Virus record (IMG/VR): IMGVR_UViG_3300007276_000233
Span: 1-27,582 of that record
Length of the DNA stretch: 27,582 nucleotides
Reading direction: 5' to 3' (one strand)
DNA from: a virus
The notes under the pieces are model-generated. The model made no database searches. It was not told where the DNA came from and saw nothing but the letters and a program-made list of their open reading frames with translations. This document shows, piece after piece, positions 1 through 27,582 of the stretch. Both the position numbers and the translations under genes were made by a program. Position 1 is the first letter of the stretch, and each line of letters opens with the position of its first letter.

Positions 1-69
1 AAACTTTAACCACATACCTATTATAGCCGCGATTATACTAAGTAGTTCAAATTGAGTTAGCGTATCCAT
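1..69 (-). CDS. Small hydrophobic protein, N-terminal part only
   Basis: An ATG at 67-69 opens a frame that runs off the left edge of the window, giving 23 visible residues (MDTLTQFELLSIIAAIIGMW followed by LKF). The stretch LLSIIAAIIGMW is hydrophobic enough to be one membrane-spanning helix. The ATG lies two bases after the TAA of the upstream gene, so the two are probably co-translated. Short phage proteins with one N-terminal membrane helix are common near late genes, but no function can be assigned from this fragment. Confidence 0.55.
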   Translation of the reverse strand, partial: MDTLTQFELLSIIAAIIGMWLKF

Positions 70-71
70 TT

Positions 72-365
72 TTAGCAATTCCATTTTCTCAGTGCAAGTG
101 CCTTACGAGTCGGTTTTCCATTGGGCTTTTTCATTGGCCCTTTGACGCCGCTCATACGAGCACAAAAACTCTTTCTCCTCTTTGCTGCTTTACTTCCAGC
201 TTTAAGCTTTGAGGGCGGGGTTGTTACAGCCATTTTAAGCTTGCTTCCCGTCTCTTTATTATACTTGTTTACTCCAGCCTGCGTAAGCCCGCCTTTAGGG
301 TCTTTATGCTTCCCCATTTTAAGTCGGACTCGTCCACCCTTCTTGTAAGACTTGCAAGCTTTCAT
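72..365 (-). CDS. Small basic protein, resembles phage DUF6321-type family
   Basis: The product is 97 residues from the ATG at 365. This start is preferred to an upstream in-frame ATG at 419 because a promoter-like TATATTTG box lies five bases before it. The protein is Lys/Arg/Gly-rich, starting MKACKSYKKGGRVRLKMGKH and ending with GPMKKPNGKPTRKALALRKW. The pattern KDPKGGLTQAGVNKYNKETGSKL followed by KSFCARMSGVKGPMKKPNGKPTR resembles, from memory, a small family of basic phage proteins (DUF6321); the family name is less certain than the resemblance. A second possible start is the Met at 317. The KSYKKGG motif recurs in the gene at 18989-19189. The basic charge suggests nucleic-acid or virion association, which is inference only. 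Confidence 0.7.
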   Translation of the reverse strand: MKACKSYKKGGRVRLKMGKHKDPKGGLTQAGVNKYNKETGSKLKMAVTTPPSKLKAGSKAAKRRKSFCARMSGVKGPMKKPNGKPTRKALALRKWNC

Positions 366-370
366 AAATA

Positions 371-378
371 CAAATATA
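371..378 (-). promoter_or_regulatory. Promoter-like -7 box TATATTTG (leaderless start)
   Basis: The minus strand reads TATATTTG five bases before the ATG at 365. It matches the Bacteroidetes -7 consensus TAnnTTTG. No good TTTG -33 box is seen. Transcription from it would start at or next to the ATG, giving a transcript with almost no leader. Confidence 0.5.
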
Positions 379-382
379 AGTA

Positions 383-640
383 TTAAGCAAGAAGGTCGTC
401 CTCCTCCTCTGGAGTCCACTCTATCTCTTGTAGAATAGGCAGTATGTCTCTATATGTGTATTCAGTAAGCCTCAATGCAGAGATGCTTTTCGGTGTATCT
501 CCATTATATTTTAATACGAATTTAGTGCCGTCAATAGAGTACCTCAAGTACTCGCGTGTTTCTAACACTTCATTAAAGTCTACTAACTCTATATCATTAG
601 ACGGTACAATGACGTATTTTCTATCCCCTTTAGTACCCAT
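383..640 (-). CDS. Hypothetical small phage protein
   Basis: The product is 85 residues, acidic at the C-terminus (EWTPEEEDDLLA). It has a mixed beta-rich centre (REYLRYSIDGTKFVLKYNGD) and no motif I recognise. Its ATG lies inside the last codons of the upstream LamG-domain gene (11-bp overlap), so it is translated from the fibre transcript. By position it could be a small tail-tip or fibre-assembly accessory protein, but nothing in the residues proves this. Confidence 0.75.
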   Translation of the reverse strand: MGTKGDRKYVIVPSNDIELVDFNEVLETREYLRYSIDGTKFVLKYNGDTPKSISALRLTEYTYRDILPILQEIEWTPEEEDDLLA

Positions 641-1592
641 ACCTTGATTTTGTAGCGTTAAAATTCGACAATACCTCAGCGTCTGTTAAAGTGTCGGCAT
701 ACACTAAAGTTTGAGCGAACGAACCATTAGCAAAATTACCACCTGACAACGCAAAGCCACCATGATACTTATTTCCTTGGCTAGAACTGTATTTAGCCCT
801 ATATCCTAGACCAGATCCTGACCCACTGCCAGTCCCGTATGATGATGTCTCTACACCCTGAACATAAATTTTTATGTTTGACGTAATGTCCGTTATTGTA
901 TCGCCAGGTATTACAATAGTTACATTGGCCCAACTTCCTAGGTAGCTAGAAAACCCTGCAGCTAATGTCCTCCTGTCTCTTCTGTCAGCAGAACTGTATC
1001 CTCCGTTACCATCAAAAATGTAGCAAATAATCCTTCCGTCCGACGCTATTAAGACGTTTACTCCTTGATAATACCTATACCTATTGCTTGTCGCCTCCGA
1101 GGACGTGACAGACATGTTATTATTAAAACACCTAAAATGTCCAGTACCTGTCTTGACCCACATTTGTATAGTCATGCCCCCATAAGAAGCGAGGTTTCCA
1201 TACGTCCTTGATATCCCACTTGCGCCTACTGCATCTAGCTCTCCTGAATCTTCTCCAACCCTCATTGGGGCGGCATCATCATAATCGAACTTGATCGCAT
1301 CGTCAACCCCATCAAAAGAAAAAGAACCTCCACCTTCAGTAGAGCTGTAAGTCGGAGCCCCCCTAAATGTTCCGTCAACATTATTCGACGTTAGATCGTA
1401 CCAAGTGGTTCCTGAACCAGAGTAGCTGTTAGAATCACCTGCATCTAAGTGCTGAACCAGGTTGGTTGTAATAATTGACGAAGTAGATTCAAATTCAAGG
1501 CTATTAAACTTACCTATACTTGACTTAGAAACACCGTCTATGTTTTTTATTGACGCAGACGCTACACTATTTATTTTCGATATGTTCGCCAT
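630..1592 (-). CDS. LamG/concanavalin-A-like tail fibre or receptor-binding protein
   Basis: The product is 320 residues. The N-terminus carries a Ser/Ile/Lys repeat (SKINSVASASIKNIDGVSK, then SSIGKFNS) of a kind often seen at the head of phage adhesins. From about residue 45 to the end it is a LamG/ConA-like jelly-roll: HLDAGDSNSYSGSGTTWYDL, then GSFSFDGVDDAIKF, then a TIQMWVKTGTGHFRCF strand and a closing QTLVYADTLTDAEVLSNFNA helix. This is the layout of LamG-like laminin-G_3 domains, which bind carbohydrate. The gene follows two large fibre genes with one base between stop and start. It most likely forms the distal host-recognition part of the virion, probably binding a surface glycan; the specific ligand is unknown. 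Confidence 0.82.
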   Translation of the reverse strand: MANISKINSVASASIKNIDGVSKSSIGKFNSLEFESTSSIITTNLVQHLDAGDSNSYSGSGTTWYDLTSNNVDGTFRGAPTYSSTEGGGSFSFDGVDDAIKFDYDDAAPMRVGEDSGELDAVGASGISRTYGNLASYGGMTIQMWVKTGTGHFRCFNNNMSVTSSEATSNRYRYYQGVNVLIASDGRIICYIFDGNGGYSSADRRDRRTLAAGFSSYLGSWANVTIVIPGDTITDITSNIKIYVQGVETSSYGTGSGSGSGLGYRAKYSSSQGNKYHGGFALSGGNFANGSFAQTLVYADTLTDAEVLSNFNATKSRYGY

Positions 1593-1593
1593 A

Positions 1594-4500
1594 TTATGCG
1601 GTTATCTCGATGAAGTCGTTAGAAGGGTTGAACCAAATCTGTCCGTTTGTACTATCTAAACAGTAACCGACAATCCTGACTACATCATTGTTGCCAGAGG
1701 GAGCCGTGCCAGTAATGTTCCCTGCCGTAGTGGATACATACAGTTCGTCAGCGATAGTCCCTGGGTCGTGATCCAAGGTAAACATCCCTCGTAGCAGCAT
1801 ACCGTCCACGTCTGGGTCCGTTCCTAAAGCAATGGCGAGTAAACACCCACCAGAAGTCGCAACGGCATCAGCGTCAGCCGCCGCCCAAGCACCGTCAGAC
1901 TTATAATAACATAGCTCACCTTGAGTAGTACTACCAGTTCCGATTTTAACTATATCTCCTTGAGCAGTAAAGTTTGTACTAGCTGTCTTATTGAATAGGT
2001 TCTTTTCAATAAACACCCCTGTGTCGCTTGCAGTCAGTCTTGCGGAGTTGTTTGTAACCAAACTCACCTCACCGTCTGTGCCAAAACTGACGAAGTCGTT
2101 GTTGGACGTGTCACCTACATTACCATTGACACTTACATTGTTGCTGCCCACGTCAACGTTTCCTGAAACCTCTACACCTGCGCTAGTGACGTCAAGAACG
2201 ACAGAGTTGTTGACTGCCATCCGAATGACATTGGATGCCGCCCCAAAGTCTATGTACTCTTGATCGGACGCCGTACCCACCTTTAAATTAGCATTAAGTA
2301 CCGATGTAATTGTTGTCTGTGCTGCGTCAACATCAAAGTCTACACCCGTCAGGGTAAGGCCATCTCCAGCCGTATGGACAGGGATGTCTGAAGTCAACGC
2401 CATCGTACCAGTTGCGACTGGGAGTGTAATGACTGGATTTGTGTTTGAGTTGTCCGCTGGTGCTTTTATTGTAGTAAATGCACTGCCGTTGTCAGACGCC
2501 TCATAAATTCTTATTTGACCAGGGTCTGTTGAAGCTGTCCCTAGCACCTGTACGGCTCCTTGGCCTAAACGTAAGTTAGCAGAGGAAGTTACTGCTGAAG
2601 TGCCATTGCCTAAAAGAAATAGACCAGAATCAAGAGTGGTTCGACCAGTACCGCCCTTAGACACTGGTACAGTAGGTATGTTATTTATATCTATTGTAGC
2701 TGTTCCGCTTATATCGTTATCCCACCTGTAGTGCTCCGCTGCGACATAGTTTGTTGCCGCGTCGTGGTCAACCGTAAACGTAAGATCGTAAGGATCACCG
2801 TCTGAACCATTGGATGTATCAGTCCAATTAATGTCAATTCCGTCCCCATCAATAAACTTTACCTCTTTCCCGTTAGATATAGTTACTTCGGTTCCATCTC
2901 CGTCTTCTAATTGGAATGTAGTAGCGGGTCCATCGGCCCCTGCAACTCCAGCCCCGATCTTCTCAACCTCAAATGTTGCTTCTGTAACAAAAATTGATCC
3001 ATCCACGGTAGATGTGTCGTGAGCACAGACGTTGACATAATCGTTAGCTGATAAAGCAACAACTCTACTTATGTTAGCAGAACACTCGTCTGATCCGTTT
3101 GAGGCCCGTATATACCCGTAAGACTCCCCAAGAATCCTAACGTCGTTTACGTTAAATGAAACAGACGGCGTATTCCTTGACACCGTTGACGTAAACGTCA
3201 TGTTTGCTGTCAATCGATATAGCCCTGCACTTGCTGCCGTGATTTTGTGAGTAGTAGTATTTGAAGTTAATTCAGACCCGTCATTGTCTTCCTCAGTATC
3301 AAACTTCACTATAACAAAGCTCGTGCTGTTAAAGTCTTGAGCACTGCCTCCACCATTCAATACTGTGCTCCCCATCTTAAGACGGGCATAGTTTATATTG
3401 CTACTCAGGTCCCCAGTGGCGGCAATCGTTATACCTCCGTCGGCGTTGGTAATAGATATGTTACTCCCTGCAGTTAAAGTTGACGCCGCTGGGCCGCTTG
3501 TGCCGCCTATCAGAACGTTTCCATTTACAGACATGTCGGCAGTAGACAATGTGTCTGTTCCTGAGTCTTGAGTAATTACGACCGCCTTGTCATTAAAAGT
3601 AGTGGTCCCTGTCCCCCCTTTTGAAACTGGCACGGTATCCGTAAGAGTGCTGCCAGCTGCAGCAACAGTAATTGCAGTAGTACCATCGAAGTTTACCCCA
3701 TTAATGGCTCTAGCGGTAGCTAGTTTTGTGGCTGTTGCTGCGTTTCCAGTGCAAGATCCTGAAGACCCTGATACATCACCAGAAATATTAGCTGAGATAG
3801 TATTAGTGTTTGCTGCGTAGGTAAGTGCGGACTCAACCTCTACGCTTTCATTTCCAGACAAGGCGTCAACAAAAGTTATGTAATTCGTACCCGCTGCTGC
3901 AGCAGTATCAGTAATTGTAACTGTAGTTGCAGTAGTTGCAGTATTTGCCGTACCTGAAGTGTCCTGGTCTCCCGCTGCGTTTACACCAGGGAGGTTGATG
4001 TCACTCGTACCGTCAAAGCTAACTCCGCCAATACTTCTTGCAGTTTGTAAGGCCGTAGCTGATGAAGCGTTTCCAGTAAGGCCAGCCGTTATCGTCCCTG
4101 CGGCAAAATTTCCACTCCCGTCTCTAGCGACTATTGCATTAGCCGTATTTGCGTTTGTGGCTGTAGTATCGGAGTTTGCAAGAGTGCCAGTGATTGAACT
4201 GGCCCCAAGGTCTACCGCAACCTCTGTGCTTTCGATAACAAGACCTCCATTTGCCTTTAGATCAACAGCGAATTCAGTTCCCGCAAGATCGAGGCCATCT
4301 CCTGGAGTATATGTCGTATTGGTATCTGCGGTTTGATTGACGTAGGAAAGGTTTCCAGACCCATCCGTTTTTAAAACCTGTCCAGGGCTACCGTTTGATG
4401 CGGGTAGAGTAAACTGTACATCCCCTGAAAACGCGCTGTGTGCTGGAGATTGAACCGTAACCTTATGCGCCGCAGAACTCTCACAGTAGAAGTCAATCTT

Positions 4501-5052
4501 ACCTGCACTGCCTGTACCGCTTAAGATTTCTACGTGACCGTCAGAAACCTTCACCCCGCTAGAAGAACTGGCGCTGTCGATAACAACTTTACCACTCCCG
4601 TTAGGCTTAATATCAATGTTGCCGTTAGATACGCTAACAATGTCATTGCCGTTTACATCCAGGTCCCCGCCAAGTTGTGGGGTGGTATCAGAAACAACAT
4701 CTGAAAGTCCACTACTAGAACCGTCAACATAAGCCTTTACTGACTGTTGTGTTGGAACCTTAGTATTAGAGTTAGAAGACATATTGTCCTCGTCTAACAC
4801 CCAGCTGTAAGAGCTTACATCAGTGACCGCAGACAACTTAGAGAGAATATAAGTCCACACTCTACTAATTGTCGATTTTTTGGTAGATGCTTGAGTTCCA
4901 GCCGCTCCGTCATCGATAAGAAAAAGGTCTGCATCAGCAAGATCCTCACCCATAGCATTACCCTCGGTGATGTCTACGTCCTTACCCTTTACCAGACGGT
5001 ATGTGTCTGAGTCACCAAGTTGTTTTATAATTCCTCCTAATCTAACTGACAT
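1594..5052 (-). CDS. Long tail fibre protein with C1q-like domain
   Basis: The product is 1152 residues, low in Cys and rich in Ser, Thr, Gly, Asn and Asp, as in trimeric beta-structured fibres. The N-terminal 100 residues (VKGKDVDITEGNAMGEDLAD, then STISRVWTYILSKL, then KVPTQQSVKAYVD) match the attachment module often seen in marine phage fibres. Residues about 120-550 are repetitive, with two copies of an ARxIxGVxFDGT motif (about 338-349 and 447-458). SKGGTG motifs occur near 477 and 798. Residues about 554-698 look like a C1q/TNF-type jelly roll (ITAASAGLYRLTANMTF ... VALSANDYVNVCAHDT), a trimeric receptor-binding fold. The C-terminal 130 residues form a compact domain. The start overlaps the upstream stop (TAATG). 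Confidence 0.85.
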   Translation of the reverse strand: MSVRLGGIIKQLGDSDTYRLVKGKDVDITEGNAMGEDLADADLFLIDDGAAGTQASTKKSTISRVWTYILSKLSAVTDVSSYSWVLDEDNMSSNSNTKVPTQQSVKAYVDGSSSGLSDVVSDTTPQLGGDLDVNGNDIVSVSNGNIDIKPNGSGKVVIDSASSSSGVKVSDGHVEILSGTGSAGKIDFYCESSAAHKVTVQSPAHSAFSGDVQFTLPASNGSPGQVLKTDGSGNLSYVNQTADTNTTYTPGDGLDLAGTEFAVDLKANGGLVIESTEVAVDLGASSITGTLANSDTTATNANTANAIVARDGSGNFAAGTITAGLTGNASSATALQTARSIGGVSFDGTSDINLPGVNAAGDQDTSGTANTATTATTVTITDTAAAAGTNYITFVDALSGNESVEVESALTYAANTNTISANISGDVSGSSGSCTGNAATATKLATARAINGVNFDGTTAITVAAAGSTLTDTVPVSKGGTGTTTFNDKAVVITQDSGTDTLSTADMSVNGNVLIGGTSGPAASTLTAGSNISITNADGGITIAATGDLSSNINYARLKMGSTVLNGGGSAQDFNSTSFVIVKFDTEEDNDGSELTSNTTTHKITAASAGLYRLTANMTFTSTVSRNTPSVSFNVNDVRILGESYGYIRASNGSDECSANISRVVALSANDYVNVCAHDTSTVDGSIFVTEATFEVEKIGAGVAGADGPATTFQLEDGDGTEVTISNGKEVKFIDGDGIDINWTDTSNGSDGDPYDLTFTVDHDAATNYVAAEHYRWDNDISGTATIDINNIPTVPVSKGGTGRTTLDSGLFLLGNGTSAVTSSANLRLGQGAVQVLGTASTDPGQIRIYEASDNGSAFTTIKAPADNSNTNPVITLPVATGTMALTSDIPVHTAGDGLTLTGVDFDVDAAQTTITSVLNANLKVGTASDQEYIDFGAASNVIRMAVNNSVVLDVTSAGVEVSGNVDVGSNNVSVNGNVGDTSNNDFVSFGTDGEVSLVTNNSARLTASDTGVFIEKNLFNKTASTNFTAQGDIVKIGTGSTTQGELCYYKSDGAWAAADADAVATSGGCLLAIALGTDPDVDGMLLRGMFTLDHDPGTIADELYVSTTAGNITGTAPSGNNDVVRIVGYCLDSTNGQIWFNPSNDFIEITA

Positions 5053-6704
5053 TACGTTTCTACGGTAAGGGTGAAGGATGCGTTTGTGTATTGCTCAGGG
5101 CTTTGAAAAACCTTGTATGTCTCGACATACCCACTACTGTTTGTCACACTGACATCAGAAAGAGGCGTAAAGTCGGTTGGGTTCGGCCCTATCTTAAAGG
5201 TCGGGGATCCAGATAGTCTGCTCGGATAGCAGTAGTAGTAGTACTGCGTGCCCGATGTAGTAACACTGGTCTCAGATAATGAAAAGTTGCTGCCAGTAAA
5301 CGGACTGTTAGAAAGACCGATAATCTGTGATGAGGTCAAAGAGCTGTTGCTGCTACCCCCATGAAAGACCCTGTTCTTAAAGTAGAACGTGGCCGAAGAA
5401 GTGTCTTGTGTAGTCCCGTCATTTGCTGTGAGAGAAAACTGAAGGGTCTTTCTTTGAGACGAGTCCCAGCTAGTGTCGTTGGGGTAGTAGACGTCGAAGT
5501 CAGCCTGTGACGTGCCGTCCCTAAAGTCCACCAGGGTTTGTGGGGTTCCCGCTGTCAAATCTGAAGTTTCTATAGTAAGAGCACTACTTCCCCATCCTTG
5601 ACTAGAGCTCCTATTGCTCACAGAGATAGTGTTCGTCCCAGAAAGCGTACCCCCAGCAACATTGTTGTAATTGGCATTAAACCCCTGACAGTTTTCCTTA
5701 AATATGTTCGTTGTTGCCCCAATTTCATAAGTAGTGCCAGTGCTCACTGTGCTGCCAGATGAGTCTTGAAGGACAAAGCCAGTGACGTCTAGAGTCAAGA
5801 TCGTGCTTCTGCTCATCGTAGCCCTGTATATCGCTGTAGACCCTGAGTTCAGGCCATATAAAAAAGCTTGACTGCTAGTGGCGGACTCGTCAAATAAAAG
5901 TTCGTAATCAACCCCACCAATGGTGAAGTCAGCAGCTGACGTAGGTTGCGCTGACGTCACGTTTACCTTCGAGGAAACCTTAGCCGTGTTGGTGGCGACA
6001 GAAGAGTTGTTCGAAACCTCCGTATCAAAGTCTGCGATCGTAGATGCATCCTGAGTGCCTGTGTGGTTGGCCCTGGCCTTGAGGTTGGCGTCGGTATCGT
6101 TGGCCGTGGCGCTAATGGCGATGCCATTTAGTTTCGTGTGGTCTGCATCTGTAAACACGTTCGAGTCTGAGGCCGACTCAACAAGAGTTTTAATCTCAGA
6201 TGCAGTTTGATCTGCAGTGGCTCCTGATTCAACCCCACCCAACTTGTCAAAAAGAGCCTTAGTCATTACACCAGCCTGACTTGTTGAGGCGGCTGCAATA
6301 GTGGCGTTGCTTCCCGTGCTAGACGTAACCTCTACCTGGGTCTCACTAGCACTTCCTATGCCCAGATTCGTATTCCCAGAAGGGGCTTCAACCCAAGTTA
6401 ATCCTCCAGTATTTCCACTTTGAGCACTAAGTAGATACCCGTTGACAGGGCTATTAGAAACCTTTAGATTATCCTCGTCAACTACATTTGAAGATATAGT
6501 AGACACAGACTCAGCTGTTGAGGTGACCTCACCAGTTAGATTGCTGCCAGACCCAGTGGCTCCAGTATCACCTTTTGGTCCTTGAAAAATAATAGCCGAA
6601 ACAGTAGTTACTGCAGGACTAGATACAGAGACTTGGTTTATTTCTACTGGACCTACCGTTACATTATTTGGAGATGTGGTCGATATGACTACAGTTTCAG
6701 CCAT
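5052..6704 (-). CDS. Tail fibre protein with short collagen-like segment
   Basis: The product is 550 residues from the ATG at 6704; the codon before it is TTG and is a less likely start. After a beta-rich 40-residue head comes a short Gly-X-Y stretch, QGPKGDTGATGSG, typical of phage collagen-like linkers. A Ser/Thr-rich shaft follows with NTNLGIGSASETQVEVTSST and SEIKTLVESASDSNVFTDAD modules, and a coiled segment SNNSSVATNTAKVSSKV. The C-terminal half is beta-rich with strings of Tyr (QYYYYCYPSR). Such proteins are homotrimeric. It lies between the small 128-residue tail protein and the 1152-residue fibre, with TGATG and TAATG overlaps on each side, so the three are translationally coupled. 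It probably joins the tail to the distal fibres. Confidence 0.8.
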   Translation of the reverse strand: MAETVVISTTSPNNVTVGPVEINQVSVSSPAVTTVSAIIFQGPKGDTGATGSGSNLTGEVTSTAESVSTISSNVVDEDNLKVSNSPVNGYLLSAQSGNTGGLTWVEAPSGNTNLGIGSASETQVEVTSSTGSNATIAAASTSQAGVMTKALFDKLGGVESGATADQTASEIKTLVESASDSNVFTDADHTKLNGIAISATANDTDANLKARANHTGTQDASTIADFDTEVSNNSSVATNTAKVSSKVNVTSAQPTSAADFTIGGVDYELLFDESATSSQAFLYGLNSGSTAIYRATMSRSTILTLDVTGFVLQDSSGSTVSTGTTYEIGATTNIFKENCQGFNANYNNVAGGTLSGTNTISVSNRSSSQGWGSSALTIETSDLTAGTPQTLVDFRDGTSQADFDVYYPNDTSWDSSQRKTLQFSLTANDGTTQDTSSATFYFKNRVFHGGSSNSSLTSSQIIGLSNSPFTGSNFSLSETSVTTSGTQYYYYCYPSRLSGSPTFKIGPNPTDFTPLSDVSVTNSSGYVETYKVFQSPEQYTNASFTLTVET

Positions 6705-7090
6705 CAAGTAGTAATATCTGCGTTCACTCTAAAAGTTCCGTACAGGTATGTCTTTACTTTACTGGCAGAATCTACATCAGTGGCTGAATCTGTGTTTTGC
6801 AAGTCATAAACGTACAATCCTGGCGTTAACGCATTCATTTCACCTGCCGTTGCCTCTATTGTCAACTTAGCATTGACACCTGCTGAATTAGCCGATCTAA
6901 CATAAGAAAAAGCGGTGTCAGCAAGAATTGAGCTTGGGTTAGACCCAGCTGAATTATCAGAAGACTTTACGTCCATCTTCCATGTAGCGGACGGTATCTC
7001 TGCCCCAAAATCCACTCCCAAGGAGAAGCTGTCCCCTTTTCTGCAAATAATATCGAGTCTAGCTGCTGTATCTAGATTAACTGTCTGCAT
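6704..7090 (-). CDS. Small beta-sandwich tail protein, possibly BppU-like
   Basis: The product is 128 residues. It begins with a short head, then DIICRKGDSFSLGVDFG, ATWKMDVKSSD, AKLTIEATAGEMNALTPGLY and YDLQNTDSA, ending in KTYLYGTFRVNADITT. The order 'RKGDSFSLGV - strand - GLYVYDLQ - GTFRV' resembles, from general knowledge, small phage proteins with a BppU N-terminal-like immunoglobulin fold that anchor receptor-binding proteins to a baseplate. The match is by pattern only. It sits between portal and fibre genes, overlaps the portal end by 14 bp, and is the likely adaptor between tail and fibres. Confidence 0.7.
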   Translation of the reverse strand: MQTVNLDTAARLDIICRKGDSFSLGVDFGAEIPSATWKMDVKSSDNSAGSNPSSILADTAFSYVRSANSAGVNAKLTIEATAGEMNALTPGLYVYDLQNTDSATDVDSASKVKTYLYGTFRVNADITT

Positions 7091-9545
7091 TGTTCATAAT
7101 CTGATTTATAATGTCCTCAGGAGAGTCGTCTTTAGACTCATTCATAGCTTCTGGCAGCTCTCCTCTTTCACCTTGCCTTTGTGAGACCAACTTACTCTGC
7201 TCCACCGCCTGCTTCTTTACCCTCGTGTCTTTCCTGTCCTCTTTTAGAACCTCTAGCTTCTCCCTGAACTCTTGCTCCTCTGTCCTAAATCCAAGCGTGG
7301 CCTGAGCCTTAATCATTTCAATCTCTTTCCTGTGCTCATGCTTTAGAACCTCCATTTGAGCCTCAATTTGAGACTTCATTTGCTGCATTTGAGCGTCTAT
7401 CTGAGCCTTCGCTTGCATCTCTTGAAGCTTGGCTTGACTAGCCGCCTGAGCTGACTGCACTTGAGCTTGAGACTGCATTTGGACGTTCTGCTGAGCAATC
7501 TGCTGATTGGCAGCCATTCTTTTCTTACGACGGATAACTAGAAGGCGTTCAGCCTGATTTATATCCTTTAGCTGCCTAATAGCTATGGCATCCTCAATGT
7601 CTAGCTCCTTTTGGGACAGAGACACCTGAATATTTTGTTCTAAATATTGCTTTTCAATATCCTCCATCTCTTTGACTACCTGTACGCCAAAGTTGTACAT
7701 AGACAGCCTATTGAAGGTGCTTAGAATACCGATGTTCTCTGACCCTATTGCGTTTTCGTAAGCCCTGTATAAAATGCTTTCTCTAGGTATTACCTGCAAG
7801 CACTTTACTATGTCAGAGCATACTTTCTTAAACAACACCATAGAGGAGTTGGTTATATCGTAGATCGCGTTATTCCCTGCGGCAATAGCTTGCTGACGAA
7901 CCCCAACCAAAGCATCACCCTTAGGTGTAGTTCCGTCCATTGCCTCGTTAATGCCAGTGGCATCTCGAATCATTCTCAGGTAGTGGTTGTACAGGGATAT
8001 AAACTCGTTGATGTTTCGGACACTATTTCCAATCTCTCTTATTGGTGGGTTTTGGAACCCTCCCTCTGGATTCTTGCTCCTATAATAGAAAACACCAGTT
8101 TGCTCGTAAATATCGTGAAGCTCCAAAGGCTGCAAGTCGCCTCCTTTTCCTAGCTGCACGTTTTCTAAACCCTCGATGTCAATAATGATGCCGTCTGGCT
8201 TAGCCTTAGCGATAGCCTGCTGAATCTTAAGGTGAGTGAGCTGAAGTTGATCCGCAAAACCAACACAACTGTCTACCATAGACTTAGGGAGCATTTCGTC
8301 TAGGTTTGTAGCCACCACAGAGTAAGAAAGCTCGGCCTTAGAAAGGTCGTGCATATTCTTAGGTTGATTGGTCTTCAAACCATAGTTAAAGATCATGTCG
8401 CAACCAACAATATAGCTGCCTCCGTACACAGTCGCATTGTCAATGCACTTTACTTCTCTTTTGTATACTGAGTTAGTTGGCTCTTTATAGTTCTCTCCTT
8501 TGTAGTAGAAGCCTATATTTCCGTGCTTGCTCTCCTTTTCCTCGAAGTGCATCTTGTCTACAGACAAAAACTCAAAGTCCATGACTTCCACCATGTACTC
8601 GTCATACCCAAACTTATTCTTGTTTAAGTAGTCGTCATAGCTAGAGTGATTTAGCTTTGAAGAATCGTAGCTATACTTCTTTGCGGCTTTGTCAGCTATG
8701 TATTTATATTGCTCTTCCGTAAACTGATCTCCAGCAATTCTTTTCAATTCCTGGATAGGCATCTTCCTTACATGCCCAGCGTATACTATGTCTCCAAAAT
8801 TTGGGTCTTCAGTGTAGCTATGAACAAATCTAGCTGGATCTACATAGTGCGTCTTGATGCCTGTGTTCGGGTCGTTAGATCTTTTGCAAACAGCCATCCC
8901 CAAAACGGCTAAGTCGTTTACACACCTCCTGTATATAGCGTCACTAAAGTCGTTCCACTTTAAGGTCATGTTAGTAGCTATCTGAGCCGCTACCTCTGAC
9001 GTAGACTTTATGTTGTTCCCAAGAAATATCTCTGCCTCTTCTAGGGTCTCAGGTATACTTTCTGTATCAGCAATCTGAATCCCTGTCTTTTTTTGAGCCT
9101 CTATAAGCTTTTCTCTGTTTTTTATTGTCGCCTCAATCTTTCTCCTCTGCTTGTCTTTTTCACTAGACGACAATGGGTCCACAGCCTCTAAGTTAGGATA
9201 AGGCTCTGATGATAAGATTTTGTTTACGACAATCCGAACAAACTTAGGCAGTATAGGGACTGGAGTAAAGTCCATATTCAAGAAGCTACCATCTCCGTTA
9301 TTTGGGTCCAAGCTTGTTAGGAGCTGCCTGTATATTGTTGTGTCTTGGGTTCCGTTAGCGTACTTTCTATTTCTGTCGAAAGTAGTAACCCTTTTTTTCA
9401 TCAAGGAGTTACTTTCCTCTACAGAACCCCACTGACCATGAATAGCCTTTGCGTATCTAAGGCCATACTCCCTACCTTCTTTTTTTGACCTTTCAGCCAA
9501 AGGGTCTGGAAAGTTAATACTGTTTTTGCCCTTTTTGCCGTACAT
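7077..9545 (-). CDS. Portal protein
   Basis: The product is 822 residues, long for a portal. It follows the terminase directly. Residues about 1-110 carry a helical head with a PVPILPKFVRIVVNKILS segment, a common portal N-terminal feature (binding near the neck). The centre has FADQLQLTHLKIQQAIAKAK and LRMIRDATGINEAMDGTTPK, where the latter matches the conserved 'RDATGIN' block of large Bacteroidetes-phage portals. From about residue 640 to 770 there is a long Gln/Ala/Lys/Glu-rich coiled coil (QQIAQQNVQMQSQAQVQSAQ onward), then an acidic tail. The portal would form the dodecameric ring through which DNA enters and leaves the head. A promoter-like TATATTTG stands seven bases before the ATG, so portal and downstream fibre genes may have their own transcript. 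Confidence 0.88.
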   Translation of the reverse strand: MYGKKGKNSINFPDPLAERSKKEGREYGLRYAKAIHGQWGSVEESNSLMKKRVTTFDRNRKYANGTQDTTIYRQLLTSLDPNNGDGSFLNMDFTPVPILPKFVRIVVNKILSSEPYPNLEAVDPLSSSEKDKQRRKIEATIKNREKLIEAQKKTGIQIADTESIPETLEEAEIFLGNNIKSTSEVAAQIATNMTLKWNDFSDAIYRRCVNDLAVLGMAVCKRSNDPNTGIKTHYVDPARFVHSYTEDPNFGDIVYAGHVRKMPIQELKRIAGDQFTEEQYKYIADKAAKKYSYDSSKLNHSSYDDYLNKNKFGYDEYMVEVMDFEFLSVDKMHFEEKESKHGNIGFYYKGENYKEPTNSVYKREVKCIDNATVYGGSYIVGCDMIFNYGLKTNQPKNMHDLSKAELSYSVVATNLDEMLPKSMVDSCVGFADQLQLTHLKIQQAIAKAKPDGIIIDIEGLENVQLGKGGDLQPLELHDIYEQTGVFYYRSKNPEGGFQNPPIREIGNSVRNINEFISLYNHYLRMIRDATGINEAMDGTTPKGDALVGVRQQAIAAGNNAIYDITNSSMVLFKKVCSDIVKCLQVIPRESILYRAYENAIGSENIGILSTFNRLSMYNFGVQVVKEMEDIEKQYLEQNIQVSLSQKELDIEDAIAIRQLKDINQAERLLVIRRKKRMAANQQIAQQNVQMQSQAQVQSAQAASQAKLQEMQAKAQIDAQMQQMKSQIEAQMEVLKHEHRKEIEMIKAQATLGFRTEEQEFREKLEVLKEDRKDTRVKKQAVEQSKLVSQRQGERGELPEAMNESKDDSPEDIINQIMNNADS

Positions 9546-9552
9546 GTAGATG

Positions 9553-9560
9553 CAAATATA
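9553..9560 (-). promoter_or_regulatory. Promoter-like -7 box TATATTTG before portal
   Basis: It lies in the 21-bp gap between the terminase stop and the portal ATG and matches TAnnTTTG. The distance to the ATG is seven bases, consistent with a leaderless or nearly leaderless portal transcript. No clear TTTG is seen upstream. Confidence 0.5.
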
Positions 9561-9566
9561 ATAAAC

Positions 9567-11672
9567 TTAGCGATGCCACTCTTTTATCTTGTTTGTGCGG
9601 AAAAAAGACTTTGAATCGAAGTCAGATCTCTTCTTTTGGTCTTTAACTTTTTGTGCTCCAAGAAGGGCAAGTCCAGAGCTGATAGTCAAGTCGTACTTAG
9701 TCCTGTTGCTTATTTTGTAGCCGATCCAATCCTCAAGAGTGTCATTAAAATACATGTTTCCAAAATCAGCGGTTTCTGGTTTTATGCCGACATGATCATG
9801 TATGTAGGTCTCTATTGAGTGGGCGTGTGACTGTATGACGTCCTGAGAATTAGATGGAATCCCCTTTGTTCTAACAGTTTTTGCGCTAGTTGACAAATGC
9901 TTTGGCCTATCCATAAGATAGTCGTCGTAACCCCTTGATTCAAAGTACCTTACTATGCCGTACTTGTTGTTCTCCACTAACAATGGGTATCCATAATAAA
10001 ACGCCGCCATCAACACGTCTTCGTAGAAAATGCTTGCTAAGTCAGGCCTGGAGGCGTACTCAAGCACAAACATGTTAGAAGGCACTTTGTCGTTCATGCA
10101 GAACTTATTGTACAGATGTAATGCCCCTTTAGACCCCCTACCGTCTACAGTCTCGTCTAGGTCATAAGAGTCTACTCCCCCAACACCATACTCCGCGTTA
10201 GAAGGGTACTTCTTTCCCTTGTTGTCAGAAAAGTTGTTCCTCATTTCTGCAGGTGGCTGCCAAGATATCCTGAACCTACCTCTTGCATCTGGGGAGAATA
10301 TTACCTCCTTGTCTTTCTCCTTCCACATGAAGTTTCCCCTGACAACAGGGTTAGGAAACATATTGTTGTTCCAGTCTATCTGCTGATAGATCTTACCTAT
10401 GTTGAATATACTCCCTTCAATACTGTCCCTGAACGCTTCATCTTCAGTTAAAGGGAACTGCCTGATTATCTCGTTAAGCTCAGACGGATCGTGCTTTAAT
10501 GAATCCCGTTCATTCTTAAGGTATTGGGCGCTTCCTTGGTCAACTTCTTCCCCGTCTACTCCTTTTAACGTAGCAGCAGGATCATCCACCACAGGGTTGC
10601 CATAGAGATCAAAAAACCCCTCAAGAGCATGAGAAGCAGGGATAAAAATACGATATAGCCCGCTTCTGGTTCTTCCGTTGGCATTCCTTTCTTCTGGATT
10701 GGAATCCTCCCATAGCTTTTTATATTCTTCACCCCCTTTGTTCATTGGGTTGACTGTACTGCCAACCATTGCCTTCCCTACTATTCTTTTACCTACAATA
10801 AGGCAAGTCCTCTCTATTCTCCAAGCCTCTTTTATGTCTACTGGTTTTTCCCACTTTCCCGCTTCGTCGAGGTAGAGGAAATGGAGCTTTTCCCCGTCGT
10901 AGGCGTTATTGGTTGTGTTTTTCCAGTTAACGATTGTATTGAGCGCGTCGCCCTTTTGTGACGTCTTATTCTTCTTGGTGATTCGTTTTGATGGTTCCCG
11001 AAAAGCGAGTTCCATACGTGGGTTCGTTGTTCCATCCTGTATAGGTTTAAAGAAGAACGGATAGCTCCTAAACATTGGAATTACCTTCTTCATGAATATG
11101 TTCTCCTGGGCGTCTTTACCAGTCTTAGACTGAATACCCAGAAGCTTGTCTTTTACTTGCGTAGCTTCGTCAACAAGTACAGCGGCACAGATATTAGTAT
11201 AGCCAGAACGCCTACACTTAGTATATAGCTGACCGATACAACGGGTATCGACCTCACACGCAGCCATGTGAATAAATATCTCACGCTGGAAGGCAAGATA
11301 CGAAGGATATCCGATATCAATCTTACTCCACTGGAGAAACATATAGTGCCTCCCTGTAATGTACGTAGGCACGCCATTGTTGTAAAACCAAACGCCGTTA
11401 CGCCTGCGCTCAAACTCCTTTTCGACATAAGAAGAAAACTTCGCTCGAAACTCGGAAGGTTTTTCGAACCACTCATCCATACTTCTAACCCTCGACAACT
11501 CCTGGGGCATAGGTATGCGTTGCCACACCTGCACTGCCTTTGGTTTGTCATGGAAGAGTATTTCAGATCGCTTTGGCTTTTTCGGAAGACCAACGTCAAG
11601 GCCGTGGAGTTCGAGTACCTCTCCTTCTTTGCCGTTAGGGTCCAGCCAAATAATGTCATCGGACCTGTCCAT
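9567..11672 (-). CDS. terL: Large terminase subunit (TerL)
   Basis: The product is 701 residues and should be the ATP-driven DNA-packaging motor with nuclease. The segment about 93-125 (GVWFYNNGVPTYITGRHYMF, then LQWSKIDIGYP) is a hallmark of the Bacteroidetes-phage terminase group that includes crAss-like and Cellulophaga phages. The P-loop position is the atypical YTKCRRSGYTN (150-160), not GxxxxGKT. Walker B is HFLYLDE (264-270), with D269 and E270. The coupling motif is VGSTVN (303-308). The RNase-H-like nuclease acids are probably D501 (GGVDSYD), E567 (LLVENN) and D661 (YDLTIS). The start overlaps the upstream zinc-ribbon gene by 17 bp. No small terminase subunit is certain nearby; the coiled-coil protein at 13648-13971 is one candidate. 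Confidence 0.93.
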   Translation of the reverse strand: MDRSDDIIWLDPNGKEGEVLELHGLDVGLPKKPKRSEILFHDKPKAVQVWQRIPMPQELSRVRSMDEWFEKPSEFRAKFSSYVEKEFERRRNGVWFYNNGVPTYITGRHYMFLQWSKIDIGYPSYLAFQREIFIHMAACEVDTRCIGQLYTKCRRSGYTNICAAVLVDEATQVKDKLLGIQSKTGKDAQENIFMKKVIPMFRSYPFFFKPIQDGTTNPRMELAFREPSKRITKKNKTSQKGDALNTIVNWKNTTNNAYDGEKLHFLYLDEAGKWEKPVDIKEAWRIERTCLIVGKRIVGKAMVGSTVNPMNKGGEEYKKLWEDSNPEERNANGRTRSGLYRIFIPASHALEGFFDLYGNPVVDDPAATLKGVDGEEVDQGSAQYLKNERDSLKHDPSELNEIIRQFPLTEDEAFRDSIEGSIFNIGKIYQQIDWNNNMFPNPVVRGNFMWKEKDKEVIFSPDARGRFRISWQPPAEMRNNFSDNKGKKYPSNAEYGVGGVDSYDLDETVDGRGSKGALHLYNKFCMNDKVPSNMFVLEYASRPDLASIFYEDVLMAAFYYGYPLLVENNKYGIVRYFESRGYDDYLMDRPKHLSTSAKTVRTKGIPSNSQDVIQSHAHSIETYIHDHVGIKPETADFGNMYFNDTLEDWIGYKISNRTKYDLTISSGLALLGAQKVKDQKKRSDFDSKSFFRTNKIKEWHR

Positions 11673-11835
11673 ACCTATTGCTTCTGAATGAAGGTACTCC
11701 AGACTTTTTGTCTACCAATTCCATATACTTGCCGCAGTCACACTTAACGTCGTGACGCACAGTTCCGTCTATAACCTTGATTGTTACCCCAGACACTTCG
11801 GATGTTTCACCGCACTCACACTTGTATTTACTCAT
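11656..11835 (-). CDS. 59-residue zinc-ribbon-like protein upstream of terL
   Basis: The frame runs from the ATG at 11835 to TGA at 11656-11658 and overlaps terL by 17 bp. It starts MSKYKCECGETSEVSG and has a second pair in RHDVKCDCGKYMEL, so the four cysteines (6, 8, 32, 34) form two CxC pairs 23 residues apart. This spacing suits one zinc ion in a ribbon fold, although ribbons usually use CxxC. The overlap implies translational coupling with terminase. A role in DNA binding or packaging is inference. The gene is short but spacing, overlap and cysteine pattern argue it is real. Confidence 0.75.
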   Translation of the reverse strand: MSKYKCECGETSEVSGVTIKVIDGTVRHDVKCDCGKYMELVDKKSGVPSFRSNRYGQVR

Positions 11836-11849
11836 TGTTCATTTAATTG

Positions 11850-11923
11850 TACCCCCACCTGGACTCGAACCAGGGACCTACAGCTTAGAAGGCTGTTGCT
11901 CTATCCAGCTGAGCTATAGAGGC
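11850..11923 (-). tRNA. tRNA-Arg (anticodon TCT)
   Basis: The minus strand folds as a full cloverleaf: acceptor GCCTCTA pairing TGGGGGT (with G-U pairs), D-arm AGCTCAGCTGGATAGAGC, anticodon arm ACAGC / CTTCTAA / GCTGT with TCT, and T-arm CCTGGTTCGAGTCCAGG. CCA is not encoded. It reads AGA codons. It begins five bases after the stop of the T9SS cargo-like gene and ends 14 bases before the zinc-ribbon ATG. Confidence 0.95.
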
Positions 11924-11928
11924 ATAAG

Positions 11929-13245
11929 TTACTTAACTAAAGACACACTTCCTTTAAGTCGGATAGTCACCTCTCTTTCACCCCTAGCGTTTATAATCCA
12001 AGAGTATGTTCCATTAGGCGAGTAGTGATTACCCCCCATTACAGATCCATCCCATTTTGTTTGAGGGTCATTCGACCTGAATACCACATCTCCCCACCTA
12101 CTGAATACGACCATCTCCCACTCTATCCAGTAATCAGGATCTTGCGTCACAGCAAAAAAAGAATCATTTAAACCGTCGTTATTGGGTGAAAAAGCATTAG
12201 GTACGTATATAACCTGCTCTTCTTCTATTCCTGGAGGGTCTTCATCACAAAGATTTCCTGTCAGACAGTCGATCCATATCTCTTGGACTAAATACTCGTA
12301 AACAGTATCGGTTTGATATACATATGTAGTGTCAAAGACGTATGTGGTGTCGTTTACGTACACATATGTGGTGTCGTATATATACTCTGACTCATACACC
12401 TCCACCGTGTCTGTGAAAAAATATTCGATCGTATCGGGAGGTAGCTCTACATACTGAGTCAAGGTATCTACTTGGTAAACAGTATCCGTAGTATAATACC
12501 ATATGTCAATGTACAGAGTATCAGTCAGATACGTGGTGTCGTTAAAGTAATACTCTATGGTATCTGGAGGTAGCTCTACATAAACTGTATCTACCACATA
12601 GATCGGATCTTCCTGTTCGCAGGACACCCACCAATTTTCAAGTTCTTGGTCAGGATACGAGCCTGTAGACCCCCACTCAGTTCCGTCCCCATTAGCCCCT
12701 GTAGTGGCCCACCCCCCATCAGCGGCATACCATGTATTGGAGTAATTTATTTGCCAAACTACAATCTCAATGCACTCGCCTAAACCGATCCAGTAATCTA
12801 TAAACTGTGGAGCGCAACAACTCTGCCCTCCCGTAAGAAAAGGGTCGTTCTCACAATCCGTTTCATAGGGGTTGTCTAACTGCATCACCACCGTGTCCCC
12901 AGAGTACAGCGGCATATCTATATCAAAGTCACCACCCCAGTTGCTTGACATAGAATTCAAGCTAACCCCGTAAGTCCATCCCAAGTGATTTGCACTGGGT
13001 GACAGGTCACAAGGACCAGGGGGGTCCCAAGCCTCATCGATTCCTGGGACGTGCATCCCGATCATCAACATATTTATTGCCCCTGGAGTAGCCTGATAGC
13101 CCTGCATGCCACAACCTTCGCTATTTACTATCTCTAGAGTCACCTCGTAGGTGCTTAAGTTGACGTCAATGATGTCTACATCACATTGAGCAGAAGAAGC
13201 GGCGCTCAATATCAATAGCCAAATAGCAAATAGTCTTTCTTTCAT
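11929..13245 (-). CDS. Secreted protein with T9SS type-B sorting domain (gliding-motility-type C-terminus)
   Basis: The product is 438 residues from the ATG at 13245 (a TTG lies three codons upstream). Residues 1-19 are a signal peptide (MKERLFAIWLLILSAASSA, then Q20). Residues 20-210 are a Cys- and Trp-containing domain of unknown fold. Residues about 216-318 are repeats rich in Asp-Thr-Val-Tyr, with YVELPPDTIEY occurring twice, as in extended beta stalks. Residues about 345-438 match the CHU_C / T9SS type-B C-terminal signal: VIYVPNAFSPNNDGLNDSF, VVFSRWGDVVF, TKWDGSV, and a final GSVSLVK. In Bacteroidetes such domains send proteins across the outer membrane; SprB, the gliding adhesin, is a model. 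No SprF/PorP-like partner is in the window. A surface adhesin, superinfection-exclusion factor or virion display are possible roles, all inferred. Confidence 0.9.
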   Translation of the reverse strand: MKERLFAIWLLILSAASSAQCDVDIIDVNLSTYEVTLEIVNSEGCGMQGYQATPGAINMLMIGMHVPGIDEAWDPPGPCDLSPSANHLGWTYGVSLNSMSSNWGGDFDIDMPLYSGDTVVMQLDNPYETDCENDPFLTGGQSCCAPQFIDYWIGLGECIEIVVWQINYSNTWYAADGGWATTGANGDGTEWGSTGSYPDQELENWWVSCEQEDPIYVVDTVYVELPPDTIEYYFNDTTYLTDTLYIDIWYYTTDTVYQVDTLTQYVELPPDTIEYFFTDTVEVYESEYIYDTTYVYVNDTTYVFDTTYVYQTDTVYEYLVQEIWIDCLTGNLCDEDPPGIEEEQVIYVPNAFSPNNDGLNDSFFAVTQDPDYWIEWEMVVFSRWGDVVFRSNDPQTKWDGSVMGGNHYSPNGTYSWIINARGEREVTIRLKGSVSLVK

Positions 13246-13259
13246 TCTATTCAATTATG

Positions 13260-13336
13260 TCGGCGAGGTGGGGATTGAACCCACATGTGACCGATTACTC
13301 TTTCTACAAGATATAAGCTTGAGGAGATACTCACCG
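13260..13336 (-). ncRNA. tRNA-like sequence lacking a D-arm
   Basis: On the minus strand, CGGTGAG (5') and CTCGCCG (3') form seven acceptor pairs, and GTGGG-TTCAATC-CCCAC is a perfect T-arm. Between them the best arm is CAAG-CTTATAT-CTTG, whose seven-base loop has the anticodon-loop pattern with TAT (would read AUA, Ile). Only seven bases separate the acceptor from this arm, so no D-arm can form, and the variable region is about 21 bases. It lies 14 bases upstream of the ATG of the T9SS cargo-like gene. It could be a degenerate phage tRNA, a D-armless tRNA, or a processing signal. Confidence 0.5.
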
Positions 13337-13342
13337 AGTTGA

Positions 13343-13561
13343 TCACTTGCTGCTTCTTTTCTTAGGTCTATTGTTAGCCCTATTTATTGAAGCCTTTAAA
13401 AATCTACGTATGCGCCCAGACTCGTGAGCGGCGTCCAAGCCATCACCGTTACCATACGTCCCTTTTTTGCGGTTATGCTTATTAAGTTCCGCGCGGTACT
13501 TTTTGGCAGCTTCGGTTTTACCGTACTTTTCATACTCCTTTTTGTAGTTCCTAGCTTTCAT
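13343..13561 (-). CDS. Small basic protein resembling HNH-like phage proteins
   Basis: The product is 72 residues, strongly basic. The layout MKARNYKKEYEKYGKTEAAK, KYRAELNKHNRKKGTYG, GDGLDAAHES and KASINRANNRPKK resembles small marine-phage proteins that look like trimmed HNH endonuclease domains (GDGxDxxH and a later SxxN). The single conserved H and an N at the end are kept, but a full HNH set is not evident. It may bind DNA. A weaker alternative is an internal head protein. The ATG overlaps the end of a newly recognised 52-aa gene. Confidence 0.7.
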   Translation of the reverse strand: MKARNYKKEYEKYGKTEAAKKYRAELNKHNRKKGTYGNGDGLDAAHESGRIRRFLKASINRANNRPKKRSSK

Positions 13562-13709
13562 ACTCTCCGTTCCACTCCTCGTTAAAATAAACGTGGTTAT
13601 TGTTATGCGAAGATACCCAATTAAACGATCCCGCGTATAGCGTATGGTTACTTGCTGAATTTCTCTGCGAATCCGCCTGTGTAGTCTTTTTGTTCCTCGA
13701 CTTCTCCAT
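13551..13709 (-). CDS. Unreported-size small gene (52 aa) filling a gap
   Basis: The frame runs from the ATG at 13709 to TAG at 13551-13553 and encodes MEKSRNKKTTQADSQRNSAS, then NHTLYAGSFNWVSSHNNNHV, then YFNEEWNGEYES. It fills the otherwise empty stretch between two neighbours and overlaps each of them (11 bp downstream, 62 bp upstream), as other genes here do. Composition (Trp, Tyr, Asn and acidic C-terminus) looks like real protein rather than chance. No family is recognised. Confidence 0.55.
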   Translation of the reverse strand: MEKSRNKKTTQADSQRNSASNHTLYAGSFNWVSSHNNNHVYFNEEWNGEYES

Positions 13710-13971
13710 TTTGTTTTAGGTCTTTAATCATTTGCTCTAAAGACTGCCTCTCTCTAAGTAATTCCTTACAGTCTATAGCTGTTTGCTTTACCGATTGTAA
13801 TTCAGCTTTTCTGGCGCTTCCATTTATCTCTTGATCTACTGGCTTCTTAACCTCTTCAATCATATTGTCTATAGCAATAGACATAGCATCCATCAATCTA
13901 GTAGCTGCACTTAGGGTGTCAAAGCTTGTAGAGGAGTCTTTCTGCTGGGATCCTGTAGTATTCCGTGCCAT
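13648..13971 (-). CDS. Coiled-coil small protein, possible small terminase-like
   Basis: The product is 107 residues, mostly alpha-helical: FDTLSAATRLMDAMSIAIDN, VKKPVDQEINGSARKAELQS, then a coiled coil CKELLRERQSLEQMIKDLKQ and an ending DYTGGFAEKFSK. Its ATG lies 53 bp inside the end of the GroES-like gene. Small helical proteins at this distance upstream of terL are sometimes small terminase subunits, but there is no HTH motif that proves it. I would call it unknown, with packaging as one guess. Confidence 0.72.
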   Translation of the reverse strand: MARNTTGSQQKDSSTSFDTLSAATRLMDAMSIAIDNMIEEVKKPVDQEINGSARKAELQSVKQTAIDCKELLRERQSLEQMIKDLKQNGEVEEQKDYTGGFAEKFSK

Positions 13972-14500
13972 CTATTGTGATTCTATAGTCAATGTTCTTT
14001 TGAAATCCTACAACATCCCCTTTATGTACGCCTAGTTCTTCTAAGTCAGGGGTGTCAAAAGAAACAACCCCTTTTTCTACGGGGTCTTCCTTGAAGGTTA
14101 CAACGTCTATTTCCGAAGAAACTTCTTCTTTATCTTCTTCGTAAGGCTCAAGCAAACACCACCCAAATAAAGGACGTACAACCCCATCTTTTTTGCTCTT
14201 ATACGCGATAGCTTGATTATTGATCGTACCGTCGGAATCGCACCTGACGAGATATTTATCATCTTCACCAGTAAGCGGTTGACCGTCATTAACAACCACG
14301 AGGTGGTGGAAGTAAAGAGTGTCCCCAGGTTCGACGTGTGTGTCGTACTTACATGGGGCCGCCACGACCTCTCCTTCTGTGACTCTGTGTTTGAACTCAT
14401 TGAACTTTGGGTCTACATAAATCTCCAGCCCAGAGCTGGTCTTTATTGTGTCTTTCACTCTATTCTCTAGGTGAACGACAAACAAATCAAGGGGTCTCAT
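13919..14500 (-). CDS. GroES-like (Cpn10) co-chaperonin, two-domain
   Basis: The product is 193 residues. The first domain (about 1-75) has the GroES order RPLDLFVVHLE, SSGLEIYVDPKF (in the mobile-loop region), VTEGEVVAAP and VEPGDTLYFHHLV. The second (about 105-193) repeats it more loosely: GVVRPLFGWCLLEPYEEDK, EKGVVSF and HKGDVVGFQK, ending EYYRIPAERLLYKL like the GroES terminus. Phage T4 gp31 and related co-chaperonins replace host GroES to let GroEL fold a large capsid protein, which is the most likely role here. The tandem duplication inside one chain is notable. The call is by pattern. It overlaps the following gene by 53 bp and is 4 bp from the previous one. Confidence 0.75.
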   Translation of the reverse strand: MRPLDLFVVHLENRVKDTIKTSSGLEIYVDPKFNEFKHRVTEGEVVAAPCKYDTHVEPGDTLYFHHLVVVNDGQPLTGEDDKYLVRCDSDGTINNQAIAYKSKKDGVVRPLFGWCLLEPYEEDKEEVSSEIDVVTFKEDPVEKGVVSFDTPDLEELGVHKGDVVGFQKNIDYRITIDGTEYYRIPAERLLYKL

Positions 14501-14504
14501 TGTA

Positions 14505-14741
14505 TTAAAAATTTAAGTCAAACTCTATAAGACAAGGTACGCTGTCTACTGCTTTCCACAAAACAGTTCCTTCTGAATTTTCTATGTACACGAGATACCT
14601 GCACTTCCCATACTTATACAGGTAAGACTCATCTTGAAGTATAGCAGACACCTTCCCGTCTCCTGCCCTCATGCCACAGTAATACGCCATAGCATTTTTA
14701 GGGTCTTGTCCAATGACAAGCTTTCTTATCAATCCCTCCAT
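14505..14741 (-). CDS. Hypothetical small phage protein
   Basis: The product is 78 residues: MEGLIRKLVIGQDPKNAMAY, YCGMRAGDGKVSAILQDESY, then LYKYGKCRYLVYIENSEGTV and LWKAVDSVPCLIEFDLNF. The 'VIGQDPKNAMAYYCGM' opening resembles a recurring small protein of marine phages with no assigned function. It starts with TAATG at the stop of the upstream gene, so the two are coupled. Confidence 0.78.
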   Translation of the reverse strand: MEGLIRKLVIGQDPKNAMAYYCGMRAGDGKVSAILQDESYLYKYGKCRYLVYIENSEGTVLWKAVDSVPCLIEFDLNF

Positions 14742-15037
14742 TAGTTTAGAGAAATTCCGAGATCTCCGAGCATATCAGTGAAGTCATCTTCATACTGCTG
14801 ATCCATAATCTCTTTTATTACCTCAAGCTCCTGTCTACCGTCTAGGTTGTAGCTGAATATACTTTTTAGTTGGACCTCTTCGTCGGGCGACACCTCCGCG
14901 TCCCAATCTATATCAATTACACCTAGGACTATAGCCGACATCACCCTATCTTCGTATCCGTAATCTCTTATGAGATTCTCTAATTTTACGACGAGAGAGT
15001 ATGCTTCGGATATAAACTCCTTGTCTTTTGAATTCAT
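14741..15037 (-). CDS. Hypothetical acidic helical protein
   Basis: The product is 98 residues, helical and acidic (EFISEAYSLVVKLENLIRDY, and DEEVQLKSIFSYNLDGRQEL). No family is recognised. It is the first gene of a minus-strand block and has its own TATCTTTG box 4 bases before the ATG. It lies back to back with the plus-strand gene at 15057 (19 bp apart), so this gap probably holds a divergent control point. Confidence 0.75.
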   Translation of the reverse strand: MNSKDKEFISEAYSLVVKLENLIRDYGYEDRVMSAIVLGVIDIDWDAEVSPDEEVQLKSIFSYNLDGRQELEVIKEIMDQQYEDDFTDMLGDLGISLN

Positions 15038-15041
15038 ACAT

Positions 15042-15049
15042 CAAAGATA
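15042..15049 (-). promoter_or_regulatory. Promoter-like -7 box TATCTTTG
   Basis: On the minus strand it reads TATCTTTG, four bases before the ATG at 15037. It matches TAnnTTTG. It sits in the short spacer between divergent genes, so a regulator bound here could affect both. Confidence 0.5.
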
Positions 15050-15056
15050 GGTAATC

Positions 15057-15482
15057 ATGCCAAAGTCTAGAGTCAGCAAGAAGAAACTGTTTAGGGAATT
15101 TTCTTTCTTAAAGGATAGGTATGTAGGTAAAAATTACTTGAAGCACATACATTCGTCAAGAAAAGAGTTTTGCGACCAGAACGGAGTAGCTTGGAGGCAC
15201 TTAGAATTCATGTTGTGGGCCTACGACATGGAGTTTTTTACTATAGACTACGCCGCTAAAGAGTACAACATGAACAGGAGCAATATGGCGAACAGGTTCG
15301 TGTATCCATTGGGGCAAGACGAGCTTATATACAAGCACTTTGACAGGCTTACCCCCTCAAAGACTCTAGAAGACCATTTGTTTAGAGATGAAACTAAGTA
15401 CAACTACAGGGTGAGGTATGCTCTGTCACAGAAAGCGCGTCTAATGGTTCAGAGGTTTTACAATAGCCTGGAAGCTTTATAG
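15057..15482 (+). CDS. Winged-helix-like protein, probable transcription regulator
   Basis: The product is 141 residues, and it is the only plus-strand gene among the left-half genes. Its central part (FTIDYAAKEYNMNRSNMANR, then FVYPLGQDELIYKHFDRL) is a helix-turn-helix-like segment. It is followed by a wing-like turn and the C-terminal helix pattern YALSQKARLMVQRFYNSL, seen in MarR-type winged-helix proteins. It would bind DNA and likely control the divergent minus-strand unit at 15037. No effector site is recognisable. Its end overlaps the convergent gene at 15477 by six bases. Confidence 0.7.
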   Translation: MPKSRVSKKKLFREFSFLKDRYVGKNYLKHIHSSRKEFCDQNGVAWRHLEFMLWAYDMEFFTIDYAAKEYNMNRSNMANRFVYPLGQDELIYKHFDRLTPSKTLEDHLFRDETKYNYRVRYALSQKARLMVQRFYNSLEAL

Positions 15483-16310
15483 TCCTAAGTTGTAATAAGT
15501 ATTGGCGTCTTGCTGTAATGAAGACCTACTACTGATCTTGGGCTCACTCCAAAATATAACCTCCTGCATATTTTTTTCTAGGTATTTACCAAAAGTTGTC
15601 GGTGGGCCTGAAAAAAGACTTTGCACTTCGAACGTCAAGGTCTTGTTTCCTGAAGCCTCTAAATTATCATCTACGAACAAAGAGAAGTCTCCGCTGCTGT
15701 CTACAGAGAAGAAATGATATACTTGGCTCCCTATGGGTTTAGACCATGCGTTGTACTCGTGAAGAAACGAATTAGTTTGTGAGGCCCCAAGGGTGTAGAA
15801 AGACCCGTTACGCTCGTATCCTAATGTTGATGGGCCAGAAAACCAACAGCGCCGTGACCCAGTGCTAGAAGGTATTTCCGCAATCATTGAAAAGGAAAAC
15901 TCAGAGAAAGAAATTGAGCTTGGCATAAAAAGAGTACTTTGAGCCGACCCTAATATCGCTGGGCGTCCATTTTCCTCTATTATAGAACCAGAATCACAAA
16001 TCTTAGGCTGATTGTCTGGATCTACCTGAGTAACATCTTTGTTGTTTCCACTAGCGTCGTACCACACCGTTATAAATCCATCATTACTTCCGCAGAAATT
16101 GATAATAGATGCGGTATCTAAGTCTCCATTATTATCAAACCCTATGTCTACCTCATTGTCACTTCCAGACTCTCTAATCCTAACACATCTTGCTGTTTTA
16201 CCAGATAGCCTTCTTACAGAATACGCAGCGGACGCATTTAAATGGCTATCTAGGATACCTACAAAGGCTTCATTTGAGTAGTCGTCTTTTGTTATTCCTA
16301 TTCCTAGCAT
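15477..16310 (-). CDS. Lectin/arabinofuranosidase-like tail protein, copy 2
   Basis: The product is 277 residues. Residues about 20-115 carry ASAAYSVRRLS, RIRESGSDNEVDIGFDNNGD and DGFITVWYDASGN, a block found at the N-terminus of phage adhesins related to alpha-arabinofuranosidase B (ArabFuran_catal-like) and LamG-type domains. The rest is a beta jelly roll with QVYHFFSVDSSGDFSLFVDD and a conserved helix MQEVIFWSEP near the end. It should bind glycan, perhaps on tail or capsid fibres. The N-terminal 115 residues are nearly the same as those of the adjacent gene at 16325-17179, while the C-terminal part differs strongly. Confidence 0.78.
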   Translation of the reverse strand: MLGIGITKDDYSNEAFVGILDSHLNASAAYSVRRLSGKTARCVRIRESGSDNEVDIGFDNNGDLDTASIINFCGSNDGFITVWYDASGNNKDVTQVDPDNQPKICDSGSIIEENGRPAILGSAQSTLFMPSSISFSEFSFSMIAEIPSSTGSRRCWFSGPSTLGYERNGSFYTLGASQTNSFLHEYNAWSKPIGSQVYHFFSVDSSGDFSLFVDDNLEASGNKTLTFEVQSLFSGPPTTFGKYLEKNMQEVIFWSEPKISSRSSLQQDANTYYNLGL

Positions 16311-16324
16311 AATTCAGTGAAGCT

Positions 16325-17179
16325 TTATAACCCGTAATAGGTGTTTAAGTTTGACTCGATGTTCCCTTGATCAGTGCTGTTTTTAGCCTCACTGAAAATA
16401 ATAACCTCCTGAATAGTACCGTCTATCGGCCTATCGACATAGGTTTCTCTTCGGTTGCCTAAAGCCATATCGTCGCCTGCTGCGCCTATTGATGAATTTC
16501 CAGACACAGCGGATCCATCTATATACTGTTCAACTATCTCCGTACTTACGTCGCTTATACTAGTTGACAGAACTTGTGTACCAAAAGTATAACCCCCTGT
16601 GTCTTGGTCGAACGTTTGGCCGCCTAGAGTTCGCAAAACAGAACCTAGGTGTCCTCCACTATATGATGTCCCTACAGCAAAAGCCGCCCATTCACCAGTT
16701 ATGAAATCTGGGCTTAACTGAACAGCTATTCCATTTCCGTTAGATATCTTAACTACAGTAAACACACTTAGGTCACCTTTGTCCCAAACTGACGTTGGCA
16801 TAGCTAAAGTGTTTTCGAAAAACTTTATCGCTGGCTTCCCTCCTTCGTTGATTATGGAGCCGTCATAAATTTTAGGCTGAAGGTCAGGATCCGTTTGACT
16901 TGCGTTACGACTATTCCCACTAGCGTCGTACCACACCGTCACAAATCCATCATTGCTCCCACAGAAGTTAGAGATTACTGCAGCGTCTATGTCGCCATTA
17001 TTATCAAACCCTATATCTACCTCATTGTCACTTCCAGACTCTCTGACTCTAATGCATTTTATTGATGAGTCAGACAACCTTCTTACAGAGTACGCAGCAG
17101 AAGCGTTTAAATGGCTATCTAGGACGCCTACAAAAGACTCGTTTGAGTAATCATCTTTTGTTATTCCTATTCCTAGCAT
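16325..17179 (-). CDS. Lectin/arabinofuranosidase-like tail protein, copy 1
   Basis: The product is 284 residues, a paralogue of the gene at 15477-16310. It shares MLGIGITKDDYSN, SHLNASAAYSVRRLS, RESGSDNEVDIGFDNNGD and VWYDASGN, but the receptor-like C-terminal half is diverged (GGQTFDQDTGGYTFGTQVLS, and TIQEVIIFSEAKNS near the end). Tandem copies with a constant head and variable distal part suggest two adhesins or alternative ligand specificities on the same attachment base. The two copies are 14 bp apart. The upstream neighbour ends 3 bp before the start. Confidence 0.78.
   Translation of the reverse strand: MLGIGITKDDYSNESFVGVLDSHLNASAAYSVRRLSDSSIKCIRVRESGSDNEVDIGFDNNGDIDAAVISNFCGSNDGFVTVWYDASGNSRNASQTDPDLQPKIYDGSIINEGGKPAIKFFENTLAMPTSVWDKGDLSVFTVVKISNGNGIAVQLSPDFITGEWAAFAVGTSYSGGHLGSVLRTLGGQTFDQDTGGYTFGTQVLSTSISDVSTEIVEQYIDGSAVSGNSSIGAAGDDMALGNRRETYVDRPIDGTIQEVIIFSEAKNSTDQGNIESNLNTYYGL
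16826..17179 (-). repeat. Tandem duplicated 5' coding block (second copy at about 15957-16310)
   Basis: The first about 350 bp of the two lectin-like genes are alike at DNA level. The 28-bp stretch over each start region, ending in ...TAGCATAATTCAGT on the plus strand, is identical in both. Similarity falls off after the IGFDNNGD/VWYDASGN block. This is a gene duplication followed by divergence of the 3' half. Confidence 0.8.
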
Positions 17180-17182
17180 AAT

Positions 17183-17590
17183 TCAGTCCTCGTATTCAGG
17201 GAACCATCCCGCTGCATCGACTTCAGCTTGCGTTAACCTGGTCCAGTTTGATATCAAAAGAGTGTCGCTAGAGATAGTTCCTCCCTTAGCTGTGTTTATA
17301 GCATTGGTCAATGCAGTAGCACCTGAAGAAGAAAGCTCTGAGCAAAGGCTTACAAGTTCGGTAGGGTCAGCCTGTGCGTGTACCTTAACGTCTATGCTGT
17401 CGTTCGCTACAAAAGCATACTCATGTGTAGTAGGGTGCTGTATGGCAGAGAACCTCCTTTTAGTTACATCATTTTTCTGCTTTACAGAATCAGGACGAGT
17501 TAGGCTCCACCATTCTACTGATATCCTGTCTGCTCTATCAGAGTCAGAAACCCCGTTGTGAGGCGGTATAATTACGTATGTTTTTGACAT
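17183..17590 (-). CDS. Hypothetical phage protein
   Basis: The product is 135 residues with a strand-rich start (KTYVIIPPHNGVSDSDRADR), a middle HPTTHEYAFVANDSIDVKVH, and a tail RLTQAEVDAAGWFPEYED. No family is identified. It is coupled to the M15 peptidase by a TAATG overlap, and precedes the lectin-like genes, so a structural or baseplate role is possible. Confidence 0.75.
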   Translation of the reverse strand: MSKTYVIIPPHNGVSDSDRADRISVEWWSLTRPDSVKQKNDVTKRRFSAIQHPTTHEYAFVANDSIDVKVHAQADPTELVSLCSELSSSGATALTNAINTAKGGTISSDTLLISNWTRLTQAEVDAAGWFPEYED

Positions 17591-18057
17591 TACCAGATCT
17601 TATAGGTTGTCCCTGAATACTCTGGGTCTTTGTACGCCTTCATAACTCTTCCTCTGTTTTCAGTGGGAGAGTTGTATGAGACATGAACCCAGTCGGGATT
17701 TGTGTCATCACCAAACTCCCATATGAGCTGATCGAAATCCAAGCACTCTTTGATATAGAAGAATATGTCTGCATTGCTTATTCCGCCAAGTACATCAGCA
17801 TCCAAATCCAAAGCGCGGCCTTGAGTGTGCTGAGAAGTAGGACTGCCGCCGATAGCGGAATTAAGCTTTGGCGACCTGTATCCTGACGAGACAAAGATCG
17901 GTACTCCCGCGTGATCTCGGAGAGGTTGAAAGACATGCTTAGCTACTAGCTTAAGGTTAGTGATCTGCGGGTCGTCAGGGATGTTTTTTAGTCCTAGGCG
18001 CTTGGCCGTCGTGCTTCTTACCGCTTCTCTTAGACTCAAATTTTTGGACAATTTCAT
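17590..18057 (-). CDS. Peptidase M15 (zinc D-Ala-D-Ala carboxypeptidase-like) endolysin
   Basis: The product is 155 residues, the normal size for a stand-alone peptidase M15_3 enzyme that cuts peptide crosslinks in peptidoglycan. The motif SSGYRSPKLNSAIGGSPTSQ, followed by HTQGRALDLDAD, is diagnostic: H77 and D84 are zinc ligands, H125 in WVHVSY is the third, and E114 (WEF) is a possible general base. The ATG at 18057 gives a complete N-terminus with no signal peptide, so release would need a holin or pinholin not seen here, or the enzyme may be a virion lysin. It sits before fibre genes, fitting either lysis or cell-wall entry. An overlapping small frame at 17975-18118 shares its 5' end. Confidence 0.92.
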   Translation of the reverse strand: MKLSKNLSLREAVRSTTAKRLGLKNIPDDPQITNLKLVAKHVFQPLRDHAGVPIFVSSGYRSPKLNSAIGGSPTSQHTQGRALDLDADVLGGISNADIFFYIKECLDFDQLIWEFGDDTNPDWVHVSYNSPTENRGRVMKAYKDPEYSGTTYKIW

Positions 18058-18118
18058 TTTGCTTCTTATTGAAGTCCTTAGTTTTCATTCTGGGGTTAAA
18101 GTATCCCTTCGCCCCCAT
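17975..18118 (-). CDS. Possible small basic gene (47 aa), overlaps the M15 gene
   Basis: An ATG at 18118 overlaps the TAA of the upstream gene (TAATG) and a TGA ends the frame at 17975-17977: MGAKGYFNPRMKTKDFNKKQ, then NEIVQKFESKRSGKKHDGQA, then PRTKKHP. It covers the otherwise empty 18058-18117 stretch and overlaps the M15 gene by 83 bp in another frame. Its basic composition matches the neighbouring small genes. The long overlap is the argument against it, so I rate it as weak. Confidence 0.35.
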   Translation of the reverse strand: MGAKGYFNPRMKTKDFNKKQNEIVQKFESKRSGKKHDGQAPRTKKHP

Positions 18119-18348
18119 TAACCGCGACAAGAAGCAGCGGTCTTTCGACCCTTACCAAACCCAATCTTAGCCATGCCTTTCTTGCAAGCCCCGTAATTAA
18201 CGGTCTTAGGCTTCTTTTTCTTCGGTGGCTTTGGAGCAGTACTGGTTTTCTTGCCCCGCTCCCCTGCCATTTGTGAAGAAGGCATAAACCTTGGTGAAGC
18301 AGGGGCCACGTTTTTTCTTTTCTTCTTGGCAACAGGCTTCTTGATCAT
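18118..18348 (-). CDS. Lys-rich small protein
   Basis: The product is 76 residues, strongly basic: MIKKPVAKKKRKNVAPASPR, RGKKTSTAPKPPKKKKPKTV, then a C-terminal NYGACKKGMAKIGFGKGRKT and AASCRG with two Cys. Lys-rich chains like this bind DNA or RNA non-specifically. The ATG overlaps the previous stop (ATGA). It could be an internal head or DNA-condensing protein, but no family is known to me. Confidence 0.75.
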   Translation of the reverse strand: MIKKPVAKKKRKNVAPASPRFMPSSQMAGERGKKTSTAPKPPKKKKPKTVNYGACKKGMAKIGFGKGRKTAASCRG

Positions 18349-18992
18349 GACTTTCGCTGCCTGACGTTATATTCTCCCCCTCCAATTACTCCTCCAGCTA
18401 CAGCACCCATCAAAGCCTTCATGAGCTTTTGATTTCTCCTCTTCTTGTAGTCTCCAGCCAACTGACTCTCGCTACCCTGAGCTGGCAACTGCCTTTTTCT
18501 AGCGAGATAATTTCTCTGCTTCCCAGCTTGCCTAGACTCTCTCCTTTTTACCCTGCCACCTTTATCAAACTTCTGACCTGGCGCGGGCGCTCCACCCTGT
18601 CCCCTCATTCCTTCGAGCATTTCCATCAGATCCTCTGTTCGGGAAGCTCCAGGACCGCCTTGTGCCTCGTTAGAAGCTTCTGCCCCCCTCTGCTTTCCAT
18701 CAAATGTCTCTTCGTCGAGTACAAACTCTCCGTTCTCGTCCTCTACAATAGGGTAGTCCTCGTCACCGATCATCATATTGCCTTCCTCATCTTGAGAAAC
18801 AGCATATTCGTTCCAGTTCCCGTAAACCTTTACCTCTTCTCCGTTAGGGGACTCATAAATGACAAACTCACGGTCGCCGTCACGCTGTACAGGACCAGTG
18901 TATTGACCAGTCATGGTAAAGCTGTTCCTACCTCCTGCCCTTTTCTCCATAGATTGACGGATCATGTCCGACATTGAGTTGCTATCCATCAT
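18345..18992 (-). CDS. Hypothetical acidic-then-basic protein
   Basis: The product is 215 residues from the ATG at 18992. The first half is acidic (EDENGEFVLDEETFDGKQRG), the middle is Gly/Gln-rich (EMLEGMRGQGGAPAPGQKFD), and the end is basic and Gly-rich with a hydrophobic segment LMKALMGAVAGGVIGGGEYN. The KGGRVKRRESRQ block resembles the small KGG proteins nearby. The hydrophobic patch might be a membrane or assembly segment. Both edges overlap neighbours by four bases. Confidence 0.75.
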   Translation of the reverse strand: MMDSNSMSDMIRQSMEKRAGGRNSFTMTGQYTGPVQRDGDREFVIYESPNGEEVKVYGNWNEYAVSQDEEGNMMIGDEDYPIVEDENGEFVLDEETFDGKQRGAEASNEAQGGPGASRTEDLMEMLEGMRGQGGAPAPGQKFDKGGRVKRRESRQAGKQRNYLARKRQLPAQGSESQLAGDYKKRRNQKLMKALMGAVAGGVIGGGEYNVRQRKS

Positions 18993-19189
18993 TTTCTTTT
19001 TCTCTTAATGGCTCGTGCCATCTTTCTTTCAGCGCGGAGGTCAGCTTTGTCAGCCCCTTGAGCTACAACCTTGTTCTTCCCTTTTACACCTCTCCCCTTT
19101 AAGACGTCAGCCATAGTAACCTTACCGTCTCCAGTGAGGTCAGGAAACTTACCCCCTTTCTTGTAGGATTTTTTTGGTTTTGCCATCAT
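18989..19189 (-). CDS. Small basic protein with EF-hand/dockerin-like loop
   Basis: The product is 66 residues: MMAKPKKSYKKGGKFPDLTG, then DGKVTMADVLKGRGVKGKNK, then a basic helix DKADLRAERKMARAIKRKRK. The DLTGDGKVTMADV stretch has Asp and Gly placed as in calcium-binding dockerin-type loops, and occurs in other small phage proteins of unknown role. The KSYKKGG head is shared with the gene at 72-365. The ATG overlaps the upstream 52-aa gene. Confidence 0.8.
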   Translation of the reverse strand: MMAKPKKSYKKGGKFPDLTGDGKVTMADVLKGRGVKGKNKVVAQGADKADLRAERKMARAIKRKRK

Positions 19190-19344
19190 GACTTCTTCCT
19201 ATCAGTAATGATCATATTTACCAAGCTGTCGATATAACCGAACACCTGGTTGTCCTTTTCCGTTGGGGTGAGGTTTACCACCACCTTAATGAGCGCAAGA
19301 ACTCCGATTACAAGCTCACCTAGATTGTCAAGAATAAAATCCAT
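19186..19344 (-). CDS. 52-residue hydrophobic protein, possible membrane helix
   Basis: The frame runs from the ATG at 19344 to TGA at 19186-19188: MDFILDNLGELVIGVLALIK, then VVVNLTPTEKDNQVFGYIDS, then LVNMIITDRKKS. Residues 8-25 are hydrophobic with no charged residue from 11 to 19 and could form one membrane helix. It could be a holin-type or membrane accessory protein, given the M15 peptidase in the same block. A TATATTTG box lies 4 bases before the ATG, and the end overlaps the next gene's ATGATG. Confidence 0.75.
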   Translation of the reverse strand: MDFILDNLGELVIGVLALIKVVVNLTPTEKDNQVFGYIDSLVNMIITDRKKS

Positions 19345-19348
19345 GAAA

Positions 19349-19356
19349 CAAATATA
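19349..19356 (-). promoter_or_regulatory. Promoter-like -7 box TATATTTG
   Basis: Minus strand TATATTTG, four bases before the ATG at 19344, matching TAnnTTTG. It is the third TATATTTG box with the same short spacing to its ATG among minus-strand genes. Confidence 0.55.
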
Positions 19357-19382
19357 TTAGATATACAGATTCAAGTAGAGAC

Positions 19383-19607
19383 CTACCTGTACTTACTCTG
19401 TCGCTTATCCTTTTTGACTAGCCCAGACTTGCTCTTCTTAAGCTTGTCCTTGACCTTAACCTTGAATCCGTCTCCTTCCCCCTTGGCTTTGAACTTCGTG
19501 AGGCGACCCCCGCGCTTCTCCACCCTCTTGCCCTCTACCTGGATCTCCTTACCGTCAACCTCTACGCCGAAGCTGCCCTTAGTAACCTTCCTTTTCTTGG
19601 CTTTCAT
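19383..19607 (-). CDS. Small Lys-rich basic protein
   Basis: The product is 74 residues: MKAKKRKVTKGSFGVEVDGK, EIQVEGKRVEKRGGRLTKFK, then AKGEGDGFKVKVKDKLKKSK and an end KKDKRQSKYR. Alternating basic and strand residues suggest a small beta fold with DNA or RNA contacts. No family is recognised. It overlaps the previous gene by four bases (ATGA), so both belong to one transcript. Confidence 0.75.
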   Translation of the reverse strand: MKAKKRKVTKGSFGVEVDGKEIQVEGKRVEKRGGRLTKFKAKGEGDGFKVKVKDKLKKSKSGLVKKDKRQSKYR

Positions 19608-19804
19608 GACTTTCCTGCGTATTTCCTGGCCTTCTTAGTTACCAGATTAGGGTACTTGTATGCCTTGTGAGTGTTCTTCCTGGCTACCGCCTTCAAAGCT
19701 CTCATAGCCCCCATGTTCTGGGGCTCGATCCCCTTAGTCTTGTGCTTCCCGCTCTCCAGCTCCTTGAGAAGTTGCTTAACACGGGGTCCTTTCTTAGCCT
19801 TCAT
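19604..19804 (-). CDS. Small basic protein at the start of the leftward transcripts
   Basis: The product is 66 residues from the ATG at 19804: MKAKKGPRVKQLLKELESGK, HKTKGIEPQNMGAMRALKAV, then ARKNTHKAYKYPNLVTKKAR and KYAGKS. The ATG is preferred to an upstream one at 19837 because a TATATTTG box is only four bases before it. It is helical and basic; a role is not known. Confidence 0.75.
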   Translation of the reverse strand: MKAKKGPRVKQLLKELESGKHKTKGIEPQNMGAMRALKAVARKNTHKAYKYPNLVTKKARKYAGKS

Positions 19805-19808
19805 AGCA

Positions 19809-19816
19809 CAAATATA
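19809..19816 (-). promoter_or_regulatory. Promoter-like -7 box TATATTTG, first leftward gene
   Basis: The minus strand reads TATATTTG four bases before the ATG at 19804. It is the rightmost minus-strand start and so a likely main leftward promoter. A clear -33 TTTG is not seen upstream. Confidence 0.5.
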
Positions 19817-20566
19817 AGAAGATAGTTCTTGCGCCACTCACAGCATTAAGTGTAACAGACTCTTGACTCCTCAACACTACCAAAAATACTTTGGAAGGCT
19901 ACTTACAGAAGCTTTTGAAGTGTCATCCGCTAGGCTGCTCAGCGAAGTTACAGCAGAAAATTGACATATGCAAGTCTTGAAGGTTCCCTTGAACGCACCA
20001 GGACTAACTACCTGTCATAGAACAGAATAACCCGCTTAAAAAAGGGGTGAGTAATACAGATCTTGGGGATTCTACGTATATATACACGCCACACGCCCGC
20101 ACCCGAAACGCATCCGCGCACCCCGACCCCCTGCATAATGCGCACCGTCGGCAAAACATTCTGGCTTTTACCCTAGACAGCCTAGTTGCTATAGCAGGCT
20201 CAGTATCAGTAACTTAAAGCAGGTTGGTTGCAGCACCGATTGAGGTTCAACCCTCCTACGGAGACATTCTCAGACACAGGACAACCCACCCCCTAATCTC
20301 TTACGCATCAAACCGCACTCCATTCCGCCTGCATTATACACGCCGAATAGCACATGGTTTCATGTAGGAAGCTTTGCTTCGCGAGGGCTTCGTTGGTTGA
20401 CGTTTATTCCGACCCTATTTGGCCTCCATCGCTTAGCTGTTAAGGGCCTCCCGTCATGACACATCAGCTGGGCGCGGCTCATGTACACGTCATGCGAATC
20501 TTCGGCGCCTGTTTCCCCGTGCATAATGCGGACGCGGAAATCGCACAGGAAGATTCTCCCTCCAAT
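19817..20566. other. Noncoding divergent spacer, about 750 bp
   Basis: No frame here looks coding on either strand. It separates the leftward and rightward modules. It contains a perfect palindrome TGCTATAGCA (about 20187), two copies of TGCATAATGCG (20132-20142 and 20520-20530), and a reverse-oriented partial copy TGCATTAT (20330-20337). A hairpin-like GAGG-TTCAAC-CCTC occurs near 20241 but is not a tRNA. Such spacers often hold a replication origin, an operator array or a terminal region; none can be proven from the sequence. Confidence 0.7.
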
Positions 20567-20601
20567 TTTGCCCTTATTTCGAAAAGTTGTCCATATCTTT
20601 G
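20567..20601 (+). promoter_or_regulatory. Rightward promoter P1 (TTTG-N23-TATCTTTG)
   Basis: TTTG at 20567-20570 and TATCTTTG at 20594-20601 match the Bacteroidetes -33/-7 pattern. The following leader contains a hairpin (TCC-T-CAGC-loop-GCTG-GGA) and a TCAGAAACAC element just before the ATG at 20643. It should drive the first rightward unit (20643-22366). Confidence 0.72.
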
Positions 20602-20642
20602 TGGTCCTCAGCAACACCGCTGGGATTCAGAAACACTGACAC

Positions 20643-21263
20643 ATGGCAAACATGACATACACACTCTCTGCAGAGCAGAAGTCCTGCATCACCCTCCAAG
20701 GCCGTAAGGCCGCTAACAAGGCTCTTTGGGCCGCCGAGAAAGCCGACCACAAGGCGCTGTCTGTGTGGGAGGCTAAAAAGCCCCGCAAGGCGAAGAAGGT
20801 CACCAAGCGAGCTGAGAAGCTCAAGGCCGCCTCCATCCAAGCGGTCTTTGACTCTGTGTCTGACACACACAGCAGAACCATTAAGGTTCTCCCCACGAAG
20901 CCCATTGACCAAAAGGTCCAGTCGGTTGCCGCCAAGTCGCTGAAGCGGAAGGCTAACAAGTCCGCCAAAGACTCGAACGGGAGGCTTGAGGCTCAGGCAC
21001 AGAAGCAGAGCTTGAGACAGGCAGAGACACGAGCCGCTAAAGCGGAGCGGACAAAGGTTGTCTACGACATCGACACAGACACACGGAAGGAGGTCCCCAA
21101 CCCTCCAGCCAACCCTCGGAAGGCTCATGTCATCACACAGACATGGATGGACTACGCCGATGTCCCATCTCACTTGGACATGGATGACGCTGTCCGCTAC
21201 GCCGCCCTTCAGGATGGCTACGGCCAAGCCGCTGACGAAATCTCAATGGATGACTGCCTCTGA
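20643..21263 (+). CDS. Lys/Ala-rich helical protein, first rightward gene
   Basis: The product is 206 residues, rich in Lys and Ala with long helix-forming runs (GRKAANKALWAAEKADHKAL, TKRAEKLKAASIQAVFDSVS, QSLRQAETRAAKAERTKV) and an acidic C-terminal 40 residues (YADVPSHLDMDDAVRYAALQ). No family is recognised. Abundant basic helix with an acidic tail suggests DNA or RNA binding. It starts MANMTYTL, sharing an N-terminal pattern with the genes at 21275 and 22133. Being the first gene after P1, it is a probable immediate-early product. Confidence 0.75.
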   Translation: MANMTYTLSAEQKSCITLQGRKAANKALWAAEKADHKALSVWEAKKPRKAKKVTKRAEKLKAASIQAVFDSVSDTHSRTIKVLPTKPIDQKVQSVAAKSLKRKANKSAKDSNGRLEAQAQKQSLRQAETRAAKAERTKVVYDIDTDTRKEVPNPPANPRKAHVITQTWMDYADVPSHLDMDDAVRYAALQDGYGQAADEISMDDCL

Positions 21264-21274
21264 ATCACAAACAC

Positions 21275-21496
21275 ATGACAGACATGACAAACACACTCAC
21301 ACCGCTCCAAGAGGAGCTTCTGGACACGCTCTACGACCTCCGTTCTTGGAATCGAATCAACGATTTCGTTGTCCGCAAATTCGAGGACACAGACACACGG
21401 CTCCGTGTCCTGCGAGCTTTGGAAGCTACTCCAATGGACGCTGACTACATCGATTGGCGCTATGTCGTGGACTGCGCTATCCGCAAGTTACTCTGA
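21275..21496 (+). CDS. Small acidic hypothetical protein
   Basis: The product is 73 residues: MTDMTNTLTPLQEELLDTLY, DLRSWNRINDFVVRKFEDTD, then TRLRVLRALEATPMDADYID and WRYVVDCAIRKLL. Mostly helical. The MTDMTNTL start repeats in the gene at 22133. The ATG is preceded by CACAAACAC and no Shine-Dalgarno sequence. No function is known. Confidence 0.75.
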   Translation: MTDMTNTLTPLQEELLDTLYDLRSWNRINDFVVRKFEDTDTRLRVLRALEATPMDADYIDWRYVVDCAIRKLL

Positions 21497-21501
21497 CACA
21501 C

Positions 21502-21520
21502 ACACAAGATCGAAACACAC
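21502..21520 (+). promoter_or_regulatory. Leader motif ACAAGATCGA plus CA repeat, copy 1
   Basis: ACAAGATCGA (21504-21513) stands seven bases before the ATG at 21521. The same motif precedes the genes at 22133 (22116-22125, also seven bases) and 23737 (23723-23732, four bases). It is followed by AACACAC and the start codon. It is not complementary to a normal anti-Shine-Dalgarno, so it may be a protein-binding site or a recombination joint. Confidence 0.45.
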
Positions 21521-21718
21521 ATGATGACACGACTTTCAGACCGCGCTTTGGAGCGCCTCGACTTCTTCTCAATGCTTGGCTCATTTGGATTCTGCCTCCC
21601 CTTCGGATATTTCGGTGAGTGGGCCATACCTGCCTCTTGGTTGGTGTGTATGTACCTGTGGATTAACGCAAGCCACGAAATGGGCAACCGAAGCCTTCAC
21701 CCGAACGGAAACGTATAA
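21521..21718 (+). CDS. Small membrane protein
   Basis: The product is 65 residues: MMTRLSDRALERLDFFSMLG, SFGFCLPFGYFGEWAIPASW, then LVCMYLWINASHEMGNRSLH. Two hydrophobic stretches (about 14-31 and 35-50) suggest two membrane helices with the N-terminus inside. It may act at the host inner membrane, as small early phage proteins often do. The role is unknown. Confidence 0.7.
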   Translation: MMTRLSDRALERLDFFSMLGSFGFCLPFGYFGEWAIPASWLVCMYLWINASHEMGNRSLHPNGNV

Positions 21719-21731
21719 CACAGACACACAC

Positions 21732-22043
21732 ATGATGAATTTTTCTTCCCCCCCGACTCCTATGGAGTTCACGTCCAAAGCCGCTGACTACCTCTACGGC
21801 ATCTTCCACGAAGACCCGTTCCTGTGCAGTGCCTGTATTGGGCTTGCCGCTGACAAGGTGGAGCACCTCGAACGGAAACAACGTCTCACAGACATGACGA
21901 TTGGCGCCCGAGGGAACACACAGGCAGAACTGCACCAAATGCGAAAGGCGTTGAATGCCATGCTGTCCTACGCCGCTGAGGTCTATCCACACACACTGGG
22001 TTGCACGATGGAACCTGCCTTCAATCGCCACGTCAAGGCGTAA
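21732..22043 (+). CDS. Hypothetical helical protein
   Basis: The product is 103 residues from the ATG at 21732 (preceded by CAGACACACAC). An upstream in-frame ATG at 21576 lies inside the previous gene and is not used. The chain MEFTSKAADYLYGIFHEDPF, LCSACIGLAADKVEHLERKQ, LHQMRKALNAMLSYAAEVY is helical with Cys at about 33 and 36. No family is recognised. Confidence 0.72.
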   Translation: MMNFSSPPTPMEFTSKAADYLYGIFHEDPFLCSACIGLAADKVEHLERKQRLTDMTIGARGNTQAELHQMRKALNAMLSYAAEVYPHTLGCTMEPAFNRHVKA

Positions 22044-22049
22044 CACACC

Positions 22050-22097
22050 GACACAGACACACATGGTGCAAGGAGGGGTTCGACTCCCCTCTGTGTC
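22050..22097 (+). ncRNA. tRNA minihelix-like element (acceptor plus T-arm only)
   Basis: GACACAG (22050-22056) pairs perfectly with CTGTGTC (22091-22097). Inside is AGGGG-TTCGACT-CCCCT, a canonical T-arm, after 17 unpaired bases that include ACACACATGG. No D-arm or anticodon arm can be placed. It lies in an intergenic space of a multi-gene unit and ends with TCTCAC, as does the element at 22800-22852. It may be a tRNA remnant, a tRNA mimic, or an RNase P/Z-like processing site. Confidence 0.6.
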
Positions 22098-22132
22098 TCT
22101 CACAAACACACACATACAAGATCGACACACAC

Positions 22133-22366
22133 ATGACAGACATGACTCACACCCTCAAAGAAGGCGGTCCCTACGCCTCCATCATTCTCAACGCCGCTAA
22201 CTACCTCAATGCAGAGGTTAAGGTGTTCTCAAACAGACACGGAAAGGCGTGCCCTGTGTTCAAGCTCCCCTGTGGGATGTGCGAAGTGTACACAGATGCA
22301 GAGATGCAGGACATGGCGCTCAAGCAATCGATGTTTGAGGCAATCTACCCTAAGGGTAAGAAATAA
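22133..22366 (+). CDS. Small hypothetical protein with MTDMTHTL start
   Basis: The product is 77 residues: MTDMTHTLKEGGPYASIILN, AANYLNAEVKVFSNRHGKAC, then PVFKLPCGMCEVYTDAEMQD and a basic end. It has three Cys (CPVFKLPCGMC) that could bind metal. The start is preferred to an upstream in-frame ATG at 22001 because it has the CA-repeat leader and because the MTDMT start repeats in the gene at 21275. Confidence 0.75.
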   Translation: MTDMTHTLKEGGPYASIILNAANYLNAEVKVFSNRHGKACPVFKLPCGMCEVYTDAEMQDMALKQSMFEAIYPKGKK

Positions 22367-22379
22367 ACTTCATCAGAAA

Positions 22380-22412
22380 TTAGGATAAGTGGAAAAGATG
22401 TGCTTATCTTTG
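22380..22412 (+). promoter_or_regulatory. Rightward promoter P2 (TTAG-N21-TATCTTTG)
   Basis: TATCTTTG at 22405-22412 is a clear -7 box. Upstream TTAG at 22380-22383 is a weaker -33 match. The leader to the ATG at 22464 has a short GAC/GTC dyad, then ATCAGAAACATACACTCAC before the ATG. Confidence 0.65.
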
Positions 22413-22463
22413 TAGCCGACAGCGACACAGGGTCAACGTCACAAATCAGAAACATACACTCAC

Positions 22464-22709
22464 ATGAGCTTCAACACAAGAATCGCCGACTTCACGGCAC
22501 GGACACAACAGGCTGTGCAAGCCATCACCACTGCCATCATGAACGGCGAAGAATTCCACGCTGTGGAGATTGACCACAAGGATGGCCCCTTCACTCGCTT
22601 TATCCCGCTCCCATCGCCACAGACGGCAGGGACAGAGACACAGAAGCTGTCTTATGCACAGATGAAGGCAAGAGTCCTTGTCGAGAATCACTACGGCATT
22701 GAGTACTGA
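22464..22709 (+). CDS. Hypothetical small protein
   Basis: The product is 81 residues: MSFNTRIADFTARTQQAVQA, ITTAIMNGEEFHAVEIDHKD, GPFTRFIPLPSPQTAGTETQ and LSYAQMKARVLVENHYGIEY. A helix is followed by a mixed section with a Pro-rich turn. It is the first gene after P2. No family is known. Confidence 0.75.
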   Translation: MSFNTRIADFTARTQQAVQAITTAIMNGEEFHAVEIDHKDGPFTRFIPLPSPQTAGTETQKLSYAQMKARVLVENHYGIEY

Positions 22710-22734
22710 GCACACACACACACCCAGAAGTCCC

Positions 22735-22852
22735 ACGGAGGCTGTATCCGTAGCAGAGGGAGGACGCTCCTAACTGCGAAACAGGCAGAACCTGTTTAGG
22801 CACACACGGTGACCCGAAAGGGTGGAGGTTCGATTCCTCCTGTGTCTCTCAC
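22735..22852 (+). ncRNA. Multi-hairpin RNA with tRNA-Ser-like 3' half
   Basis: Five hairpins follow in series: ACGGA-GGCTGTA-TCCGT (22735-22751), GGAG-GACG-CTCC (22759-22770), AAACAGG-CAGAA-CCTGTTT (22779-22797), ACCC-GAAA-GGGT (22812-22823) and the T-arm GGAGG-TTCGATT-CCTCC (22824-22840). The last two look like the variable arm and T-arm of a bacterial tRNA-Ser, and ACACA (22802-22806) pairs with TGTGT (22841-22845). The D and anticodon arms expected for tRNA-Ser are missing. It sits between the genes at 22464 and 22871. This could be a regulatory or processed RNA, or a tRNA interrupted by other hairpins. Confidence 0.6.
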
Positions 22853-22870
22853 ATTCAAGCACTAACACAC

Positions 22871-23338
22871 ATGACTCCAATTACCTTTTACCCCTACTGG
22901 ACATTCGCCGCCGATGCTTTCGGTCGGACCCTTTTCAACAAAGCGGACTGCTACGTTGTCACCCCGACGAATATAAAGCAAGGTGACATGAACGCTTACA
23001 GACCCACACAGGGTTATGGGGTTCAGTACACACAAATGGGGGCAACCATCCCGATGCTTGAAAAAGGCATGGACAGCGCGGTACACACAGAGACACTGAT
23101 GCGAAGCTTCCGAAATCAATTCGATAAGGCTTGGTTTCACGCCGCAACCCTTGAGAAAAACCTTGGGGAACCCCACTGCATCCACACATGGGTAGATGGT
23201 GAGAACTTAGAGGTGGGTGTCTTCCGCCTCTACCCTCACAAACACTCTGCTGAGTTTGCGCAAAGGAGCACAACGGATTCGGCGGACTTCATCCTCGACG
23301 TATCTCAGCTCGAACACTTAGAAACAATTTCAGCATGA
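22871..23338 (+). CDS. Hypothetical protein
   Basis: The product is 155 residues: MTPITFYPYWTFAADAFGRT, LFNKADCYVVTPTNIKQGDM, NAYRPTQGYGVQYTQMGATI, then a helical middle FRNQFDKAWFHAATLEKNLG and a beta end HTWVDGENLEVGVFRLYPHK. Aromatic-rich and soluble. Its end overlaps the next start by four bases (ATGA). Nothing familiar. Confidence 0.75.
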   Translation: MTPITFYPYWTFAADAFGRTLFNKADCYVVTPTNIKQGDMNAYRPTQGYGVQYTQMGATIPMLEKGMDSAVHTETLMRSFRNQFDKAWFHAATLEKNLGEPHCIHTWVDGENLEVGVFRLYPHKHSAEFAQRSTTDSADFILDVSQLEHLETISA

Positions 23339-23490
23339 CACAAGACGAAATCCAAAAGGTGCAACAGGCACTCATGTTGGCGGAGATGTTCTTCATCGCC
23401 ACCCCCATCGACACCATAGAGAAGATGGGTAACCCGCTCGGCAAAGTGCTGGGTGAGGCTGTCGGTATCACACTCAAATACACAGACTAA
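23335..23490 (+). CDS. 51-residue hypothetical protein
   Basis: The frame runs from the ATG at 23335, overlapping the previous stop, to TAA at 23488-23490: MTQDEIQKVQQALMLAEMFF, IATPIDTIEKMGNPLGKVLG, then EAVGITLKYTD. A helix followed by a Gly-rich turn. ATGA coupling and continuous frame support it. Function is unknown. Confidence 0.7.
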   Translation: MTQDEIQKVQQALMLAEMFFIATPIDTIEKMGNPLGKVLGEAVGITLKYTD

Positions 23491-23500
23491 TACGACTGAC

Positions 23501-23740
23501 ATGAACAAGTACACAGAATCAGACTACAAGCGGATGCACCAAGGCATCATCGAAGACATGGTTGACTCCTGCCTTGGCAGGTGGCACGACGCAGAGTGTG
23601 ACCCGCTCGAAGCGCGTGTCTACCGCAACATTGCCTCCATGCTGGAAGACCTTCGTGACGTAAACGACAACGTAGAAAACGTCAATGTATGGGTGAGCGC
23701 CGCCAACGAAGAAGACGCAAACACAAGATCGAAATCATGA
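23501..23740 (+). CDS. Small acidic helical protein
   Basis: The product is 79 residues from the ATG at 23501: MNKYTESDYKRMHQGIIEDM, VDSCLGRWHDAECDPLEARV, then a coiled part LEDLRDVNDNVENVNVWVSA and an end NEEDANTRSKS. It overlaps the next start by four bases (ATGA). No family is recognised. Confidence 0.72.
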   Translation: MNKYTESDYKRMHQGIIEDMVDSCLGRWHDAECDPLEARVYRNIASMLEDLRDVNDNVENVNVWVSAANEEDANTRSKS

Positions 23741-23946
23741 ACGTATATTTAGTTTTCGCCCCTAACGGGGACATCTACCACAGACACGAGGAGTTCCTCA
23801 TGGATGACCTACACGACCATATGGAATCAGGTGAAGTCACGCTCAAGGCTTGGCGCAATGATGAGCACCTTGACGACCACAGAGCACCGATGTTCACCCT
23901 CACAGGGAACAAGGCCGTTCAGGAGTGGCTCAACCAAAGGTTGTAA
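23737..23946 (+). CDS. Hypothetical small protein
   Basis: The product is 69 residues: MNVYLVFAPNGDIYHRHEEF, LMDDLHDHMESGEVTLKAWR, then NDEHLDDHRAPMFTLTGNKA and VQEWLNQRL. His and Asp are frequent, so metal binding is possible. The ACAAGATCGA motif stands four bases before its ATG. Confidence 0.72.
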   Translation: MNVYLVFAPNGDIYHRHEEFLMDDLHDHMESGEVTLKAWRNDEHLDDHRAPMFTLTGNKAVQEWLNQRL

Positions 23947-23964
23947 AATAAAGTCCTAAGTAAA

Positions 23965-23997
23965 TTTGGAATTGTCAACTTCTTATCCTTATCTTTG
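23965..23997 (+). promoter_or_regulatory. Rightward promoter P3 (TTTG-N21-TATCTTTG)
   Basis: TTTG at 23965-23968 and TATCTTTG at 23990-23997. The leader then forms TCCC-GGCA-loop-TGCC-GGGA, a clear hairpin, followed by ATCAGAAACACACAC and the ATG at 24045. Confidence 0.75.
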
Positions 23998-24044
23998 GAG
24001 TCCCCAACGGCACTACTGCCACAGGGAAAATCAGAAACACACAC

Positions 24045-24320
24045 ATGAACTACGAATCCTACAAGCGTGACCTTGCGGTCCGCATCCTCCGCCGCCTCGG
24101 ATACAAGGCCGACGACTCCCTGCACACTGCCGTTGACTCGGTTATGCAGACCCTCGACGAATTCCTCCCCACGGACGACAGCCCCAATCGGGGACACACT
24201 ACACTGGTAGACCTTGCCCCTGTGTATGAAGTGGACGAGTGTCCTAACTGCGGCAAGGAGAAAGTCCAATACAGCGACACCTACGAATTCTGCAACGAGT
24301 GCGGATACACCTTCAACTGA
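24045..24320 (+). CDS. Zinc-ribbon protein
   Basis: The product is 91 residues. Residues 1-60 are helical (YKRDLAVRILRRLGYKADDS). The end DECPNCGKEKVQYSDTYEFC, then NECGYTFN has four Cys (66, 69, 83, 86) as CxxC-x13-CxxC, a classical zinc ribbon. It could bind DNA, RNA or RNA polymerase. It is the first gene after P3 and so may regulate early expression. Confidence 0.8.
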   Translation: MNYESYKRDLAVRILRRLGYKADDSLHTAVDSVMQTLDEFLPTDDSPNRGHTTLVDLAPVYEVDECPNCGKEKVQYSDTYEFCNECGYTFN

Positions 24321-24353
24321 GTCACTATCATCAACACACAAACACAAACACAC

Positions 24354-24926
24354 ATGACAATGATGAACGATAACACCAACACCCGCTCCTTTGCGGAAGC
24401 TCTCGGCAAAGCCATCTCATTTGGCTCCTGTATCACCACCTGTGATGCCCTTCTCAACCCCCAGTCCTATGGGTACTTCTATCCCGCCTACGACACCGAC
24501 CCAATCGTGTGCTCACCGACAGACCCAAAGGGGACGTTCGAGTATTGGATGGACTTCATGCAACAGGCACAGAGGTTTGCTACCAAGAACAATCAGGACC
24601 CTGACACATGGGGTATCCGAATGGTATTCAACCACGGCAGGGGGTCGGTGAACCTCGATCTTGTGCGTGTGGAGTACATCAAGGAGAAAATGCTTGACAT
24701 GGCAGAGAACGACAAGTGGGCGTGTCCAAGCACCATCTACAAGTTCGGACGCAATGAGGATGTCGAGTCTGTCTACCTCACCAAGGAGGGGCGCTCCCCG
24801 TACCCCCTTGACGATGATGGACGGGAAGATGTTCAAGCTGGAGAAGACAGAATGATTTTCGAAGAACTTGGATTCACATCCGAGAAGGGTACAGACCCCA
24901 CGGACTCACTTGACGAGTGGAAGTGA
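24354..24926 (+). CDS. Hypothetical acidic protein
   Basis: The product is 190 residues: TRSFAEALGKAISFGSCITT, CDALLNPQSYGYFYPAYDTD, PTDPKGTFEYWMDFMQQAQR, SVNLDLVRVEYIKEKMLDMA, then an acidic tail. Its start has the leader CAAACACACATG. The compact single-domain chain shows no motif I know. It is the last coding gene before the two tRNAs. Confidence 0.75.
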   Translation: MTMMNDNTNTRSFAEALGKAISFGSCITTCDALLNPQSYGYFYPAYDTDPIVCSPTDPKGTFEYWMDFMQQAQRFATKNNQDPDTWGIRMVFNHGRGSVNLDLVRVEYIKEKMLDMAENDKWACPSTIYKFGRNEDVESVYLTKEGRSPYPLDDDGREDVQAGEDRMIFEELGFTSEKGTDPTDSLDEWK

Positions 24927-24933
24927 GTACCCC

Positions 24934-25006
24934 GCGCCTATAGCTCAGCGGTTAGAGCATCCGACTCATAATCGGCAGGTCCTTGGTTCAAATCCAAGTA
25001 GGCGCA
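24934..25006 (+). tRNA. tRNA-Met or tRNA-Ile2 (anticodon CAT)
   Basis: The full cloverleaf: acceptor GCGCCTA with TAGGCGC, D-arm AGCTCAGCGGTTAGAGC, anticodon arm CCGA-CTCATAA-TCGG with CAT, T-arm CTTGGTTCAAATCCAAG, discriminator A. CCA is not encoded. The arm CGACTCATAATCG resembles the lysidine tRNA-Ile2 of bacteria as well as elongator Met. An Ile2 reading would serve AUA. Confidence 0.95.
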
Positions 25007-25146
25007 CAACAATCTCCTGTTCAGAGGTGTGAATTGGTGTAGATGGATTCTATGCCCGACCTCACCACATTTGGGAACAGGTGCGGAATGCCCCATCCGA
25101 TTATTACGACATGGGGAAGTCGTCGAAGTGCACTCGGCGCACACCA
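25007..25146 (+). ncRNA. Structured spacer between two tRNAs
   Basis: ATTGGTGT (25033-25040) pairs with ACACCAAT (25141-25148), closing a 116-base domain. Inside, CCCCAT (25091-25096) pairs with ATGGGG (25111-25116), and further short stems can form (CACC/GGTG). AGTGCACT is a palindrome. The right arm overlaps the first two bases of the tRNA-Arg. It is too long to be a simple tRNA spacer. It may guide tRNA processing or be a separate RNA. A 37-residue frame starting at 25043 runs into the tRNA and is unlikely. Confidence 0.5.
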
Positions 25147-25218
25147 ATCCCCATAGCTCAACGGATAGAGCATCGGTTTCCTAAACCGCAGATAGAAGTT
25201 CGATTCTTCTTGGGGATA
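25147..25218 (+). tRNA. tRNA-Arg (anticodon CCT)
   Basis: The cloverleaf: acceptor ATCCCCA with TGGGGAT, D-arm AGCTCAACGGATAGAGC, anticodon loop TTCCTAA with CCT (first stem pair mismatched), T-arm AGAAG-TTCGATT-CTTCT, discriminator A. CCA is not encoded. It reads AGG and complements the TCT tRNA at 11850, together covering AGA and AGG. Confidence 0.92.
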
Positions 25219-25228
25219 CAAAAATAAA

Positions 25229-25260
25229 TTTGGTAGATACAAACATTTGACTTATCTTTG
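25229..25260 (+). promoter_or_regulatory. Rightward promoter P4 (TTTG-N20-TATCTTTG)
   Basis: TTTG at 25229-25232 and TATCTTTG at 25253-25260. The leader has a short GGC-AATTCA-GCC hairpin, then ATCAGAAAACACTCACACTT before the ATG at 25299. Confidence 0.75.
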
Positions 25261-25298
25261 TCCACGGCAATTCAGCCAATCAGAAAACACTCACACTT

Positions 25299-25505
25299 AT
25301 GGCATACAAGAAAGCCACCACTTACACTCATCTCTCCCTTGACTCACGAGTCGATTGGATTTCAGACGAACGCGGAAGCGGAGATGGCATATGGATTTAC
25401 CTGAAGGACGGATGCCGCAATGCCGTTCTCGACAGCGGGTTTATACACGAACACACGATTAAAGAATGCTGTGACCAGCTCAACAACGACACTTACAAAC
25501 TCTAA
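25299..25505 (+). CDS. Hypothetical small protein
   Basis: The product is 68 residues: MAYKKATTYTHLSLDSRVDW, ISDERGSGDGIWIYLKDGCR, then NAVLDSGFIHEHTIKECCDQ and LNNDTYKL. Beta-rich with a helix at the end and three Cys. It is the first gene after P4. No family is known. Confidence 0.75.
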   Translation: MAYKKATTYTHLSLDSRVDWISDERGSGDGIWIYLKDGCRNAVLDSGFIHEHTIKECCDQLNNDTYKL

Positions 25506-25516
25506 TACTCACACTC

Positions 25517-26176
25517 ATGAACACTACACTGCGCACCGCATCCCACTACTTCATCATCGACTCCATCGGTGGCATGAACGAGGGCTACTCAGAGACTACC
25601 TGCCGCCGCATCGAGGATGTCGTGGCCCCCGAATACGGCAAAGCTATGGTTGAGGAATACCTCGACCAATGGATGAATGACAGGGCCTTGTACTACAACG
25701 AGACCTACGACCTTGACCTCAAGTTCAACCACGAGGAATGCCCCCGAGGTGGGTGGCACAAGGTCACCCCAATCTTACCTGATGACACGGAGGTAGAGGA
25801 ATTTCAAACGCTCTTTATCCAAGTGTATGACGGGGTGATGCTTGGAGACGGCGTGGTTGTGTATGACCAAATAGACGACAGCGTTCAAACCATCTGCCCC
25901 CGACACACAGCCATGCGTATCGCTGAGGAGGCTACCTCCATCGAGACGGAGCGCATCAAGGCTAAGGTGTGCGAGGTGACCAACCACGGCGGGTGGGATA
26001 GGCACTACGCCACCAACCTCATCCACGCTTACGACTCACTCGCTGACGTAGTGCGTTGCCTTGAGTTCCCACAGGGTTGTATGGTTGACATCGACGATGT
26101 CTGCCTACACTTCTTCCCTGTACGGGCCATGAAGGTCATGACCTACAACGGGAACAACGTAATCATCACACTCTAA
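25517..26176 (+). CDS. Hypothetical 219-residue protein
   Basis: The product is the longest complete gene of this unit. It starts MNTTLRTASHYFIIDSIGGM, then has HNEECPRGG-like segments (FNHEECPRGGWHKVTPILPD), an acidic stretch DDTEVEEFQTLFIQVYDGVM, and a C-terminal CLEFPQGCMVDIDDVCLHFF. The mixed alpha/beta content with many Cys and His would suit metal binding, but there is no clear family. It is 11 bp from the previous gene and shares its CTCTAATACTCAC spacer with the gap after itself. Confidence 0.75.
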   Translation: MNTTLRTASHYFIIDSIGGMNEGYSETTCRRIEDVVAPEYGKAMVEEYLDQWMNDRALYYNETYDLDLKFNHEECPRGGWHKVTPILPDDTEVEEFQTLFIQVYDGVMLGDGVVVYDQIDDSVQTICPRHTAMRIAEEATSIETERIKAKVCEVTNHGGWDRHYATNLIHAYDSLADVVRCLEFPQGCMVDIDDVCLHFFPVRAMKVMTYNGNNVIITL

Positions 26177-26187
26177 TACTCACAACT

Positions 26188-26442
26188 ATGTGCGACTACA
26201 ACTGGAAACAAGAACGCATTGACGGCGTCATGAAAGAAATCGGTGACATGAGCTTCACTGATATTGCAAAACTTATCCTGACTGAACGCTACCACAGAAA
26301 GGCGAAGGAGATTGAGGTTGAATGGTTGGATGAACTCGCCACGACACTGCGCAATGGCGACAGATTTAGCGAGACTGACCTGTACGACGAGCTGATGGGC
26401 GACCCGAAGAAAGAACTCACCCAACGATATAAGGACCAATGA
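26188..26442 (+). CDS. Hypothetical small protein
   Basis: The product is 84 residues: MCDYNWKQERIDGVMKEIGD, MSFTDIAKLILTERYHRKAK, EIEVEWLDELATTLRNGDRF, then SETDLYDELMGDPKKELTQR. Helical and amphipathic. It overlaps the next gene by four bases (ATGA). Confidence 0.75.
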   Translation: MCDYNWKQERIDGVMKEIGDMSFTDIAKLILTERYHRKAKEIEVEWLDELATTLRNGDRFSETDLYDELMGDPKKELTQRYKDQ

Positions 26443-26651
26443 ACAACTTATCTATAGACCAGCGCAGACAGCTCAATAAGATTGTTGCCGCTATCGAAAA
26501 TTCAGAAGTGGTTGACTATGTATGGAACGCACTCGACCACGACATCACAGACACCATCGAAGGGGACCATTATGAGTCTGGAAACTTTGAGGACGACCTA
26601 CAAAAATTCATCTTCGGGTGGGTCATGGGGGAAAAACTACCTAAGCAATGA
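26439..26651 (+). CDS. Hypothetical small acidic protein
   Basis: The product is 70 residues: MNNLSIDQRRQLNKIVAAIE, NSEVVDYVWNALDHDITDTI, then EGDHYESGNFEDDLQKFIFG and WVMGEKLPKQ. Helical. It is coupled at both ends by ATGA overlaps. Function is unknown. Confidence 0.75.
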   Translation: MNNLSIDQRRQLNKIVAAIENSEVVDYVWNALDHDITDTIEGDHYESGNFEDDLQKFIFGWVMGEKLPKQ

Positions 26652-26836
26652 ACTGGTACATATACAACTTCCATGGCGGCGGCTGGAATTCATGCCAAGC
26701 CACAAACATTCGATCCGCCCGCAAGAAAGAAGCCGAGAGGTGGGCAGGCTCACCCAACCTCATCCCCAAGGATGATTCCTTCAAGAAGGTGACTTGGACG
26801 GAGATTGAACATATATACAGAATGACAGCAGACTAA
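26648..26836 (+). CDS. Hypothetical small basic protein
   Basis: The product is 62 residues: MNWYIYNFHGGGWNSCQATN, IRSARKKEAERWAGSPNLIP, then KDDSFKKVTWTEIEHIYRMT. Aromatic N-terminus followed by a basic helix. Overlaps both neighbours. No family is known. Confidence 0.72.
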   Translation: MNWYIYNFHGGGWNSCQATNIRSARKKEAERWAGSPNLIPKDDSFKKVTWTEIEHIYRMTAD

Positions 26837-26943
26837 TGAGAGACATAATTAAAACCGCAACCTTTTGGGAGCTGGTCACATGGACCTGCTTAGTATTAAT
26901 CGGATGGACCATCGCTGGGTCTGTCGCAAACTACATGACATGA
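26836..26943 (+). CDS. 35-residue membrane protein
   Basis: The frame runs from the ATG at 26836 (TAATG with the previous stop) to TGA at 26941-26943: MRDIIKTATFWELVTWTCLV, then LIGWTIAGSVANYMT. Residues 12-31 form one hydrophobic helix. It fills a gap and overlaps both neighbours. Its role is unknown; small membrane proteins are common in phage early regions. Confidence 0.65.
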   Translation: MRDIIKTATFWELVTWTCLVLIGWTIAGSVANYMT

Positions 26944-27582
26944 AACGTAAATACTGGACAAACGAAGAAGAAGAACAGCTCGTTGAGTTGTACGAGAATT
27001 ACGCTGAAGAAGACGGAACCTTCCCCGCCTACAAGGTGAAAAAGAAAGAGTTGATTTCAGGCAGGGACATTATGTCACACAGGCGTAAGCTGGAGCGAGA
27101 CTGGAACATCAAGACGATTGGATCAGCGCGCATGATTTCTCACAAGGTTGACTACAAAGCCATCTACGAGGCACACGTGAATGGGTGCACCACTCGGCAG
27201 ATTGGGAGGGATTTTGGAATCTCACACCAGTCTGCTCGCACTGCGATTGACAGGTACAAGAGGGTGAACGGACTTCAGTCTGCTGAATCAAAGACAGGCT
27301 GGAGCGCCTCAGAAGATGCACACCTTCTTGATTTCGTCATGAACAACACGAGGCGGGACGGGCAGGTAAAGTGGATTAACCTGAGTGACAATGACGTGTT
27401 GCCTGGCCGAACTAAGATTGCCATGAACAAGCGTTGGATAAAACACCTAAAGGCTGACTACGTTTGGGACGGCAAGGTGTGGACCAATGCGAACACCCCA
27501 GAACCTAAGGTCACGGCGACCAAGGCTAAAACCACACGCCGCTCATTCCTGTGGGGGGCCTACACCATTGTAACAAAGGAAT
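26940..27582 (+). CDS. Myb/SANT-like DNA-binding protein, partial (runs off right edge)
   Basis: The visible 214 residues start MKRKYWTNEEEEQLVELYEN. Residues about 5-50 and 119-172 look like two SANT/Myb-type helices (YWTNEEEEQLVELYENYAEE and GWSASEDAHLLDFVMNNTRR, the latter followed by WINLSDNDVLPGRTKIAMNK). Between them, residues about 72-106 (YKAIYEAHVNGCTTRQIGRD, then FGISHQSARTAI) form a helix-turn-helix. It should bind DNA, probably as a phage transcription or replication regulator. The stop is outside the window, so the full length is unknown. It overlaps the upstream 35-aa gene by four bases. Confidence 0.82.
   Translation, partial: MKRKYWTNEEEEQLVELYENYAEEDGTFPAYKVKKKELISGRDIMSHRRKLERDWNIKTIGSARMISHKVDYKAIYEAHVNGCTTRQIGRDFGISHQSARTAIDRYKRVNGLQSAESKTGWSASEDAHLLDFVMNNTRRDGQVKWINLSDNDVLPGRTKIAMNKRWIKHLKADYVWDGKVWTNANTPEPKVTATKAKTTRRSFLWGAYTIVTKE

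Follow-up and report, generated by a model that had tools for sequence, protein, structure and literature searches.

A predicted T9SS type-B cargo protein encoded by a phage and belonging to an almost exclusively viral family

The window analysed here, a 27,582-base virus record from IMG/VR that lacks end repeats, carries a phage gene, placed between packaging genes, whose product is strongly indicated by its C-terminal domain and signal peptide to be a T9SS type-B cargo. Export of this protein by the T9SS of the host is judged probable. We marginally favour a reading in which it is a surface protein of the infected cell and not of the virion, displayed through the host T9SS and masking a receptor. 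A wider proposal, regarded as finely balanced and slightly more doubtful than probable, is that such proteins form a dedicated, virus-restricted T9SS type-B class across several phage lineages of Bacteroidota, in which the N-domain is repeatedly re-fused to different type-B domains matching the PorP/SprF shuttle of each host, as a form of host-surface reprogramming. The gene and the parts of its product are as follows:

11929..13245, minus strand: gene for the predicted T9SS type-B cargo protein, 438 aa, ATG start, with a TTG in frame at 13254
13189..13245, minus strand: predicted signal peptide, residues 1-19 (MKERLFAIWLLILSAASSA), mature start QCD, judged from sequence and conserved in 61-62 of 62 homologues
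12610..13185, minus strand: N-domain, residues 21-212, Cys-containing, a new family
12214..12609, minus strand: Asp/Thr/Val/Tyr-rich stalk, residues 213-344, with Lys and Arg almost absent
11932..12213, minus strand: C-terminal CHU_C / T9SS type-B sorting domain, residues 345-438

The initial annotation had given the coordinates 11929-13245, which agree exactly with a minus-strand ORF beginning at ATG, and its account of the protein's anatomy is borne out. By inspection, MKERLFAIWLLILSAASSA is predicted to be a Sec-type signal peptide cleaved before QCD. Its core is strongly hydrophobic in 61 of the 62 distinct full-length homologues, and a Q stands immediately N-terminal to the first Cys in all 62; no lipobox is evident in the sequence, the mature start Q-C-D following A-S-S-A. 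The N-domain spans 192 residues, and the stalk, described earlier as repetitive, indeed contains abundant T, V, Y and D and hardly any Lys or Arg. All three motifs cited for the sorting domain (VPNAFSPNNDGLNDSF, RWGDVVF and WDGSV) were found in the protein. The proposed CHU_C/T9SS-B match was also confirmed by profile search, with 55.6 bits (E 6e-15) for PF13585 and 37.1 bits (E 2.5e-9) for TIGR04131 against curated cut-offs of 27 and 35 bits, respectively. The match covers residues 350-428 of 441, at the extreme C-terminus; the same search was positive in none of 14 control genomes. The conserved blocks PNAFSPNNDG.ND, RWG..VF, WDGS and G.Y.W and a C-terminal strand can be recognised in the protein.

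The surroundings of the gene are those of a phage genome, in which the following features are located:

7077..9545, minus strand: portal protein (phrog_6547)
9567..11672, minus strand: terminase large subunit, terL (phrog_6681), the downstream border of a variable slot
11849..11923, minus strand: tRNA-Arg (TCT), a conserved tRNA of the slot, bounding the cargo gene downstream
13258..13337, minus strand: tRNA-like element, bounding the cargo gene upstream
13648..13971, minus strand: conserved 107-aa protein, the upstream border of the slot
13919..14500, minus strand: GroES-like co-chaperonin (phrog_13932), with conserved synteny

An M15 endolysin and tail-fibre-like proteins are also among the neighbours in the window. 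Since the same neighbours repeat in contigs from many metagenomes, a wrong join of host and phage DNA during assembly is excluded. By terL, the cultured relatives comprise Elemovirus and other phages that infect Flavobacterium, Cellulophaga, Tenacibaculum and Maribacter, all below 60% identity, and the window phage is a distant relative of the cultured Elemovirus podoviruses; the nearest annotated relative, at 48%, is the 60.9-kb genome of a podovirus from Manatee Spring. Among related phages, 11 long records yielded no tyrosine integrase, a result consistent with virulent phages. Two tandem paralogous proteins are encoded on the minus strand at 15477-16310 and 16325-17179 of the window, the first of which weakly matches the virion structural family phrog_10356.

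Terminase-related loci share a conserved order of GroES, 107-aa protein, slot, terL and portal, and the cargo gene of the window clade sits in this hypervariable slot. In Elemovirus, GroES and terL overlap or abut, which means that such a slot does not exist there. At no fewer than 24 loci the slot measures only about 200-500 bp and holds at most one or two short ORFs. Elsewhere in sister phages its contents include glycosyltransferases of families 1, 2 and 4, an NAD-epimerase, a DegT aminotransferase, UDP-galactopyranose mutase, a hexapeptide transferase, a sulfotransferase, and a GDSL hydrolase or MazG. In four loci (L006, L007, L017 and L022), the cargo gene and three glycosyltransferase-like genes occupy the slot together. 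Glycan cassettes consisting of glycosyltransferases, epimerase, UDP-galactopyranose mutase, DegT aminotransferase and acyl or sulfo transferases were also observed in the slots of L065, L066, L071, L073 and others.

In L014 and L016 the cargo gene is flanked by tRNA-Ile and tRNA-Arg, in L029 and L031 these two tRNAs directly adjoin, and in L027 and L033 the interval is occupied by a lipoprotein-like gene instead. This 129-aa lipoprotein-like gene replaces the cargo gene beside tRNA-Ile/tRNA-Arg in five sister phages:

L027, 4625-5014: 129-aa lipoprotein-like gene
L030, 6574-6963: 129-aa lipoprotein-like gene
L033, 6089-6478: 129-aa lipoprotein-like gene
L038, 5716-6105: 129-aa lipoprotein-like gene
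L046, 3229-3615: 129-aa lipoprotein-like gene

The tRNA-like element at 13258-13337 comprises an 8-bp acceptor-like stem and a T-arm without a normal anticodon arm. It is nearly identical in seven related contigs, the only places matched by an exact-pattern search, and its interpretation as a simple decayed copy of the relatives' tRNA-Ile was rejected.

Homologues in other phage genomes, which had been suggested as a check, were recovered from 20 IMG/VR loci by protein search. The N-domain alone matches 121 IMG/VR stretches and the type-B domain alone 209, the latter count being subject to possible host DNA in IMG/VR. Among the distinct N-domain proteins, 67 full-length members carry both N-domain and C-domain, and where the C-domain is missing, the protein is truncated by a contig end or comes from the disrupted locus L231. 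Of 26 records searched, 22 were positive for a type-B domain gene, with exactly one in each. A 169-kb virus contig (L020:10001-12747) was seen to carry two T9SS type-B cargo genes in tandem. The window protein and four divergent members have no match in PHROGs, and in annotated phage records only the C-domain was matched, in two huge-phage records and one fragment. C-domain matches on plasmids proved to be ordinary host proteins.

Cellular genomes yield almost nothing for the N-domain: none in one scan of genome contigs, and 0 of 21, 1 of 399 and 0 of 395 in three samples of Bacteroidota genomes, that is, one match in about 810, with a few genomes occurring in more than one sample. Located at a contig end, the sole cellular match (L321:1438-2880, in G074:C47) consists of a signal peptide and a truncated N-domain joined to a lipase-like ORF, and could be a misassembly or chimera. 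A bacterial origin of the N-domain is disfavoured by this count, and the searches indicate a family found almost only in viruses. Within viruses, the family recurs in several phage lineages and genome positions. A second phage group (terL 46-49%) has the cargo gene between its capsid-like and neck-like structural genes, and other phages have it immediately after a giant virion protein (L134) or beside a secreted M43 peptidase. The last arrangement was observed in 100-110 kb phage contigs, where a secreted fasciclin-domain protein, the secreted M43 metallopeptidase and the cargo gene lie close together (L144:6473-11422).

The hypervariable and frequently empty slot would suit a neutral passenger taken up from the host, and the slot pattern alone could also be produced by hitchhiking in a flexible slot; purifying selection could not. 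Where dS is measurable between the window and its close relatives, dN/dS is 0.01-0.12 in the N-domain, the stalk and the C-domain, indicating that all regions of the cargo protein are under purifying selection. This result in all domains, together with the near absence of the family from Bacteroidota genomes and its recurrence across phage lineages and positions, makes the passenger explanation very improbable, unless a larger sample were to show relaxed selection. The two terminal domains have separate histories. Relative to the window, L008 retains 87% identity in the N-domain and 45% in the C-domain, while L012 shows 36% and 85%, respectively, a pattern indicating that the two domains recombine independently. 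In a set of 37 phages, identity in the C-domain rises with that in terL (r 0.55, permutation p 0.0005, a relationship that could be due in part to shared ancestry), whereas the N-domain shows no such correlation (r 0.05, p 0.25); in the window clade of 31 phages the contrast is smaller (0.52 for the C-domain versus 0.29 for the N-domain, both p 0.0005). By these measures the C-domain tracks phage lineage and the N-domain does not. Such a difference would be expected of a C-domain constrained to fit a host-specific secretion partner and an N-domain traded among phages.

Type-B cargo requires a PorP/SprF-like shuttle, and its final location is decided by the type-B domain (PMC12618676). As had been stated at the outset, no PorP/SprF gene is present in the window, nor was one found in 29 of 30 virus records; the single positive record, the 270-kb G832, may be host DNA in IMG/VR. 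With no PorP/SprF encoded by the phage, a host shuttle would have to be borrowed. An adjacent PorP/SprF gene is common for type-B cargo but not universal, and its lack does not disqualify the window protein, because orphan cargos without one exist: in F. johnsoniae, Fjoh_1123, Fjoh_1720 and Fjoh_4934 use one common shuttle (PMC12618676). The window cargo resembles SprB and these orphans in combining a Sec signal peptide with a C-terminal type-B domain, and the three orphans also in having no PorP/SprF gene beside it. It differs from the F. johnsoniae cargos in being phage-encoded and in its N-domain, nearly absent from Bacteroidota genomes, and from SprB in its far smaller size of 438 aa.

A four-step route can be proposed from these features. 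In the first step, which is strongly indicated, the signal peptide would direct the cargo through Sec to the periplasm. In the second, strongly indicated by the type-B domain, the host T9SS translocon would take it across the outer membrane. In the third, a borrowed host shuttle would presumably act as it does for the F. johnsoniae orphan type-B cargos, after which the cargo would be anchored at the surface; the second and third steps assume a host with a functioning T9SS and a matching shuttle. In the fourth and weakest step, the stalk would keep the N-domain off the membrane and the N-domain might cover or alter a receptor. The outcome would be that superinfection, or the loss of progeny on fragments of lysed cells, is blocked, a purpose analogous to that of T5 Llp.

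The initial interpretation is supported in part. Placement of a surface protein through the host T9SS is a prediction well supported by the anatomy and by comparative genomics, and attachment to virions is less likely, as a signal peptide occurs in every intact member and no fusion to a virion protein was seen. If the protein were a virion or lysate factor, coating progeny or acting as a released receptor decoy, its C-domain would be a generic beta domain. The gene positions between capsid and neck-like structural genes in the second phage group, and directly after the giant virion protein of L134, speak for such a factor. It is nevertheless considered improbable, since the signal peptide would take the protein out of the cytoplasm, the site of virion assembly, the N-domain is standalone, unlike a virion Ig-like decoration domain, and the C-domain passes the T9SS-specific TIGR04131 cut-off.

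The N-domain was modelled with AF2 from 41 sequences (pLDDT 79.6, pTM 0.80); a full-length model from 13 sequences was poor (pLDDT 43) and was discarded. Foldseek comparison of the N-domain model with the PDB gave no confident match, the lamin-tail-like Ig matches being weak (E 0.1, TM about 0.3) and not taken as homology, and a sequence search against the PDB returned nothing significant. The absence of a confident match to a solved structure means that no receptor or ligand is implied. The fold is matched by two viral proteins, one of which is A0A7S9STS8 (Virus NIOZ-UU157). The latter shares its C-terminal annotation with the window protein; its name, "Gliding motility-associated C-terminal domain-containing protein", is an automatic UniProt annotation only, and no study of it was found. 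A role as a secreted effector acting extracellularly, whether enzymatic, nutrient-related or toxin-like, would have a precedent in Cryophage, where an endoglucanase and a glycoside hydrolase are among the type-A cargos (PMC7468147). This role is held to be a shade less probable again than a virion factor, given that no enzyme family was detected in the N-domain by Pfam and PHROG profiles or by structure and sequence searches of the PDB.

As to the purpose of surface display, the initial annotation had named an adhesin or an exclusion factor. Exclusion or receptor masking remains the leading functional guess and fits the slot context, and it is advanced tentatively, our doubts somewhat outweighing our confidence. 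The glycan-modifying and lipoprotein-like genes of the same slot point to surface alteration, and for a phage without an integrase the simplest benefit would be to stop superinfection and the loss of progeny on infected cells or their fragments. T5 Llp, a lipoprotein, blocks the receptor and thereby avoids phage loss on infected cells and fragments (PMC9586334). The proposed purpose is shared, that of a small phage envelope protein blocking a receptor, but Llp is an early lipoprotein of the periplasmic side, whereas the window cargo is predicted to lie outside via T9SS, and the two are not homologous. The placement of the cargo gene among structural genes in the second phage group suggests late expression, which would count against an exclusion role, exclusion proteins of the Llp type being early.

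A T9SS-displayed adhesin of the infected cell might instead bind cells, particles or polysaccharide and so stay near new hosts, or might alter gliding or adhesion, in keeping with the adhesin nature of most known type-B cargos. In F. johnsoniae the known cargos of this type are either established adhesins or predicted to be such (PMC12618676), a stalk with an exposed domain is an adhesin-like architecture, and the L144 phage group also encodes the secreted M43 peptidase and fasciclin-domain protein nearby. Such a role is considered unlikely, if appreciably less so than a virion factor, in view of the small size of the protein, the lack of a clear gain for a virulent phage, and slot companions that are glycan-modifying genes and not adhesins.

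It had also been stated that no characterised phage example was known; published cases do exist. Three type-A T9SS cargo proteins are encoded in flexible islands of Cryophage, and the authors of that work suggested that these hijack the T9SS of the host and play a part in competition or superinfection (PMC7468147). In crAss-like gut phages, T9SS sorting-domain proteins have been noted near head genes (PMC6949934). Phage-encoded T9SS cargo is therefore not new as a principle. The window cargo shares with that of Cryophage its phage origin and its location in a variable genome region, and differs in that the Cryophage type-A domains are carried by an endoglucanase, a glycoside hydrolase and a PA14 protein and the type-B domain here by a new N-domain. 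With the crAss-like proteins, whose sorting type is not stated in the passage concerned, it shares a sorting domain and a position near head genes, theirs standing in a BACON carbohydrate-binding domain context. In a limited search of the open literature, no earlier account was found of type-B cargo proteins forming a dedicated family that is restricted to viruses and exchanges its sorting domains independently.

If the proposed display is correct, phages would use a bacterial secretion system as a route to the outside of the infected cell, and the presence of one such gene in many Bacteroidota phages from marine and freshwater sources would be accounted for. It would be predicted that the sorting domain evolves with the PorP/SprF shuttle of the host and the N-domain with the receptor or with rival phages. 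The analysis also describes the anatomy of a family of virus proteins that is missing from PHROGs.

A further arrangement was observed in relatives, in which two overlapping genes form a cassette at four loci:

L332, 40-3482, minus strand: overlapping two-gene cassette
L333, 461-3636, plus strand: overlapping two-gene cassette
L334, 835-3998, plus strand: overlapping two-gene cassette
L335, 844-4499, plus strand: overlapping two-gene cassette

In G812, G815, G827 and G830, a secreted protein of 700-900 aa contains Cys-rich repeats and a T9SS type-A-like sorting domain, which exceeds the curated cut-off in G812 and G830 in a genome search and falls slightly below it for G812 in a protein scan. 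The gene of this type-A-like cargo is overlapped by that of a 345-aa signal-peptide protein resembling an outer-membrane barrel. The barrel-like protein was considered as a PorP/SprF and gave no match, nor did it match anything in Pfam, the PDB or PHROGs; homologues of it occur in 6 of 26 records. If the cassette is real, the phages G812, G815, G827 and G830 carry both cargo classes.
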